Positions 1 to 59,064 of a stretch of DNA of 59,064 bases are shown in pieces. A program made the position numbers and the translations under genes. This DNA comes from Natronospiraceae bacterium (lineage in GTDB: Bacteria > Pseudomonadota > Gammaproteobacteria > Natronospirales > Natronospiraceae), in the NCBI GenBank assembly GCA_007133205.1, contig SLND01000040.1, forward strand, positions 1 through 59,064. Reading direction: 5' to 3'. Each line of letters opens with the position of its first letter. Positions within the stretch are counted from its first letter, which is position 1. The notes under the pieces are model-generated. The model was not told where the DNA came from and ran no database searches. It was given only the letters and a program-made list of their open reading frames with translations.

Positions 1-1088
1 ACGATCACACGGGTCTGCCCCAGAACATGACGGTAATGGGTCCGGGACCCCGAGATGCCGGTCAGCAGCAGGCACTTGTTTGCGCCGCCGCGTCCTGCCC
101 AGGAGACGGCCAGCCAGGCTTCCAGCAGTCGCGCCGGCAGGGAGCGACCAGCAAGAGCCAGTTGGACCGCGGTTTCCTCCGGGGTGGCCAGGCGCAGCAT
201 GGACAGTGGCAGGCGCTGCTGTATGAGCTCGCGCGCCGCCCGGACGCCGCAGTCCCAGTCGGGGAAGAACCAGGCCTGGAATGCTTCTCGTTCCGGCAGG
301 GGAGAGATCCTGACATCGATCTCGGTCAGGATCCCCAGCCGGCCCTCTGAACCGAGTACCAGCTCGCGCAGGTCCGGCCCGGCAGCCGAAGCGGGAAAGG
401 GAGGCAGATCCAGCGGGCCGTCCAGGGTCTCCAGGCGGCCTCCGGCAAAGAGCTGCTCGATGCGCCCGTAGCCGAGAGACTGCTGGCCACTGGAGCGGGT
501 CGCGACCCAGCCACCCAGGGTGGAGTATTCGAAGGACTGGGGGTAATGACCGAGGGTAAAACCGTGGGCGCGGAGCTGGGCTTCGACCTGGGGCCCTGTG
601 GTTCCCGCCCCGAAACGCGCGATACGACTGACTGGATCGATATCCAGCAGCCGGTTCATGCGGCCGAGATCCACGCTCAGGACCGGCCGTTGCGAGGCCG
701 GTGGATTGATATGTCCGGCCACACTGGTGCCACCGCCGCAGGGAATCACCAGCCAGTCCTGTTCGCGCGCCCGGGTCAGCAGCCGCCGGACTGCTTCTGT
801 CGATTCCGGTTGGGTCACCGCGTCGGGCACCGGGCCGGGCTTTCCGCTGCGCAGGGCCAGCCAGTCCGGCAGGCTGTGTCCACGCGCGTGGCGAAGGCGG
901 GTTTCCGGATGAATGTCGAGCTCTGGTTGCTCGTGCAGACGGGAGGGGGGCAGTGCCGCGCAGGTCTCGGTCAGACTGGCCTCTGCCAGCGGCTGACCGG
1001 GCCCGAGTCGGCCGCTCAGATAATCCCGCGCGGATCCGGGCAGGGGATATTCCACCCGGGTATCTCCCCATCCATTCCAGCGTCGCAT
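1..1088 (-). CDS. FAD-binding oxidase, alkyl-DHAP synthase-like (3' end off window)
   Basis: About 362 codons of an uninterrupted minus-strand frame start at the ATG at 1088 and run off the left edge, so the C-terminus is missing. The protein has an FAD_binding_4 (PCMH-type) domain: an IPCGGGTSVAGH loop near residue 120 fits the FAD pyrophosphate loop, followed by STLGGWVATRSSGQQSLGYGRIE and LVLGSEGRLGILTEI. This pattern matches the alkyldihydroxyacetonephosphate synthase-like branch of D-lactate/glycolate-type flavin oxidases. Such enzymes oxidise a 2-hydroxy acid or, in the ether-lipid branch, exchange an acyl for an alkyl chain; which applies here cannot be told. It is divergent from an AraC regulator gene 200 bp away, which may control it. 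The family call is firm, the substrate unknown. Confidence 0.85.
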   Translation of the reverse strand, partial: MRRWNGWGDTRVEYPLPGSARDYLSGRLGPGQPLAEASLTETCAALPPSRLHEQPELDIHPETRLRHARGHSLPDWLALRSGKPGPVPDAVTQPESTEAVRRLLTRAREQDWLVIPCGGGTSVAGHINPPASQRPVLSVDLGRMNRLLDIDPVSRIARFGAGTTGPQVEAQLRAHGFTLGHYPQSFEYSTLGGWVATRSSGQQSLGYGRIEQLFAGGRLETLDGPLDLPPFPASAAGPDLRELVLGSEGRLGILTEIDVRISPLPEREAFQAWFFPDWDCGVRAARELIQQRLPLSMLRLATPEETAVQLALAGRSLPARLLEAWLAVSWAGRGGANKCLLLTGISGSRTHYRHVLGQTRVI

Positions 1089-1287
1089 GGCCTCCTCCGA
1101 GAGCGCGCCACCCGTGAGCGGCATCACCATCGAGCATGGGTCGGGACACGGGCGCGTATGGAGCTTATGGTATGAATTACAGGGCCGGGTGGCTGTGTCG
1201 ACAGACGCCGAATCCATGGACCAAATACGCCAGCACGGTCTTCGCAACCATGTCTCGACGCCCATATGTCTGAGGAATAATCCAGTC

Positions 1288-2349
1288 GTGAATGATTCAG
1301 ACGTGAAGGACGCAAACCTGGGGCAGGTGGCCGTGGCCGCGGTCAATCAGTATCTGCGCCATGCCCGCGCCATCGGCCTGGATCCCGACGCCGCGGCCCG
1401 GGCGGCCGGGATTCCAGCGGGAAAGCTGGAACGGGTGGACGAGCGCATCACGGGCGCACAGTTCCAGGCCGTGGTGCGCTGGCTGACCGAAACCTCCGGG
1501 GACCCGCTCCTCGGCCTGCGCAGTGGCGAATTCGTCCAGCCCGGCTCCTATGCGGTCCTGGGCTACATCACCATGAGCTGCCAGACCCTGGGCGAGGCAA
1601 TTGCCCTGATACGACCCTACGAGCGACTGGTCGGGGACATGGGGGTGACCCGCTTCGTGCAGCGGGGCGGGGCGTCCTGGCTCCACTGGGAATGCCGTTA
1701 TGCGGATCCCCTGGTCTGGCCCCAGGTCGTCGACAACGTCTTTGCGTCCTGGATCAACTATGGCCGCTGGCTGGCCGATCAGGAAGCGGCGGCACCGGAG
1801 AGGGTGGAGCTGGAACGTGACAGTCCGGGTGGGGAGCTGGAGCGGGAATACCACCGGCGCTGGGGTTGCGAGGTCCGTTTCGCTTGTGCCCAGAACCGGC
1901 TGATCCTCAAGCCGAAACAACTCGGCTGGCCGCTCCGGCAACCGGATCCCGCGCTGCGCCGAACCCTGGAGGAACATGCCCGGGCGGAGATGGCGAAGCT
2001 GGATGAGGGCGAAAGCGACCTGCTCACCCGTGTGCGCAATGCCATCCGCCGGGAACTGCAGGCGGGAGTCAGCCGCCAGGACCTGGTGGCGGAACGCCTG
2101 GGGATGTCATCAAGAACCCTCCAGCGTCGGCTGGGGAGCCTGGGCCTGGAATATCGCCAGGTGCTGGACGGTGTGCGACGCGAGATGGCCGAAGCCTATC
2201 TGCGGGACATGGAGCTGCCCGTGGGCGAGATCGGGGCCCGGCTGGGATTTGCCGAACTGCGTTCGTTCTATCGCAGTTTCCGGCGCTGGACGGGCACTAC
2301 CCCGCGGGCGTGGCGCAGGCAGCAGGGTCGTGCCCCAAATGAGGGGTGA
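1288..2349 (+). CDS. AraC-family transcriptional regulator (Arabinose_bd N-terminal domain)
   Basis: The 353-residue protein has an N-terminal ligand-sensing domain of the type shared by OruR/ArgR-like AraC regulators (conserved stretch SYAVLGYITMSCQTLGEAI near residue 85). A C-terminal AraC HTH follows, with RLGMSSRTLQRRL as the first helix-turn-helix and IGARLGFAELRSFYRSFRRWTG as the second. I chose the GTG at 1288 because GAGGAA lies ten bases upstream and the length then fits the family. An in-frame start at 1087 would add 67 residues with no family resemblance and would overlap the divergent promoter region. It probably regulates the divergent FAD oxidase gene, as is usual for AraC/target pairs, but no operator was identified. 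Its 3' end faces a nested-hairpin repeat. Confidence 0.87.
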   Translation: MNDSDVKDANLGQVAVAAVNQYLRHARAIGLDPDAAARAAGIPAGKLERVDERITGAQFQAVVRWLTETSGDPLLGLRSGEFVQPGSYAVLGYITMSCQTLGEAIALIRPYERLVGDMGVTRFVQRGGASWLHWECRYADPLVWPQVVDNVFASWINYGRWLADQEAAAPERVELERDSPGGELEREYHRRWGCEVRFACAQNRLILKPKQLGWPLRQPDPALRRTLEEHARAEMAKLDEGESDLLTRVRNAIRRELQAGVSRQDLVAERLGMSSRTLQRRLGSLGLEYRQVLDGVRREMAEAYLRDMELPVGEIGARLGFAELRSFYRSFRRWTGTTPRAWRRQQGRAPNEG

Positions 2350-2522
2350 AGAGTTATTGGAAATAACGAGTTACGTGGGAAATATAAAGTACATTATGGC
2401 CTCGGTGGGCGATGCCAAAAATACGCTAATCGATATCCGGCAGGGAGGATGTTGACGTAACGGTGCAGATCATCACTCAGTCAGTTGTTTCCCAGGCCAG
2501 AGATGGGAGCGTTACACCAAGT

Positions 2523-2719
2523 TCGCGAATACGCGATCGGTAAGCACGGCCCAGGTGACTATTCAAAGCAGAGGTCTGGCGCCGAACAGGGTATTCCAGG
2601 ACTGTGTGCGCCATGGATGGCGCACCCAGAGCCCCCAGGGAAGGGTTTACGGCGATCCTGGAATACCCTGTCGGCGATAAAGGCCGGAACTCCCCCCGTC
2701 ACCGGCAACGAAGGGTCCT
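2523..2719 (+). repeat. Nested-hairpin intergenic repeat, copy 1
   Basis: This is the first of two about 196-bp related elements (the other is at 14998-15193, same orientation). The outer stem pairs ACAGGGTATTCCAGGA (2586-2601) with its exact complement at 2656-2671. The inner hairpin at 2602-2629 pairs CTGTGTGCGCCA with TGGCGCACCCAG around a TGGA loop, with one mismatch. A conserved tail, ACCGGCAACGAAGGGTCC, ends the element. It fills most of the 411-bp gap between the convergent AraC and coiled-coil lipoprotein genes. No gene is visible here: a 78-codon open frame exists only because the element is GC-rich. It could be a bidirectional terminator, a REP-like element or a MITE. Confidence 0.8.
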
Positions 2720-2760
2720 GACTCCAAGGCAAGCATGAGCGCGTAGCTGGTTTGCCGCAG

Positions 2761-3435
2761 TCAATCCTGACCGGTCTGCGCTTCGGCTTCCTCCTCGAGT
2801 TCCTCGGCCTCGCGCGCGACTGCCTCGGCTTCACCCTCGATGGCGTCGAGCTCGCCCTCTATTTCGCCCATCTCGCGTTCCGCTTCCCGCTGGATCTCCC
2901 GCTGTTCTGATTCGGGACGATCGGCGGCTTCCTCCAGGTCGCGCTCGAGTTCACGCTCTCGTGCCTCGAGTTCACCGATCTTGCGCTCGTGCTCCTCCTC
3001 AAGCTCGTCGAGGCGCTCGATGGTGGTGAGTTCGTCCTCGAGTTCGCCGACTTCCCGTTCCAGCTCCCGGCGTTCGGCCTCCGGGCGGTCGCCGGCCTGT
3101 TCCAGTTCGCGCTGTTTCTCGGCCAGCTCAGCCTCCACCTCATCACGCTCACGTGCCGGGGCGTCGGCATATTCCGCCATGTCGCGTTCGGCACTGCGGA
3201 TCTCGCGTTCGCGTTGCTCGCGCTCCCGCTTCGCTTCCCGCTGCGGCGCGGTAAGCTCCTGTTCCGCCTCATCAACCTCCCGCTCGGCATCGGCGCGGCG
3301 CCGTTCCGCATCGCGCTCGGTGTCGGCACGTCGTTCCTCGGCTTCAGCCTCGACGTCGTCGATTTCTTCCTCAAGGTAGGCACAGCCGGTAAACGCCACT
3401 GCCAGTGCCACCAGGGTAATTCCCGTCCACTTCAT
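2761..3435 (-). CDS. Glu/Arg-rich coiled-coil lipoprotein
   Basis: The 224-residue protein begins with a type II signal peptide: a hydrophobic stretch at residues 5-16 and a lipobox ending F-T-G-C with Cys18 as the lipidation site. The start ATG is preceded by GGGAGGGG. The rest is almost entirely Glu, Asp, Arg, Ala and Leu and should form one long coiled coil. An internal repeat is visible: GDRPEAERREL at 115-125 matches ADRPESEQREI at 171-181, a period of 56 residues or eight heptads. There are no Trp residues or enzyme motifs after the signal peptide. A periplasmic spacer or envelope structural role, loosely like Lpp or YgdI-type lipoproteins, is a guess. It is divergent from glcD. Confidence 0.75.
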   Translation of the reverse strand: MKWTGITLVALAVAFTGCAYLEEEIDDVEAEAEERRADTERDAERRRADAEREVDEAEQELTAPQREAKREREQREREIRSAERDMAEYADAPARERDEVEAELAEKQRELEQAGDRPEAERRELEREVGELEDELTTIERLDELEEEHERKIGELEARERELERDLEEAADRPESEQREIQREAEREMGEIEGELDAIEGEAEAVAREAEELEEEAEAQTGQD

Positions 3436-3482
3436 AAACCCCTCCCGTATCAGGATTCCGTCTGGATTCTCGTCGGTCCATG

Positions 3483-3515
3483 AAAGACCGCAAGGGGCCC
3501 ATTAAAGACCGCAAG
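3483..3515 (+). promoter_or_regulatory. Tandem 12-bp direct repeat upstream of glcD
   Basis: AAAGACCGCAAG occurs at 3483-3494 and again, identically, at 3504-3515, a 21-bp period equal to two helical turns. A GCTCGCGAGC palindrome follows at 3518-3527. The pair sits between the divergent lipoprotein (start 3435) and glcD (start 3582). This placement and spacing suit a regulator binding on one face of the DNA for control of the glc operon, but no known operator consensus was recognised. The repeat can be read as protein only if glcD is started upstream of its conserved N-terminus. Confidence 0.4.
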
Positions 3516-3581
3516 CCGCTCGCGAGCAAGCGAAAGCACAAGGGCTTGGCCGCATCGACCGAATGGGCCATTCTGAGCGCA

Positions 3582-5084
3582 ATGAGTACCGATTCCGTCT
3601 ACCGCCAGGAGGACTGCCGATTCGAGTATGACCGGGAAGACCTGGTCGGCCGCCTCGGCAGCATCCTGGATGATCCGCAGGCGCTGATCACGAGCGAGGA
3701 GGCGCTGCGTGCCTACGAGACCGACGGGCTGTCCGCCTATCGCGAGCTTCCGGTCGCCGCGGTGATTCCCCGCTCGGTCGAACAGGTGTGCGCCATCCTG
3801 CGCCTGTGCCAGGAACTGAAGGTCCCGGTAGTGGCCCGTGGCGCCGGGACCAGTCTCTCGGCAGGTGCCTTGCCTCACCCCCAGGGCCTGCTCCTGAGCC
3901 TGGCGCGCTTCAACCGCATCCTGGAGATCGACGCGGAGCGCCGCATCGCGCGGGTGGAGCCCGGGGTACGCAATCTCGCGGTAAGCGAGGTGGCTGCCCC
4001 TCACGGTCTCTACTACGCCCCGGACCCGTCCTCGCAGATTGCCTGCACCATTGGCGGCAATATCGCCGAAAACGCCGGGGGCGTGCACTGCCTGAAATAC
4101 GGACTCACCGTGCATAACGTGCTCGAAGTAACCCTGGCGACCATGGACGGGGAACTGGTGACGTTCGGTGGCGCGGGCGAGGAAGGACCCGGTTGCGACC
4201 TGCTGCCCGCGATCATCGGCTCGGAGGGAATGCTGGGCGTGGTGCTGGAAGCCACGGTGCAGCTGCTCCCGGAACCACCGTGCCGACGGGTGATGCTGGG
4301 GGCCTTCGAGACAGTGGAGCAGGCTGGCGATGCGGTCGCCGACATCATCGCAGCCGGCATTATCCCCGCCGGGCTCGAGATGATGGACGGCCCCGCAATC
4401 CGGGCCGCCGAGGATTTTGTTGCTGCCGGCTACCCGGTCGACGCCGCCGCGATCCTGATCTGCGAGCTGGACGGCATGCCGGCCGAGGCCGACGCCCAGG
4501 TCGAGCGGGTGCGGGCAGTGATGGAGGACCATGGCGCCGGCGAGGTCCGGGTCGCCGCCGACGAGAGCGAGGCGCAGCGGCTCTGGGCCGGACGCAAGGC
4601 GGCGTTTCCGGCGGTGGGGCGGATATCGCCGGATTATTACTGCATGGACGGCACCATTCCGCGCAAGCATCTGGCGACGGTTCTGGCACGGATGCGGGAG
4701 ATGGCCTCGGAATATGGGCTGCGGGTGGTCAACGTCTTTCACGCCGGCGATGGCAATCTCCACCCGCTGGTGCTTTACGACGCCAACGTGCCGGGAGAGC
4801 TGGAGCGGACCGAGGAGCTGGGCGGGAAGATCCTGGAGCTGTGCGTGGCCATGGGCGGCACCATCACGGGCGAGCACGGTGTGGGCATGGAGAAGATCAA
4901 CCAGATGTGCGTGCAGTTTTCCGATGCCGAACGCGAGCAGTTCCTGGCCCTGAAACGCGCCTTTGACCCGGACGGCTTGCTCAACCCCGGCAAGGGGGTG
5001 CCGAGCCTGAACCGCTGTGCGGAGTTCGGCGCCATGCATGTTCATGGCGGCAAGCTGCCGCTCCCGGATCTGGACCGCTTCTGA
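3582..5084 (+). CDS. glcD: Glycolate oxidase subunit GlcD (FAD-linked)
   Basis: This is the FAD-bearing catalytic subunit of the membrane-associated glycolate dehydrogenase complex GlcDEF, which oxidises glycolate to glyoxylate and passes electrons to the respiratory chain. The 500-residue product matches the usual GlcD length when the ATG at 3582 is used; the in-frame ATG at 3480 adds 34 residues unlike the family. The FAD_binding_4 domain contains PVVARGAGTSLSAGALP, DPSSQIACTIGGNIAENAGG and GSEGMLGVVLEATV. The C-terminal FAD-oxidase_C domain ends with the typical TITGEHGVGMEK followed by FDPDGLLNPGK. It is first in a three-gene operon with glcE 17 bases downstream. A possible operator lies upstream. 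Confidence 0.95.
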   Translation: MSTDSVYRQEDCRFEYDREDLVGRLGSILDDPQALITSEEALRAYETDGLSAYRELPVAAVIPRSVEQVCAILRLCQELKVPVVARGAGTSLSAGALPHPQGLLLSLARFNRILEIDAERRIARVEPGVRNLAVSEVAAPHGLYYAPDPSSQIACTIGGNIAENAGGVHCLKYGLTVHNVLEVTLATMDGELVTFGGAGEEGPGCDLLPAIIGSEGMLGVVLEATVQLLPEPPCRRVMLGAFETVEQAGDAVADIIAAGIIPAGLEMMDGPAIRAAEDFVAAGYPVDAAAILICELDGMPAEADAQVERVRAVMEDHGAGEVRVAADESEAQRLWAGRKAAFPAVGRISPDYYCMDGTIPRKHLATVLARMREMASEYGLRVVNVFHAGDGNLHPLVLYDANVPGELERTEELGGKILELCVAMGGTITGEHGVGMEKINQMCVQFSDAEREQFLALKRAFDPDGLLNPGKGVPSLNRCAEFGAMHVHGGKLPLPDLDRF

Positions 5085-5101
5085 GGGAAAACTGCAGGAA
5101 A

Positions 5102-6157
5102 ATGACGGCAAATGTGGACCATGGCGAGGAGATCCGGGCGCGTGTCGAGGCTGCCTTCCAGGCCGGCCGTCCCCTGGTCCCGACGGGGCATGGCAGCAAA
5201 CGATTTCTCGACAGCGATCGGGAAGGGGAGGTCCTGTCTCTCGCTCAGCACCGCGGCATCGTCAAGCACGAGCCCACCGAGCTGATCCTTACCGCCCGCG
5301 CTGGCACGCCGCTGGCGGAAATCGAGGCGGCGCTGGCGGAGGCGGGGCAGATGCTGGCGTTCGAGCCACCGCGATTCGCCGGTCACGGCACCCTGGGCGG
5401 GGCCGTGGCGACCGGCCTGGCCGGACCGCGGCGGCCCTTTGCCGGGCGGGTGCGGGATTTCGTCCTGGGGACCCGCTTCGTCAACGGGCGCGGCGAGGCG
5501 CTGCGATTTGGTGGCGAGGTGATGAAGAATGTCGCCGGCTACGATGTCTCGCGCCTGATGGTGGGAGCAATGGGCAGCCTGGGGGTATTGCTGGAAATCA
5601 CACTCAAGGTTCTGCCGCGGCCCGAATGCGAGCGGGCACTCGTGCTGGAACTGGGCCCTGAGGAAGCTTTCCGCCACGTTGCCGCCTGGGAAGCCGAGGG
5701 CCTGCCCGTGAGTGGCAGTGCTCACGACGGCCTGAGATTGCATCTGCGCCTTTCCGGGGCGGAATCGGCGGTGGCCGAGGCGGTGCGCCGGACCGGTGGC
5801 GAGAACGACTCTCCCGGCTTCTGGGAGGCGCTGCGTGACCATGAGCTGGACTGGTTCCGGAACCTGGATGGCCCGCCCTGGCGGGTGGTGTTGCCCGCTG
5901 GACGACGGTTGCCCGAGGGGCTGGCCAAGCGGGTACTGGCTGACTGGAATGGGCGCCAGCTCTGGCTCGACCGGGTAGACGATCCAGTGAGGCTGGAAGA
6001 GGCCGCCGCCGCGGTCGGGGGCAGCCTGATGCGCTTCGGTGCCTGCGGTCGGGGCGGACAGCGGCGTCCGGAGGCGAGGCCCGGGCGCGAACGCCTGGAA
6101 CGCCGGGTGAAGGAGGCTTTTGACCCGGCAGGGATACTCAATAGCGGGGCCAATTGA
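5102..6157 (+). CDS. glcE: Glycolate oxidase subunit GlcE (FAD-binding)
   Basis: This is the second flavin-binding subunit of the GlcDEF glycolate dehydrogenase. It has 351 residues, normal for the family. The FAD-binding region is recognisable from VPTGHGSKRF near residue 30, GHGTLGGAVATGLAGPRRPFAG near residue 95 (the typical GlcE stretch), GGEVMKNVAGYDVSRLMVGAMGSLGVL, and a C-terminal FDPAGILNSG. The N-terminal domain is shorter than in GlcD, as expected. The start ATG lies 17 bases after the glcD stop and the stop overlaps the glcF start by one base, so translation is likely coupled across the operon. Confidence 0.94.
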   Translation: MTANVDHGEEIRARVEAAFQAGRPLVPTGHGSKRFLDSDREGEVLSLAQHRGIVKHEPTELILTARAGTPLAEIEAALAEAGQMLAFEPPRFAGHGTLGGAVATGLAGPRRPFAGRVRDFVLGTRFVNGRGEALRFGGEVMKNVAGYDVSRLMVGAMGSLGVLLEITLKVLPRPECERALVLELGPEEAFRHVAAWEAEGLPVSGSAHDGLRLHLRLSGAESAVAEAVRRTGGENDSPGFWEALRDHELDWFRNLDGPPWRVVLPAGRRLPEGLAKRVLADWNGRQLWLDRVDDPVRLEEAAAAVGGSLMRFGACGRGGQRRPEARPGRERLERRVKEAFDPAGILNSGAN

Positions 6158-7371
6158 TGCAGACCCATCTCGCCGATTTCATACGCGACAGCGATACCGG
6201 ACGGGAGGCGGAACGCATTCTGCGATCCTGCACCCACTGCGGCTTTTGCCTGGCCACCTGTCCCACCTACCAGGAGCTCGGTGACGAGCTGGATTCCCCG
6301 CGCGGACGGATCTATCTGGTCAAGCAGGTTCTGGAGGGCGCCGAGCCCGGGGAGGTGACGCAACGTCATCTGGATCGCTGCCTGAGCTGCCGGGCCTGCG
6401 AAAGCACCTGCCCGTCGGGCGTGCAATACGCGCGCCTGGCCGACATCGGCCGGGAAGTGATCGAGGGGCGGGTTCCCCGCCGCAGGGACCGTTTGCTGCG
6501 CTGGTTCCTGTGCCGTGTGGCCGTGCGCCGGCACCTGTTCGCCGGCCTGCTGACACTGGCTCGTATGGCCCGGCCCCTGGTCCCTGCCCGGCTTCGCCAT
6601 GGTCTTCCACCGGTTGCTCCCCGGACTCGCTGGCCGGACCCGCCCGCCTCATCGCAAGAGCGGGTGGTGCTTCTGGAAGGTTGCGTCCAGCCGGCGATGA
6701 CTCCCGCTACCCACCCGGAGACGGCCCGGTTGCTGGGCGAGGCGGGGATAGAGACCGTGCGGGTACCGGCCGCCGGCTGCTGCGGGGCGCTTGCCCAGCA
6801 CCTGGGGCACGCGGAACAGGCGCGCCGACAGGCAAGGCAAAACATAGATGCCTGGTGGCCGCAGATCGAGGCCGGTGCAGCGGCGGTGGTGGCGAATGCC
6901 AGTGGCTGTGCGCTGCAGCTTGCGGATTACGGGCGGCTATTGACCAATGACCCGGCGTACGCAGAAAAGGCAAGAAAAATCAGTAAAATAACAAGGGATC
7001 CTGTGGAGTTGCTTGAAGCTGATGCTGCGCGTGTAAAGGCGCGCGAGGGTTTCCCCCGCCGCATTGCCTTTCACGCCCCCTGCACGCTCCGCCACGGGCG
7101 TGGCCTGCACGGTCGGATCGAGACCCTGTTGCACCGGGCCGGCTTCGAGCTCACCCCCGTAGGGGAACCGCATTCCTGCTGTGGTTCGGCCGGGAGCTAT
7201 TCGCTGCTGCAGCCGGAGCTGGCCGACCGCCTGCGCCGGCGAAAGCTGGACAATATCGAGCCGGCAGGGCCGGAGTTGATTGCCACCGCCAATGTCGGCT
7301 GTCAGACCCACCTGGGAGCCGCCTCACAGGTACCGGTCCGTCACTGGGTGGAACTGGTGAAAATCTGCTGA
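6157..7371 (+). CDS. glcF: Glycolate oxidase iron-sulfur subunit GlcF
   Basis: This is the electron-transfer subunit of the glycolate dehydrogenase complex. The 404-residue protein carries two 4Fe-4S motifs in its N-terminal domain, CTHCGFCLATCP near residue 25 and CLSCRACESTCP near residue 75. Two cysteine-rich CCG domains follow, with AGCCGALAQHLGH near residue 205 and HSCCGSAGSYS near residue 345. This layout is that of GlcF and of heterodisulfide-reductase D-like electron carriers. The ATG at 6157 overlaps the glcE stop; a TTG one codon earlier is the only alternative. No glcG or transporter gene follows, so the operon ends here, with a weak hairpin downstream. Confidence 0.95.
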   Translation: MQTHLADFIRDSDTGREAERILRSCTHCGFCLATCPTYQELGDELDSPRGRIYLVKQVLEGAEPGEVTQRHLDRCLSCRACESTCPSGVQYARLADIGREVIEGRVPRRRDRLLRWFLCRVAVRRHLFAGLLTLARMARPLVPARLRHGLPPVAPRTRWPDPPASSQERVVLLEGCVQPAMTPATHPETARLLGEAGIETVRVPAAGCCGALAQHLGHAEQARRQARQNIDAWWPQIEAGAAAVVANASGCALQLADYGRLLTNDPAYAEKARKISKITRDPVELLEADAARVKAREGFPRRIAFHAPCTLRHGRGLHGRIETLLHRAGFELTPVGEPHSCCGSAGSYSLLQPELADRLRRRKLDNIEPAGPELIATANVGCQTHLGAASQVPVRHWVELVKIC

Positions 7372-7391
7372 TTGATCGATTCGCACCGGGA

Positions 7392-7424
7392 GGCCGGGAC
7401 CGTACGAACACGGTTGGCCAAAAC
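7392..7424 (+). terminator. Possible terminator hairpin after glcF
   Basis: GGCC (7392-7395) plus ACCGT (7399-7403) pair with ACGGT (7410-7414) plus GGCC (7416-7419) around an ACGAAC loop, followed by AAAACCTTTT. The stem is interrupted and the T run is short and displaced, so termination here is plausible but not strong. Confidence 0.35.
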
Positions 7425-7504
7425 CTTTTGCTGTACCTCGGTAAGCGCTGAAACAGGGTGTTTATGCGCTTTTGCAGTATCCTTTCAAGGAGGCAAAGGA
7501 CGGG

Positions 7505-8620
7505 GTGGGCAAGGCCATGAACAGTTCCGATGACAAGGTACTGGTGATCCACGACGAGCGGATGCTGCAGCATCGCCCGGACGTGGATGAACGCTTTCTT
7601 CCCGGACGCCTGGACCGGCGGGTGCGGGAGATCCTGGATGGCCTGGCCGTGAAATGGCATTACCCCGAGCATCCGGGGCGCCTGAGTGCCATTACACAAC
7701 GGCTCGAGGCCAATCCGCTGCCCGGAATATCCTTTCGTGAAGGGCGGCCGGCAAGCAACGCGGAACTGGCGCGGGTGCATACGCGTTCCTACCTGCGCGA
7801 GATTGATCGCCTGCGGGATCAGCACGCCTGGCTGGATGTGGACACCACGGCGGTGTCGCCCGGCAGTGTCGAGGCCGCGGAAGTGGCCGCCGGATCCGCC
7901 ATTGTTGCGGTGGAAGCGATCATTCACGGCGAGGCGCAAAGCGCCTTCGCCCTTTGTCGGCCACCCGGCCACCATGCCGAATCGGTTCGCGCCCGCGGGT
8001 TCTGCCTGTTCAACAACGTCGCGGTGGCGGCGGCCCATGCCCGGGAAGCGCTGGGTTGCGAGCGGGTTCTGGTGGTGGACTGGGACGCCCACCACGGAAA
8101 CGGTACCCAGGAGATCTTCTGGGCTTCGCCCGGCGTGATGCTGGTGGATTTTCACCGCGCCGCGCCCTTTTATCCTGGCTCGGGGCATCTCACAGATGTG
8201 GGCGCCGGCCTGGGAGAAGGTTATACGGTCAACGTGCCCCTGCCCGGGGAAGTGGGGGATCTCGGCATGCTGCGTGCGTTCCGTGAGGTGCTGGTGCCGG
8301 CAGCGGACTGGTTTCAGCCTGATCTCATCCTGGTGTCAGCCGGATTCGACCCGCATCGGCTGGACCTGTGCATGAACCTGACGCATGACGGCTTTCGCAA
8401 CATGACCCGGGTGATCCAGGAGCTGGCCGCGCAACACTGTGACGGCCGGGCCGCCTTCGTGCTGGAAGGGGGCTATCACCTGGACGCCCTGTCCCAGGGC
8501 GTGCGGGCCGTGCTGGAAACCCTGGCGGGTGGCAGCGTGCCTGAGCTGGTTGAACCCGGTTACCCGGAGGTGGAAGAGGCCGCAGCCTTCCACCGCGGTG
8601 CGTTCAGCGAGGAACCCTGA
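7505..8620 (+). CDS. Histone deacetylase family protein (class II HDAC/acetylpolyamine amidohydrolase-like)
   Basis: This zinc-dependent deacetylase should remove acetyl groups from lysine side chains or polyamines in the cytoplasm. The 371-residue product has the class II landmarks: H-Y-P-E-H-P-G-R-L near residue 50, RPPGHHAESVRARGFCLFNNVAVAA with the catalytic His pair, VVDWDAHHGNGTQEIF with the zinc-binding Asp and His, SAGFDPHRLD with the second zinc Asp, and LEGGYHLDALS with the transition-state Tyr. I chose the GTG at 7505 because AAGGAGG lies ten bases before it; the ATG at 7517 is a close alternative. It stands alone between glcDEF and the opposite-strand murB, so the natural substrate cannot be inferred from context. 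Confidence 0.9.
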   Translation: MGKAMNSSDDKVLVIHDERMLQHRPDVDERFLPGRLDRRVREILDGLAVKWHYPEHPGRLSAITQRLEANPLPGISFREGRPASNAELARVHTRSYLREIDRLRDQHAWLDVDTTAVSPGSVEAAEVAAGSAIVAVEAIIHGEAQSAFALCRPPGHHAESVRARGFCLFNNVAVAAAHAREALGCERVLVVDWDAHHGNGTQEIFWASPGVMLVDFHRAAPFYPGSGHLTDVGAGLGEGYTVNVPLPGEVGDLGMLRAFREVLVPAADWFQPDLILVSAGFDPHRLDLCMNLTHDGFRNMTRVIQELAAQHCDGRAAFVLEGGYHLDALSQGVRAVLETLAGGSVPELVEPGYPEVEEAAAFHRGAFSEEP

Positions 8621-8627
8621 GGCCGGA

Positions 8628-9701
8628 TCATAGAATCACCGGCTCCGGTTCCAGCCGGATGCCGAATTCCGATTCGACCGTATCCCGGATCTGCTCGGCC
8701 AGGCGCCACAGTTCGCTCCCTTTGGCGCCACCGTAGTTGACCAGAACGAGTGCGTGGCGCTCCGAAACGCCGGCATTACCCGATCGTGTGCCGCGAAAGC
8801 CGCAGTACTCGATCAGGTATGCCGCCGAGATTTTCGCCCGGTCTCCTTCAAGAGCGAATACCGGCAGTTCCGGATGGTCGTGCTTCAATTCATCGGCCTT
8901 GCTGGTGTTCACCACCGGATTCTTGAAAAAGCTGCCGGCGTTGCCAATCTCGGCGGGATCGGGCAGCTTGCGTCGGCGCAGGGTTTCCACCGCCAGGGCG
9001 ACGTCGGCAGGGGCAGGCTTATCAACGCCCAGCTTATCCAGCATGTCGCGCACGCCGGGATAATGAATCCGTGGTGTGCCCGAGCGCGGCAGAACCAGAT
9101 CCAGTTCGGTGATGATCCAGCGTCCGGGATGGCGCTTGAAAATGGAATCGCGATAGGCAAAGGCGCAGGCCTCTCGGTCGAGCCAGACGAATTCACCGGC
9201 CTCGCTGTCCCAGGCATGCACGGCGTCGACGAACTCTTCCAGCTCGGTACCGTAGGCCCCGATGTTCTGGAAAGGTGCGGCGCCCACTGAACCGGGGATC
9301 AGGATCAGGTTCTCCAGTCCGGCGTAGCCCTGATCGAGCGACCAGCGCACGAACTGGTCCCAGTTCTCGCCGGCACTGACCCGAATACGGTCGTGCTTCC
9401 CGCGCCGGGTCTGTACCTCGATACCCCGGTTTTCCATGGCCAGCACCAGGCCCGGAAAGTCACGGGTGAACAGGACATTGCTGCCGCCGCCCAGGATCAG
9501 CCGGGGCAGGCTCTGGAACTGTGTGTCTGCAGTGAGCTCCGGGATGGCGTCCCGGTCCATGACCCGTGCGAGCCAATGGGCACGTGCAGGCACCCCGAAG
9601 GTGGTGCGCTCGGCAAGCTGGGCATCGGGTATCACCTGGTAGCCCTGCTTGTCCCCATTGTTGGCCCGTTTGTTGTGCTGTTCGTCTGCGGATTGAGGCA
9701 T
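8628..9701 (-). CDS. murB: UDP-N-acetylenolpyruvoylglucosamine reductase
   Basis: MurB is the NADPH-dependent flavoenzyme that reduces UDP-GlcNAc-enolpyruvate to UDP-MurNAc in peptidoglycan precursor synthesis. The 357-residue protein is slightly longer than E. coli MurB and belongs to the long (type I) form. Recognised segments are LPRLILGGGSNVLFTRDFPG near residue 67 (FAD loop), LENLILIPGSVGAAPFQNIGAYG near residue 127, FAYRDSIFKRH, GNAGSFFKNPVV with the catalytic Ser, and SERHALVLVNYG with the catalytic Glu. The frame is open far upstream, but the extension is only the antisense of the aminopeptidase gene, so the ATG at 9701 was taken. It runs tail to tail with the deacetylase gene, 7 bases apart. 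Confidence 0.95.
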   Translation of the reverse strand: MPQSADEQHNKRANNGDKQGYQVIPDAQLAERTTFGVPARAHWLARVMDRDAIPELTADTQFQSLPRLILGGGSNVLFTRDFPGLVLAMENRGIEVQTRRGKHDRIRVSAGENWDQFVRWSLDQGYAGLENLILIPGSVGAAPFQNIGAYGTELEEFVDAVHAWDSEAGEFVWLDREACAFAYRDSIFKRHPGRWIITELDLVLPRSGTPRIHYPGVRDMLDKLGVDKPAPADVALAVETLRRRKLPDPAEIGNAGSFFKNPVVNTSKADELKHDHPELPVFALEGDRAKISAAYLIEYCGFRGTRSGNAGVSERHALVLVNYGGAKGSELWRLAEQIRDTVESEFGIRLEPEPVIL

Positions 9702-9881
9702 GTCGGGTCCGGAGTCGGAAGTGCAGGCGGCATTGTACCGCCTTCGCGGCATGTTTCCCGGTGCGGCTCCGGAACCGGGTCTGTCAGTACCGGGACGGTC
9801 CATGGAAGCCGGGCAGGGTCCAACCGGATTGCGGGATACGCTATCCTGCCCGCCCCGTGTACCGCTATGGAGTCGAGGCGC

Positions 9882-11267
9882 ATGTTCATTGATCAGGCAT
9901 CCAATCCTGTTCCCATCATTCCGCTGACCGAGTCGAGCCTGGAAAACTGGCTGGAAACGGCGGCCGAGGACCGAAAACGCTGGGTACGGGCGAGTGGTTT
10001 TCGGGCCCGGCCGGGAACCTCGCTCTTGATGCCTGACGGCGATGGGGAGCTGGCCTGCGTGTTGAGCGGGCATGTGCCGGAAGAGCGGCTGTGGTCCCTG
10101 GCTCATCTGCCGGGGGTGTTGCCGAAGGGGGAGTATCGCTTGCAGAGCGGCTGGAGCGCGGAGGAAGAGGCCCGGGCCGCGCTTGGCTGGGGCCTTGGTG
10201 GCTACCGTTTTGATCGCTATCGGAAGCTTGAGCATCCCGAGGCGCGGCTGGTGTTGCCCGAAGGGCGGGAGCGGGAAGTACGCATCCTGTTCGAGGCCGC
10301 CACGCAGGTGCGAAACCTGGTGAATACACCGGCCATTGATCTTGGACCCTCGGATCTGGCCGATGAAGCACGGGATCTGGCGAGGGAATTCGGCGGCAAG
10401 TGTCGTGTGATTGAAGGCAGGAAACTGGCGGAAGAGTTTCCCGCGGTGCACGTGGTGGGGCAGGCTTCAAGCCGTCCGCCATGCATGATCCGCATGGAAT
10501 GGGGCAGACGCGAAGATCCGGTTCTGGCGCTGGTGGGCAAGGGCGTGATCTTCGATTCCGGTGGGCTCAACATCAAGCCCGGGGCGGGCATGGTGACAAT
10601 GAAAAAGGACATGGGTGGTGCGGCGCATGTCCTTGGTCTGGCCCGCATGATCATGGCCCTTGGACTGAAAGTCCAGTTGCGGGTGTATATTCCCGCGGTG
10701 GAAAACGCGATCGCGGGCAATGCCTACCGACCCTCGGACATCATCCGCACGCGTAACGGCACCAGCGTGGAGATTGGCAATACCGATGCCGAAGGCCGGG
10801 TGATTCTTTCCGATGCCCTGAGCTGGGCCTGTGAAGAGGGCGCGGAGCGGATCATTGATTTCGCGACACTGACGGGAGCGGCCCGCGTCGCCCTGGGTGA
10901 GGATCTGCCGCCGATCTATGGCCGTGATGGTGCCGCAGTCCGTGCCATCCAGGAATCCGCTTTCCGCGAAGAGGATCCACTCTGGCACATGCCGCTGTAC
11001 AAACCCTACAAGCAGCAGATACAGCCACCACTGGCGGACATTTCGAATACCGGCACCACGCCCATGGGGGGCAGTGTGCTCGCCGCGCTCTTCCTCGATC
11101 ACTTCGTGGCTGCCGAGGTCGACTGGTACCACCTGGATGTCTTTGCCTGGAACCTGAATGACCGTCCGGGCCGTCCCAAGGGCGGCGAGGCTCAGGGGCT
11201 GCGTGCGATCTGGGCATGGTTGTGCGAACAGTACGGCAGATCCGGTGATGGCGGGGAAAAGACATGA
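9882..11267 (+). CDS. Leucyl aminopeptidase family protein (M17)
   Basis: This cytosolic metallo-aminopeptidase of the M17 family cleaves N-terminal residues from peptides using two metal ions. The 461-residue protein ends with the complete catalytic domain: GKGVIFDSGGLNIKPG (metal-binding Lys/Asp), MKKDMGGAAHVLG (metal Asp), and NTDAEGRVILSDAL, the M17 signature with the metal-binding Asp and Glu and the catalytic Arg. DFATLTGAARVALG follows. The N-terminal domain is short and divergent, as in the non-PepA branch found in many Proteobacteria. The start is uncertain: the ATG at 9867 is in frame five codons earlier and neither start has a well-spaced ribosome site. The end overlaps folM by four bases, so the two are co-translated. 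Confidence 0.92.
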   Translation: MFIDQASNPVPIIPLTESSLENWLETAAEDRKRWVRASGFRARPGTSLLMPDGDGELACVLSGHVPEERLWSLAHLPGVLPKGEYRLQSGWSAEEEARAALGWGLGGYRFDRYRKLEHPEARLVLPEGREREVRILFEAATQVRNLVNTPAIDLGPSDLADEARDLAREFGGKCRVIEGRKLAEEFPAVHVVGQASSRPPCMIRMEWGRREDPVLALVGKGVIFDSGGLNIKPGAGMVTMKKDMGGAAHVLGLARMIMALGLKVQLRVYIPAVENAIAGNAYRPSDIIRTRNGTSVEIGNTDAEGRVILSDALSWACEEGAERIIDFATLTGAARVALGEDLPPIYGRDGAAVRAIQESAFREEDPLWHMPLYKPYKQQIQPPLADISNTGTTPMGGSVLAALFLDHFVAAEVDWYHLDVFAWNLNDRPGRPKGGEAQGLRAIWAWLCEQYGRSGDGGEKT

Positions 11268-12004
11268 GTGAAACAGCACGCACGGCCCTGGTGACCGGTG
11301 CGGCCCGTCGCCTGGGCCTGTATCTGACCGAGCAGCTTCTCGAGGACGGCTGGCGGGTATTCGCACTGAGTCGCCAATCCTCGCCGGAACTGGACGCCCT
11401 GCAACGTGAGACACTCAGAATCATCAGAGCCGGAAGCTATGAGCTGTCTGCGCTGCAGCAGGCGATGGCAGCGATTCAAGAGACGGCGGATTCACTGGAC
11501 CTGATGGTCCACAATGCCTCCATGTTCGAAAAGGATCAGTTCGAAAAGGAACGGGAGGCAGGGGAGGATGTCGCCGGCTTTCTTGATCGCCTTTATCAGG
11601 TTCACATGCGCATGCCCGTGATCCTGAACGAGGGACTCAGGGACCTGCTTCATCGTGGTGAGGGCGCCTGCGTGGTGAACGTCACGGATATCTATGCCGA
11701 GAACCCCAATCCGGATTATGGGCTGTACTGTTCCACCAAGGCGGGGCTGGAAAATCTCACGAAAAGCTATGCCCGCAAATGGGCACCGAAGGTACGTGTC
11801 AACAGTATTCAGCCGGGGCCCATTCGCTTTCTCCCGGGGGAGCAGAATGCGCAGGAGCGCAAGACGATTCTGGCAGAAACGCCCATGGGTTCAGAAGGTG
11901 GCTTCTACCCAATCTATCAGGGCCTGCGGTTCATCATCGAGAATGCGTATCTCACGGGCAGCGCGATCAAGATAGATGGTGGCCGGTCGATCGGGCAGGG
12001 GTGA
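11264..12004 (+). CDS. folM: FolM-type short-chain dehydrogenase (dihydromonapterin/dihydrofolate reductase)
   Basis: This SDR enzyme should reduce dihydromonapterin, and more weakly dihydrofolate, with NADPH. The 246-residue protein starts with the dinucleotide loop TGAARRLGLYL (near residue 10). It carries VHNASMF, the FolM-like run VVNVTDIYAENPNP, the catalytic YCSTKAGLENLTKSYA (Y-x-x-x-K), and RVNSIQPGPIRFLPGE. It overlaps the aminopeptidase gene by four bases at its start. Its last 114 bases overlap the 3' end of the opposite-strand folK-like gene, so two pterin genes meet tail to tail. The FolM assignment rests on these motifs plus the folK neighbour; a generic SDR cannot be excluded. 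Confidence 0.82.
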   Translation: MSETARTALVTGAARRLGLYLTEQLLEDGWRVFALSRQSSPELDALQRETLRIIRAGSYELSALQQAMAAIQETADSLDLMVHNASMFEKDQFEKEREAGEDVAGFLDRLYQVHMRMPVILNEGLRDLLHRGEGACVVNVTDIYAENPNPDYGLYCSTKAGLENLTKSYARKWAPKVRVNSIQPGPIRFLPGEQNAQERKTILAETPMGSEGGFYPIYQGLRFIIENAYLTGSAIKIDGGRSIGQG

Positions 12005-12406
12005 TTCATAAGCGACAATGGGCGCCACCTGTCCGCGGCCTTCGATAACGGGTCTCAGGTAAGGTTCGGTGATCCGGCTGGCCATGCCGGGATCGAAGCT
12101 CGGCGCAGAGGAAAGAATATCGATGTCGCAGATTCGGTCCTTCCGGCTGCTGTCGGGATCGGCACGATCGCGTCCCAGGCGAACCTCGATGGTTTCGAAT
12201 CGTTGTTTCAGTCCCGGCAGCTCCAGGGATGAGTACAGAGTCAGTACGCCATTGATGAACCGCGCATTGGTAGCAATGCCCACCGGTTCGGTATAAAGGG
12301 GCGGGTACAGCCAGAGCACCGGGGTGACTTCACCGATCTCCTCCAGGGTGCGACCGATGCTGTTCACCGGGTCAATATTCGAGCCGATGGATATCCAGTA
12401 ATACAT
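11891..12406 (-). CDS. folK: HPPK-like 2-amino-4-hydroxy-6-hydroxymethyldihydropteridine diphosphokinase
   Basis: HPPK transfers pyrophosphate from ATP to 6-hydroxymethyl-dihydropterin in folate synthesis. The 171-residue protein has the N-terminal WISIGSNIDP signature, YTEPVG near residue 40, NARFINGVLTL, LKQRFETIEVRLGRDR near residue 70, and RKDRICDIDIL, where the two Asp are the Mg-binding pair. The segment before that pair is more divergent than in E. coli FolK. The ATG at 12406 was chosen (a TTG lies one codon earlier). It lies 20 bases downstream of the lipoprotein gene on the same strand, probably one transcript. Its final 114 bases overlap folM on the other strand. Confidence 0.8.
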   Translation of the reverse strand: MYYWISIGSNIDPVNSIGRTLEEIGEVTPVLWLYPPLYTEPVGIATNARFINGVLTLYSSLELPGLKQRFETIEVRLGRDRADPDSSRKDRICDIDILSSAPSFDPGMASRITEPYLRPVIEGRGQVAPIVAYESPLPDRPATIYLDRAAREIRILDDEPQALIDWVEATF

Positions 12407-12426
12407 CAATGATGTTCCACCCGGGG

Positions 12427-13911
12427 TCAGTCTGAGTCTTCCACCCGTTCGAAGTGGTCGAAAAGCAGCCTGGGTTCGTCAAAATGCCGGCGTCCGGCAA
12501 AGGCAATGGCGTGACGGCCGGGCTGGCGCATGGCGCCGGCGGACTGGACCCCCATGGGCCAGAGCAGCCAGCGCTCCGGGCGGTCGGTGGTCGGCACCAG
12601 GCCATCGGGTTGATACAGGCTCTTGCGTCCACGGGGATGGGGAAGACTGCGCAGGGAATCGGCAGCTTCCACCGGCATGCGGAGATTGCTGTCGGCGCCA
12701 TCCGTGGTGTCCACGCCAATCAGGTAATGGCTGGCGCTGTCGCGCGTCAGCCGAATGCGATCCTCGTCCGACGCTGAGTCCGGTAACGGTGGACCAAGGA
12801 AGGCCGGTTCCCCGCCAGGCCGATCATCACGGGGCTGGAGCGCCGAACCGGGAAAGGCCATGTAGTAGCAGCCACAGGTGTGTACGCTCTCCCCGGCAAG
12901 TACTTCGCCATCTTCGTCCAGAGTGATCCGCCAGATGAGTCCGTCCAGACGCCCGGCCAACAAGCGGTCGAGGAAACCATTGTCGGCCGGTCTTTCCGGG
13001 AACCAGACCATGTAATTGAGCTGGAGTACCGGCTCGTCATCGAAACGTGCGTAGGAGATATAGCGGAATTCCACCGGGGATTCGATATCGACATCCGGCA
13101 GATGCGGATACTGCCAGACGGGGCGGCCGATCCGGTCGGCCCGGGTCGCGGTGCGTACCCGCCACACAGGTGCGTGGGCGTCCAGCAGCGCTTCCTTGTC
13201 CGCCGCTTCCGGCTGTGGAATGCCAAGGGCATCCCGGTCGAGGTCGCCGGGAGCCGGAGCCGCGCCTGGGTCGTCGTAGCTGCCGACATGGCTACGCCAG
13301 AGTTGGCCGGGGCCGGTTTCGTGAGTGGTTTCCAGGGCTTCGGCCTGGTCATCATGCAGGTTGTGCACACCGAACAGCACGAACCAGCGGGTGATCGGGT
13401 AGATTCCGAAGAAGCGTGCGGCCCGGCTGTAGTCATCGGGTACTTCAGCCTGCCGGCGCAGTCGATCCTGCAGCTCCGGATTCTGCATCACCTGGCGGTT
13501 CAGCATTTCGCCGCATTCGGCAAGCGGCGCCAGGATGTCATCCACGGCCTCATCATCCGGGGCATAGCCGGTCAGGTTGGCGGTTTCGTAGCGACGGGAT
13601 TCCAGGTCCAGCTCGCGTAGATGGCCAAGCCAGGCTTCCCATTCGGATTCACTGTCGAGTTCGGCACTCCAGCTGGCGAGAAATCGGTTGGCCCGCAGCC
13701 AGGGAAAGTCGCGGATGCGTGCATTGCCGCCATCGCCAACGTCGTGATCGTCAATACGCTGGTCAAACTCCTGGAAATCCTTGACACAGGCGGCGTGATC
13801 TTCCGCCAGATCCAGTCGGTCCGGCAGGGTGGCACATCCACCAAGCAGCAAGCCGGCCGCGATCGCGGCGGGCCATGCATATCTGTTGTTCTGCTGCGTC
13901 GTGCTATGCAC
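12427..13911 (-). CDS. Large lipoprotein of unknown function
   Basis: I do not recognise this 494-residue protein. It starts at a GTG at 13911 with AGGGAGA five to six bases upstream. A type II signal peptide follows (hydrophobic residues 12-23, lipobox L-G-G-C with Cys26), so it should be anchored in the envelope. The mature part is rich in Asp, Arg and Trp, without transmembrane segments. Notable stretches are FFGIYPITRWFVLFGVHNLHDD in the middle, FRYISYARFDDEPVLQLNYMVWFPER, and VHTCGCYYMAFPGS, which could hold a metal or a disulfide. The open frame continues upstream across the transporter gene, but only as antisense. It is probably cotranscribed with the folK-like gene and divergent from the EamA transporter. 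Confidence 0.72.
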   Translation of the reverse strand: MHSTTQQNNRYAWPAAIAAGLLLGGCATLPDRLDLAEDHAACVKDFQEFDQRIDDHDVGDGGNARIRDFPWLRANRFLASWSAELDSESEWEAWLGHLRELDLESRRYETANLTGYAPDDEAVDDILAPLAECGEMLNRQVMQNPELQDRLRRQAEVPDDYSRAARFFGIYPITRWFVLFGVHNLHDDQAEALETTHETGPGQLWRSHVGSYDDPGAAPAPGDLDRDALGIPQPEAADKEALLDAHAPVWRVRTATRADRIGRPVWQYPHLPDVDIESPVEFRYISYARFDDEPVLQLNYMVWFPERPADNGFLDRLLAGRLDGLIWRITLDEDGEVLAGESVHTCGCYYMAFPGSALQPRDDRPGGEPAFLGPPLPDSASDEDRIRLTRDSASHYLIGVDTTDGADSNLRMPVEAADSLRSLPHPRGRKSLYQPDGLVPTTDRPERWLLWPMGVQSAGAMRQPGRHAIAFAGRRHFDEPRLLFDHFERVEDSD

Positions 13912-13995
13912 GGTCTCTCCCTGTGTCCTTCCGGCTTGCCCACGAATGCTAGCATGCGCGTTTGGTAGTCGACACGGGGCTGTACAGGAACAGCA

Positions 13996-14895
13996 ATGGC
14001 CTATCTCATTTTCGTGACGGCCCTCTGGGCCTTCTCCTTCAGTCTGATCGATGTCTATCTTGCCGGGCAGGTGGACAGTGATTTTGCGGTATTGAGCCGG
14101 GTGGTGCTGGCGGGGCTGCTTTTCCTGCCCCTGGCCCGCTGGCGGGGATTGCCCGTGCCATTGCTGTCGGGCACCGTCCTGGTGGGGGCATTGCAGTTTG
14201 GCCTGACCTATCTGTGTCTCTACCGGTCCTTTGCCTACCTGACCGTCCCGGAAGTCCTGTTGTTTACCGTGACCACGCCCCTGTGGGTCGCGCTGATCGA
14301 CGACGCCCTCTACCGGCGGTTTTCGCCTGTGGCACTGCTGGCCGCAATCATGGCCGTGATCGGGGCGGGTGTCATGCGTTATGACGGGATTACCGGCGAC
14401 TTTCTGGTGGGTTTCGTCCTGATCCAGGCGGCCAATTTCGCCTTTGCCGCGGGCCAGGTGGGTTACAAGCACCTGAACCGGAAATTTCCGGTCGATGTGC
14501 CGGCCTGGCGCTTCTTCGGTTATTTCTATCTCGGCGGTCTGGCCGTCTCCCTTCCGAGTTTCCTCCTGTTTGGTGACCCGCAGATGCTGCCGGAGACCGG
14601 TGTGGAGTGGGGAGTGATCCTGTGGCTGGGACTGGCGGCGTCGGGCCTGGGCTTGTTCCTCTGGAACCGGGGCGCCTGTCTGGTGGACGGGGGCACCCTG
14701 GCGGTGATGAACAATGTCCTGATACCTGCCGGCCTGCTGGTGAATCTTCTGCTGTGGGATGAAGGCACCGATCTGCTGCGGTTGGCAATCGGCTCGGGGG
14801 TGATCCTGCTGTCCCTCTGGTTCAACGCGCGCTTTTCCCGCCATGCGGTGCTGCAATGGCGCGGCACGGAACGGCGGGCGGGTCAGGATGCCTGA
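13996..14895 (+). CDS. EamA-family (DMT superfamily) transporter
   Basis: The 299-residue protein has about ten hydrophobic segments in two similar halves, the normal layout of drug/metabolite transporter family permeases with two EamA domains. The first begins at once with IFVTALWAFSFSLIDVYLAG; the second covers the stretch from FLVGFVLIQAANFAFAAGQV to the end. Members move amino acids, amines or other small metabolites across the inner membrane; nothing in the sequence shows the substrate. The start ATG is 84 bases from the divergent lipoprotein gene. A nested-hairpin repeat lies directly downstream, between this gene and the convergent spoVR. Confidence 0.85.
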   Translation: MAYLIFVTALWAFSFSLIDVYLAGQVDSDFAVLSRVVLAGLLFLPLARWRGLPVPLLSGTVLVGALQFGLTYLCLYRSFAYLTVPEVLLFTVTTPLWVALIDDALYRRFSPVALLAAIMAVIGAGVMRYDGITGDFLVGFVLIQAANFAFAAGQVGYKHLNRKFPVDVPAWRFFGYFYLGGLAVSLPSFLLFGDPQMLPETGVEWGVILWLGLAASGLGLFLWNRGACLVDGGTLAVMNNVLIPAGLLVNLLLWDEGTDLLRLAIGSGVILLSLWFNARFSRHAVLQWRGTERRAGQDA

Positions 14896-14997
14896 CGCCC
14901 GGATTGCGGTGCATGCCCGCAAGTCGTGCACTACCTGAGCATTGCGTTTGGGATGGTACCCCTTCTACACGGGTGACGGGTGGCGCTCCGATCAGAT

Positions 14998-15193
14998 TTC
15001 GAATACGTGGTCAGAAAAGCACGGCCCAGGTGACCACCCAAAGATAAGGCCCTGATGCCGACAGGGTAGTCCAGGACTGGGTGCGCCATGGATGGCGCAC
15101 CCAGAGCCTCCAGGGAAGGATTCACGGCGATCCTGGACTACCCTGTCGGCAATAAAGGGCCGGAACGCCCCCGTCACCGGCAACGAAGGGTCC
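14998..15193 (+). repeat. Nested-hairpin intergenic repeat, copy 2
   Basis: This is the second copy of the element at 2523-2719, in the same orientation. The outer stem is a perfect 20-bp pairing of 15057-15076 with 15131-15150 (core ACAGGGTAGTCCAGGA). The inner hairpin at 15077-15104 is a perfect 12-bp stem, CTGGGTGCGCCA with TGGCGCACCCAG, closed by TGGA. Compared with copy 1, a T-A pair in the outer stem is replaced by G-C on both arms, a compensatory change. It occupies most of the 362-bp gap between the convergent EamA transporter and spoVR genes. I see no gene in the remainder of that gap. Confidence 0.8.
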
Positions 15194-15257
15194 GATCTCT
15201 AATGCAACTAGATAGTTAGGCTAGGTCCCTCGGTAACTCACACTGTGGCAGAGCCAA

Positions 15258-16673
15258 TCAGGGAGTCCGCTCCAGTACCCGCGGCTCGCCGTCGCCATCA
15301 ATGGTCTCCAGCCGGATCGGTCGACGCCAGACCTCCTGGACATAGTCCAGAACCCGTGCAGCACGTTTCAGGTCCAGTCCACGCCCATCGATGGCGTGCT
15401 CATGACCCAGCAGGAGACTGCCGTCCATGGTCATGTCCAGGACCCGGACACGGGGTGCCCCGAAGTTGAATTTGGGGGCCAGAATCTGTTCCCTGATCCG
15501 GTCGATATCCATGCTGTCGATGCTGTACTGGATTCGACGGCCGGCCAGTTCCTTGCGCTTGTAACTGAACAACTTGAGCTCCCGCGCCAGCGGTTCATCC
15601 AGGTAGTTGCGGACGAAACTGAAATCATCGTCCTGGCGGCGGATTTCCATGGCCTTTTCGAGGCCGTGCGTTTCGATGATGTGTTCCCAGATCACGAAAC
15701 CAAGATGATAGGGATTGATCTGGAGCGACAGCTTCTGTTCATCACCGAAGGGGCGCACCACGCTGGAGTGGGTCCGGATTGCATCCAGGTAGAGTTCGTG
15801 GGGCAGAAAATCCGCCTCCCGGAGCAGCCGTGCATGCCAGTAGCTCGCCCAGCCTTCGTTCATGATCTGGCAGGCAAAGACCGGATAGAAGTAGAAGGAT
15901 TCCTCGCGCACGTCGAGGAAGATATCCCGTTCCCAGTCTTCCATGTCCGGGGCGTACCGGGCAATGAACCACAACAGGTCATTTTCCGGATGGGGCGGAC
16001 ATGAGGCGGGACTGTGTTCAGTTGTTTCTTCCAGCGTGTTTTCTCCGGGCAGGCGGGCGTACTTGTCCCCGAAACCACCCCCGGACGATGGCGCCGGTGT
16101 CCCTTCCTGCTTTTCCGCCCTGGACGAATAGGGCTGGCGGTGGAGGCCGCGGTGAATATGGACATGAGGTTCCAGTGCCAGCGCGGCATCGAGTACCGCT
16201 TCGACCCGTTCCTGCCCATGCGTATCGAGTGCGCCCTGGATCCGGTGCGCCCGTTCCGCGGCCTGTTCCACCACGTTCCAGCCCACCTGTTCCTGCATGC
16301 TCACGAACAGCTCATTGCAGCGGGAAAAATCGGCGTGTCCCAGCACGTGTGCGGTGACCAGGGCATTCTCGGCCAGTGCGTTTTCTTCCACCAGGTAGGC
16401 CCGATTCGGATTGCCGGGGAAGACGACTTCGAAGATCTTTGAATGCCCCATTCGGTGTTGAATGTGCTGGTAGATATAGCGCACGCCGAAGGACCAGTGG
16501 GGCATCCTTACGGGTAGACCATAGACGGCGACTTCCATCATGAAGCTGCCTGGAACGAGCTCATAATCGACGGGGTGAAACTGCAAGCCCGCCTCCCGGG
16601 CCATGGCCTCGAACTCCTTGCCATACCGGCTCAGCGTTTCGTGCTGATGCTCGTGATTGCAGCAGTCAGTCAT
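15258..16673 (-). CDS. SpoVR family protein
   Basis: The 471-residue protein is a complete SpoVR/YcgB homologue. Its biochemical role is unknown, but in Proteobacteria it is almost always coded with PrkA and a YeaH-type VWA protein, and the trio is linked to stationary-phase and stress responses. Recognisable features are the N-terminal FEAMAREAGLQFHPVDYELVP, the conserved WSFGVRYIYQHIQHRMGHSKIFEVVFPGNP, NEGWASYWHARLL, INPYHLGFVIWEHI and the C-terminal LHA-like stretch. The ATG at 16673 has GAGGAG seven bases upstream and overlaps the yeaH end by eight bases; ATG 16679 is the alternative. It is the last gene of the operon and is convergent with the EamA transporter across the repeat element. 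Confidence 0.93.
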   Translation of the reverse strand: MTDCCNHEHQHETLSRYGKEFEAMAREAGLQFHPVDYELVPGSFMMEVAVYGLPVRMPHWSFGVRYIYQHIQHRMGHSKIFEVVFPGNPNRAYLVEENALAENALVTAHVLGHADFSRCNELFVSMQEQVGWNVVEQAAERAHRIQGALDTHGQERVEAVLDAALALEPHVHIHRGLHRQPYSSRAEKQEGTPAPSSGGGFGDKYARLPGENTLEETTEHSPASCPPHPENDLLWFIARYAPDMEDWERDIFLDVREESFYFYPVFACQIMNEGWASYWHARLLREADFLPHELYLDAIRTHSSVVRPFGDEQKLSLQINPYHLGFVIWEHIIETHGLEKAMEIRRQDDDFSFVRNYLDEPLARELKLFSYKRKELAGRRIQYSIDSMDIDRIREQILAPKFNFGAPRVRVLDMTMDGSLLLGHEHAIDGRGLDLKRAARVLDYVQEVWRRPIRLETIDGDGEPRVLERTP

Positions 16674-17883
16674 GGGCATGCTCCTCTGCCTGGCCGCGGA
16701 ACAGTTCCTTGATGGCAGCAAGGAGGTCCTTGTTGCCGTGCAGCGTGAAGGAGTTGACCGGAAGGTCCAGAGATTTCAGGGAGCGAAAAACCCGTCCCAT
16801 GGGGGATTTCCCCTGCTCGAGATGATTGTTGGGTGTCTCGATGAAACCGATGAAGTTCACCGTCTCGCACAGGCGCATCAAGACTTCACGTGCAGCGTCC
16901 TGGTCATCACCGAAGTTGTCGCCGTCGGATGCATAGAAGACGTATTGATTGTATTTCGAGACCGGAAACCGGTCTTCCAGAATTTCCTCCACCTTTCGAA
17001 AGGCTGTGGACGAGACCGTTCCGCCTGTCGCCCGCACACTGAAGAATTCTTCCTCGGAAAATTCCCAGGCCTCATTGGTGTGGGCGACGAATACCGTCTG
17101 CAAATGCCGGTAACGGCGGCGCAGGCCCTGAAGGGCCCAGAAGAAAAAAGCCTTGGCCAGTTGGCGGCGGAATTCATCCATGCTTGCCGACACATCAAGC
17201 ACCAGCGCCACCACCGCATTCGTGGAGGGCGAACGCCTTTGTGTGAGCTGACGGTAACGCAGATCCTCGTTCGTGAAGGGTGGTGCATCTTCTCGAGTGG
17301 CCCGGCGCTTGATGGCTTCGCGCATGGTGCGGCGACGATCGAGCAGGGCCCGGGGGCCGGTCTTGCCCCAGCCTTCCTTCCTGTATTGATCTTCCGAGAG
17401 GCTCTCGGAGCGTCTGGGCTTGAGGTCAGGGAGAGCGAGTTCCTCCCATAGCCAGTCGACGATGTCATCGACCTGCAGTTCGACCACGAACTCCAGTTCT
17501 CCTTCGCCGCTGCCGCCTTCGCTGCCCGCCTCTCCCTGGCCGGGACGAGCCGGCTGCTGCAGGACATCCCCTTCATCGACCTCGCCCTGTCCGACCCCGG
17601 ATTGCTCCTTTTCATCGCGCAGCCGGAATCGGGCATGCTCCATGAGTTTGACCGGAACCCGCACCGAGCGAGTACCGTCCGGTCGGGTGAGCAGGTCACT
17701 GCCCGTTACCAGGGTAGACAGCTGGTCGCGAACACTGTCGCGGACCTTCTGGTTGTGTCGAAGCCAATCACGGGCGCCCCGGGAGAACAGTTCATACCAA
17801 TGGCGTTCCGCAGCCAGTCGGGTGGGACCGTCCTGACCGGGCGCATCACCGGAACCATTGCCCTTGCGGTCCCTGTCGGCCAT
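16666..17883 (-). CDS. yeaH: YeaH/YhbH family VWA-like protein (DUF444)
   Basis: The 405-residue protein belongs to the DUF444 family (UPF0229, YeaH in E. coli). It has a Ser/Gly-rich acidic linker (about residues 93-130). A von Willebrand A-like domain follows, with the metal-ion-dependent adhesion motif D-V-S-A-S at 230-234, preceded by the hydrophobic strand NAVVALVLD. The middle part LLDRRRTMREAIKRRA is typical of the family. It is probably a partner or substrate of the PrkA kinase. It lies six bases after prkA and overlaps spoVR, and is therefore cotranscribed with both. Confidence 0.93.
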   Translation of the reverse strand: MADRDRKGNGSGDAPGQDGPTRLAAERHWYELFSRGARDWLRHNQKVRDSVRDQLSTLVTGSDLLTRPDGTRSVRVPVKLMEHARFRLRDEKEQSGVGQGEVDEGDVLQQPARPGQGEAGSEGGSGEGELEFVVELQVDDIVDWLWEELALPDLKPRRSESLSEDQYRKEGWGKTGPRALLDRRRTMREAIKRRATREDAPPFTNEDLRYRQLTQRRSPSTNAVVALVLDVSASMDEFRRQLAKAFFFWALQGLRRRYRHLQTVFVAHTNEAWEFSEEEFFSVRATGGTVSSTAFRKVEEILEDRFPVSKYNQYVFYASDGDNFGDDQDAAREVLMRLCETVNFIGFIETPNNHLEQGKSPMGRVFRSLKSLDLPVNSFTLHGNKDLLAAIKELFRGQAEEHAHD

Positions 17884-17889
17884 CAGACA

Positions 17890-19845
17890 TCACTCCTGAG
17901 AGAGCAGGGTGGTGACGTAATTGAGCGCTTCCCGGGCAGAATGATCGTCATATCCATATTCCTCGACGAGCCTTTCGGCCACGGCCGAAATCTTCCTGCG
18001 TGATTCCTCGTCCGGGCGTGACCGGGAGGTCACCAGGCGGAGCACATCGCGGCGTTCCTCGAACAGATATTGCTGGATCGCCTCGTGAAGCCGGGTATGG
18101 CTGTCAAGAGTGAATCGCTCGCCCCGTTTGAAGGTGCTCATGGCCTTGCGGACGACTTCCTGGCGGAAGGACTGCTTGCCGGAGTCCGAGACATGTATCT
18201 TTTCCTCCACACTGCGGAGGAAACGCTCGTCCGGGTCTCGCTCTTCCTCGGTGATCGGATCGGTGACCTTGCGTTGATCCAGTACCGCCTCGACCTCATC
18301 GAGGTATTTGTCGAGCAGTTCCTGGGCTTCATCCTCGAATGAGACAAAGAGTGCCTTGTGGACATCATCCTTGACCCAGCGGTTGTAGAAGTCCTTTCGC
18401 GCCGTGACCAGGAAATCGACCCAGGTTTTCTTCTGCTTGCTGTCCATGCGGGCATCGGATTCAATCGCATCCTTCAGTGCGAGCAATACCTCCATGCTGG
18501 TCAGGCTCTTGCGGTCAGCCCGGGAGATGGCCCCGGCGAGGGCGTTGACCACGAAACGGGGACTGACGCCGTCCATGCCTTCGTCCGGGCTTTCGTCCCG
18601 AATCTTCTGGATTTCGCCCTCATTGATGCCTTCCACCGATTCGCCCGCATAGAGGCGGACCTTGCGCGGGAAATCCACATTCTCACGGTCGGATTCCCGC
18701 AAACGGGTCAGGACGGAGAAAACGGCGGCGACCCGCAGTGCGTGGGGATCCAGATGGACTTCACGGAAACTGGGTGTGGTCGAAATGAGCTTGCGGTAAA
18801 TGCGGGCTTCTTCGCGGTAGTTGAGCGAGTAGGGCACCTGAACAATCACCATGCGGTCAAGCAGGGCCTCGTTCTCCTTCTCCTGGAGGAATTTCCGGAA
18901 TTCCTCGAGATTGGTGTGTGCAACGATGGATTCATCGAGATGAATCAGCGGGAAGCGGGAAACCTTGACGTTCTTCTCCTGGGTGAGGGTCAAGAGCAGA
19001 TAAAGGAATTCCCGCTTGACCTTGAGGATTTCAATCATTTCCAGCATGCCGCGGTTTGCCGCATACACCGCGCCTGACCAGGACCAGGTGCGTGGGTCGC
19101 CCTCATCTCCGTACTCGGGTACCTTGGCCAGGTCGACCGAACCCACCAGGTCGGCAATATCTGCCGTAGTCGGATCATGTGGTGCGTAAGTACCGACTCC
19201 GCAACGGGCTGCCTCGCTGATGAAGATACGTTCCACCGGCATCTTCATGAAGTCGCCGCCGTATTCTTCTTCCAGCAGTTTCTGGGTATAGGGTGAAAGC
19301 TCCCCTTCGATCTCCACACCATAGGTATCGCGGAATTCGGCGCGTTTTGTATGAGGGATCAGCAACAGGGGGCTTTCATGGATGGGGCTGTCCTTGATGG
19401 CGTACATCGCGCCTTCATCCGTATGGCTGTAGGCTTCCATGCCGCGCTTGAGCAGTGTCACCAGGCTGGATTTGCCACCGGAGGGTGGGCCGAGAAGAAG
19501 GAATAGCCGGCGGCCTACCTCGGAGCCCTCACTGGCGGCCTTGAAATAATTCGCGACTCTTTCCAGAGCCTCATCCACTCCGAAAAGATCTTCGGAAAAT
19601 AATTTGTACCGTGTGACCGGCGTGGGGTTTTCAACAATGTCGCGGCCGTACCAGCAGAGCATGTCCCAGATGTACTGGTGCGCGGTACGGGCATGCTGCT
19701 CCGGATGTTTGCTGAAGACCTCGTTGAGATATTGATGAAAACTGCCTTCCCAGCGGGACTGTCGATGGTCGTAGGTGAATTCCTTCAGTGAATCGACAAA
19801 GCCCCGATGGTTCTTGCCCTCACCCTCTGTTCGTCTGTCGCTCAT
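17890..19845 (-). CDS. prkA: PrkA family serine protein kinase
   Basis: PrkA (YeaG in E. coli) combines a AAA+ ATPase domain and a C-terminal kinase-like domain. The 651-residue length is normal. The Walker A motif GPPSGGKS is at 119-126. The family-specific stretches HDPTTADIADLVGSVDL, WSGAVYAANRGMLEMIEILK and FPLIHLDESIVAHTNLEEFRKF are present. The ATG at 19845 is preceded by GAGGTGG; a start 12 codons earlier lacks support. First gene of the prkA-yeaH-spoVR operon. A possible extracytoplasmic-stress (sigma-E-like) promoter lies about 85 bases upstream, which would fit the operon's role in stress survival. Confidence 0.95.
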   Translation of the reverse strand: MSDRRTEGEGKNHRGFVDSLKEFTYDHRQSRWEGSFHQYLNEVFSKHPEQHARTAHQYIWDMLCWYGRDIVENPTPVTRYKLFSEDLFGVDEALERVANYFKAASEGSEVGRRLFLLLGPPSGGKSSLVTLLKRGMEAYSHTDEGAMYAIKDSPIHESPLLLIPHTKRAEFRDTYGVEIEGELSPYTQKLLEEEYGGDFMKMPVERIFISEAARCGVGTYAPHDPTTADIADLVGSVDLAKVPEYGDEGDPRTWSWSGAVYAANRGMLEMIEILKVKREFLYLLLTLTQEKNVKVSRFPLIHLDESIVAHTNLEEFRKFLQEKENEALLDRMVIVQVPYSLNYREEARIYRKLISTTPSFREVHLDPHALRVAAVFSVLTRLRESDRENVDFPRKVRLYAGESVEGINEGEIQKIRDESPDEGMDGVSPRFVVNALAGAISRADRKSLTSMEVLLALKDAIESDARMDSKQKKTWVDFLVTARKDFYNRWVKDDVHKALFVSFEDEAQELLDKYLDEVEAVLDQRKVTDPITEEERDPDERFLRSVEEKIHVSDSGKQSFRQEVVRKAMSTFKRGERFTLDSHTRLHEAIQQYLFEERRDVLRLVTSRSRPDEESRRKISAVAERLVEEYGYDDHSAREALNYVTTLLSQE

Positions 19846-19929
19846 CTTGCCACCTCGTGCCCCTTTCGCGGACCGGTCCATCCGGTGCTCAGCCAGAAGG
19901 CGGCCCGGATGTATGGGAGTTCACGAAGT

Positions 19930-19958
19930 TAGAGTCGATGGATTGACGGGCGGTTCCA
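19930..19958 (-). promoter_or_regulatory. Possible sigma-E-like promoter of prkA operon
   Basis: Read on the minus strand, GGAACCG (from 19958) is followed after 16 bases by CTCTAA (ending 19930). This resembles the sigma-E consensus GGAACTT / GTCTAA with normal spacing, and would leave a 5' leader of about 75-80 bases before prkA. A single pattern match in GC-rich DNA is weak evidence. The rest of the 230-bp gap (19846-20075) holds nothing else recognised. Confidence 0.3.
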
Positions 19959-20075
19959 ATATTATTTGCGTGGGAAGTCATATGCGCAGGGACGGGCGGC
20001 GCGCCCGTGGGGGACGGACCCGGGGCGGGGTTCCGGGGCACCTTCCGGGGGAGGTCTGCTGTCCCTGGGATCAGG

Positions 20076-21260
20076 CTAGCGGGCGGCTGCCCTGGCCCGG
20101 CCCGAGGCCCAGTCCTGGAGGCGTTCGGCAGCCTCATCCAGGGTGGCGTCTTCCCGGGCAAAGCAGAAACGAGCGAGTGATTCTCCCTCGGTACCGCGGA
20201 AAAAGGCGCTGCCGGGAATACTCGCGATTCCGGCCTCTTCCAGGAGCTTCATGGAGGCTTCCCGGGAGGTCTCGCAGCCGAGCGGCCTGATGTCGGCAAG
20301 GACATAATAGGCGCCTTCCGGGATTCGGGGTTCCAGTCCGGCCTCGCGCAGAGCGGCGCAGAAGCGGTCACGCTTTTGCTGGTAATCGCGGGCCAGACCC
20401 GCATAGAAATCGGCCTCCAGGCCAGCGAGGCCGTCCGCCACTGCGTACTGGAGCGGCGAGGGTGCACAGACGTAGTAAAGGTCGTTGGTCAGGCCGATGG
20501 GTCCCGCCAGCTCCCGGTGGGCGGCCAGGTAGCCGATGCGCCAGCCCGTGATGGAGAAGGTCTTGGAGTAGCCACTGATGGTCACCGTGCGTTCCCACAT
20601 GCCGGGCAGGGTGGCCATGCTGATGTGTTCGTGCCCGTCGTAGAGGAAATACTCGTAGATCTCGTCGGTGATGCAGAGCAGGTTGTGGCGCTGACAGATC
20701 TCGGCAATGGTTTCCATTTCCTTGCGGCTGAAAACCCGGCCGGAGGGGTTTCCGGGCGTGTTGACCACCACCGCCCGGGCACCGCGGGCCGCGTCTTCCA
20801 GTCGTTCGGCATCAAGGGCCAGGGTGGTCGGATCCAGGGGGACGAATTCCGGTTCCAGGCCCGCAACCACTGCAGTGTTCAGGTGGTAGCCATAGTAGGG
20901 CTCGAGCAGCAGAATCCGGTCCCCGGGGTTGCACAGGGCCATCAGGGTGGCGGCAAAGGCCCCCGTACTGCCGATGGTTACCACCACTTCGGATTCCGGG
21001 TCGACCTGCATGCCGTTGTCCCGGGCCATCTTGTCGGCCAGGGCCTGGCGCAGGCGTCCGATCCCGTCAAAGCGGGTATAGAGATTGGCGCCCCGGTCGA
21101 TTGCCGGTTTCACGCGCTCGGTCACGGCAGTCGGGGGCGGGGTATCGCAGATACCCTGGCCGAGATTGATCCCGCCCAGTTCGACGCAACGCTGGGACAT
21201 GGCGCGGATGTCGGACTGGACGAGCCTGGCGATTCGTTGACTGCGAATGGGATCCAGCAT
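20076..21260 (-). CDS. Pyridoxal-phosphate aminotransferase (class I/II)
   Basis: The 394-residue enzyme is a fold-type I aminotransferase close to the kynurenine/methionine and aspartate-like group. The PLP Lys is Lys233 in SGYSKTFSITGWRIGY. Other conserved parts are LGQGICDTPPP near residue 33, TIGSTGAFAATLMAL near residue 95, VVNTPGNPSGRVFS near residue 165 and ITDEIYEYFLYDG near 197 (the PLP-binding Asp/Tyr). The ATG at 21260 has GAGG eight bases upstream. The substrate is not determined; methionine, glutamine or aromatic amino acids are all possible for this group. It is on the same strand as the sugar dehydrogenase gene upstream (69-bp gap). Confidence 0.88.
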   Translation of the reverse strand: MLDPIRSQRIARLVQSDIRAMSQRCVELGGINLGQGICDTPPPTAVTERVKPAIDRGANLYTRFDGIGRLRQALADKMARDNGMQVDPESEVVVTIGSTGAFAATLMALCNPGDRILLLEPYYGYHLNTAVVAGLEPEFVPLDPTTLALDAERLEDAARGARAVVVNTPGNPSGRVFSRKEMETIAEICQRHNLLCITDEIYEYFLYDGHEHISMATLPGMWERTVTISGYSKTFSITGWRIGYLAAHRELAGPIGLTNDLYYVCAPSPLQYAVADGLAGLEADFYAGLARDYQQKRDRFCAALREAGLEPRIPEGAYYVLADIRPLGCETSREASMKLLEEAGIASIPGSAFFRGTEGESLARFCFAREDATLDEAAERLQDWASGRARAAAR

Positions 21261-21329
21261 GGGTCTTGCCTCGCTTGAATGCTTGCGCCTCACCCCGATG
21301 GTATCACCGGGGCAGGCCGCCACTCACGA

Positions 21330-22445
21330 TCACTCACCGGCGGGGGAGACCCGAATCAATTCTCCATCGGAATGATCGGTGAGCAGATAGATGTTCCCGT
21401 TGGGGCCGGTCCGCACATCCCGGATCCGGCGATCCAGGGACTCGAACAGGGCCTCTTCGGCCACCACCTCGTCTCCCTCGAGTTTCAGCCGGCGCACGGT
21501 GCGCCCGACCAGGCCCGACACCAGCAGATGGCCGTCCCATTCCGGAAATGCATCGCCGCGATACAGGCTCATTCCCGAGGGCGCGATGGCGGGTGTCCAG
21601 ACGTGGACGGGGCCGACCATGCCGGGATATTCCCGGTAGGGCGTGACCCGTGCCCCGGTATAGTCGACACCCTGAGTGATCACCGGCCAGCCATAATTCT
21701 TCCCCGCCTCGAGCAGATTCAGTTCATCACCGCCCCGTGGCCCGTGCTCATGCTGCCAAAGCCGCCCGGTTTCCGGGTCATGGACCAGGCCCTGGCTATT
21801 GCGGTGGCCGTGGCTGAATATTTCGGGACGAGCCTTGTCGTCGCCCACGTGGGGATTGTCTTCCGGGACCGAGCCATCGGGATGGATCCGCACGATACTG
21901 CCGGTGTGATTTTCCAGGCGCTGGGCATCCTCCCGGAAATTGAAACCGTCACCCAGCGTGATCAGCAGGGTCTCGTCCGGCAGGAAGCGCATGCGACCGC
22001 CATAGTGGGCAGAGGTGTCGCGCCCGGGCTCGGCCTGAAAGATCTTTTCGACGTCCCGCAGCTCGTGGTCCTCAAGCCTGGCCCGGTAGACCGTGGTTGC
22101 ATTGGCATTGCCATCGCCGCGTGCCATGGACAGCCACAAGAGCCGCGTTTCCGCGAAATCCGGGTCCACGAGCACTTCGAACAGACCGGCCTGGCTTCGG
22201 ACATGGGCTTCCGGAACGCCGTGCACCGCTTCCTCCATCAGCTCCCCGTCCGGGTCAAGGACGCGCAGCCGACCGGCACGTTCGGTCACGAGCATCCTTC
22301 CATCGTCAAGCCAGGCGAGCGACCAGGGATGTTCCAGCTCATCAGCAAGAATCTCGGTGTGATAATCCATTGCTGATGCCCAGGGTGGCTGGATGCAGAA
22401 AAAGAACACGGCGAGACACAGTCCGGCAAGTAGCTTGTGTATCAT
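21330..22445 (-). CDS. PQQ-dependent sugar dehydrogenase (soluble aldose dehydrogenase, YliI-like)
   Basis: The 371-residue protein begins with a signal peptide (hydrophobic residues 4-20, cleavage after A-S-A), so it works in the periplasm. The rest is a six-bladed beta-propeller of the glucose/sorbosone dehydrogenase family. Typical runs are HPWSLAWLDDGRMLVTERAGRLRVL, HYGGRMRFLPDETLLITLGDG and FSHGHRNSQGLVHDPETGRLWQHEHGPRGGDELN, which include the catalytic and PQQ-contacting residues of the E. coli YliI type. It would oxidise aldoses at C1. No PQQ synthesis genes are visible in the window. The ATG at 22445 places the signal peptide at the N-terminus. Confidence 0.9.
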   Translation of the reverse strand: MIHKLLAGLCLAVFFFCIQPPWASAMDYHTEILADELEHPWSLAWLDDGRMLVTERAGRLRVLDPDGELMEEAVHGVPEAHVRSQAGLFEVLVDPDFAETRLLWLSMARGDGNANATTVYRARLEDHELRDVEKIFQAEPGRDTSAHYGGRMRFLPDETLLITLGDGFNFREDAQRLENHTGSIVRIHPDGSVPEDNPHVGDDKARPEIFSHGHRNSQGLVHDPETGRLWQHEHGPRGGDELNLLEAGKNYGWPVITQGVDYTGARVTPYREYPGMVGPVHVWTPAIAPSGMSLYRGDAFPEWDGHLLVSGLVGRTVRRLKLEGDEVVAEEALFESLDRRIRDVRTGPNGNIYLLTDHSDGELIRVSPAGE

Positions 22446-22519
22446 GAGTGGCCTTGGTGTTTCTTTTGACTGTATGGTCAAGGGGCCCGCGTCTGGATAA
22501 CCGGTGCTGGAGTCATTCC

Positions 22520-22969
22520 ATGCTACGAACGCTTTTGGTAACGCTTGTGGCCTTGATTCTTGCTGTCCTGGTAACGACCATTCTCGGCTCTATCATACAG
22601 ACCCAGTTCAACCTGGGCTTTCTGCAGGCCCTGGACGTTGATATACCCTTCAGCACCCGTGTTCTCACTACCGGCCAGGATTTGCTCGGTTTTGCGCCTG
22701 CGTGGGCTGCGCTTGTAGCAGCTACCTTTGTGCCGGCGTTCCTGGTCGCCTGGCTTGCCAACTACCTGTTGCCGGTGGGGCCGGCCCTGCTGTATCCCCT
22801 CGCCGGTTTCTGCGGCATCGTGGCCGCCATCCTGCTGGTCAATGCAGCGCTTGGTCTTACACCCATTGCCGCGACTCGGTTGCTGTCCGGGCTCGTGAGC
22901 ATGGGGCTGGCCGGTGCTGTGGGAGGCTGGGTCTTCCACCGTTGCACCCGGCCCTGGACTGCTGGATGA
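22520..22969 (+). CDS. Small integral membrane protein, unknown
   Basis: The 149-residue protein has four predicted membrane segments: LLVTLVALILAVLVTTIL, an APAWAALVAATFVPAFLVAWLA segment, an LLYPLAGFCGIVAAILLVNAA segment and a C-terminal GLVSMGLAGAVGGW segment. No family was recognised. The ATG at 22520 has GGAG seven bases upstream; an earlier in-frame start would include sequence overlapping the divergent promoter region. A terminator-like hairpin follows it. Confidence 0.65.
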   Translation: MLRTLLVTLVALILAVLVTTILGSIIQTQFNLGFLQALDVDIPFSTRVLTTGQDLLGFAPAWAALVAATFVPAFLVAWLANYLLPVGPALLYPLAGFCGIVAAILLVNAALGLTPIAATRLLSGLVSMGLAGAVGGWVFHRCTRPWTAG

Positions 22970-23009
22970 ACCTGCCCTGATGGGAGAGGGGAGGCATGAG
23001 AGCGGGTGG

Positions 23010-23034
23010 AGCCGGCACACTGGGCCGGTTTTCT
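23010..23034 (+). terminator. Rho-independent terminator after the small membrane protein gene
   Basis: AGCCGGC pairs with GCCGGTT (one G-T wobble) around a short loop, followed directly by TTCT. It ends where the convergent lipoprotein gene begins (23033), so it serves the plus-strand gene at 22520-22969. Confidence 0.5.
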
Positions 23035-23392
23035 ACCAGCCTCTCCGCACGTCAAATCCGCGCCGTTTCATGCAGCGCTCGTAGGCTTTTACCATCTTGG
23101 TGTGGGTGATCTGTGCCTCCGCCAGTTGATGGGCGTTCCAGCTCCGCATTCTCGGGTCGGGATGGCCGGGGTGACTGAGACGTGGATCCTGTGATCTGGA
23201 GCCATAAGGCCCATAGGTATAGGGACCGTACCCATATGGTTGCCCCATGCGCATGCTCGGGTCGGTACGGCATTCGAAATCCGCCATCTGGAAGCTGGGT
23301 TTGGGCCGGGTGTCCTGGGCGGCACAGGCCGCCAGAAGTGCCGCGAGCGACAGGCTGATGGCCGTGCGTCTCATTGTCATTCTCAGGATCAT
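23033..23392 (-). CDS. Small lipoprotein, unknown function
   Basis: The 119-residue protein starts with a lipoprotein signal (basic N-terminus, hydrophobic residues 11-21, lipobox L-A-A-C with Cys23). The mature part has a Gly/Tyr/Pro-rich stretch (YGYGPYTYGPYG) followed by a helical tail with Cys and the basic end KRRGFDVRRGW. The ATG at 23392 has AGAGG seven bases upstream; a GTG two codons earlier and internal ATGs are alternatives. I do not recognise the family; it resembles many small glycine/tyrosine-rich envelope lipoproteins. Confidence 0.65.
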   Translation of the reverse strand: MILRMTMRRTAISLSLAALLAACAAQDTRPKPSFQMADFECRTDPSMRMGQPYGYGPYTYGPYGSRSQDPRLSHPGHPDPRMRSWNAHQLAEAQITHTKMVKAYERCMKRRGFDVRRGW

Positions 23393-23437
23393 GCGCACGC
23401 CTCTTACTGTTGCAACGGCCCGGCCAGGTCCGCCCCG

Positions 23438-24865
23438 TCAGGTCCAGCCACGGGGGAAACGGATATTGAAACAGTATACCTTTGGTTCGGTCATTTCATT
23501 GAGGACATAGCCGACCCCCTCGCGTCCGATGCCCGAGCCCTTGACGCCTCCGAAGGGCATGGCATCCAGTCGGTAGTCGCTACTGTCGTTGATCATGACC
23601 CCGCCGCATTCCAGGGCATCGGCAATCCGGAAGGCGGTATCCACATTGGAGGTGAAGATTCCGGCCTGGAGGCCATAATCGACGGCATTCGCGCGGGCAA
23701 TGGCCTCATCTTCGTCGCGGAATGGCGAGACGCAGGTGACCGGACCGAAGACTTCCTCCACAGCCACCTCGGCGGTATCCGGTACGTTCTCAAGCACCGT
23801 GGGTGCCAGGAAATTGCCGTCCCTTTCGCCACCAGTGAGGCACCGGGCTCCGGCATCCAGTGCCTCCCGGATACCTTGCTCGACCCGGTCGGCGGCGGCG
23901 CGGTCAATCAGGGGGCCCATGTCGGTATCTTCGGAGCGTTTGTCTCCATAACGTATGCGGCTCATTGCCTCAGCAAACATGTCCCGGGCACGCTCATAAA
24001 TTGACTCGTGGAGTAGCAGGCGCTGCACGTGCAGGCAATTCTGCCCCGCGGCGGCAATCGCACCGCCGACAATCATGGGGATAGCCTGCTCCAGGTCGGC
24101 ATCGTCCATCACGATGGTGGGGGAGTTGCTGCCGAGTTCCATACCATATTTCTTGAGCCCACCACGCTGGATGATTTTCGTGCCTGTCTTCCGTCCGCCG
24201 GTAAAGGAAATCATGCGCACGCGCTCGTCGGTTACCAATGCATCTCCGGCATCGGAGCCGTCGCCGGTGATCACCTGGAGTATGCCTTCCTCCACCCCTG
24301 CATATTCGAAGGCCTCGGCCAGCTTGAGCGCCGACAGGGGCGTCGCCGAATGTGGCTTGACGATGACGGTATTGCCACCGGCGATGGCCGGCCCGACCTT
24401 GTGGCAGACGAGATTGAGGGGATCATTGAAGGGCGTGATCGCGCCAATGACGCCCACCGGAATACGACGGGAATAACCGAAGCGGTTTTCACTGCCCGGG
24501 CGCTGGTCAAAGGCAATGGTATTGCCGACGATACGGCGGGTTTCATCCGCGGAAAGGCGCAGGGTCCAGATGGCACGGGCGACTTCCGAGCGGGCCTCGT
24601 TGATGGTCTTGACCCCTTCGCGCGCTATGGTTTCGACGAAATCCTGGCGATGGTTCTCGACGTAGTCGGCCGCATCGCGCAAGACCCGCATGCGTTCGTG
24701 GACCGGCATTCGGGTTGCGCGCTCTGTCGCATGCGCGGCCCGCCCGACCGCCTCGTGCATTTCCTGTGCGGTATGGCGTGGGACCTGATCGATGACGCTG
24801 TCATCCTGGGGGTCCAGGACATCGATCTGTCGGGGTTTCTTCGCCTTGGGGTCGTTGTTTGCCAT
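23438..24865 (-). CDS. NAD(P)-dependent aldehyde dehydrogenase
   Basis: The 475-residue enzyme is a full-length aldehyde dehydrogenase: Rossmann loop residues TGGRKTG near 222-228, catalytic Glu243 in MELGSN, nucleophile Cys277 in AGQNCLHVQR, and Asn147 in ITPFNDPLN. The ITPFNDPLNLVCHKVGPA run groups it with the lactaldehyde/phosphonoacetaldehyde/non-phosphorylating glyceraldehyde-3-phosphate branch. The substrate cannot be fixed. A glycolaldehyde or lactaldehyde oxidation role would pair with glcDEF in the same window, but this is only inference. The ATG at 24865 was taken over an earlier start at 24898 because the extension lacks similarity. Confidence 0.9.
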   Translation of the reverse strand: MANNDPKAKKPRQIDVLDPQDDSVIDQVPRHTAQEMHEAVGRAAHATERATRMPVHERMRVLRDAADYVENHRQDFVETIAREGVKTINEARSEVARAIWTLRLSADETRRIVGNTIAFDQRPGSENRFGYSRRIPVGVIGAITPFNDPLNLVCHKVGPAIAGGNTVIVKPHSATPLSALKLAEAFEYAGVEEGILQVITGDGSDAGDALVTDERVRMISFTGGRKTGTKIIQRGGLKKYGMELGSNSPTIVMDDADLEQAIPMIVGGAIAAAGQNCLHVQRLLLHESIYERARDMFAEAMSRIRYGDKRSEDTDMGPLIDRAAADRVEQGIREALDAGARCLTGGERDGNFLAPTVLENVPDTAEVAVEEVFGPVTCVSPFRDEDEAIARANAVDYGLQAGIFTSNVDTAFRIADALECGGVMINDSSDYRLDAMPFGGVKGSGIGREGVGYVLNEMTEPKVYCFNIRFPRGWT

Positions 24866-25035
24866 GCCGATCAATTCCCTCGCTGGATTTGCACACAAGA
24901 GCCACGGTCACGCATCAGGCTGATCTGGTCAATCCCGCTGTGCCGGGGCGGAGGGGCTCTGGCACATTCTGTGGTTCGTAGGGCAGTGGCCCCGGGCCTG
25001 GAAGCAAGCGCCACCCACCAGGTCCTTGTGCATGC

Positions 25036-25074
25036 CTGAGACACCCCGGCAGGGAGAGCCGGGGTGTGTCTCAG
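25036..25074 (-). terminator. Strong hairpin at the end of the CocE-type hydrolase gene
   Basis: CTGAGACACCCCGGC (25036-25050) pairs with GCCGGGGTGTGTCTCAG (25058-25074) around a seven-base loop; the second arm includes the stop codon of the gene ending at 25071. No T run follows on the minus strand, so it may act as a stabilising 3' hairpin rather than an intrinsic terminator. The rest of the 205-bp gap to the aldehyde dehydrogenase gene shows nothing else. Confidence 0.5.
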
Positions 25075-27104
25075 AGAAGTTTGCGTTTTATCTTCCGGTC
25101 CAGATTGTGGGAATGCACCCTGCGGTCACCTTCGTAACCATCCATTTCGGTGTGGATGTAGAAATTGTCCGCGTCCGAGGTCAGCACCGTGCGGGTGACT
25201 ACGTCGATGTCCCAGCTCCCCCGCTTCAGGCCGCGGCGCGCGCGATTCTCGCCGCGAACCGTTTGATAGCGGTTTCCGCTGTGGCTGTACCACTCTATGG
25301 TGGAAATGTTCATTGTCAGATTGAGGTCCGGCAGACGGAATGCGCCTTCGTCCTTCTTGATTTCCAGTGTTGAGTGGTCCGAAGACAGGTCACGAGTCAC
25401 AGTCCAGCCATAATCCTGCGGTGCAATGGGTTCGGTGAGGGTTTCTTCGGCACCCTTGGGTTTGGACGGGATGTCCACTACTTCATCCACCGCGTGTGCG
25501 CGCCGTTCGGGAAGCGCCAGATAACAGGCACTGGTATCAAAGGTGAGCCGAGGCGGGCGCGGTGATGGCCAGGCGACCGGCCAGTAGCTGGTGGAAATCG
25601 ATACTCTCAAGCGGTGTCCGGCAGGGAAGCGCTGGGCTACTTCATTCAGGTACACCTTCACGGTATGAAATTGATCTTTTTCGAGAGGTTCAGGCCGATC
25701 GTGTCCATGGCGGTGGGTCAGATTCAGCAGGCCGTACGTGGAGCGGGTCGCTTCGTCGTTTTCCGCTACATCGGATAGACGCACCGCGACCATGGCAACC
25801 GGCTGGTCGGAGGCGACACGCAGGGTTACCACGGGAGCGCCGAGAATCTCCAGGGGAGCGGGCAGAGGCTCGCTGTCAAAGACAAGGGAGCCCCCGTCTT
25901 CCTCGCGCTGGTCGTGGGGCAGGTCCGGGGTGGCGGTGAAGGAACACCAGCGCCCGGCAAACAGGCCGACAGACAGTGGCGACTGAAGGGTGGCGTAGCG
26001 TGTTCCACCGACACCACCGGGGCCGCCGACCCGTCCATTGCGCAGCGGGTATTCCTTCTTCTCGACTTCCGGGGAGGGCCACTGCTTTTCGCCGATCCAG
26101 CGTCCAGGCCTCACCCGAAGCTCGGTTTCCGGGGGTACGGCATCCTGCATCCAGGCACGCAGCATGGGCTCGGCCTCGATTCCGGTTTCGATGTCCTTGA
26201 GCCAGCGGTCCCACCAGCGCAGGGCCTCGCCAAGAAAATCGATGGCCGGACCCGGTTTGCCCTGATGGGGGTACTTGTGACCCCAGGGACCAATCAGTCC
26301 CATTCGGGGAACCCGCAGGTTTTCCAGCATCCGGAATACGGCATTGGAATAACCATCCGCCCATCCGGAGACGGCCATGACCGGCACCTGGACGGCATCG
26401 TAGTTCTCATTGATGGAACCGTGTGCCCAGTAGTCGTCGCGGTACTGGTGTTCGAGCCACTGTTCCAGCCAGAAACCACTCCCGGACATGCGCTCATGCC
26501 ATTGCCGGCGCCAGGATTCACCCACGATCTGCGGGTCGGGCGGCAGGGCCATGTGACTGTACATGATTGACGCCCAGGAAAGATTGTCAGCCAACAGACA
26601 GCCACCCATGTAGTGGATGTCATCGGTATAACGATCATCCGTGGACGACGCGGTGATGATCGCTTGCAGCGCCTGGGGTCGGCGGGCGGCGATCTGCAGA
26701 CCATTGAAACCGCCCCAGGAAATCCCGATCATGCCGACTCGACCATTACACCAGGCCTGTTCCGCAATCCACTGGATGACCGCTTCCCCATCCTCCAGTT
26801 CCTGCGGTGTGTATTCGTCCGTGATCAGGCCTTCCGAGTCTCCGCTGCCACGCAGGTCCACCCGCAGACAGGCGTATCCGTGGCCCGCGAAATAGGCGTG
26901 CATGACATCATCCCGCAGACGCGTGAAATCACGCTTTCGGTAGGGGATGTATTCGAGAATGGCCGGGACCGGGTCAAGCTCGGCGCCCTCCGGAATCCAG
27001 GCACGCGCCGCCAGACGGGTGCCATCGGGGAGGGGAATCCAGAGGTTTTCCGTGGTGTGCACCCGGTACGGAAAGCGATGAACAATCTCGAGGCTTCGAT
27101 TCAT
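25071..27104 (-). CDS. CocE/NonD family hydrolase (X-Pro dipeptidyl-peptidase type)
   Basis: The 677-residue protein is an alpha/beta hydrolase of the S15/CocE family: an N-terminal catalytic domain with nucleophile Ser129 in GISWGG, an Asp in GWADGYSNA and a His in GPWGHKYPHQG. A C-terminal jelly-roll domain (PepX_C) starts around residue 350. Family members hydrolyse X-Pro peptides or esters such as cocaine and cephalosporin-type bonds. There is no signal peptide, so it is cytoplasmic. The C-terminal 200 residues are longer than usual and rich in beta strand. The ATG at 27104 has GGGAG upstream. It lies 54 bases after the ATP-grasp gene in the same direction, which hints that this ligase and hydrolase act on related amide or ester bonds. 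Confidence 0.88.
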   Translation of the reverse strand: MNRSLEIVHRFPYRVHTTENLWIPLPDGTRLAARAWIPEGAELDPVPAILEYIPYRKRDFTRLRDDVMHAYFAGHGYACLRVDLRGSGDSEGLITDEYTPQELEDGEAVIQWIAEQAWCNGRVGMIGISWGGFNGLQIAARRPQALQAIITASSTDDRYTDDIHYMGGCLLADNLSWASIMYSHMALPPDPQIVGESWRRQWHERMSGSGFWLEQWLEHQYRDDYWAHGSINENYDAVQVPVMAVSGWADGYSNAVFRMLENLRVPRMGLIGPWGHKYPHQGKPGPAIDFLGEALRWWDRWLKDIETGIEAEPMLRAWMQDAVPPETELRVRPGRWIGEKQWPSPEVEKKEYPLRNGRVGGPGGVGGTRYATLQSPLSVGLFAGRWCSFTATPDLPHDQREEDGGSLVFDSEPLPAPLEILGAPVVTLRVASDQPVAMVAVRLSDVAENDEATRSTYGLLNLTHRHGHDRPEPLEKDQFHTVKVYLNEVAQRFPAGHRLRVSISTSYWPVAWPSPRPPRLTFDTSACYLALPERRAHAVDEVVDIPSKPKGAEETLTEPIAPQDYGWTVTRDLSSDHSTLEIKKDEGAFRLPDLNLTMNISTIEWYSHSGNRYQTVRGENRARRGLKRGSWDIDVVTRTVLTSDADNFYIHTEMDGYEGDRRVHSHNLDRKIKRKLL

Positions 27105-27158
27105 GATTCTCCCGGTGTGTAGATTTCAGGGGGTGCAGGCCTGCAGCCCGCGCTTCGT

Positions 27159-28454
27159 TCAGGCCGCGCGATCCGTGAGCTCGAAGTCGAGCCGGTCCCG
27201 GATATAACGGTATTTCTCAAGCAGATCATCCTGATTCCGTCCACCGACAAACAGCTGGGCCAGGCAGAAAGTATAACTGTCCTGGTCCATCATGTCGGAG
27301 AGGTCAGAACCTGTTTCCGCGAGTATCTGAATCTTGGTGCCGGGCACCTCGTTTTCGAGACGCTGCACGGTGGCCTGGTCGGGGACCCTGCGAACCTTCG
27401 AGTCTCCATAGGTACGAAGGAAGAACTTGCCTGCCATATTGAAGTCACCCTGACCTTTTCTGAAGTCCGGCCGCCGGCCCAGTGCCAGGTCCACTGCAAC
27501 CTCATGATTGGAGGTGCCGTCCACCTTCTCAAAAAGATCCGTGTGGGATTCGGAAATGCGCGTATTGACCTCGAGCAACCAGATCTGATTCCGCTTGCGG
27601 TCCCAGAAAAACTCTATATTAAAGGGGGCATTGTTCCAGCCAATGCCTTCCATGAATCGCTTTGCTACTGTCTTCATCTGCTCCTGTGCGCGAAGAGGAA
27701 CAGTGGACGGATACTGGTAACGACCAAAGGATGACCGATTGGCATGGCGGATGGAATCCACCACCCCATAGATTTCCACTTCGCCGTTCCAGGCAAAGCC
27801 CTCAAGGGTGCATTGGCGACCACCGATGATGCTCTCGGCGATGCAGTGACCACCGCCAATCCCCGCAATTTGCTCCGGCAGATTGATCTGGTGGAGGATG
27901 AAGTCAAAGGGCTCTTGGAAGCGGCCGATTTCCGCTCGCATCCTTTCCATCGCGGCATGAAAGTCCGCGGCTTCGTTGATTCGGAACCCGAGGTAGGAAG
28001 AAAAGGATTTGACCGGTTTGATCCAGAACGGATAACCGACTTCCCGTTCCAGGCGTTCCAGCGCATTTTCATCAAACGGATCAAAGGCGGCGAAGGCCGG
28101 GGTGTTTTCGGGCACCAGTCTCGCCTGTTCCAGCCGGCTCCAGTACTTGTGTTCGCAGGTGAGTACGGCACGCAGGGAAGCCGAGGGCAAATCAAACTCC
28201 CGCGCCAGAATCGGCACGATGGTGCTGACCGGGAAGTCGATGTAATGGACGAGACCGTCAATCGACCCCTGAAATTCGTTCAGGCGGCGTCGCGCATCAT
28301 CCAGAATTTCCCGTACTGGATAGTGGCTGCGTTCCACCAGTTCATCCCGGCTGAGGAGGCGATGGAACTGAATTGAGTCCGCGCCGCGGACCTGGCGCAG
28401 CATGTCCAGGTTGAAGTCGTTGAGGCCGAATACGAATATGTTCTTGCGAGCCAT
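27159..28454 (-). CDS. ATP-grasp domain protein
   Basis: The 431-residue protein has an ATP-grasp fold like that of carboxylate-amine ligases and biotin carboxylases. The N-terminal NIFVFGLNDFNLDML strand is a pre-ATP-grasp domain. PFWIKPVKSFSSYLGFRI near residue 145 supplies the ATP-binding Lys, and FNIEFFWDRKRNQIWLLEVNTRISESH near residue 280 supplies the Mg-binding Glu and Asn. It should form an amide or peptide bond via an acyl-phosphate, but the substrates are unknown. The downstream CocE-type hydrolase, 54 bases away, probably belongs to the same transcript. The upstream region is a 170-bp divergent promoter shared with the macro-domain gene. Confidence 0.85.
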   Translation of the reverse strand: MARKNIFVFGLNDFNLDMLRQVRGADSIQFHRLLSRDELVERSHYPVREILDDARRRLNEFQGSIDGLVHYIDFPVSTIVPILAREFDLPSASLRAVLTCEHKYWSRLEQARLVPENTPAFAAFDPFDENALERLEREVGYPFWIKPVKSFSSYLGFRINEAADFHAAMERMRAEIGRFQEPFDFILHQINLPEQIAGIGGGHCIAESIIGGRQCTLEGFAWNGEVEIYGVVDSIRHANRSSFGRYQYPSTVPLRAQEQMKTVAKRFMEGIGWNNAPFNIEFFWDRKRNQIWLLEVNTRISESHTDLFEKVDGTSNHEVAVDLALGRRPDFRKGQGDFNMAGKFFLRTYGDSKVRRVPDQATVQRLENEVPGTKIQILAETGSDLSDMMDQDSYTFCLAQLFVGGRNQDDLLEKYRYIRDRLDFELTDRAA

Positions 28455-28624
28455 GTCTCACCTCCTGCACGACATGCCAGCAACCGATCGTGGCTGTCCA
28501 TCCAGTGTCCGATTTGGTTTCCGGTCAAGGCAATTTCTGGGGTCGTGAGACGGGAGTTCAAGGCATACGGGTACGGGACCGCCCTTGTTAGAATGGGGGG
28601 CGGGCAGAAACGGGAGATGGGGCA

Positions 28625-29161
28625 ATGAAATTGCAGATCGCAGGGGTGACACTGGAGCTGACGCAGGGAGATATCACCCGACAAACGGACCTGGACGCTG
28701 TGGTGAACGCCGCCAATGCCCAGTTGATGCCGGGGGGTGGTGTGGCGGGAGCGATTCATCGGGCTGCCGGACCGGGCCTGGAGGAGGAGTGTCGGTCGCT
28801 GGCGCCGCTGCGACCAGGTCAGGCAGTCATGACGGGCGCGCATGACTTGCCCAACCGCCACGTGATCCATTGCCTTGGCCCGGTCTATGGGGTAGATGAG
28901 CCTTCTGACCAGCTGCTGGCAAGTTGCTATGAACGCGCGATCCAGCTCGCGGAGGATGCAGGCCTGACCAGTATCGGATTTCCGGCCCTGTCTACCGGGG
29001 CCTTCGGCTACCCTACGCGCGATGCGGCCTCGATTGCGATCGACAGCGTGGCACGCGCGGCACGTGCCGCCAATCGCCTCGATCTGATCCGCTTTGTCCT
29101 GTTCTCGCAAGAGGATTACGAGATCCACCGCGAGGTTCTCAGTAATCTGGCAGTGGACTGA
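28625..29161 (+). CDS. Macro domain protein (O-acetyl-ADP-ribose deacetylase type)
   Basis: The 178-residue protein is a single MacroD/YmdB-like macro domain: GDITRQTDLDAVVNAANAQL near residue 15, GGGVAGAIHRAAGPGLEEEC (ligand loop), HVIHCLGPVYG, and SIGFPALSTGAFGYP (second ligand loop). Such enzymes hydrolyse O-acetyl-ADP-ribose or remove ADP-ribose from proteins and nucleic acids. The catalytic-site Asn and Asp of the MacroD class are in place (NAANAQL; GAFGYPTRDAA). It lies upstream of cardiolipin synthase on the same strand and is divergent from the ATP-grasp gene. Confidence 0.92.
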   Translation: MKLQIAGVTLELTQGDITRQTDLDAVVNAANAQLMPGGGVAGAIHRAAGPGLEEECRSLAPLRPGQAVMTGAHDLPNRHVIHCLGPVYGVDEPSDQLLASCYERAIQLAEDAGLTSIGFPALSTGAFGYPTRDAASIAIDSVARAARAANRLDLIRFVLFSQEDYEIHREVLSNLAVD

Positions 29162-29211
29162 CAGGGCCCAATTGTTCGAGCAGCAGAGTGCCCTGGGACA
29201 GGGTGGGCCCG

Positions 29212-30732
29212 ATGAGCATGACCCACCAAGGATTCGGGTACTGCCCGAACCAGGCGCGCATTTCCATTCAAGGTTGCAAGAGGCTGATTGCATTGCTTGA
29301 CCTTCCTGCCTACTGGCCCCTGGTCGTCGCCCTTCTGTCACTCGTCTGTGCGTCCATCGCGGCGGTGCACATCCTCCTCTACAAGCGCGATCACCGTGCT
29401 GCGGTGGCCTGGATGGGACTGGTCTGGTTGCTGCCATTGCTTGGATCCCTGCTGTATCTGATTCTGGGGGTCAATCGGATCAAGCGCCGTGCAAGCACCC
29501 GCCGGGAAGGTGTGCACCGTCGGCAGGGTGGTCCGGAAGTCTCTCATGCTTCGGCGCACGACCTGGAGCGATTCGTCCCGCCGGGGTTACGCCCGCTGTC
29601 CCGCTTGTCCAATCGCGTCTCCCGGCAGCCCCTGCTGGGAGGAAATGCGCTCCGAGCGCTCGTGGACGGAGACGAGGCCTACCCGGAAATGCTGGGAGCC
29701 ATTCGAAGGGCAGAAAAGAGCATGAGTCTGAGCACCTACATTTTCTACAACGACACGGTGGGTCGGGAGTTTGCCGAGGCGCTCGGTCAGGCGGTAGCGC
29801 GCGGGGTAGAGGTCCGGGTGCTGATCGATGCGGTGGGGCTGCGTTATTCCCTGCCGACGATTGAGGGGCCACTCAGTGAACAGGGGGTCCGCATGCGCAA
29901 GTTCATGCCGAACCGACTGCCGTGGACCACGCCCTTCATGAATCTGCGCAACCACCGCAAGATCCTGATCGTGGACGGTCAGTGGGGGTTTTTTGGCGGA
30001 ATGAATATTGGCGAAGGCAATTGTGTCCGGCGCAATCCGGCCCGTCCCATGCATGATCTGCACTTCAGCGTCGAAGGGCCGGTGGTGGCGGAGTTACAGG
30101 AGGTCTTTGCCGAGGACTGGGAGTTTGCAGCAGGCGAAACGCTGGAAGGGCCCTTGTGGTTTCCAGAACCGCGAACACCCGGCGCAACGCTGGCGCGGGT
30201 CGTGGCGGACGGGCCGGATGAGCGCTTCGATACCCTGCGCCAGATCATCACCGGCGCGCTCTCCGTGGCCCGCCACCGGGTTCGGGTGATGACTCCGTAT
30301 TTTCTTCCCGACAGCACACTGGAGGACGCCCTCTGTACTGCGGCCCTGCGGGGAGTCGATGTACATATCCTGTTGCCCGGCAAGAACAATCTTCCGGTCG
30401 TGGACTGGGCCGCCCGTCCTCACCTTGAGCCCCTGCTACGCTGGGGCTGTCGGATATGGTTCAGCGAGGGCAACTTCGACCATTCGAAATTGATGACCGT
30501 CGACGGGGAATGGGCATTGCCGGGCTCGGCAAACTGGGACCCTCGCAGCCTGTCGCTCAATTTCGAGGCCAATGTGGAGTGTTATGACCCCTGGCTGGTA
30601 GCCAGTCTGGATGACTGGTTTGAATCCAGACGCCAGGCCAGTACGGAACTGACCCTGGAGGCGCTGTTGTCCGAACCCCTGCAAAGACGGCTGCGGAATG
30701 GCGTGGCGCGTCTGTTTTCCCCGTACTTGTAG
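29212..30732 (+). CDS. cls: Cardiolipin synthase (phospholipase D family)
   Basis: This membrane enzyme joins two phosphatidylglycerols (or PG and another phospholipid) into cardiolipin. The 506-residue protein has two N-terminal membrane helices (PLVVALLSLVCASIAAVHILL and the following WMGLVWLLPLLGSLLYLILG). Two HKD phospholipase D motifs follow, NHRKILIVDG near residue 245 and DHSKLMTVDGEWALPGSANWDPRS near residue 425. The length is normal for ClsA-type synthases. The start is not certain: the ATG at 29212 has a GGGTGGG upstream, but an ATG two codons later or an internal TTG near the first helix are possible. Confidence 0.92.
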   Translation: MSMTHQGFGYCPNQARISIQGCKRLIALLDLPAYWPLVVALLSLVCASIAAVHILLYKRDHRAAVAWMGLVWLLPLLGSLLYLILGVNRIKRRASTRREGVHRRQGGPEVSHASAHDLERFVPPGLRPLSRLSNRVSRQPLLGGNALRALVDGDEAYPEMLGAIRRAEKSMSLSTYIFYNDTVGREFAEALGQAVARGVEVRVLIDAVGLRYSLPTIEGPLSEQGVRMRKFMPNRLPWTTPFMNLRNHRKILIVDGQWGFFGGMNIGEGNCVRRNPARPMHDLHFSVEGPVVAELQEVFAEDWEFAAGETLEGPLWFPEPRTPGATLARVVADGPDERFDTLRQIITGALSVARHRVRVMTPYFLPDSTLEDALCTAALRGVDVHILLPGKNNLPVVDWAARPHLEPLLRWGCRIWFSEGNFDHSKLMTVDGEWALPGSANWDPRSLSLNFEANVECYDPWLVASLDDWFESRRQASTELTLEALLSEPLQRRLRNGVARLFSPYL

Positions 30733-30762
30733 GCCAAGGCCCCTTGCCCCGCGGAGGCTCCC

Positions 30763-31278
30763 GTGACCCTGAGCATTGACCAGCTTTCCATTCCCGGCGC
30801 GACAGGCGGCATCGGATTGTCCCGCTGCCCGGGCGCCGGAGTGTCCTGGTTCGACCGGGATCAGGGACTGCGACAGGATCTGGAAGCGATTGTGCGTTGG
30901 GGGGCGACTGGAATCCTCAGCCTGAACCAGGTTTCCGAGCTGCGCTGGCTGGGTCTGGAGCACCTGGGTGACGCGGTGCGGGAGTCGAATCTTGTCTGGT
31001 GGCACTGCCCGGTCATTGACTTCGGGGCGCCGGGTCAGGACTTCGAGGCGGAGTGGCGGAAGGCCGGGCCAGCTATCCAGGATCGTCTGGATGCAGGAGA
31101 ACGCATACTGATTCACTGCCTTGCGGGCCTGGGTCGCGCCGGCACGGTTTCAGCGCGAATCCTGATGGAGCGGGGCCTGGAGGCTGGCGAGGCGATTCGT
31201 CGGGTGCGTGCGGCGCGCCCCGGAAGCATCCAGAGTGATGACCAATTCCGCTACCTGGTCGATCGACAGTGGCGATAG
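30763..31278 (+). CDS. Dual-specificity protein phosphatase (CDKN3-like)
   Basis: The 171-residue protein is a cysteine-dependent phosphatase of the PTP/DSP superfamily. The P-loop HCLAGLGRAGT holds the nucleophile Cys119 and Arg125, and a likely general acid is Asp86 in CPVIDFGAP. The sequence resembles the CDKN3 branch, with the upstream WWHCPVIDF and a short N-terminal part. It starts at a GTG with CGGAGG five bases upstream, 30 bases after cls, so it may be cotranscribed. The natural substrate (phosphoprotein, phosphoinositide or phosphatidylglycerophosphate) is unknown; the cls neighbour makes the last possible, since some PTP-like enzymes are PGP phosphatases. Confidence 0.85.
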   Translation: MTLSIDQLSIPGATGGIGLSRCPGAGVSWFDRDQGLRQDLEAIVRWGATGILSLNQVSELRWLGLEHLGDAVRESNLVWWHCPVIDFGAPGQDFEAEWRKAGPAIQDRLDAGERILIHCLAGLGRAGTVSARILMERGLEAGEAIRRVRAARPGSIQSDDQFRYLVDRQWR

Positions 31279-31406
31279 GGCGGCCTCCGATGGATCCTGG
31301 GGGTTTCCGGAACCCGTGGCGGGCACAAGGGTCACAGTCCCAAACAATGAAAACCCCCGCGATTCTCCCCAAGAGGATCTGAGCTTCAATTCGGAGACAT
31401 GCAAGG

Positions 31407-32630
31407 ATGAATTACACGAAGGCGGCATTTGTTGCATTGCCGGTGCTGGCTTTGGCCGGCGCCTGGTGGATCATGAGTGCGGGTCCGGATCGTGACCGTC
31501 CCGGCCCGGATGCGGATCGCGAGCGTGCGGCCGCCGTCGAGGTCGGCAGGGTAAGCAGGCAGGATATCAAGGACATCGCGGAATATACCGGGACATTGCG
31601 GGCGCGCAGTGAATTCACCCTGGCTCCCCGGGTCAGTGGGCGAATCAGATCCCTGCGGGTGGATATCGGGGATACGGTGGAGAAAGGGGATATCGTAGCG
31701 GAGCTCGACGACGAGGAGTTCGCGCTGGAAGTGGACGAAGCCCGGGCCGCATTGGACGTGGCAAGGGCCGAGCTTGAGGATGCCGAAGCACGCCGTGATG
31801 TACGCGAGCGTGAGTTCGAACGCCTGGAAAGGCTCCGCGAACAGGGTGTCGTCTCTGAGGAAGAGTATGACGTGGGTGCTTCCGAGGCGGCGGCCGCGCG
31901 GGCGAATGTGAGGGTCCAGAATTCCGTGGTGGCCCAACGTCAGGCAGCGCTGCGGGCTGCGGAAGTGCGCAGGGAATATACCCGGATCCGGGCAGAATGG
32001 AACGGGGAAGGCGGTTCGGACGTACGCTACGTCGGGGAGCGCCATGTGGATGAGGGGGCGAACATCTCCTCCAATGATCCCATCATCTCATTGCTCGATA
32101 TGGACGCCCTGCGCGGTGTGACTTTCGTCGCGGACCGGGATTTTGCCCGCATGCGGCCCGGGCAATCGGTCGAAGTCCAGAGTGATGCCTGGCCGGGCGA
32201 GACCTTCCCGGGGGAAGTGCGCCGAATTTCACCGCAACTTCAGGAGGATACCCGCCAGGCCCGGGTTGAGGTCGATGTGCCCAATGAAGAAGGGCGCCTG
32301 AATCCGGGGTTCTTCGTCACCATGCGCATCACCGTCGAAGAGCTGGAGGATGCTCGTGTCATTCCCCTGGATGCGTTGACCCGGCACGGTGGCGAAAGGG
32401 GAGTCTTCCTGGTCGAAGAACTGGATGCCGAGGAAGCAGGGGAATCCGACGGGGCCGATGGAGAGGAAAGGGAGGCAGACAAGAAGGTGCGATTCGTTCC
32501 CGTAACCGTCGGGGTGCGAACCCGTGATTATGCCCAGATCCTGGATCCGGACATCGAGGGGCAGGTTGTGACCCTGGGGCAGCATCGCCTTGGAGACGGC
32601 AGCCGAATTCGCATTACCGATGAGATATAA
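31407..32630 (+). CDS. RND efflux periplasmic adaptor (membrane fusion protein)
   Basis: The 407-residue protein is a HlyD/AcrA-type adaptor that bridges the inner-membrane RND pump and an outer-membrane channel. An N-terminal membrane or signal segment (residues 7-23) is followed by the lipoyl halves (EFTLAPRVSGRIRSLRVDIGDTVEKGDIVAELD near residue 70 and the ERHVDEGANISSNDP run), a coiled-coil hairpin (about residues 105-190) and the C-terminal beta-barrel part. No lipobox Cys is present. A very acidic linker EELDAEEAGESDGADGEERE is unusual and fits a halophile. It lies 62 bases upstream of the pump gene. No outer-membrane factor is coded nearby. Confidence 0.92.
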   Translation: MNYTKAAFVALPVLALAGAWWIMSAGPDRDRPGPDADRERAAAVEVGRVSRQDIKDIAEYTGTLRARSEFTLAPRVSGRIRSLRVDIGDTVEKGDIVAELDDEEFALEVDEARAALDVARAELEDAEARRDVREREFERLERLREQGVVSEEEYDVGASEAAAARANVRVQNSVVAQRQAALRAAEVRREYTRIRAEWNGEGGSDVRYVGERHVDEGANISSNDPIISLLDMDALRGVTFVADRDFARMRPGQSVEVQSDAWPGETFPGEVRRISPQLQEDTRQARVEVDVPNEEGRLNPGFFVTMRITVEELEDARVIPLDALTRHGGERGVFLVEELDAEEAGESDGADGEEREADKKVRFVPVTVGVRTRDYAQILDPDIEGQVVTLGQHRLGDGSRIRITDEI

Positions 32631-32692
32631 CGCTGCGTTCAGTCTTGCCTGACTTCCATCTTCCTCCGTTTGCGTAATCCCAGGGACCGAGC

Positions 32693-35600
32693 ATGAAAAT
32701 CGCAACATTCACGGTAAACCGGCCGGTCATGACGACCATGATGGCACTGATTGCCGTCCTGGTCGGCCTGTTTGCACTGACCCGGCTGCCGATTGACCTG
32801 CTGCCCGATGTCACGAGTCCGACTCTGTCGGTCAATACCAACTACGAAAATGCCAGCCCCGAAGAGGTCGAGGAAACGATCACCCGGCGAGTCGAGGAAG
32901 CCGTGGGCACGGTGGCGGGTATCGAGGAACTTACCTCCGACTCCTCGGAGGGCAGCAGCAATGTGCGCATCAGTTTCCGCTGGGGCACGGACCTGGATGT
33001 CGCCGCCAATGATATAAGAGATCGTCTGGATCGAATTGCCAATCAGTTGCCCGATGAAGCCGATCGGCCACGATTGCGCAAGTTCGATCCCTCTGATTTT
33101 CCTATCTTGATCTATGGCGTATCCAGCAATCTGGATCCGATTGCGCTCCGTTCCCTGATTGATGAGGAAGTCAGTTATCGGATTGAGCGGGTTCCCGGCG
33201 TGGCAGCCCTGGATATCTGGGGCGGCCTGGAGCGCCAGATCCAGGTCCAGACGGATGCGGATCGGGTCCGCTCCCTGGATCTCTCTCTCCAGGGGATTCG
33301 CGAGTCAATCCGGGAAGCCAATGTGGCGGTACCCGCCGGGATAGTCGAGCGGGGTCGACTTGATGTGCCCGTGCGTACTCCGGGCAAGTTCGAAGACCTG
33401 TCGGAAATGGAGCAGCTGGTTGTAGCCCGCCGTGAGGGTGGGCAGATCCGGCTGGGACAGATCGCCGATGTGGAAGATACCCATGAACGGGTTACACGCC
33501 TCATTCGGATCAACCAGGAACCCGGCGTACGAATTGCGGTACGCAAGCAGGCCGGGAGCAATACGGTTGAGGTGGCCGAGGAAGTCCGGGCGGAAATGGC
33601 CCGTATTTCCCGCGAATACCCGGAACTGGAGCTGATCCCGCACACGGATCAGTCAGAATACATCCAGAATTCGATCGACAATCTGACCACCACCCTGATG
33701 TACGGGGGCATACTGGCCGTTTTCGTGCTCCTGCTGTTCCTGCGCAACGTTCGGGGCACCCTGGTCGTGGCAGTGGCGATTCCGACTTCCGTCATAACGG
33801 CCTTCGCACTGATCTATTTCGGCGGATTCACACTGAACCTGATGACACTGGGCGGGCTGGCGCTCGGTGTCGGCTTGATGGTGGACAACGCCATCGTGGT
33901 ACTCGAGAACATTTCCCGCGTTCGCAAGGAAGAGGCGGACGATCGAACGCGGGCGGCAATCGACGGGACTTCGCAGGTCGGACCAGCCATCATTGCCAGT
34001 ACCGTCACGACACTCGTGATCTTTGCGCCACTGGTATTTGCCCAGGGCATGGCCGGGGAGATGTTCAGCCAGCTGGCTTATACCGTCAGCTTTGCCCTGG
34101 TCTGTTCCTTGCTTGCGGCCCTGACACTGGTGCCCATGATGGCTTCCCGTATCCTCGTCGACGAGAACGGGCATGCCCAGGAAGGCTTTCACCCCTTCAA
34201 GCGTCTGGCAGCAGTATTGGGACGGGGCTTTGACCGCCTGGAACAGGCATACAAGTCCTTGCTCGATGTGCTTCTGGTCAACAAGGCTCTGACGGTGGGC
34301 ACCGCCCTTGCGATATTCGTCCTCGCGCTTGCGGTCTTTACCCGCGTCGGTACCGAGGCCATGCCCTCGGCTGATGAAAGTGAAGTGCGGGTGGATGTGG
34401 AGCTTGAACCGGGCAGTCGCCTGGAGCGTGTGGATCGCACCATGCGCACAGTTGAAGAAATTGTCGAAGGCGCCGTGCCCGAAATCGAGTCCAGCTATAC
34501 CCGTATGGGTGCCTCCGGCTGGCGCGGAGCGGGGCATACGGGCCAGCTCCGCCTGAACCTGGTCGGGCCTGGTGAACGGGATCGCAGCAGCGAGGAGATT
34601 GCCTCGGACCTGAGGCCGTTGCTGGCCGACATTGCCGGCGCCGAGATTCGCACCCGCGCGGGGCAGGGACTGTTCCTCCTGCGTCGTATGGCGCCCGGTG
34701 GCGAAGGCGAACCGATCGAGGTGGAAATTCGGGGCTTTGACCTGGAACGTCTGGAGTCGCTGGGCGAGGATGTGGAGGATATCCTCCAGGGTGTTGAGGG
34801 GGTCACCGACACCCGGGTCAGCCGGGAAGAGCCGGTGCCCCAGGAATTCGTGCGTATCAGCCGCAGTCGGGCCGCTGACCTCGGAGTGTCCGTGGAGCGG
34901 GCAGCACGCATGCTCGAAGTGGCAATCGGCGGTGTGCAGGCCGGCGAGTTCACTGTGGAAGGCCGGCAATATCCGATCCTGATCAAGCTCAGGGATGCCG
35001 AGCAACTCAGTCAGTCTGAAATTCTCAATCTGACCGTGGCCAATGACAACGGCGATCAGGTCGCGCTGCGCAACATCGTGGAAATCGAGGAAGGTGTTGG
35101 CCCGCAGCAGATCGAGCGAAAGAATCAGCAGCGCCTGAACGTGGTTTATGCCAATATCGCCGGGCGGGATCTGGGTTCCGTCGCGGCGGATATCCAGGAA
35201 GAACTGGATGGCATAGCCCTTCCGGAAGGCTACGACATCTTCGTGTCGGGGGAATTCGAAGAGCAGGAGGAAGCCTTTTCGGAGCTTGGCCTGGCCATGC
35301 TGATGGCGGTCATTCTGGTCTACATGGTTCTGGCTTCACTGTACGAATCCCTGCGAGACCCTCTGATCGTGATGTTCACGGTGCCGCTGTCCATAATCGG
35401 CGTGAGTTTCATGCTCTTCTTTACCGGCACGACACTGAACATGCAGTCCCTGATCGGGATGATCATGCTTGTAGGGATTGTCGTGAATAATTCCATTCTG
35501 ATCGTGGACCAGACCGCACGCTTGCAGCGCGATCATGGCATGAGCGTGCATGATGCGATTCTGGAAGCAGGACGACGCAGGCTGCGGCCGGTGTTGATGA

Positions 35601-35803
35601 CCACCATGACCACAACCTTTGCCATGCTCCCGCTGGCGCTTGGCGTGGGCGAGGGCGCCGAAGCCCAGGCACCCATGGCCCGGGCCGTGATTGGCGGTCT
35701 GCTCAGTGCCATGTTCATTACCTTGCTGGTGATCCCGGTGATCTACGCCTATCTCCATCGCAAGGATGACCTTCGCCTGGAGGCCCAGACCCAGACCGCT
35801 TGA
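32693..35803 (+). CDS. RND efflux transporter permease (AcrB/HAE1 family)
   Basis: The 1036-residue protein is a full-length RND pump with twelve membrane segments and two large periplasmic loops. The first segment carries FTVNRPVMTTMMALIAVLVGLFAL; the central VGLMVDNAIVVLENI run in TM4 carries one of the proton-relay positions (Asp-Asn here, where AcrB has Asp-Asp). GIVVNNSILIVDQTARL in TM10-11 lacks the AcrB-type Lys. This pattern is common in the broad group of HAE1-like pumps whose substrate is unknown. It uses the proton gradient to export drugs, metabolites or lipids. A clear intrinsic terminator follows. Confidence 0.93.
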   Translation: MKIATFTVNRPVMTTMMALIAVLVGLFALTRLPIDLLPDVTSPTLSVNTNYENASPEEVEETITRRVEEAVGTVAGIEELTSDSSEGSSNVRISFRWGTDLDVAANDIRDRLDRIANQLPDEADRPRLRKFDPSDFPILIYGVSSNLDPIALRSLIDEEVSYRIERVPGVAALDIWGGLERQIQVQTDADRVRSLDLSLQGIRESIREANVAVPAGIVERGRLDVPVRTPGKFEDLSEMEQLVVARREGGQIRLGQIADVEDTHERVTRLIRINQEPGVRIAVRKQAGSNTVEVAEEVRAEMARISREYPELELIPHTDQSEYIQNSIDNLTTTLMYGGILAVFVLLLFLRNVRGTLVVAVAIPTSVITAFALIYFGGFTLNLMTLGGLALGVGLMVDNAIVVLENISRVRKEEADDRTRAAIDGTSQVGPAIIASTVTTLVIFAPLVFAQGMAGEMFSQLAYTVSFALVCSLLAALTLVPMMASRILVDENGHAQEGFHPFKRLAAVLGRGFDRLEQAYKSLLDVLLVNKALTVGTALAIFVLALAVFTRVGTEAMPSADESEVRVDVELEPGSRLERVDRTMRTVEEIVEGAVPEIESSYTRMGASGWRGAGHTGQLRLNLVGPGERDRSSEEIASDLRPLLADIAGAEIRTRAGQGLFLLRRMAPGGEGEPIEVEIRGFDLERLESLGEDVEDILQGVEGVTDTRVSREEPVPQEFVRISRSRAADLGVSVERAARMLEVAIGGVQAGEFTVEGRQYPILIKLRDAEQLSQSEILNLTVANDNGDQVALRNIVEIEEGVGPQQIERKNQQRLNVVYANIAGRDLGSVAADIQEELDGIALPEGYDIFVSGEFEEQEEAFSELGLAMLMAVILVYMVLASLYESLRDPLIVMFTVPLSIIGVSFMLFFTGTTLNMQSLIGMIMLVGIVVNNSILIVDQTARLQRDHGMSVHDAILEAGRRRLRPVLMTTMTTTFAMLPLALGVGEGAEAQAPMARAVIGGLLSAMFITLLVIPVIYAYLHRKDDLRLEAQTQTA

Positions 35804-35831
35804 CCGGGGGCAAAGGGGCTGTAGAATCCGG

Positions 35832-35859
35832 AGCGGCGCCCACGGGCGCCGCTTTTTTT
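35832..35859 (+). terminator. Rho-independent terminator after RND pump
   Basis: A perfect ten-base stem AGCGGCGCCC / GGGCGCCGCT (35832-35841 with 35844-35853) has a two-base loop and is followed by a run of seven T. It ends the adaptor/pump transcript and lies only 24 bases before the uppP-like start, so that gene needs read-through or a promoter inside this short gap. Confidence 0.9.
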
Positions 35860-35883
35860 GTTGTATGGGGTCAAAATACTGCA

Positions 35884-36744
35884 ATGGCAATCTGGATTGC
35901 CCTACTACTGGGTGCGGTGCAGGGCATTTTCATGTTCCTGCCGGTCAGCTCCACGGCACACCTGGTGCTGGTTCAGCACTGGCTGATCGGCCGGGGAGAG
36001 GAGCTCCCGCCACCGGAAAGTGCCGAAATGATCCTGTTCGATCTCGTGGTACACGTGGGTACGCTCGTATCCATCGTGGTGGTGTTCTGGCCCTCACTCA
36101 AACCATTCTGTCGCCAGTGCATTGAAGGGGCGCTGGCCTGGGCCGGCCGTCCTGGCGCTCGGTTGCCATTGCATGTCCGTCTCTTCCTCCTGGGTATGGT
36201 CTCGGTATTGGTCACGGGAATTCTCGGGCTGACACTGCGGGCGATGTTCGAACAGGTATTCGCCACACCGGTGCTCGTGGGCATCACACTGACGCTGACC
36301 GGCATCCTGTTGCTCTGGACAGATCTTCTACCGCCCCGTAAACGCGGCCTGAAACAGATCAACCTCCCGGTCGCCGTCACGATTGGTGCCGCACAGGGCA
36401 TGGCCTTGATGCCCGGTCTCAGTCGCAGCGCCCTGACCATTGTGTTTGGGCTGTTCACGGGGCTGAAGCGGCGCTGGGCGGCGGAGTACAGTTTCTTTCT
36501 TGCGATCCCTACCATCCTGGCGGCCACGGCCGTCCAGTCCTTCGATGTCTTCGCGGCAGACGGCGTCAACGAAGTCGGTTGGTCGGCACTTGCGACCGGT
36601 TTCGTTACCGCCGCGCTGATCGGAATCGTGGCCCTTAAGTGTGTGCTGTTTCTTCTCTATCGGGCCCGTCTTATGGTTTTCTCGGCATATGTCTGGGCAC
36701 TCGCCATTGTGATTTTTGCGGGTGGCCTGGATATGGCCATTTAA
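35884..36744 (+). CDS. UppP/BacA-like undecaprenyl-diphosphatase homologue (divergent)
   Basis: The 286-residue membrane protein belongs to the UppP (BacA) family, which recycles undecaprenyl diphosphate to the monophosphate carrier lipid. It has about eight membrane segments. The conserved regions are AVQGIFMFLPVSSTAHLVL (residues 11-29) and MPGLSRSALTIVFGL (residues 176-190) with Arg181. The (E/Q)xxxE catalytic motif reads Q13-G-I-F-M17: the essential second Glu (E21 of E. coli) is replaced by Met. The Ser-rich loop has STAH instead of STGH, and PGLSRSAL replaces PGxSRSGA. Other conserved positions (His26, Arg181, Glu201) remain. It may be a sub-family with changed chemistry or substrate. 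The ATG at 35884 has no clear ribosome site. Confidence 0.85.
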   Translation: MAIWIALLLGAVQGIFMFLPVSSTAHLVLVQHWLIGRGEELPPPESAEMILFDLVVHVGTLVSIVVVFWPSLKPFCRQCIEGALAWAGRPGARLPLHVRLFLLGMVSVLVTGILGLTLRAMFEQVFATPVLVGITLTLTGILLLWTDLLPPRKRGLKQINLPVAVTIGAAQGMALMPGLSRSALTIVFGLFTGLKRRWAAEYSFFLAIPTILAATAVQSFDVFAADGVNEVGWSALATGFVTAALIGIVALKCVLFLLYRARLMVFSAYVWALAIVIFAGGLDMAI

Positions 36745-36804
36745 GGAACCCCTGATCCAGCCATTCGTGTCTTCAGGCGCAAATGGATTGATCTGAGGTT
36801 CCTT
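36743..36804 (+). terminator. Long hairpin after the uppP-like gene
   Basis: AAGGAACC (36743-36750) pairs with GGTTCCTT (36797-36804), with further pairing of TGATCCA and CCATT with AATGGA and TGATC inside. No T run follows. A second, smaller pairing TTGGG...CCCAA is nearby. The remainder of the gap to the sensor gene (about 36805-37163) holds no gene and no promoter that I can support. Confidence 0.45.
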
Positions 36805-37163
36805 GGGCTGCTCCTTGGGGTGCTGGGAAGCATCTCCCAATAATCTGTTCCAGGATCAATCCGGAACCTCCTCACGCCGGGGATGAATCGCCATGTGACC
36901 ACACCGGTCGGATCTGGAGGCCCGTTCGTCCAAACGTCGTGTCCATGGCAGTCCGGAAAAGCTGCTATTCTTGGGGCTGGTGCGGGATATCGGCCCAGTG
37001 CCGGGGGAAGGGAGGCCCCGTGCCGTCACCGCGTGGCCTCAAGCGACTGGCCTGATCGGTTGTCTGTGGCGCTTTCCACAATGCATCACCTGGAATGGAA
37101 ATGTATCTGCGGTCCATGAAGGGATTGCATGCGCCCTCAAGGGAGTAACACTCACGAATCCTT

Positions 37164-40100
37164 ATGCACAGTGTCGATGCCCGAAAATTAACCTGCCTCT
37201 CGCTGCTGGCGCCAATGCTCTGCCTGGTCAGCAGCGTCCTTATCGCGGACACCTTCGTCCGCTTCGAACATCTGACGATCGAAGATGGCCTTGCCCAGAA
37301 TTCCGCCACCCAGTTGATCCAGGACCAATCCGGCTACGTCTGGTTCGGGACCGAAGACGGACTTCATCGTTACGATGGCTACAACTTTCGGGTTTTCCGC
37401 AAGGATGTGGAGGATCAAAACAGCCTTTCCCACAGTCATGTGATTTCCCTGGCCGAGGACGCAGATGGGCACATCTGGGCCGGCACCCAAGGGGGCGGCC
37501 TGAACCGGGTCAATCCAGCGACTGAAGATGTGGAGAGAATCAATTTTGACGGTGAGGGGGTCTCAGAGGGACATTCCATTGTTTTCGCCGTCCATGTGGA
37601 TACGGAAGAGGGCGTCTGGGCAGGGACCGACGATGGCTTGCTGTACCGACCGCCCGATGGTGATCAGTTTCGGAAACTGGAGACTTCGGACGAACTGACC
37701 GCACCGGTACTGGCCATTGAAGAGGTTGGCGAAGGGCGGATCATCGTGGGAACGAGATCGGGCATAGGGAAGGCCACCGACAAGCGCGACGCCCTGGTGC
37801 GCGCACTTGACCATGAAGCACCGGAAGCGTTCAGGGAGGAGTGGGTTGCTGCATTCGCGGCGTCCCGTGCCGGTGGTTTCTGGGCCGCGGCGCCCGGGAA
37901 GCTTCTGTACCAGGGGGATGATGGGACTTCTCAGATCATCGAGGGGGATGAACTGTCGGGTGATGGGCTTCCGGATCAAGAGGTTCGCGGGATCAGCAAG
38001 GACCCGGAAGGCAACCTGTGGCTGGCCAGCTACGGAGGCGGTCTGTGGCGTGTCTCCGCCGAGAATGGCGAGTCGCGACAGTTTCGGCAGGATCCGGCGA
38101 GACCGCAATCACTTTCCGATGAGGCGCTGCTGGATGTCATGGTCGATAGCAGTGGGCTGATCTGGGTGGGAACCGAATCAACCGGCATCAGTCGGCTGAA
38201 TCCGCAATCCCTTCGTTTCGGGCATCACGGACATCACCCGCTGAACGAGAACAGTCTGCCGCATCCGGTCATTTGGTCGCTGGAGCAGGGCGAGGATGAA
38301 ACCCTGCTGGTGGGTACCGAGGATGGACTTGGCCGGATCGACCTTACCTCGAATGAGGTGTCACGGTTCGGGCCCCGTCCGGAAGACCGAGAGGAAGGCC
38401 TTTGGAATCATTTCATTTACAATCTTCATAAGGATGAGGCGGGAACTATCTGGATCGGCACCTTTACCGGCTTGTGGTATCTCCCCGCGGACGCGGCTCC
38501 AGGGGATTATTTCGAGCGCCCGGAAATGGATGAAACCGTGGACGAAATCATCGATTCACTATCGGTCTTTGATTCCACGGAGATCGACGGTTCGATCTAT
38601 TTCAGTGCCCATGAGGGCATCTTCAGGCGCACGCCTGACGGTGCATGGGAGTGGATTGTCCCCCCACGGAACAAGGATACGGAGCGATCCGCTCCTTCGC
38701 CGCTGGGTCAAACACCTGTATTTGGTTTGCAGAGCTCGCGTGACGAACACTTGTGGCTGGGTACGGACAGGGGGCTGTACCTTTATGATCCCGATGAGGA
38801 CCGGATTCTCGAGACCTATAACGCGGAAAACAACAGCCTGAGCCACGATACGGTGATGGGCATGGTGGAGGATGGTGACGATTATCTGTGGGTCGCCGGG
38901 CTGGCAGGTCTTGACCGAATTGCGCGCGAGAATGGAGAACGTCGCAGGTATACCACCGAGGATGGGCTGCCCAGCAACATGGTCTACAGCGTGATCCGGG
39001 ATCTCCATGGCCATATCTGGGCAGGTACCCCACAGGGGCTGGCCAGACTGGACCCGGACAGCGGGTCGGTTGTGGTATTCGATGCGCGGGACGGGCTCCA
39101 GAGCAATGAATTCAATGCGGGCGCGGTGCTTGCCCTGCCGGATGGCAGGTTGGGATTCGGCGGCCTGAATGGCATCAATCTGTTTGATCCACAGGACCTG
39201 GACGTTGAGACGCCAGAGCCACCGGTAAGGATTACCCGGGCAGATCTTGACGGCCGTTTCCGCTATGATCTACCGGATAATGACGAGCCACTCGTGATTG
39301 GCCCTGAAACAAGCAGTGTGTCATTCGAGTTTGCAGTGCTGGATTTTCGCAATCCGGCACGGAACCAATTCGAATACAAGCTTGAAGGGTTTGACGATGT
39401 CTGGCGCAGGCCTGGAACTCTGAATCGTGCGACCTTTACGAACCTGCCCCCAGGGGAATACCGTTTTCAGGTTCTTGGTGCCAATAGCCTCGGGGTATGG
39501 AACAGGGATGGTACAAGCCTTGACCTGATCATTGAGCCCCCGCTTTGGCGGACCGGTTACGCGTATGCCTTCTATGTGGTCCTGGTCAGTTCCATGATCG
39601 GGTTCCTGTTGCTGATGTACCAGCGCAGAAGAGCGCGGGAGGAGGCCCTGAATCGGGAGCGGGAACGCCGACACTGGGCTGAATCCCTGCACCAGCTCAC
39701 GGCGCGGATCGCGGACTCCCTGGAGCCGAGCACCATTGCCGACCGGCTGTTCGACTCGCTGGGTGGGCTGGTACAGGCCGATGCCATGACGCTGTGGCAG
39801 GAAAAGGATGGTTTGCTGCAGAGAGTCGGGGAATCCGGTCCGTCTCACCTGACAACGCCCATGCGTGAAATTCCCCGTCGCCTGCAGGAAGTCTGTTCGG
39901 CTGCGGAGCGAACCGGTGTTCCTCAGCACCTGGATGGGGCGGCTTTGAGACAACTCGGTTTTGGGGAGGAAGAAGTCAATACTTTGCAGGGTATGGTTGC
40001 ACCGTTGCGTGCCAGCGGCGTGGGCTTCGGTGTTCTCGCCGCACTCCGCTCGGGTCGGGCCTTCTCGGCCCAGGAGACCGGCCTGATCATGGCAGCGGGT

Positions 40101-40670
40101 ACCCAGGGCCTGGTTTCTCTGGAGAAGGCGGATCTTTTCCTTCAGGTCGAAGAGCTTGCGTCAACCGATGGCTTGACCGGGCTGTATAACCGTCGCCATT
40201 TCGAGGAGCTCGTACGCCAGGAGCTGGAGCGCAACCGTCGCTATTCGCGCAACTCGGCGATTCTGCTGGTGGACCTGGACCGCTTCAAACAGATCAATGA
40301 TCGCCACGGCCATGAGGTCGGTGACCTGTGTCTGCAGGTAATGGCAAGGACTCTGGTGGAAGAGTTTCGTCGCTCGGACATCATTGCCCGATATGGTGGT
40401 GAAGAGTTCATTGTATTCCTGCCCGAAACCACGACGGGGGAGGCAGAACAGGCCGCCGAGCGCCTGCGAGCCCGGGTCGAGGCGCAGGAATTCGTGCCGG
40501 ATGCGCCGGGGACTCGCGTGACGGCCAGTGTGGGCGTGGCCTATATTCGGGCAGGTGACACTCGTCTTGATGAACACGTGCGTCGGGCCGATGAGGCGCT
40601 CTACAAGGCAAAGGATGCGGGTCGGAACAGAGTGAGTGTGGCGTCGACACCGGATGAGCCGGATGATTGA
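37164..40670 (+). CDS. Large sensor with two beta-propellers, Y_Y_Y, GAF and GGDEF domains (diguanylate cyclase)
   Basis: The 1168-residue protein has an N-terminal signal segment. A periplasmic region follows with at least eleven propeller repeats of the type x-W-x-G-T-x-x-G-L (for example VWFGTEDGLHRYDG and IWAGTPQGLARLD), enough for two seven-bladed propellers, then a Y_Y_Y domain (FEYKLEGFDDVWRRPG). A membrane helix is at about residues 797-820. The cytoplasmic part has a short coiled coil, a GAF-like domain (about 860-985) and a GGDEF domain from about 998, with the active motif GGEEF near 1077 and an inhibitory-site RRSD five residues before it. It should make c-di-GMP in response to an outside signal; the ligand is unknown. 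No response regulator is coded next to it. Confidence 0.92.
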   Translation: MHSVDARKLTCLSLLAPMLCLVSSVLIADTFVRFEHLTIEDGLAQNSATQLIQDQSGYVWFGTEDGLHRYDGYNFRVFRKDVEDQNSLSHSHVISLAEDADGHIWAGTQGGGLNRVNPATEDVERINFDGEGVSEGHSIVFAVHVDTEEGVWAGTDDGLLYRPPDGDQFRKLETSDELTAPVLAIEEVGEGRIIVGTRSGIGKATDKRDALVRALDHEAPEAFREEWVAAFAASRAGGFWAAAPGKLLYQGDDGTSQIIEGDELSGDGLPDQEVRGISKDPEGNLWLASYGGGLWRVSAENGESRQFRQDPARPQSLSDEALLDVMVDSSGLIWVGTESTGISRLNPQSLRFGHHGHHPLNENSLPHPVIWSLEQGEDETLLVGTEDGLGRIDLTSNEVSRFGPRPEDREEGLWNHFIYNLHKDEAGTIWIGTFTGLWYLPADAAPGDYFERPEMDETVDEIIDSLSVFDSTEIDGSIYFSAHEGIFRRTPDGAWEWIVPPRNKDTERSAPSPLGQTPVFGLQSSRDEHLWLGTDRGLYLYDPDEDRILETYNAENNSLSHDTVMGMVEDGDDYLWVAGLAGLDRIARENGERRRYTTEDGLPSNMVYSVIRDLHGHIWAGTPQGLARLDPDSGSVVVFDARDGLQSNEFNAGAVLALPDGRLGFGGLNGINLFDPQDLDVETPEPPVRITRADLDGRFRYDLPDNDEPLVIGPETSSVSFEFAVLDFRNPARNQFEYKLEGFDDVWRRPGTLNRATFTNLPPGEYRFQVLGANSLGVWNRDGTSLDLIIEPPLWRTGYAYAFYVVLVSSMIGFLLLMYQRRRAREEALNRERERRHWAESLHQLTARIADSLEPSTIADRLFDSLGGLVQADAMTLWQEKDGLLQRVGESGPSHLTTPMREIPRRLQEVCSAAERTGVPQHLDGAALRQLGFGEEEVNTLQGMVAPLRASGVGFGVLAALRSGRAFSAQETGLIMAAGTQGLVSLEKADLFLQVEELASTDGLTGLYNRRHFEELVRQELERNRRYSRNSAILLVDLDRFKQINDRHGHEVGDLCLQVMARTLVEEFRRSDIIARYGGEEFIVFLPETTTGEAEQAAERLRARVEAQEFVPDAPGTRVTASVGVAYIRAGDTRLDEHVRRADEALYKAKDAGRNRVSVASTPDEPDD

Positions 40671-40686
40671 GGACAGGACCCGGGAG

Positions 40687-41202
40687 ATGAGCGCGGGACC
40701 AGGGGTGGTGTATTTTGCGCATGGTCAGGAGTCCGGCCCCTGGGGTACCAAGATTCAGGCGCTTGCAGACATTGCGCAAGCGCGCGGTCTCGCCGTGGAC
40801 AGCCCCGATTACAGCGATCTTGTCCACGATGCTGAAGCCCGAGCAGAGCGGCTCCGTAAACTGCTGGCCGAGACCCGGAAGCCGGTGGTACTGGTCGGGT
40901 CCAGCATGGGCGGCTGGGTCAGTGTTCGGCGCGCTGGCGATCCTGGTGTCGTGGGCTTGTTTCTGATGGCGCCGGCCTTCGAGATGCCCGGTCATCCCAG
41001 GTTGTCGCTACAGGGCAAGGACGTCCCGACCATGATCGTCCATGGGTGGGACGATGAAGTGGTACCGGTGGATGAGAGCCTCAAGGCGGCCCGTGAAGCC
41101 GGTGTCAGCCTTTTGCTACTGCCTGATGGGCATCGTCTGACACCCTCCCTTTCGGTCATTGAGCACCACTTTTCGAGTTTCCTTGAAGCCCTTGGCTGGT
41201 GA
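40687..41202 (+). CDS. Small alpha/beta hydrolase (YqiA/dienelactone-like)
   Basis: The 171-residue protein has a minimal alpha/beta hydrolase core: an early FAHGQESGPWGTKIQ oxyanion loop, nucleophile Ser in GSSMGGWVS near residue 76, an Asp in HGWDDEVVP and a His in PDGHRL. The size and order match small esterases such as YqiA. The ATG at 40687 has AGGA eight bases upstream; earlier in-frame starts overlap the sensor gene. It begins 16 bases after that gene, so it is likely in the same transcript. The substrate is not known. Confidence 0.8.
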   Translation: MSAGPGVVYFAHGQESGPWGTKIQALADIAQARGLAVDSPDYSDLVHDAEARAERLRKLLAETRKPVVLVGSSMGGWVSVRRAGDPGVVGLFLMAPAFEMPGHPRLSLQGKDVPTMIVHGWDDEVVPVDESLKAAREAGVSLLLLPDGHRLTPSLSVIEHHFSSFLEALGW

Positions 41203-41243
41203 GAGGTCGTGCCCTTCGGACAGGATGATTTTCGCCAATTGCC

Positions 41244-41271
41244 TTTACATAAGTCATTGAAAGTGTATTCT
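41244..41271 (+). promoter_or_regulatory. Probable sigma-70 promoter of the membrane-protein gene
   Basis: TTTACA (41244-41249) and TATTCT (41266-41271) are separated by 16 bases in a locally AT-rich stretch, with 4 to 5 matches of 6 to each consensus box. Transcription would begin near 41278, leaving a leader of about 73 bases before the ATG at 41351. Confidence 0.55.
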
Positions 41272-41350
41272 TACCAAAATGTCTCAAACCTTTGATGGGC
41301 TTGGAGGCTTGAAGGATTTCGCATTGCGGCACAGCAGCCAGGAGGGGGCG

Positions 41351-42175
41351 ATGGCCGCCAAGATAGTCGGCGCCAAGCAATTGGCAATGTTCGCGGACAA
41401 TCCCATCCGCTACTGCAATCTCCGTGGGCAGCTGGAGGGGGTGGGAAACGCACGGGGTGGTCATCTTGATGATGACACCCGTGTGCGTCCAGATCATGTG
41501 CGGCGACTGTCCTGGGCAGTCGTGTTTCTGGGCCTCGCCGGTGTTGCCACGGGGGTGGCAATCCAGTTGGGATATCTTGATCCGGAACCGCTGGGGATGG
41601 CCGACATTCCAGCCAATGGCCTGATCGCGCTGGCCACTGTATTGGCCGGACTGGGCCTATGGGAAGGCATCCGGCGTGGTTTTGTACGTCGGCGGCGGGA
41701 CCTGTGCAAGGCATTTGGTCTGGACCCGGAGCATTACCGGGTCATGGCCGCAAGCATCCTGGGAAACCACGGGCGGCTTTTCCGTGCCGACGGCGTCGGT
41801 GCGGTGCCGCACGTTGTATTTACCCATCGCAAGGGACATCGGTCCTGCCACGTGGGCCTTTATCTCACACGGCAGTACTCCGGGCAGGTTCACGATTCCG
41901 ATCTGTTTCGGCTCACACTGCAGATGGGTGTCGTCCGGCGGGCGCTTGGGATCCGACTGGTGAGCGGTTCCATTCGCTATGCCGGAAAGCGGGTGAAAAT
42001 TGCCTACAGCGATTCCCTTTATCGTTCACTGGTAGCCATGGCGCCCGAATATCACCGCTCGGTGAAGCGCTGGTGGCCGGAGAATCGACTGTCCTTGCGC
42101 CACAGGCAGCGTGTGGCGGCCGGTACTGCAATTCGGACCAAGTCGGTGGATTTCCCGGAAGAATATACCTTCTGA
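41351..42175 (+). CDS. Membrane protein of unknown function
   Basis: The 274-residue protein has two membrane helices near the middle of its N-terminal half (LSWAVVFLGLAGVATGVAIQLG and ANGLIALATVLAGLGLW). A basic C-terminal domain follows, with FTHRKGHRSCHVGLYL and RRALGIRLVSGSIRYAGK, probably cytoplasmic and Arg/His-rich. No family was recognised. The ATG at 41351 is preceded by a good GGAGG five bases away and by a promoter that starts transcription near 41278. An earlier in-frame ATG at 41279 would begin at the transcript's first bases and has no ribosome site. The gene runs tail to tail with gspN. Confidence 0.65.
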   Translation: MAAKIVGAKQLAMFADNPIRYCNLRGQLEGVGNARGGHLDDDTRVRPDHVRRLSWAVVFLGLAGVATGVAIQLGYLDPEPLGMADIPANGLIALATVLAGLGLWEGIRRGFVRRRRDLCKAFGLDPEHYRVMAASILGNHGRLFRADGVGAVPHVVFTHRKGHRSCHVGLYLTRQYSGQVHDSDLFRLTLQMGVVRRALGIRLVSGSIRYAGKRVKIAYSDSLYRSLVAMAPEYHRSVKRWWPENRLSLRHRQRVAAGTAIRTKSVDFPEEYTF

Positions 42176-42213
42176 GAGTCCCGTCTTCTGATGACCGGGG
42201 TTCTGCTTTTCCC

Positions 42214-42975
42214 TTACAGGCTGCCACCAAAGCTGAAAGTGCGATAACCGTCGTCGTCAGCGCTGCCCAGGTATTCAAGGGGAGTGCGCAGATGGTCGGG
42301 TGCGTCGTCCCGGGCCCGTACCCGTCCTTCCACCTGGAAGCTGTAGTCCGCTTCCAGACGGGCTTCGCCATCGAGATCCCAGGGTCCTTCCCCGCCTGCA
42401 TCGGAATAACGCACGCTCATTTCACCCTCGTTGCCCGTCAGTTCGCCCTGATAGGCACCGAACTGGAAGTTGTGTTGCTGTACCCGCAATTCCAGATCCA
42501 GAACGCGTAGCTCTCCGCGTGCACTGTAGGGACGCATTTCCCTCAAGGTCAGATATTCAATGTCAAACGCGCCCTGTCCCGACAGGTCATCCACCTCCAT
42601 GGCGAGGTAGGGACGGATGAGGGCAATGGGAAACTGGCCGCGAAGATCATGGAACTCAATGTCACCAGCGCGGTTGGCCCGCAGTCTGCCGTTCAACTGG
42701 CCGTCTTCCACATCCGCCCTCACATCCGCCTGCGCTTGTCCCCGGAGCAGGGGCCAGGCTGAAAGCGACCATTCCACCGGGCCCACTTGAAGTTCGGGTG
42801 TATGAACCGAAGCAATTCGCCCTTCCCACAGGGTTCCGCTGGCGCCGCGCAACTCCACATCGGGAATATCACCCGCGAAGGGGAGGATGACGGAGGCCGG
42901 AAGTTTGGCAACCAGAAAAACCAGAAAGGAAAAGAAACCCAGCACGCCAAGCCCAATGATTCCACGGCGACTCAT
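42214..42975 (-). CDS. gspN: Type II secretion system protein N
   Basis: GspN is an inner-membrane-anchored accessory protein of the type II secretion machine; its exact role is unclear. The 253-residue protein has one N-terminal membrane helix (IIGLGVLGFFSFLVFLVAKLP) and a periplasmic beta-rich part. It has the early ELRGASGTLWEGR and GPVEWSLSAWPLLRG runs typical for GspN. It overlaps gspM by four bases and is the last gene of the operon gspGHIJKLMN. Confidence 0.9.
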   Translation of the reverse strand: MSRRGIIGLGVLGFFSFLVFLVAKLPASVILPFAGDIPDVELRGASGTLWEGRIASVHTPELQVGPVEWSLSAWPLLRGQAQADVRADVEDGQLNGRLRANRAGDIEFHDLRGQFPIALIRPYLAMEVDDLSGQGAFDIEYLTLREMRPYSARGELRVLDLELRVQQHNFQFGAYQGELTGNEGEMSVRYSDAGGEGPWDLDGEARLEADYSFQVEGRVRARDDAPDHLRTPLEYLGSADDDGYRTFSFGGSL

Positions 42976-43481
42976 TCGTCTTCCTCCCGCTCCAGCGTCA
43001 GGCTTGCATTGATGCGGCCTGAATCTTCGGAGGGCTCGAAGCTCAGGCGGTCCACCCGGATGCCGTGCCGGGTTTCCAGTTCATCGAACCAGCGAACCGT
43101 ATAGTCGAACCGGGCATTGCTCAGATTGACCCTGACACTGTGATCGCCTTCGGGTTGTATCTGCCTGACTGCCTGGCCCAGATCGGCAGACTGGGCAGTT
43201 TCATCAACGATGCCAAAGAGACTCCGGTTTTCATCGCCGCCCGCGGTCGTCTCGCGGCCGGCCCGCTCAAGGGCCTGGATTTCCGCCTTGGCGCCTTCCA
43301 TCCACGCCAGGGTGTCGCGGTTGATTTCAACCTGTTGGGACAGGTCACGGCGATGTTCGATATAGGGCTCCACGATCATCAGGTAGACGAGCGTCAGGGC
43401 GGTTGCTGTGCCGCCAACGACCACCATCACCCGTTCACGCGGCTCCAGGCTGTCGAACCAGTTGCGGAGATTATCGAGCAT
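42972..43481 (-). CDS. gspM: Type II secretion system protein M
   Basis: GspM links the cytoplasmic and periplasmic parts of the T2SS by binding GspL. The 169-residue protein has the usual short cytoplasmic start (WFDSLEPRERVMV), one membrane helix (VVVGGTATALTLVYLMIV) and a periplasmic ferredoxin-like part whose end is acidic (SLTLEREEDE). It starts three bases after gspL. Confidence 0.9.
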   Translation of the reverse strand: MLDNLRNWFDSLEPRERVMVVVGGTATALTLVYLMIVEPYIEHRRDLSQQVEINRDTLAWMEGAKAEIQALERAGRETTAGGDENRSLFGIVDETAQSADLGQAVRQIQPEGDHSVRVNLSNARFDYTVRWFDELETRHGIRVDRLSFEPSEDSGRINASLTLEREEDE

Positions 43482-43484
43482 GAC

Positions 43485-44804
43485 TCAGTTCTCCTGATCC
43501 CGATCCCGGATTTCCACTCGGCCCCGGATATGATCGTTGTCGCTCTGGGCCGAACGAATGTCCACGCTGAATGGACCGGAGGCTTCCACAGCATCCCGGA
43601 AACGGTCCAGATCCCCGCGGCTGTCGACTCGCAGACTGATGTCGAGTACACCCGGGCGGTAGCTCAGGGAATCGAGTTGCCCACCGCCGGCACCCGACAG
43701 GCCCTCGGTGGTTGCCTTCATGACTGGCAGGAAGCCCGCTTCAGCGCCACCCTCACGCAGTCCCTGCAATCGCTGCTCCATTCGGCGTCGAGCATCACGG
43801 GTGGTCTGGGCATCCGGCAGCGCGGCCAGAAATACCTCGTCCATGCGCTGTTCCAGGTGGCGGGCTTCTCTCGCCAGCTGCTGCATGTGTACGACCTCGG
43901 CCACCGCGAGCACGAGGAGCAGTCCGGCGGTCAGGGCAAGGGCAGGGCGCCATGGCCACCACCAGCTGTCTTCCTCTCGTTTGACCCGGAATTCGCCCTG
44001 TGCCAGATCCAGTTGTCGCGTGTTTCCCAGATCGGGGGTTAATGCGGCCGCCGCGGTTCCGTCATAGGGCCGGTCATCGACCTCGATGCCGTGGGCTGAA
44101 AAACGCTTGTTCAGCTGTTGCGCGAATGCATTCTCTGAGGCGGGGCGTATCAGGCGTATGCGCCCCGGCATTCCCTCGGGCGTTCTGGATTCGGCGCTAG
44201 CCGGTTCGTCCGATTCGTCGGAGGCTTCGTCCACGATCGTTGGACTTTCGCCGGCGATATCAGGCAGCAGGGCTTCAAGAAGATCCGGTGCGGTGCTCTG
44301 ATCCGCTGTGAAACCGTCGCAGTCGCCGGTTCGAGCCAGCACCCGGTCTCCGTCAATGAACAGACTCCAGCCTTCCGGTTCCGGGGGAACAGCGAGGAAA
44401 TCCGGCAACAGGGCATCGGGAGTGATTTCTGCTCTGTGAAGTTGGTCAACAATGGTCTGGAGCGGAGTCTTGGCCACCACACCAATGCGAATACGCTCAT
44501 CGGCCTGCCGGGGGCCAATCGCGAAATGCAGCCGCTCGACATCCTCGGCCAGGTGTTCCTCGAGTACCCAGGGGGCTGCCTGCAGGATTCGCTGCCGTTT
44601 ACGGGTCGGGATGTCGGCATCCAGCAGCGCAACTTCTTCACCGGGCACCAGCACCACGGTGTTGCGATGCTGGGCCTGGGCTGCGCATTCACCCAGGGAG
44701 CCGGTGCCCGGGGTGCCTACCCGGTTGCCCTGATGGTCGACAATGCACCATTCAGTGCTGTCTGATCCGGGCTGGCACAGTCGTATGACAAGTGTTTCGG
44801 CCAT
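43485..44804 (-). CDS. gspL: Type II secretion system protein L
   Basis: GspL recruits the secretion ATPase GspE to the inner membrane. The 439-residue protein has an actin-like cytoplasmic domain (start to about residue 275, with VVLVPGEEVALLDADIP near residue 52 and APWVLEEHLAEDVERLHFA near 77). A membrane helix (ALALTAGLLLVLAVAEVVHM) and a periplasmic coiled/ferredoxin domain follow. The linker contains an acidic stretch with DESDEPASAES. It overlaps gspK by one base. GspE itself is not coded in the window. Confidence 0.92.
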   Translation of the reverse strand: MAETLVIRLCQPGSDSTEWCIVDHQGNRVGTPGTGSLGECAAQAQHRNTVVLVPGEEVALLDADIPTRKRQRILQAAPWVLEEHLAEDVERLHFAIGPRQADERIRIGVVAKTPLQTIVDQLHRAEITPDALLPDFLAVPPEPEGWSLFIDGDRVLARTGDCDGFTADQSTAPDLLEALLPDIAGESPTIVDEASDESDEPASAESRTPEGMPGRIRLIRPASENAFAQQLNKRFSAHGIEVDDRPYDGTAAAALTPDLGNTRQLDLAQGEFRVKREEDSWWWPWRPALALTAGLLLVLAVAEVVHMQQLAREARHLEQRMDEVFLAALPDAQTTRDARRRMEQRLQGLREGGAEAGFLPVMKATTEGLSGAGGGQLDSLSYRPGVLDISLRVDSRGDLDRFRDAVEASGPFSVDIRSAQSDNDHIRGRVEIRDRDQEN

Positions 44805-45736
44805 CAGCGTGTTCCGTAGGTTCGCCTGATCGTCATCGTGCCCCCCATTTCGTCGCGGGCGAGCAGACTGTACATGCTGACTGACGCGTCTCCAACTTCG
44901 ACCCGGCCTTCCAGCTTGAAGAAATCAGTAGTCACGGAAATCTCCACCGGAATGTTCCGCTCCGCGATCTCGTGGAACTGGTCAACCGCGCGATAACCGC
45001 CGTCCGCCTGGCCTTCGGCGAGAAACTCACCATCCCGTTCGCTCATGTTATCGGCCAGGGTGGCCAGAACCAGAGGTGGAGCGGTATTCACGTTGATCGG
45101 GGTGTGCTCCATGGTAGGCAGTGCGGTGACGTAGGGTTTCAGTGCTTCCAGGATTTCGTCGTCGAAGCCTTCAATCATACGCAGTTCACTGGTTGACTGC
45201 ATCGGCTGATCGGCGGTGCGGTGCGCCGGATCGCGGCGCAGATATTCTCCGTCCTCGGCGCCCAGTGGCATCATCGGTTCCTGGTCCGGGTCGATCCAGT
45301 CCACCACGGGGTTGACCAGGTCCGGGTCAAAGCCCAGCAGCATGAGCAGGCGCTGGAACTGTTCATAGCTTTCCTGGTGGATGGTACCGTCCTCCTGGAC
45401 CAGATTGTTCAGATTGAAGAGCCCCTGCTGGTCAAGCAGCCGCCCACTGAGAGTCCCGTGGTCGTCCAGGGGGAGCGCCGTGATTTCCTCCGCCCATTGC
45501 TGCTCGAGGTGGTCGGTCTCGGTTTCCTCCCGGTCCATGCGGAGCAAATGGCCGACCCAGTCCTCGGCGCCACGGGCGTACTCGCGCGCCTGGGTACCCT
45601 GCAATACGGTGGCGGTGCGGCGTTGATCGAGGAAAGTGCTCCACAGCATATCCGAGGCAATCATGCTGCAGATGACCACGACCACCAGGGCCGTGATCAG
45701 GGCGACACCGCCTTGTCTGGCCCGCCCGGCTCTCAT
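44804..45736 (-). CDS. gspK: Type II secretion system minor pseudopilin GspK
   Basis: GspK caps the pseudopilus tip with GspI and GspJ. The 310-residue size is normal for this largest minor pseudopilin. The N-terminal cleavage site lies after GG in RQGGVALITALVVVVI; the mature protein lacks the usual Glu5, as is typical of GspK. GLFNLNNLV, VVDWIDPDQEP and a TPINVNTAPPLVLATL run (SAM-like subdomain) are characteristic. It overlaps gspJ by four bases. Confidence 0.94.
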   Translation of the reverse strand: MRAGRARQGGVALITALVVVVICSMIASDMLWSTFLDQRRTATVLQGTQAREYARGAEDWVGHLLRMDREETETDHLEQQWAEEITALPLDDHGTLSGRLLDQQGLFNLNNLVQEDGTIHQESYEQFQRLLMLLGFDPDLVNPVVDWIDPDQEPMMPLGAEDGEYLRRDPAHRTADQPMQSTSELRMIEGFDDEILEALKPYVTALPTMEHTPINVNTAPPLVLATLADNMSERDGEFLAEGQADGGYRAVDQFHEIAERNIPVEISVTTDFFKLEGRVEVGDASVSMYSLLARDEMGGTMTIRRTYGTR

Positions 45737-46434
45737 TCCCGTTCCTCCGCGCCGGCCGCCCCGGGCGTGAGTGTCGGCACATCGACCAGGCGACGTATTT
45801 CACCGACGCCGTCGACGTCTACCATGATTTCTATTCCCAGCGGCATCAAGTAGGGGTTGTCACCTTCCATGCCGGGGGGCTGCCCGCTTTCACCCGAACC
45901 GCTACCCGTGGCAGGGGGCCATTGCTCATGCCATTCACCGCTCATGTCCAGGTAGCTGACGACCAGGCTGTTGACATCCTCGATCAGGGGCATGGTGAGT
46001 GGCTCGGTTTCGGGGGCCCGGTCGAGGACCGGCCAGCTGTAGCGGAGGAGTTGCTCGCCATCCAGCTGATAACCGACCCGCTGCATGTCCGGACGTTGCT
46101 GTTCGAGCGGGTTGGTCACACCGCCACGGGTGAATTCAAGCTGGATGTCCACGAATCCGCCGCCACGCACGGCAGGCTGCATGTCCCCGTGGCTCGCCCC
46201 ACGGATTGGTCTGGGGCGGATATGCTCCAGGTCCCGAACCATGAGGGTGATGCCCTGCTGGACTTCACGGAAGCGCTCCATCCGCTCCTCGGTCATTTCC
46301 TTCTGCTGGACCATGCTCATCATGCCGGCCCAGGCCATGACGCCCATCACCGAGAAAATGGCAATGGCCACCACCAGTTCGATTAGTGTGAAACCGCTCT
46401 GATTGCGCCCACGGGGTACTGGCGTGGTTTTCAT
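45733..46434 (-). CDS. gspJ: Type II secretion system minor pseudopilin GspJ
   Basis: The 233-residue protein has the prepilin signal RNQSGFTLIELVVAIAIFSVMG with cleavage after Gly and Glu5 of the mature protein in place. It then has the GspJ-typical RMERFREVQQGITLMVRDLEHIRPRP. It is longer than many GspJ proteins because of a C-terminal Gly/Ser insertion. It forms part of the tip complex with GspI and GspK. It overlaps gspI and gspK by four bases each. Confidence 0.92.
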   Translation of the reverse strand: MKTTPVPRGRNQSGFTLIELVVAIAIFSVMGVMAWAGMMSMVQQKEMTEERMERFREVQQGITLMVRDLEHIRPRPIRGASHGDMQPAVRGGGFVDIQLEFTRGGVTNPLEQQRPDMQRVGYQLDGEQLLRYSWPVLDRAPETEPLTMPLIEDVNSLVVSYLDMSGEWHEQWPPATGSGSGESGQPPGMEGDNPYLMPLGIEIMVDVDGVGEIRRLVDVPTLTPGAAGAEERE

Positions 46435-46931
46435 CGACCGCCTCCCCGGGTGGGATCACCGCCGCGCCCGGGACTTCCCGGATCCCCGTCAGGGGGCAGG
46501 TAGGGCATCAGCATGGGCGGGTTGTTCAGGCGCTGCGGATAGCCGACGAATCCGGTAAGGCGCGCCACGGTATGTTCATCATCCTCGTCGGCCCGCACCT
46601 CGACCACGATCCGGCGCAGGTTTTCATCGGGTGTGCCTTCGATCGTTCGGGTCCAGTGCCATTCCTGTCCCCCCAGTTCCTGCTCACCGTCACTCTCGCC
46701 CTCGGACGGCCAGTCCGAGTACATTCGGATTTCCGCCATCTGGTTTTCCGCCACCCACTGGGCGAAGGTGCTGTCCCGCAGGTGGACGGCGTTGCTGGTG
46801 GTACGGCCGGAACCGGCCATCAGGGTGGCCAGGGCGATGGCAATCACCGCCAGGGCCACAAGCACTTCCAGGAGCGTGAAGCCGCGCGGCCTGAAGGTGG
46901 GGGAACATCGGTGGTGGCTGGTCAATGGCAT
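46431..46931 (-). CDS. gspI: Type II secretion system minor pseudopilin GspI
   Basis: The 166-residue protein has the prepilin leader PRGFTLLEVLVALAVIAIALATL with Glu5 and the GspI-typical AVHLRDSTFAQWVAENQMAEIRM. The C-terminal tail is Gly/Pro/Arg-rich and probably disordered. The ATG at 46931 was chosen (a TTG lies one codon before). Its start touches the gspH stop. Confidence 0.92.
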   Translation of the reverse strand: MPLTSHHRCSPTFRPRGFTLLEVLVALAVIAIALATLMAGSGRTTSNAVHLRDSTFAQWVAENQMAEIRMYSDWPSEGESDGEQELGGQEWHWTRTIEGTPDENLRRIVVEVRADEDDEHTVARLTGFVGYPQRLNNPPMLMPYLPPDGDPGSPGRGGDPTRGGGR

Positions 46932-47518
46932 CAATCCAGCCCCGACATCTCGTCCTCGCCACGGATCTCCCGCCGCCCGTCCATGCGCGCCTCCAGCACC
47001 GTCCCGTCAATATCATCGCGGTGCCGCAGGACCAGCGTGAAGGGCGTGGATTCGCCGGTTGCGGTCAGGAGGATCTGTGGCGTGGGCTCGTCGTCCTCAT
47101 CCAGCTCCGAATCCAGTTCCACGCGCCCCCCGTCGGCCTCCAGTTCCACCTCGACGTCCTCGGGCCAGTCCCGATGGCGAAAGGCGCGGTCATCGGGTGT
47201 GATCCATCCCCCTTCTTCACCGAAATACTGCATGAAGCGATACCCATCGCGGCTTATGTGCAGGCCATATTCGCCGCCCTCGATTATCGCGCGATCGCCG
47301 GCCAGATCGATGAGGGCCGAGACTCGCTCGATATCCTCCCGGGCTGGATCATCCCGGTCGGTGGCGTCCATCGAAAGGGTCGTGATGGTGAACAGGATCG
47401 CGATGATCACCACCACTACCAGGATTTCGATCAGGGTGAACCCACCTGCCCGCCGGTCACCAGCTGGAGCCAGCCGGTACCCGCGTATGCCCCGGGCGCT
47501 GGACGAAGAGGCAGACAT
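46931..47518 (-). CDS. gspH: Type II secretion system minor pseudopilin GspH
   Basis: The 195-residue protein has a longer leader than usual (about 25 residues) before the cleavage site in RAGGFTLIEILVVVVIIAIL, with Glu5 present. The mature part has the GspH run RVSALIDLAGDRAIIEGGEYGLHISRDGYRFMQY. A very acidic loop, DSELDEDDEP, suggests adaptation to salt. The ATG at 47518 lies eight bases after the gspG stop, and an in-frame start nine codons earlier is less likely. Confidence 0.9.
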   Translation of the reverse strand: MSASSSSARGIRGYRLAPAGDRRAGGFTLIEILVVVVIIAILFTITTLSMDATDRDDPAREDIERVSALIDLAGDRAIIEGGEYGLHISRDGYRFMQYFGEEGGWITPDDRAFRHRDWPEDVEVELEADGGRVELDSELDEDDEPTPQILLTATGESTPFTLVLRHRDDIDGTVLEARMDGRREIRGEDEMSGLD

Positions 47519-47526
47519 GGACTTGC

Positions 47527-47964
47527 TCAGTCGTCTACATCCCAATTGCCGATCACCGCGTCGGAACCCTCGCCGCCTTCCTGACCGTCGGCACCCAGGG
47601 TGTAGACATCGAATTCTCCGTGTTCACCCGGGTGGGAGTATTGATAGTCACGGCCCCAGGGATCCCTGGGAACCCGGGGCAGGTACTGGCGCCAGTTCTC
47701 GGGTTCTGGTGAACCCGAGGGTTCTTCCACCAGTGCTTCCAGGCCCTGGTCCGTACTCGGGTAGTGGAAATTATCCATCCGGTACAGCTCCAGTGCCTGT
47801 TCGATCTGGCGGATGTCCTGCTTGGCACTGGCGATACGTGCATCATCAGGGCGGTCCATCACGCGTGGGACCACGATCCCGGCGAGGATCCCGAGGATCA
47901 CGACCACGACCATGATTTCAATGAGCGTAAACCCCCGATTCGAGAATTTTCGTGACATGTTCAT
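47527..47964 (-). CDS. gspG: Type II secretion system major pseudopilin GspG
   Basis: GspG is the main subunit of the T2SS pseudopilus, cleaved and methylated by a prepilin peptidase. The 145-residue protein has the classic leader SNRGFTLIEIMVVVVILGILAG and the GspG landmarks QIEQALELYRMDNFHYPSTDQGLEALV, DPWGRDYQYSHPGEHGEFDVYTLGADG and a C-terminal IGNWD. It is the first gene of gspGHIJKLMN and starts at the ATG at 47964. The open frame continues upstream only as antisense to fabD. Confidence 0.96.
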   Translation of the reverse strand: MNMSRKFSNRGFTLIEIMVVVVILGILAGIVVPRVMDRPDDARIASAKQDIRQIEQALELYRMDNFHYPSTDQGLEALVEEPSGSPEPENWRQYLPRVPRDPWGRDYQYSHPGEHGEFDVYTLGADGQEGGEGSDAVIGNWDVDD

Positions 47965-48052
47965 ATCCGTCCACTTGGCTTGCACTGATTGTAATGATCC
48001 CAGACGACAGCTCCCCCTCTGGGCTAAGCACCCATGATAACCTATCGCACCC

Positions 48053-48214
48053 GGAAAGCGCCCCCCCCTGAGGCGGGGGCGCTTTCCATGCAGATTGGAC
48101 GCGCCCGGTCGGGCTCTGTTCCCGACCGCGGTACCACTGTCAGCATGCCGACCTGGGCGCGCCGGCGATTGTGCGCCAGCCGGGGCTGACAGTATGCGGC
48201 CGGGTTCCCGGCCG
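48053..48214 (+). promoter_or_regulatory. Four tandem hairpins in the fabD leader region
   Basis: Between gspG and fabD four perfect stems follow one another. GGAAAGCGCCCCC (48053-48065) pairs with 48075-48087; CGGTCGGG (48106-48113) with 48121-48128; ACTGTCAGC (48136-48144) with 48185-48193, enclosing a smaller GGCGC/GCGCC pairing; and CGGCCGGG (48197-48204) with 48207-48214. The fabD ribosome site GAGGAG follows at 48236. None has a T run. This may be a structured 5' leader of the fab transcript, or a terminator plus operators. Confidence 0.55.
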
Positions 48215-48247
48215 AAGGCTTCTACACTCGCACCAGAGGAGCACTGG

Positions 48248-49183
48248 ATGAGTTTTGCAATCGTTTTCCCGGGGCAGGGTGCCCAGTCCGTGGGTATGCT
48301 TGCCGGCCTGGCTGAAGGCTCTCCGGAAGTGGAACAGACCTTCCGGGAGGCCTCCGAGGTGCTCGACGCCGATCTCTGGCAGCTCAGCCAGTCCGGGCCC
48401 GAAGAGCAACTCAACCGAACCGAATGGACCCAGCCCGCCTTGCTGGCAGCCGGAATTGCTGTCTGGCGCATCTGGGCGTCCCGAAAGGGGCCGGAGCCGG
48501 TGGCCCTGGCCGGACACAGTCTGGGGGAATACACGGCTCTGGTGGCCGCCGGGGCGCTCGATTTTGCCGACGCCGTGCGCCTGGTGCATTTCCGCGGCCA
48601 GGTGATGCAGGAGGCGGTCCCGGAAGGCGAGGGGGCCATGGCCGCGATCCTGGGCCTGGAGGATGAACAGGTGATTGCGCTGTGCCGCGACGCCGCGGGG
48701 GACCAGGTGGTGGAGGCGGTCAATTTCAATTCGCCGGGGCAGGTCGTCATCGCCGGTCACCGGGAGGCCATTGATCGCGCGATCGAGGCCGCATCCGAGG
48801 CGGGCGCCAAGCGTGCCATGCCGTTGCCCGTGAGCGTGCCTTCCCACTGCAGACTGATGGAACCCGCTGCGCGGCGCATGGGCGAAGCGCTAAGGGAGAC
48901 GGAAATCAGGGAGCCACAATGGCCGGTCATCCATAATTGCGACCTGGGCGCCCATGCGGCGCCCGACGCAATCCGTGATGCCCTGGTGGCGCAATTGCAC
49001 AACCCGGTACGCTGGGTCGAAACCATTGGCGTCTTGCGAGAGCGGGGCGCGGAATCCCTGGTCGAGTGCGGACCGGGCAAGGTATTGACCGGCCTGAATC
49101 GGCGGATAGAACGCCGGATGCCGGCCCATCCGGTACAGGATGAGGCCTCACTGGAAAAGGCCCTGGGCGCCCTGGCGGGCTGA
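48248..49183 (+). CDS. fabD: Malonyl-CoA:ACP transacylase
   Basis: FabD moves malonyl from CoA to acyl carrier protein, supplying extender units for fatty-acid synthesis. The 311-residue enzyme has the start FAIVFPGQGAQSVGML, the nucleophile Ser91 in GHSLGEYTAL (Ser92 in E. coli), and VPSHCRLMEPAA with the catalytic His. The ATG at 48248 has GAGGAG six bases upstream. In most gammaproteobacteria fabD follows rpmF, plsX and fabH; here it is first, after a divergent gspG. fabG follows after 63 bases. Confidence 0.96.
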   Translation: MSFAIVFPGQGAQSVGMLAGLAEGSPEVEQTFREASEVLDADLWQLSQSGPEEQLNRTEWTQPALLAAGIAVWRIWASRKGPEPVALAGHSLGEYTALVAAGALDFADAVRLVHFRGQVMQEAVPEGEGAMAAILGLEDEQVIALCRDAAGDQVVEAVNFNSPGQVVIAGHREAIDRAIEAASEAGAKRAMPLPVSVPSHCRLMEPAARRMGEALRETEIREPQWPVIHNCDLGAHAAPDAIRDALVAQLHNPVRWVETIGVLRERGAESLVECGPGKVLTGLNRRIERRMPAHPVQDEASLEKALGALAG

Positions 49184-49246
49184 TGGTCGGATTGATCGCA
49201 ATGCCGGGGTCCGGTTTGGACATCTCAGGAAACGGGAGTTGACGAC

Positions 49247-49975
49247 ATGCTGGAAGGTAAACTGGCCGTGGTGACGGGGGCATCGCGTGGCATTGGACGA
49301 GCCATTGCCCAGGACCTGGCTGATGCCGGGGCCCGAGTCATCGGCACGGCGACCTCCGACAAGGGCGCTGCCACGATCGGGGAACGTCTGGGTGAGCAGG
49401 GTCGCGGGGCGGTCCTGAACGTGGCTGATCCGGAGTCGATCAGTGAATTCATGGGCCAGCTCAAGGAGGAAGGAGCGCCCACGATTCTGGTGAACAATGC
49501 CGCCGTCACGCGCGACAATCTGATGATGCGGATGAAGGATGAGGAATGGTCCGATGTAATCGATACCAACCTCACCGGCGTCTTCCGGGTCAGCAAGGCC
49601 CTGTTGCGGGGCATGATGAAGGCCCGCGAGGGGCGCATCGTGAATATCGGCTCCGTGGTCGGCTTTACCGGCAATCCCGGGCAGCCCAACTACTGTGCCG
49701 CCAAGGCCGGGGTGGTGGGATTCACCAAGTCGCTGGCACGGGAAGTGGGTTCACGCAATATCACGGTCAACACCATTGCCCCCGGATTCATTGATACCGA
49801 CATGACCCGGGATCTGCCTGATGCCCAGAAGGAGGCGATGCTGGCGGAGGTGGCACTGGGACGTTTCGGTACTCCGGAAGATATCGCCGGCGCGGTACGC
49901 TTCCTGGTCGGACCGGGCGGCGCCTATATCACCGGAGAGACCCTGCATGTCAATGGGGGTCTGCACATGGCCTGA
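49247..49975 (+). CDS. fabG: 3-oxoacyl-ACP reductase
   Basis: FabG reduces 3-oxoacyl-ACP to 3-hydroxyacyl-ACP with NADPH. The 242-residue SDR has VTGASRGIGRAIA (residues 9-21), catalytic Ser136, Tyr149 and Lys153 (NYCAAKAG), and the FabG C-terminus GGAYITGETLHVNGGLHM. Two bases change the spacing from E. coli, which has 138/151/155. It lies between fabD and acpP, the normal order. Confidence 0.96.
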   Translation: MLEGKLAVVTGASRGIGRAIAQDLADAGARVIGTATSDKGAATIGERLGEQGRGAVLNVADPESISEFMGQLKEEGAPTILVNNAAVTRDNLMMRMKDEEWSDVIDTNLTGVFRVSKALLRGMMKAREGRIVNIGSVVGFTGNPGQPNYCAAKAGVVGFTKSLAREVGSRNITVNTIAPGFIDTDMTRDLPDAQKEAMLAEVALGRFGTPEDIAGAVRFLVGPGGAYITGETLHVNGGLHMA

Positions 49976-50092
49976 GGGGCACCGCTCAAACGCCCCGGCG
50001 GGTGCAAGCACCTGAGAAGACAGTGTTTTCAAGGAATTTTCGTAACGGTATGGCATGGGCAGGGGTATTTAACTACAATACCGCCCGCAGCA

Positions 50093-50120
50093 GCGAAGGA
50101 GCGATTTCGAGCGCCTTCGC
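50093..50120 (+). promoter_or_regulatory. Hairpin in the acpP leader
   Basis: GCGAAGG (50093-50099) pairs with CCTTCGC (50114-50120), just after a possible TACAAT -10 box near 50073. It lies 32 bases before the acpP start and its GGGAGG ribosome site. It probably stabilises the abundant acpP message; the promoter is not certain because no good -35 box is seen. Confidence 0.3.
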
Positions 50121-50152
50121 TTCAATTGATTCATCGGGAGGAAAAAATCACC

Positions 50153-50395
50153 ATGAGCAGCATTGAAGAACGGGTCAAGAAGATTGTCGTCGAACAGCTG
50201 GGCGTCAAGGAAGACGAGGTCAAGGGTGAAGCATCCTTCGTGGATGACCTGGGTGCCGACTCCCTGGACACCGTGGAGCTGGTGATGGCTCTCGAAGAAG
50301 AGTTCGAATGTGAGATTCCGGACGAGGAAGCCGAAAAGATCACTACCGTCCAGCAGGCGATTGATTACATCAACGAGCATCTGAGCGAAGCCTGA
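50153..50395 (+). CDS. acpP: Acyl carrier protein
   Basis: The 80-residue acidic protein carries growing acyl chains on a phosphopantetheine attached to Ser37 in [20 protein letters not shown]. It is very close to E. coli AcpP. The ATG at 50153 gives the standard length and has GGGAGG upstream, at somewhat wide spacing. A hairpin between acpP and fabF may reduce read-through so that ACP is made in excess. Confidence 0.97.
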
Positions 50396-50414
50396 TCGGA
50401 TCGTTCTGATGCAC

Positions 50415-50432
50415 ACCGCGCACGAGCGCGGT
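50415..50432 (+). terminator. Attenuator-like hairpin between acpP and fabF
   Basis: ACCGCGC (50415-50421) pairs with GCGCGGT (50426-50432) over an ACGA loop, without a T run. It lies 20 bases after the acpP stop. Partial termination or 3' end protection here would give more ACP than FabF message, but this is inference. Confidence 0.4.
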
Positions 50433-50469
50433 TCGCTGGCTTCCCAACACCGTTCGCAAGAGGTGCAGC

Positions 50470-51717
50470 TTGTCTAAGCGTCGCGTGGTCGTCACCGGCC
50501 TGGGGATCGTATCCCCGGTGGGAAATTCCGTGGATGCCGCCTGGACCAACATTCTCGGCGGGAAGAGTGGAATCGGGCCCATCACCCGGTTCGACGTCGA
50601 GAAGTTTCCGACCCGGTTTGCCGGACAGGTGCAAGATTTCGATCCGGCGGAATACATCCCCGCACGTGACGCGCGGCGGATGGATCCCTTCATCCATTAC
50701 GGCATGGCGGCCTCGATCCAGGCCTTCCAGGATTCCGGCTACGAAGTCACCGAGGAGAACTCGGCGCGCGTCGGGGTGGCGGTAGGCTCCGGAATCGGCG
50801 GCCTGGATGGCATCGAGAGGGCACACCAGTCCTATCTCGACAACGGCGGTTGCAGGCGGATTTCGCCCTTCTTCGTGCCCGGGACGATCATCAACATGAT
50901 TTCGGGGAATATCTCGATCATGTACGGGCTGAAGGGGCCCAATCTGGCGCTGGTAACTGCCTGCACCACCGCGACCCACAATATCGGTGTTGCCGCGCGC
51001 GCCATTGCCCATGGCGATGCCGATGCCATGGTCGCGGGTGGGGCCGAGATGGGTACCACCCCGGTGGGCCTGGGCGGCTTCTGTGCGTCACGGGCACTGT
51101 CCACCCGCAATGACGATCCGGAAGGGGCAAGCCGGCCCTGGGATCGCGACCGGGATGGCTTTGTTCTTGGCGACGGCGCGGGCGTGGTGATGCTGGAGGA
51201 ATACGAAAGCGCGCGGAAACGCGGTGCCAATATCTATGCCGAACTTGCCGGCTTCGGCATGAGTGGAGATGCCCATCACATGACCGCCCCACCGGAAGAT
51301 GGTGAGGGCGGGCGCCGCTGCATGGCGAATGCCCTGGCCGACGGGGCCATTGATCCGTCCGAAGTGGACCACGTCAACGCGCACGGCACGTCCACCAAGC
51401 TGGGGGACGTGGCCGAAACGCGGGCACTCAAGGATCTGCTCGGGGAAGATCAGGCCAGGCGCGCAACGGTCACTTCCACCAAGTCCATGACCGGTCACCT
51501 GCTGGGGGCCGCGGGCGGCGTGGAAGCACTGTTCACCGTGCTGGCCATCCGGGACCAGGTAGCCCCGCCCACGATCAACCTGGACAATCCGGACGAGGGT
51601 TGTGACCTGGATTACGTTGCCAATGAGGCGCGGGAGGCCGACATCCGGGTGGCCCTGTCCAACTCCTTCGGTTTCGGGGGTACCAACGGAACCCTCGCAT
51701 TTCGAAGGCTCGACTGA
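50470..51717 (+). CDS. fabF: 3-oxoacyl-ACP synthase II
   Basis: FabF condenses malonyl-ACP with acyl-ACP in chain elongation. The 415-residue enzyme starts at a TTG (50470) with AGAGGTG upstream; the next in-frame ATG would cut off the conserved [15 protein letters not shown] start. The catalytic triad is Cys165 in [10 protein letters not shown], a His in [11 protein letters not shown] and a His in [14 protein letters not shown] 24-base palindrome follows, then pabB. Confidence 0.96.
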
Positions 51718-51723
51718 ATGACA

Positions 51724-51747
51724 CCGGTGACGCGGCCGCGTCACCGG
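51724..51747 (+). terminator. Perfect 24-base palindrome after fabF
   Basis: CCGGTGACGCGG and its exact reverse complement CCGCGTCACCGG abut at 51724-51747, six bases after the fabF stop and ten before the pabB start. It can fold into a hairpin or bind a dimeric protein; there is no T run. It may modulate pabB expression from the fab transcript. Confidence 0.5.
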
Positions 51748-51757
51748 ACAGGCATTT

Positions 51758-53101
51758 ATGAGCGAACCGACGTATCTTGCACGTCGCCTGTCGTCGGTGC
51801 CCGACCTGCTGGCCGTGCACGAGACGGCTCCCGGGCGTTATCCCTTCCTGCTGGAAAGCGCCGCCCGCGGAACCTCGCAGGGTCGCCATTCCATTCTTTT
51901 CGCCTTCCCCGGAGAAGTCCTTGAATCCGATGGGGAAGGGGATTTCTTTGCTCGCCTCGACCAGGTCTGGCAGCAGGATGCCATCCCGGAATCCGGCCCG
52001 GGAGAGGTAGAGCTGCCGTTCACCGGTGGCTGGTTCCTGTTCCTCGCCTATGAAGCCGCCGGCATGGTGGAACCCACCCTGAATCTTCCGCGGGACCCGG
52101 AACAGTCCAGCGCGTGGGCGGTTCGAATACCCGCTGCCATTGTGGTGGATCATGCGGCCGAGGTGGCCTGGTTGATTAGCGAAGTGGATGATCCGGACCG
52201 GATCGCGCTCATGGCGGAAGATGTCGAGGCGGCCGGAAGGGGTCGCGCGGCCGTGCCCGGCAACCTCCTGAGGGAGCCTCTGCGGGAAGATCCGCCGGGA
52301 GATTATTGCGAGGCAGTGACATCTGCCAGGCGTTATATCCGGGACGGAGATGTGTTCCAGGCCAATCTGTCACGACGTTGGTCTGGGGAACTCGCAGCCG
52401 GCCTGGGACCGGCTGATGTCTACCGGCGCCTGCGCCAGAGCAATCCCGGGCCGTTTGCCGGCCTTGCCATTCACGGCGAGCGGGCGATCATTTCCTCTTC
52501 CCCGGAGCGGCTGGTCTCCCGTCGCGGTGGATGGGTCGACACCCGGCCGATTGCCGGCACCCGACCGCGAGGGGATGGCGAAGACCTGGACCAGGACCTG
52601 CGGCGCGAACTGATCGGACATCCCAAGGAACGGGCGGAACACATCATGCTGATTGACCTGGAACGAAATGACCTGGGACGGATCTGCGAACCCGGCTCGG
52701 TGGAAGCCAACGAATTGATGGTTCTCGAAACCTACGCGCATGTGCACCACATCGTCTCCAACGTTCGTGGTCGCCTGCGTTCCGGGGTCAGCCCGGGGGA
52801 TACCCTGCGCGCGGTGTTTCCGGGCGGTACCATTACCGGTTGCCCCAAGGTGCGTTGCATGGAGATCATTGGAGAACTCGAGGGGCGACCGCGCGGCGCC
52901 TATACGGGTGCCCTGGGTTACCTGAATCGGGATGGCAGCCTGGACAGCAATATCCTTATCCGGACGGTCGAAACCCGAGGCAGGAACGTGCAATTGCTGG
53001 CGGGCGCAGGCATTGTCGCCGATTCCATCCCTGATCGGGAGCTGGAGGAAACTCGGGCAAAGGCACGCGGCATGATCCTGGCCCTGCAGGACAGCGCATG
53101 A
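51758..53101 (+). CDS. pabB: Aminodeoxychorismate synthase component I
   Basis: PabB aminates chorismate to 4-amino-4-deoxychorismate for folate synthesis, with a glutaminase partner (PabA) that is not coded here. The 447-residue protein has the chorismate-binding domain: SARRYIRDGDVFQANLSRR near residue 190, ISSSPERLVS near 245, FPGGTITGCPKVRCMEIIGELEG, and TGALGYLNRDG. The motif that in classical PabB is PIKGT, with a Lys nucleophile, reads PIAGT at 264-268 (Ala266), as in anthranilate synthase. Its location before pabC and downstream of fabF fits the PabB clade seen in several gammaproteobacteria, so PabB is preferred to TrpE. It overlaps pabC by four bases. Confidence 0.88.
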   Translation: MSEPTYLARRLSSVPDLLAVHETAPGRYPFLLESAARGTSQGRHSILFAFPGEVLESDGEGDFFARLDQVWQQDAIPESGPGEVELPFTGGWFLFLAYEAAGMVEPTLNLPRDPEQSSAWAVRIPAAIVVDHAAEVAWLISEVDDPDRIALMAEDVEAAGRGRAAVPGNLLREPLREDPPGDYCEAVTSARRYIRDGDVFQANLSRRWSGELAAGLGPADVYRRLRQSNPGPFAGLAIHGERAIISSSPERLVSRRGGWVDTRPIAGTRPRGDGEDLDQDLRRELIGHPKERAEHIMLIDLERNDLGRICEPGSVEANELMVLETYAHVHHIVSNVRGRLRSGVSPGDTLRAVFPGGTITGCPKVRCMEIIGELEGRPRGAYTGALGYLNRDGSLDSNILIRTVETRGRNVQLLAGAGIVADSIPDRELEETRAKARGMILALQDSA

Positions 53102-53940
53102 GCGGATCGACATGGCTGGTAAACGGCGAGGCGGTTGCGAACGCCACGGAACTGGATCGCGGGCTGCAGTTCGGAGACGGCCTGTTCGAGACCATGCTGG
53201 CAAGGGGAGGGGAGGTCCCCTGGCTGGATCGTCACATGGAGCGCCTGGCGAAGGCCTGCGAAGTGCTGGACATTCCCTGTCCGGAGCGGGCCCGTATCGA
53301 GTCGGATCTGACTCGGCTGGATCTGCCCGAGGGGCCTGCGGTAGTGAAACTGATGGTCACGGCGGGCCCGGGTGGGCGCGGCTATGCACGGCCGGGCCAG
53401 GTCAGACCGACTCGGCATCTGGCGGTATTTCCCTTTCCAGAACGCCCGGAACGGCTTTCCCTGGTGTGGTGTCGCCAACGCCTGGCCCTTCAGCCTGCGC
53501 TTGCCGGCCTCAAGCATCTGAACCGACTTGAGCAGGTTCTGGCGCGCAGGGAAGTGGATGCCATGGGGGCCGATGAGGGCCTGATGCGCGATACCATGGA
53601 TCGTGTCGTAGAAGCAGTGGCAGCCAATCTGTTCGTGGTCCGATCGGGCCGATTGGAAACGCCGTCACTGGAGCAGTGCGGTGTCGCGGGGTTGATGCGG
53701 GAGGCGGTCCTGGAAACCGCGCGCAATCTTGGAATCGATGCGCAGATAACGGATATTTCAGCCGAGGACATACTGTCGGCTGATGAAGTGTTCCTGACCA
53801 ATTCCCTTATGGGAATACGTCCGGTGAAGGAACTGAAGGACACGACGGGTTCGCTGCCTTCAGTGGAATGGGATCGTGAAGCGGGACTGGTGACTCGCGA
53901 ATTGCAACAGGCCAGTTGCTGGCCTCTGGGAGAATACTGA
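53098..53940 (+). CDS. pabC: Aminodeoxychorismate lyase
   Basis: PabC removes pyruvate from aminodeoxychorismate to give p-aminobenzoate, using PLP. The 280-residue fold-type IV enzyme has DRGLQFGDGLFETM near residue 20, HMERLAKACEVL, the PLP-Lys region LKHLNRLEQVLARRE, and VFLTNSLMGIRPVKEL. It starts at an ATG overlapping the pabB end, so the two are translated together. mltG follows by four bases. Confidence 0.94.
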   Translation: MSGSTWLVNGEAVANATELDRGLQFGDGLFETMLARGGEVPWLDRHMERLAKACEVLDIPCPERARIESDLTRLDLPEGPAVVKLMVTAGPGGRGYARPGQVRPTRHLAVFPFPERPERLSLVWCRQRLALQPALAGLKHLNRLEQVLARREVDAMGADEGLMRDTMDRVVEAVAANLFVVRSGRLETPSLEQCGVAGLMREAVLETARNLGIDAQITDISAEDILSADEVFLTNSLMGIRPVKELKDTTGSLPSVEWDREAGLVTRELQQASCWPLGEY

Positions 53941-53944
53941 AATC

Positions 53945-54988
53945 ATGTGGCGGAAATGGATTCCACTGGTGTTGCTTGTTCCTGCCTTGCTGGTGGCCGC
54001 CCTGCTTTGGCGGGAATGGCAGCTGGTCACGACCGAGCCGCTGGCGCTGACCGAAGCCCGGACCATGGAAGTGGAGCGGGGCGACAGTCTTCATCGGGTC
54101 GCCCGCAGGCTTGAGAACGAGGGTATCCTCGCCAATGCGGACCGGGTCCGGTATTGGGCCCGGCTGAGCGGGCGGGGTGATGAAATCCGTCGCGGGGAAT
54201 ATCGCCTGGAACCGGGCATGACCCTGCCGGAACTGGTGGACAAGCTCGAACGGGGTGAGGTGGTGCAGTACCGCTTCACCATGGTGGAAGGCTGGACCGT
54301 ACGAAGGCTCCTTGAGGCACTGGGCGAGCACGAGGCGGTGAAAACCACGCTGGGGGACGTCGACGAGACCGAGCTGATGCCCCTGCTGGGTTATCCGGAA
54401 TGGCACGCGGAGGGCTGGTTCCTGCCCGACACCTACAGTTTCCCGCGCGGCACCACGGACCGGGAATTGCTGTCGAAGGCCCATCGGGCGATGCGGGACA
54501 CGCTGGAGGAAACCTGGGAAGCCAGGCAGATGGGCCTGCCCCTGGAAGAGCCCTATGAAGCGCTGATCCTTGCCTCCATCATCGAACGGGAAACCGGTGC
54601 CCCGCATGAACGGGAACGGGTCGCGGGGGTATTCATCCGGCGGCTGCAGCAGAACATGCGCCTGCAGACCGATCCCACGGTGATCTATGGCCTGGATCCG
54701 GATGACTTCGATGGTCGCCTGAGGTACCGGCACCTGCGTACCGATACGCCATACAACACCTATACCCGCCATGGGCTGCCGCCGACCCCGATTGCCTTGC
54801 CGGGGAGAGAATCCATTCGCGCGGCAGTGAACCCCGATGATTCGGAATACCTGTACTTCGTGTCCCGCGGGGATGGCACTCACCATTTCTCCCGGACTCT
54901 GGAAGAACACAATCGTGCGGTTCAAAAATACCAGCTTGGTCAGGAAATCGAGCTTGAAGCACCGCGGGAGGAATCGAACGGTGACTGA
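53945..54988 (+). CDS. mltG: Endolytic murein transglycosylase
   Basis: MltG (YceG) cuts nascent glycan strands and is thought to set their length. The 347-residue protein has an N-terminal membrane helix (residues 5-20), a LysM-like domain, and the catalytic region ALILASIIERETGAPHERERVAGVFIRRLQQNMRLQTDPTVIYGL, where Glu in IIERET is the catalytic residue. YNTYTRHGLPPTPIALPGRESIRAA is also typical. pabC-mltG-tmk is the same order as in E. coli. Confidence 0.95.
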   Translation: MWRKWIPLVLLVPALLVAALLWREWQLVTTEPLALTEARTMEVERGDSLHRVARRLENEGILANADRVRYWARLSGRGDEIRRGEYRLEPGMTLPELVDKLERGEVVQYRFTMVEGWTVRRLLEALGEHEAVKTTLGDVDETELMPLLGYPEWHAEGWFLPDTYSFPRGTTDRELLSKAHRAMRDTLEETWEARQMGLPLEEPYEALILASIIERETGAPHERERVAGVFIRRLQQNMRLQTDPTVIYGLDPDDFDGRLRYRHLRTDTPYNTYTRHGLPPTPIALPGRESIRAAVNPDDSEYLYFVSRGDGTHHFSRTLEEHNRAVQKYQLGQEIELEAPREESNGD

Positions 54989-55637
54989 GCCGGGTCGTTT
55001 CATTACCGTCGAAGGCGGCGAGGGCGTGGGCAAGTCCTCCAGTATCGAATATCTGCGCGAGTTTCTCGCAGCACGTGGAATCAAGGTTCACGTCACGCGC
55101 GAGCCGGGCGGCACGGCGCTTGCGGAAGCGATTCGAGGCCTGCTCAAGAACCCTGACATGCAGGTCGATGCCAAGGCGGAGCTGCTTTTGATCTTTGCCG
55201 CACGAGCCAGTCACCTGGAAGAAGTCGTGCGCCCGCGGCTGGCCGCCGGCGAATGGGTCCTCTGTGACCGATTCACCGATGCCACCCATGTCTATCAGGG
55301 ACTGGGCCGGGGCCTGGGCACGGAGCCGGTTGCCTGGCTGGAAGACTGGGTCCAGGGCGCCTTGCGGCCGGACCTGACGCTGTTGCTGGATGCCCCGGTG
55401 GATGTGGGATTTCAGCGCGCCGATCGCCGTGGTGCACGCGATCGTTTCGAACAGGAAGCACTGGATTTTTTCGAACAGGTACGGTCAGGCTACCTGGAAC
55501 GGGCCAGGCTGGACCCAGACAGAATTCGGGTCATTGACGCCGCGCGCGAGCCCGAACAGGTGCAATTCTCCATCGAGGCAGTGCTTGCCAGTTGGCTTCA
55601 ACAGCTCCGGAAGGATCCGGCGTCGGGGTCACCATGA
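54981..55637 (+). CDS. tmk: Thymidylate kinase
   Basis: Tmk phosphorylates dTMP to dTDP. The 218-residue enzyme starts at a GTG overlapping mltG by eight bases, with GGAGG upstream. It has the P-loop VEGGEGVGKSS (residues 10-20), CDRFTDATHVYQG with the DR motif, and a lid RADRRGARDRFEQ. The order mltG-tmk-holB is as in E. coli. Longer in-frame starts only read through mltG. Confidence 0.95.
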   Translation: MTEPGRFITVEGGEGVGKSSSIEYLREFLAARGIKVHVTREPGGTALAEAIRGLLKNPDMQVDAKAELLLIFAARASHLEEVVRPRLAAGEWVLCDRFTDATHVYQGLGRGLGTEPVAWLEDWVQGALRPDLTLLLDAPVDVGFQRADRRGARDRFEQEALDFFEQVRSGYLERARLDPDRIRVIDAAREPEQVQFSIEAVLASWLQQLRKDPASGSP

Positions 55638-56680
55638 GCGATGATGGGATGAAAGAAGAGCCGGGGGTCGATCGCGAGAACGTTTCCGCGCCACTCCCCT
55701 GGCATGTTGATGCCTGGGATGCGGTCGTCCGGCGGCGGGCGACAGGGCGCATGCCCCACGCCCTGTTGATTAGCGGTCCGGCAGGCCTGGGAAAGACCGA
55801 TTTCGGACGGGCCCTGGCAAAGGCGGTACATTGCCGACAGGCAAGTGGCGAGGCCACAGCCTGCGGAAACTGCCCCGAATGCCGACAATTCGAGGCAGGA
55901 AGCCTGCCGGACTGGCTGGAACTGGGGGTGCCACCCAAGAAGAAATACATCGCGGTGGACCAGATTCGGGAACTGGGACACTGGTTTTCGCTGACACCGG
56001 CCGGGGGCGGTGGCCGCATCGCGCTGATCCAGCCGGCCGAGCGCATGACCACCGAAGCAGCCAACAGTCTTCTCAAGACCCTTGAGGAACCACCCCCCGG
56101 CAGCCTCCTGATGCTGATTGCCGATATGCCGGGCCGTCTGCCCGCGACCGTGCGTAGTCGCTGTCAGCAGGTACAGATGAAGCGGCCCGACCGGAAAACA
56201 GCCCTGGAATGGCTGGAGCAGGGTCCCGGTGTGAGTGACGACTGGCCGGCATTGCTCGACCTCGCAGGAGGTTCACCACTCCGGGCAGTAAGGCTGCGGG
56301 AACAGGGGGCCCTGGAACGGGCGCGCAAGGGCAGCCGTCAGCTGATTGACATTGCCAACGGTCGGGAATCGGTGATCCAGGTGGCCGCGGACTGGGTGAA
56401 ACAGGGCCTGGCCGAAAGCCTGCAATGGTGGGCAGTGTGGCTGGAGAACCTGGTACGGCGGGGTCAGGCCGGCGCCGGCCATGGCGGCAGCCTCCTGGAA
56501 GAGCGAGCCGAGGATTTGCAAAAACTCGAGGCGCGCATAGACTGGAAGGCAGTCCACGAATTGATCGCCATGATCCGGGCCGCGGAGCGACGCCTGGAAA
56601 GCGCCAATGCCGAGTTGCTGGCCGAGTCCCTGTTGCGCCAGTGGGTTCGGGCAAACAGCACGCAAGCGGAGAACGGGTAA
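55634..56680 (+). CDS. holB: DNA polymerase III subunit delta'
   Basis: HolB is part of the clamp loader. The 348-residue protein has a Walker A GPAGLGKT (48-55) and a zinc finger of four Cys (67, 77, 80, 83 in CRQ...CGNCPEC). It also has LLKTLEEPPPGSLLMLI and an SRC motif (RSRCQQ), as in clamp-loader subunits. The C-terminal domain is shorter on motifs. It overlaps tmk by four bases and the PilZ gene by one. Confidence 0.94.
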   Translation: MSDDGMKEEPGVDRENVSAPLPWHVDAWDAVVRRRATGRMPHALLISGPAGLGKTDFGRALAKAVHCRQASGEATACGNCPECRQFEAGSLPDWLELGVPPKKKYIAVDQIRELGHWFSLTPAGGGGRIALIQPAERMTTEAANSLLKTLEEPPPGSLLMLIADMPGRLPATVRSRCQQVQMKRPDRKTALEWLEQGPGVSDDWPALLDLAGGSPLRAVRLREQGALERARKGSRQLIDIANGRESVIQVAADWVKQGLAESLQWWAVWLENLVRRGQAGAGHGGSLLEERAEDLQKLEARIDWKAVHELIAMIRAAERRLESANAELLAESLLRQWVRANSTQAENG

Positions 56681-57033
56681 TGAATGCAGCCAAGGGACCC
56701 CAGCAGGGAATTCTGACCCTGACCATCAAGGACAAGAGCGCCCTGTATGCGGCCTACATGCCCCATATCAAGAATGGCGGCATTTTCATCCCCACCAACA
56801 AGGAATACAAACTGGGGGACGAAGTGTTTCTCCTGCTTACGTTGATGGACGACTCCGAACGCATGCCGGTGCCCGGCAAGGTAATCTGGATAACACCCAA
56901 GGGTGCCGGTGGAAAGCGGGCCGCAGGCATCGGTGTCCAGTTCTCGAACAAGGACGGGGGACAGACCCAGAAGAAGATTGAAACCTACCTGGCAGGCGCA
57001 CTCAACTCGGATCGGCCCACGCATACCATGTAA
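56680..57033 (+). CDS. pilZ: PilZ domain protein
   Basis: The 117-residue protein is a single PilZ domain of the type IV pilus-associated form, which is often coded directly after holB in gammaproteobacteria. Such forms often lack the RxxxR and D/NxSxxG c-di-GMP residues: here the N-terminal RxxxR is not seen, and the region reads IKNGGIFIPTNKEYKLGDEVFLLLTL. It may act in pilus assembly through PilB/FimX contacts rather than by binding c-di-GMP. The ATG at 56680 overlaps the holB stop. It is convergent with the thioesterase gene. Confidence 0.9.
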   Translation: MNAAKGPQQGILTLTIKDKSALYAAYMPHIKNGGIFIPTNKEYKLGDEVFLLLTLMDDSERMPVPGKVIWITPKGAGGKRAAGIGVQFSNKDGGQTQKKIETYLAGALNSDRPTHTM

Positions 57034-57135
57034 CCATTCAGGCCCGGTTCACACCAGGCTGGCCACACAAGAGGCAACTCCAGTCAGCGCCATCCTGAGT
57101 TTGCCGACGACGAGTCGCAAGACCCGTCATCCGCG

Positions 57136-57151
57136 GGGTGATGTCACCCCT
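57136..57151. terminator. Small hairpin between convergent pilZ and thioesterase genes
   Basis: GGGGTGA and TCACCCC pair across a TG loop at 57136-57151, with no T run. The element includes the thioesterase stop codon. It could help end both transcripts. Confidence 0.3.
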
Positions 57152-57599
57152 TCTGCTTTCCGGTGGGGCGGCCATCGGGGTCCTTGGAGGGTTGAGCGTC
57201 CTTTCCGGTGCCGGGCACCGGGCGGGGCCGTCCATCCAGATCGATATGCACGTAGGTGATGGACGCCGTTGCGGTGCGGACATGGCGGGCCACGCCCCCA
57301 TCATTCCTTTCCGAGAAAACGGTCACATGGACCGTGATCGAGGTGTTACCCACCTTGTCGATATCGCAATAGAAGGAAACCACATCGCCCACGAATACCG
57401 GACGCAGGAACTTCACGTCATTGACGGCCACGGTCACCACGCGTCCGGCAGCCCGCCGATAGGCCAGGATGGCGCCGGCAACGTCCGCATGGGACATGAT
57501 CCAGCCGCCGAAGATATCTCCCAGGCCGTTGGTGTCCTTGGGCATGGCCAGGGTACGGACAGCGGCTTCACGATCTTGTGGCGGATCTTCCCAGTACAT
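57144..57599 (-). CDS. Acyl-CoA thioesterase (YciA-like, hotdog fold)
   Basis: The 151-residue hotdog-fold enzyme should hydrolyse acyl-CoA. It has the YciA-type run MPKDTNGLGDIFGGWIMSHADVAGA near residue 18, with the catalytic Asp in the helix, and VNDVKFLRPVFVGDVVSFYCD. The C-terminus is a disordered Pro/Lys/Gly tail. The ATG at 57599 has AAGGA seven bases upstream; an earlier in-frame start adds 31 non-matching residues. It follows the FadJ-like gene on the same strand after 100 bases, which fits a role in acyl-CoA turnover. Confidence 0.9.
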   Translation of the reverse strand: MYWEDPPQDREAAVRTLAMPKDTNGLGDIFGGWIMSHADVAGAILAYRRAAGRVVTVAVNDVKFLRPVFVGDVVSFYCDIDKVGNTSITVHVTVFSERNDGGVARHVRTATASITYVHIDLDGRPRPVPGTGKDAQPSKDPDGRPTGKQKG

Positions 57600-57657
57600 G
57601 GCGTATTCCTTCTTGCTGACTTGATTTGATGGCGGGAGCGGCCTGTCCGGCGTGAGG

Positions 57658-57686
57658 GCAGGGGCCGGATTGACCCGGCCCCCTGC
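57658..57686 (-). terminator. Hairpin after the fadB/fadJ-type gene
   Basis: GGGGCCGG (57661-57668) pairs with CCGGCCCC (57675-57682) over a six-base loop, with outer GCAG/CTGC pairing and one bulge. It lies between the FadJ-type stop (57700) and the thioesterase start, without a T run on the minus strand. Confidence 0.4.
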
Positions 57687-57699
57687 GGTCACTTCCCGC

Positions 57700-59064
57700 T
57701 TACTTTTTCAGATCATTCCATCCGGCATCCGGCTTGAAGCGATCGCCATAGCTTTGCTGCAGTTTCTCCAGCCGGGAAACCACATTGTCCAGTCCTTCCG
57801 AGCGGGCGTAATTGATCGGTCCACCACGGAAGGGTGCGAAACCGGTGCCGAAAATGACGCCGCCATCCAGGATTTCCTCGTCCTCGACAATGGCCTCGCG
57901 CAGACAGGCGACCGCTGTATTGACCATCGGCAGAATCAGGCGGTCCTGGAGATCCTCCGGACCCTGTTTGGCCTTTTCCCGATCCTTCCTGGCCTTGCCA
58001 TCATCGCCCCACTGGTAGAAGCCTTCGCCGCTCTTCTTGCCAAGCTTTCCGGCCTCAACTCTTTCCTCGAGTTGCTTCGGAACCGGATTGCCAAACTCCT
58101 TGCCGAGTATTTGCGCGACAGAAAGACCGACGTCCAGACCTACAAGGTCAGCCAGCTCCACCGGCCCCATGGGCATGCCGAAGTCGGTTGCTGCCTTGTC
58201 GATTGCCTCCAGGGGCACACCGTCCTCGGCAGCGAGTACGGCTTCCATCATGTAGGGCATCAGAATCCGGTTGACGAGAAAGCCTGGTGCACTCTTGCAG
58301 GGCACGGGCAGGCGATCAATGTGTCGGACGAAGGCAAGCGCCCGCTTCATGACTTCGCTGTCGGTGTCCTCACTGTGAATCACCTCTACCAGGGGCATCT
58401 TGGGAACCGGATTGAAGAAGTGGATTCCGACAAGACGCTCCGGCCTGGAAAGGACCGTATTCAGTGTCTGAAGGCGGATGCTGGAAGTGTTTGTGGCCAG
58501 AACCGCTTCCGGTTTCATCTTGCCCTCGAGTTCCTTGTAGAGCGCCTGCTTGGCATCCACATCCTCGAAAATCGCCTCAATGACCACATCAGCCTCTTTG
58601 GCCCCATCGCCCGAGACATCGGCCTTCAGGCGCCCGACTGCGTCATTGATCTTGTCTTCGGTCTTGAGCTTCTTTCCGAACAGTTTCTGTGCCCGGTCCA
58701 GGGCGGGCTGGATGAATTTCTCTTCGCGATCCTGCAGAGTGACTTCGTAGCCACGCAGCGCCGCCCACGCGGCAATGTCACCGCCCATGACCCCGGCACC
58801 GACCACATGGACCTTCTTGAGATCGAGATCCTTCTTGTTGCCCAGGCCCTTGAGCTTGTCCTGCAGCAGGAAGACCCTTACCAGGTTGCGCGCCGTTTCG
58901 CCCATCATGAGGCGCGCGATGGACTGGGCTTCCTCGCGATACATCCGTGAGGCATTACCCCAGTGCTTGCGCCACAGATCGATGATGGCGTAGGGAGCGG
59001 GGTAATGATCCTTTCTGGCCTTGCCGGCCACCTGTTTTTCCATCTGCGAAGCGATGATGCCACG
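57700..59064 (-). CDS. FadB/FadJ-type fatty-acid oxidation multifunctional enzyme (5' part off window)
   Basis: 455 codons (454 residues plus stop) of the C-terminal part are visible; the frame continues past the right edge, and the first codons still belong to the end of the crotonase domain (RGIIASQ). The visible part is a 3-hydroxyacyl-CoA dehydrogenase: NAD loop VHVVGAGVMGGDIAAW, ATNTSSIRLQTL, GIHFFNPVPKMPLVEVI, APGFLVNRILMPYMMEA and a second C-terminal dehydrogenase domain with GTGFAPFRGGPINYA. It catalyses the hydration and dehydrogenation steps of beta-oxidation. Whether it is FadB or FadJ cannot be settled without the N-terminus and the thiolase partner, which are outside. Confidence 0.92.
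   Translation of the reverse strand, partial: RGIIASQMEKQVAGKARKDHYPAPYAIIDLWRKHWGNASRMYREEAQSIARLMMGETARNLVRVFLLQDKLKGLGNKKDLDLKKVHVVGAGVMGGDIAAWAALRGYEVTLQDREEKFIQPALDRAQKLFGKKLKTEDKINDAVGRLKADVSGDGAKEADVVIEAIFEDVDAKQALYKELEGKMKPEAVLATNTSSIRLQTLNTVLSRPERLVGIHFFNPVPKMPLVEVIHSEDTDSEVMKRALAFVRHIDRLPVPCKSAPGFLVNRILMPYMMEAVLAAEDGVPLEAIDKAATDFGMPMGPVELADLVGLDVGLSVAQILGKEFGNPVPKQLEERVEAGKLGKKSGEGFYQWGDDGKARKDREKAKQGPEDLQDRLILPMVNTAVACLREAIVEDEEILDGGVIFGTGFAPFRGGPINYARSEGLDNVVSRLEKLQQSYGDRFKPDAGWNDLKK

Follow-up and report, generated by a model that had tools for sequence, protein, structure and literature searches.

CsrB/CsrC and RsmX/Y/Z are small RNAs that sequester CsrA/Rsm proteins and whose hairpins carry A(N)GGA loops, with more than one site per RNA, and they are produced from one or few independently transcribed genes. 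The repeats of CsrB read CAGGA(U/A/C)G and the sequence selected by CsrA in SELEX is RUACARGGAUGU, with six-nucleotide loops in 44 of 55 ligands and a preference for short stems (PMC7652899). For RsmE, the consensus (A/U)CANGGANG(U/A) is usually presented in a penta- or hexaloop (PMC6849547). Repeats of the REP/REPIN/BIME type are extragenic, palindromic and present in high copy, the palindromes of REPs being short, headed by a GT(A/G)G-type sequence and located beside a RAYT gene (PMC2817692). The QMITEs of Coxiella, for their part, give rise to small RNAs (PMC5896051). Together with the Correia elements and the IS630-type MITEs, QMITE1 and QMITE2 stand for the bacterial MITEs, dispersed non-coding sequences of 100-400 bp with inverted-repeat ends and very stable folding. 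Published MITEs are usually confined to one species or genus.

The repeat analysed here has something of each of these systems. Like CsrB or RsmZ, it displays A(N)GGA hairpins, but it occurs in tens to hundreds of copies, has inverted-repeat ends and a long closing stem, and offers two sites per core. It shares the general properties of MITEs but, unlike the published ones, contains an internal structured core that is common to a bacterial class and is found with different ends. As in the REP group, copies are extragenic and inverted core pairs occur; however, neither a GT(A/G)G-type head nor a RAYT link was found. From its sequence, the element would be MITE-like in form and CsrB/RsmZ-like in its sites, belonging to a family found neither in Rfam nor in the open-access literature, where no earlier description of the sequence or of the idea was met. 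Some Rfam motifs, TwoAYGGAY and similar ones, combine two hairpins with GGA-containing loop caps and served as a lead. Neither TwoAYGGAY nor any other family of Rfam 15 matched the window or 20 other diverse loci at the gathering threshold, and a permissive threshold also gave nothing, which agrees with the absence of a named family in the original prediction. Part of copy 2 weakly resembles RsmW (20.4 bits for a cut-off of 52), a similarity that was not retained and would at most be in line with a link to CsrA.

Comparison of genomes reveals a class-wide family whose many copies lie mainly between genes and have inverted-repeat ends, stems that covary and two near-invariant CANGGANG loops. 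It is proposed, with what we consider an even chance of being right, that the repeat is dispersed as a MITE-like, non-autonomous element, and that its core, at the RNA level, presents a paired CsrA site and serves as a decoy or tether for CsrA.

Two copies in the window

The window, that is, the whole stretch of 59,064 nucleotides analysed, contains two related elements on the same strand, as first described, with 87% identity across 194 nt (Table 1). Their extent had been put at about 196 bp for both. Only the part of copy 2 that matches copy 1 (15000-15193) has about this length, copy 2 as a whole reaching further left, to about 14955. When the entire window is searched with the covariance model, filters off, just these two places are returned with the scores of Table 1, the next best score on other sequence being 12 bits, bearing in mind that the model was partly built from both copies.

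Both copies fold far better than dinucleotide shuffles (z = -4.3 for copy 1 and -7.9 for copy 2; none of 200 shuffles as good). The outer stem of 16 bp predicted for copy 1 was recovered, while that of copy 2, given as 20 bp, measures 21 bp; the compensatory pair of this stem, T-A in copy 1 and G-C in copy 2, is real. The description of a single TGGA-capped inner hairpin holds for hairpin 1 but leaves out a second hairpin, with an AGGGAA loop and, in its 3' arm, a bulge of 5 nt, and the CANGGANG identity of both loops had escaped notice.

The convergent placement of both copies is also correct. Copy 1 lies between an AraC-family gene (+) and an unnamed ORF at 2761-3435 (-), the latter without Pfam match, and copy 2 between EamA (+) and SpoVR (-). 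An 834-aa minus-strand ORF overlaps EamA; it has no Pfam match, whereas EamA has a family, so that the ORF is probably spurious and copy 2 was counted as convergent.

Table 1. Position and parts of the two copies within the window
Feature	Position	Strand	Basis and remarks
Copy 1, long element	2526..2718	+	87% identity to copy 2; left end decayed, its inverted repeat unrecognisable; right inverted repeat intact
Copy 1, conserved core	2588..2669	+	covariance model R1, 105.7 bits, E 1.6e-25; model partly built from copy 1
Copy 1, outer stem, 16 bp	2586-2601 (ACAGGGTATTCCAGGA) with 2656-2671 (TCCTGGAATACCCTGT)	+	sequence, fold, covariation
Copy 1, hairpin 1	2602..2629	+	loop AUGGAU 2613-2618; CAUGGAUG fits CANGGANG; fold and alignments (A2, non-redundant core set)
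Copy 1, hairpin 2	2631..2653	+	loop AGGGAA 2637-2642; CAGGGAAG fits CANGGANG; fold and alignments
Copy 1, right terminal inverted repeat GGACCCTTCGTTGCCGGTGACGG	2696..2718	-	exact match to repeat
Copy 2, full span, about 239 bp	14955..15193	+	right inverted repeat exact, left decayed
Copy 2, decayed left terminal inverted repeat GGTACCCCTTCTACACGGGTGACGGG	14955..14980	+	7 edits from repeat; position agrees with the 233-237 bp of intact copies
Copy 2, conserved core	15063..15144	+	covariance model R1, 102.2 bits, E 1.4e-24; model partly built from copy 2
Copy 2, outer stem, 21 bp	15056-15076 (TGCCGACAGGGTAGTCCAGGA) with 15131-15151 (TCCTGGACTACCCTGTCGGCA)	+	sequence, fold
Copy 2, hairpin 1	15077..15104	+	11-bp stem, loop AUGGAU 15088-15093; fold and alignments
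Copy 2, hairpin 2	15106..15128	+	loop AGGGAA 15112-15117; fold and alignments
Copy 2, right terminal inverted repeat	15171..15193	-	exact match to repeat

Stems and loops of the core

In an alignment made by hand of 18 cores, standard pairs occupy 96% of the pair cells, for 31-43% in controls where the partners were slid, and 15 of the 28 pairs have changed on both sides. The covariation score is 0.34, versus 0.04-0.08 with slid partners. However, long perfect inverted repeats in DNA may also stay matched through template switching, and covariation of the stems is therefore no proof by itself of a function of the RNA. Being unpaired, the loops carry more weight. Across 37 cores less than 80% identical to one another, hairpin 1 reads C37 A37 N G37 G36 A37 N G37 and hairpin 2 reads C37 A37 N G37 G37 A36 N G37 (occurrences of each base among the 37). 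C-A-N-G-G-A-N-G is thus near-invariant in both loops, whereas the N positions and the stem columns vary freely. Among 35 cores in which the spacing was counted, 32 have their two GGA starts 23 or 24 nt apart.

It should be reminded that the cores were gathered with a model containing GGA loops, so that the search itself favoured loop conservation, a point that counts against the CsrA reading. When copies were picked by hairpin 2 alone, most first hairpins nevertheless had an A(N)GGA loop, with changed stems and loops of 5-7 nt, which lessens the bias of the model and does not remove it. Over distinct stems genome-wide, enrichment in GGA loops is about two-fold in G238, the richest genome found, and nil in the source genome as a whole; the latter result also speaks against CsrA.

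The likeness to CsrA/Rsm sites is close. CANGGANG or A(N)GGA is found in the loop of both hairpins in the 37 non-redundant cores, and many copies of hairpin 2 read UACAGGGAUGUA. Hairpin-1 loops of G238 vary in length and keep A(N)GGA (AUGGA, AGGGAU, AGGGACA, AGGAUA), and in relatives hairpin 1 takes pentaloop forms, CAGGACG or CAGGAUG, that match the CsrB repeat. Both documented types of CsrA site are therefore represented among the hairpins of the element and, as the CsrA/RsmA/RsmE recognition site is matched twice per core, binding of CsrA is predicted. Two features fit less well. SELEX favoured short stems whereas some hairpin-1 stems are long, and the UUYAC bulge and the GAGC...GCG flanks of hairpin 2 are conserved beyond the GGA loops, CsrA sites giving no account of either.

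Dispersal and ends of the family

Only two copies were at first visible, and a search of the whole genome and of related ones had been called for. In the source genome (a 2.07-Mb draft, 84% complete), a DNA search gives 43 matching pieces, corresponding to about 25 separate copies, and genomes of the same family carry more divergent ones. Complete copies of the source genome measure 233-237 bp (about 235 bp) and are bounded by 23-bp terminal inverted repeats, GGACCCTTCGTTGCCGGTGACGG, sequence similarity among them extending well past the core. The same genome also contains stand-alone cores (loci L025-L028) that lack these ends and have an entirely different outer-stem sequence. Four copies have a 105-nt insert within hairpin 2, which adds a further AUGGAU hairpin, CAC-AUGGAU-GUG. 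Inverted core pairs, about 250 nt apart, are frequent in the bacterial family of the source genome.

With the covariance model, the core, of about 82 nt, was found in 69 of 370 gammaproteobacterial genomes and in 59 of 273 genera; named carriers are Sedimenticola, Thiohalomonas denitrificans, Thiohalobacter, Thiogranum, Arenimonas oryziterrae and a Halomonas. A 14-base pattern of hairpin 2 counts up to 273 copies in a single genome (G238) and 89, 52, 46 and 44 in others, for 0-1 matches of the reversed pattern. In a phylum-wide draw outside Gammaproteobacteria, matches were single and off-consensus, with no convincing core. In collections of plasmid, phage and viral sequences, the single convincing copy lies on a Halomonas replicon of 1.8 Mb (48 bits with the model).

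A 1.2-Mb portion of G238 yielded 86 cores. Most belong to 160-bp elements with 27-bp inverted repeats that begin with TATACC and are unrelated to the ends found in the source genome, and others have yet another surround. The same core is thus carried with different ends in distant genomes. The forms of about 235 and 160 bp, with inverted repeats of 23 and 27 bp and from about 25 to 273 copies, correspond to MITEs, which are short, non-coding, multicopy and dispersed, with terminal inverted repeats of 4-30 bp. Beside the GGACC ends of the source-genome copies, no clear target-site duplication was seen. The elements of G238 end in TATA, which is compatible with a TA duplication, though not proof of one.

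A probable mobile element and putative CsrA target

A non-autonomous mobile element was one of three readings originally offered, and it is the one that the data favour: the sequence is multicopy, almost always intergenic, bounded by terminal inverted repeats and without coding capacity. Its predicted mobility would account for the dispersal and for the inverted-repeat ends. As to CsrA, the preferred reading supposes that the + strand of a copy is transcribed. Neither copy of the window has a convincing promoter, so that read-through from the neighbouring gene would be the simplest source of the RNA. The core would then fold with its long closing stem presenting two hairpins, each displaying C-A-N-G-G-A-N-G, the Csr/Rsm site recognised by CsrA, RsmA and RsmE. 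Thanks to the near-constant spacing of 23-24 nt, a single CsrA dimer could bind both loops. In this way the element would sequester CsrA or tether it, playing on a transposon the part that the CsrB/RsmZ decoys play, and its lineage would gain either from CsrA sequestration or from less harmful insertions. Transcription, binding of CsrA to both loops and the resulting effect are all predicted steps. The beneficiary is more likely the spreading lineage of the element than the genes beside each copy. It is tempting to go further and to imagine that a class-wide transposable lineage has kept a two-site CsrA/RsmA module through changing stems and ends, and that in some genomes tens to hundreds of mobile copies would together make a CsrA sponge that could reset the global Csr/Rsm regulon; this wider proposal is tentative and we hold it with distinctly less confidence.

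A csrA gene occurs in 67 of the 69 element-positive genomes versus 256 of the 301 element-negative ones (Fisher p = 0.003, not corrected for kinship), and in all three genomes of the same family. The two element-positive exceptions, where csrA was not found, are the source genome (84% complete) and G194. They weigh against a CsrA decoy, as does the want of a promoter in the window copies.

The main rival is a role of the hairpins in mobility at the DNA level, a position it owes to the fact that the mobilising enzyme was not found though Y1 genes are frequent. A transposase, REPIN-like Y1/RAYT or other, would read the hairpins and loops of folded single-stranded DNA, and the likeness to CsrA sites would be coincidental. 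We regard this as unlikely, if by far the most serious of the alternatives. It would fit the terminal inverted repeats, the many, mainly intergenic and strand-neutral copies, the UUYAC bulge and a constraint that acts on spreading lineages rather than on resident copies (see below). Of 14 element-rich genomes, 13 have Y1_Tnp genes, and so does each of the three genomes from the same family. However, whereas a RAYT gene is expected to be flanked by its own repeats, neither the element nor its ends flank the Y1 loci examined, namely those of G001-G003 and one of the four that G238 has, and G230 has 52 pattern copies without a Y1 match. RAYT was not retained as a partner and, for want of a linked RAYT gene, neither was the idea of a REP made of the GGAC end and its imperfect palindrome. 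An IS630-type partner was dropped likewise: no DDE_3 gene of this type was found in G238 or G000. Nor did the 1.2 Mb of G238 show a complete element bounded by the ends of that genome, and these searches gave no autonomous partner for the MITE-like repeat. A DNA-level role also accounts poorly for the association of one core with unrelated ends, for the extra A(N)GGA hairpins that arose in inserted segments, and for variation that is free only at N positions, as fits a known RNA-binding protein.

In another model, the element would act in cis in 3'-UTRs, as an mRNA stabiliser or a CsrA-responsive processing site, and be selected at each gene. Placement bears directly on this possibility. It was assessed from G238 and the source genome only, with genes called by a simple hexamer-based script rather than taken from annotation; in many small loci, the simple ORF caller was too noisy, 36 of 75 copies being called intragenic, mostly over shadow ORFs. 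Copies are mostly intergenic, with 4 of 86 cores of G238 inside called genes for a sequence that is 79% coding. In the source genome, 9 of 18 copies lie between convergent genes versus 16% expected (p = 7e-4), and in a convergent gap one gene always reads the element in sense. The convergent preference suggested by the two window copies is real in their genome. It does not extend to G238, where 15 of 82 copies are convergent, which equals background, as does the divergent share. Moreover, tandem contexts give 26 sense and 25 antisense copies in G238, and 28 and 30 when both genomes are considered (p = 0.9). Nothing in these counts points to the sense orientation being selected, which weakens the cis stabiliser first envisaged and is also a point against a CsrA decoy. 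Finally, in 64 aligned elements of G238, single-copy mutations number 9 in the 12 GGA-motif columns and 86 in the 149 others. Since motif columns mutate as often as the rest, nothing seems to hold back the decay of resident copies. What is constrained would rather be the lineage, through those copies that spread, and not the neighbours of each copy. The lack of visible protection of the GGA bases adds to the placement data in making a cis-acting element improbable, and it does not help the CsrA reading either.

That the copies are stand-alone small-RNA genes, paralogues of CsrB/RsmZ amplified in the genome, is less probable still. The A(N)GGA hairpins and the precedent of MITE-derived small RNAs in Coxiella, QMITE1 and QMITE2 (PMC5896051), would agree with it, but the window copies lack a convincing promoter or terminator, as such genes would require, a core has only two sites, and the inverted-repeat ends and the up to 273 copies also speak against it. 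The bidirectional intrinsic terminator, the third of the initial readings, is the least probable of all: in spite of very stable stems and of the convergent preference in the source genome, copy 1 has no U-run after its outer stem on either strand, the weak terminator-like sites of copy 2 bypass the outer stem, the stems are not consistently followed by the U-run that a G+C-rich terminator stem requires, copies also occupy divergent and antisense positions, and two conserved loops, not needed for termination, would be left over.

Should CsrA bind the cores, many environmental Gammaproteobacteria would have gained a large set of potential sites borne by a mobile element, which could compete with small RNAs of the CsrB/RsmZ type. 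The level of free CsrA would then be partly set by repeat copy number, parasitic repeats feeding directly into a master post-transcriptional regulator, and the recurrence of an intergenic repeat in many genera would be accounted for. One model and one pattern now serve to scan any gammaproteobacterial genome.

In the larger elements of G238, extra A(N)GGA hairpins are found on the opposite strand: CGCCAUGGAUGGCG, UGCCAUGGAUGGCA and CGCCACGGAUGGCG, or, as stem-loop-stem, CGCC-AUGGAU-GGCG, UGCC-AUGGAU-GGCA and CGCC-ACGGAU-GGCG. Such hairpins, or inverted core pairs, would offer A(N)GGA hairpins from whichever strand is transcribed.

Conserved positions of hairpin 2 outside the GGA loops

On the 3′ side of hairpin 2, the element carries a UUYAC bulge (columns 71-75 of A3, the alignment of element cores), and the conservation of this bulge and of the flanking GAGC and GCG almost equals that of the GGA loops. 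The CsrA sites, GGA loop motifs resembling the CsrA/RsmA binding site, do not account for these conserved bulge, GAGC and GCG positions. As a separate observation, some gammaproteobacteria have 6-12 CsrA-family matches per genome (G280, G315, G380, G360, G237, G210); the element is also present in G280, G315 and G380.

Interrupted, enlarged and paired elements

In the window's own genome, a 105-nt insert interrupts hairpin 2 in four element copies (contigs C3, C88, C155 and C157). It contains further hairpins, including CAC-AUGGAU-GUG and GC-AGGAAU-GC, and a portion of it is also present by itself at C136:5352-5408.

Positions of the bulge and of the insert
Feature	Location	Positions or loci
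UUYAC bulge, window copies	window	2646-2650 and 15121-15125
105-nt insert copy	own genome, contig C3	9512-9616
105-nt insert copies		L222-L225, L227

The 160-bp element of the distant genome G238 also occurs in enlarged forms of 209-335 bp (contig C1, e.g. 130666-130922 and 20624-20835), whose extra A(N)GGA hairpins and core are on opposite strands. For these extra hairpins, with ≤2 mismatches allowed, CGCCATGGATGGCGTGAAT has 64 matches in 1.2 Mb of this genome.

Inverted pairs of cores are frequent, in the order minus then plus (loci L021, L025, L027, L032, L041, L050 and others), with a typical spacing of ~130-280 nt.

Other features of the window

Pfam gives no match for the 834-aa ORF opposite the EamA gene (12427-14931, minus strand); this reading frame is probably spurious, a shadow ORF of G+C-rich sequence. 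A 31-nt direct repeat in coding sequence (3698-3728 and 5824-5854, 77% identical) probably reflects chance or domain-level likeness.
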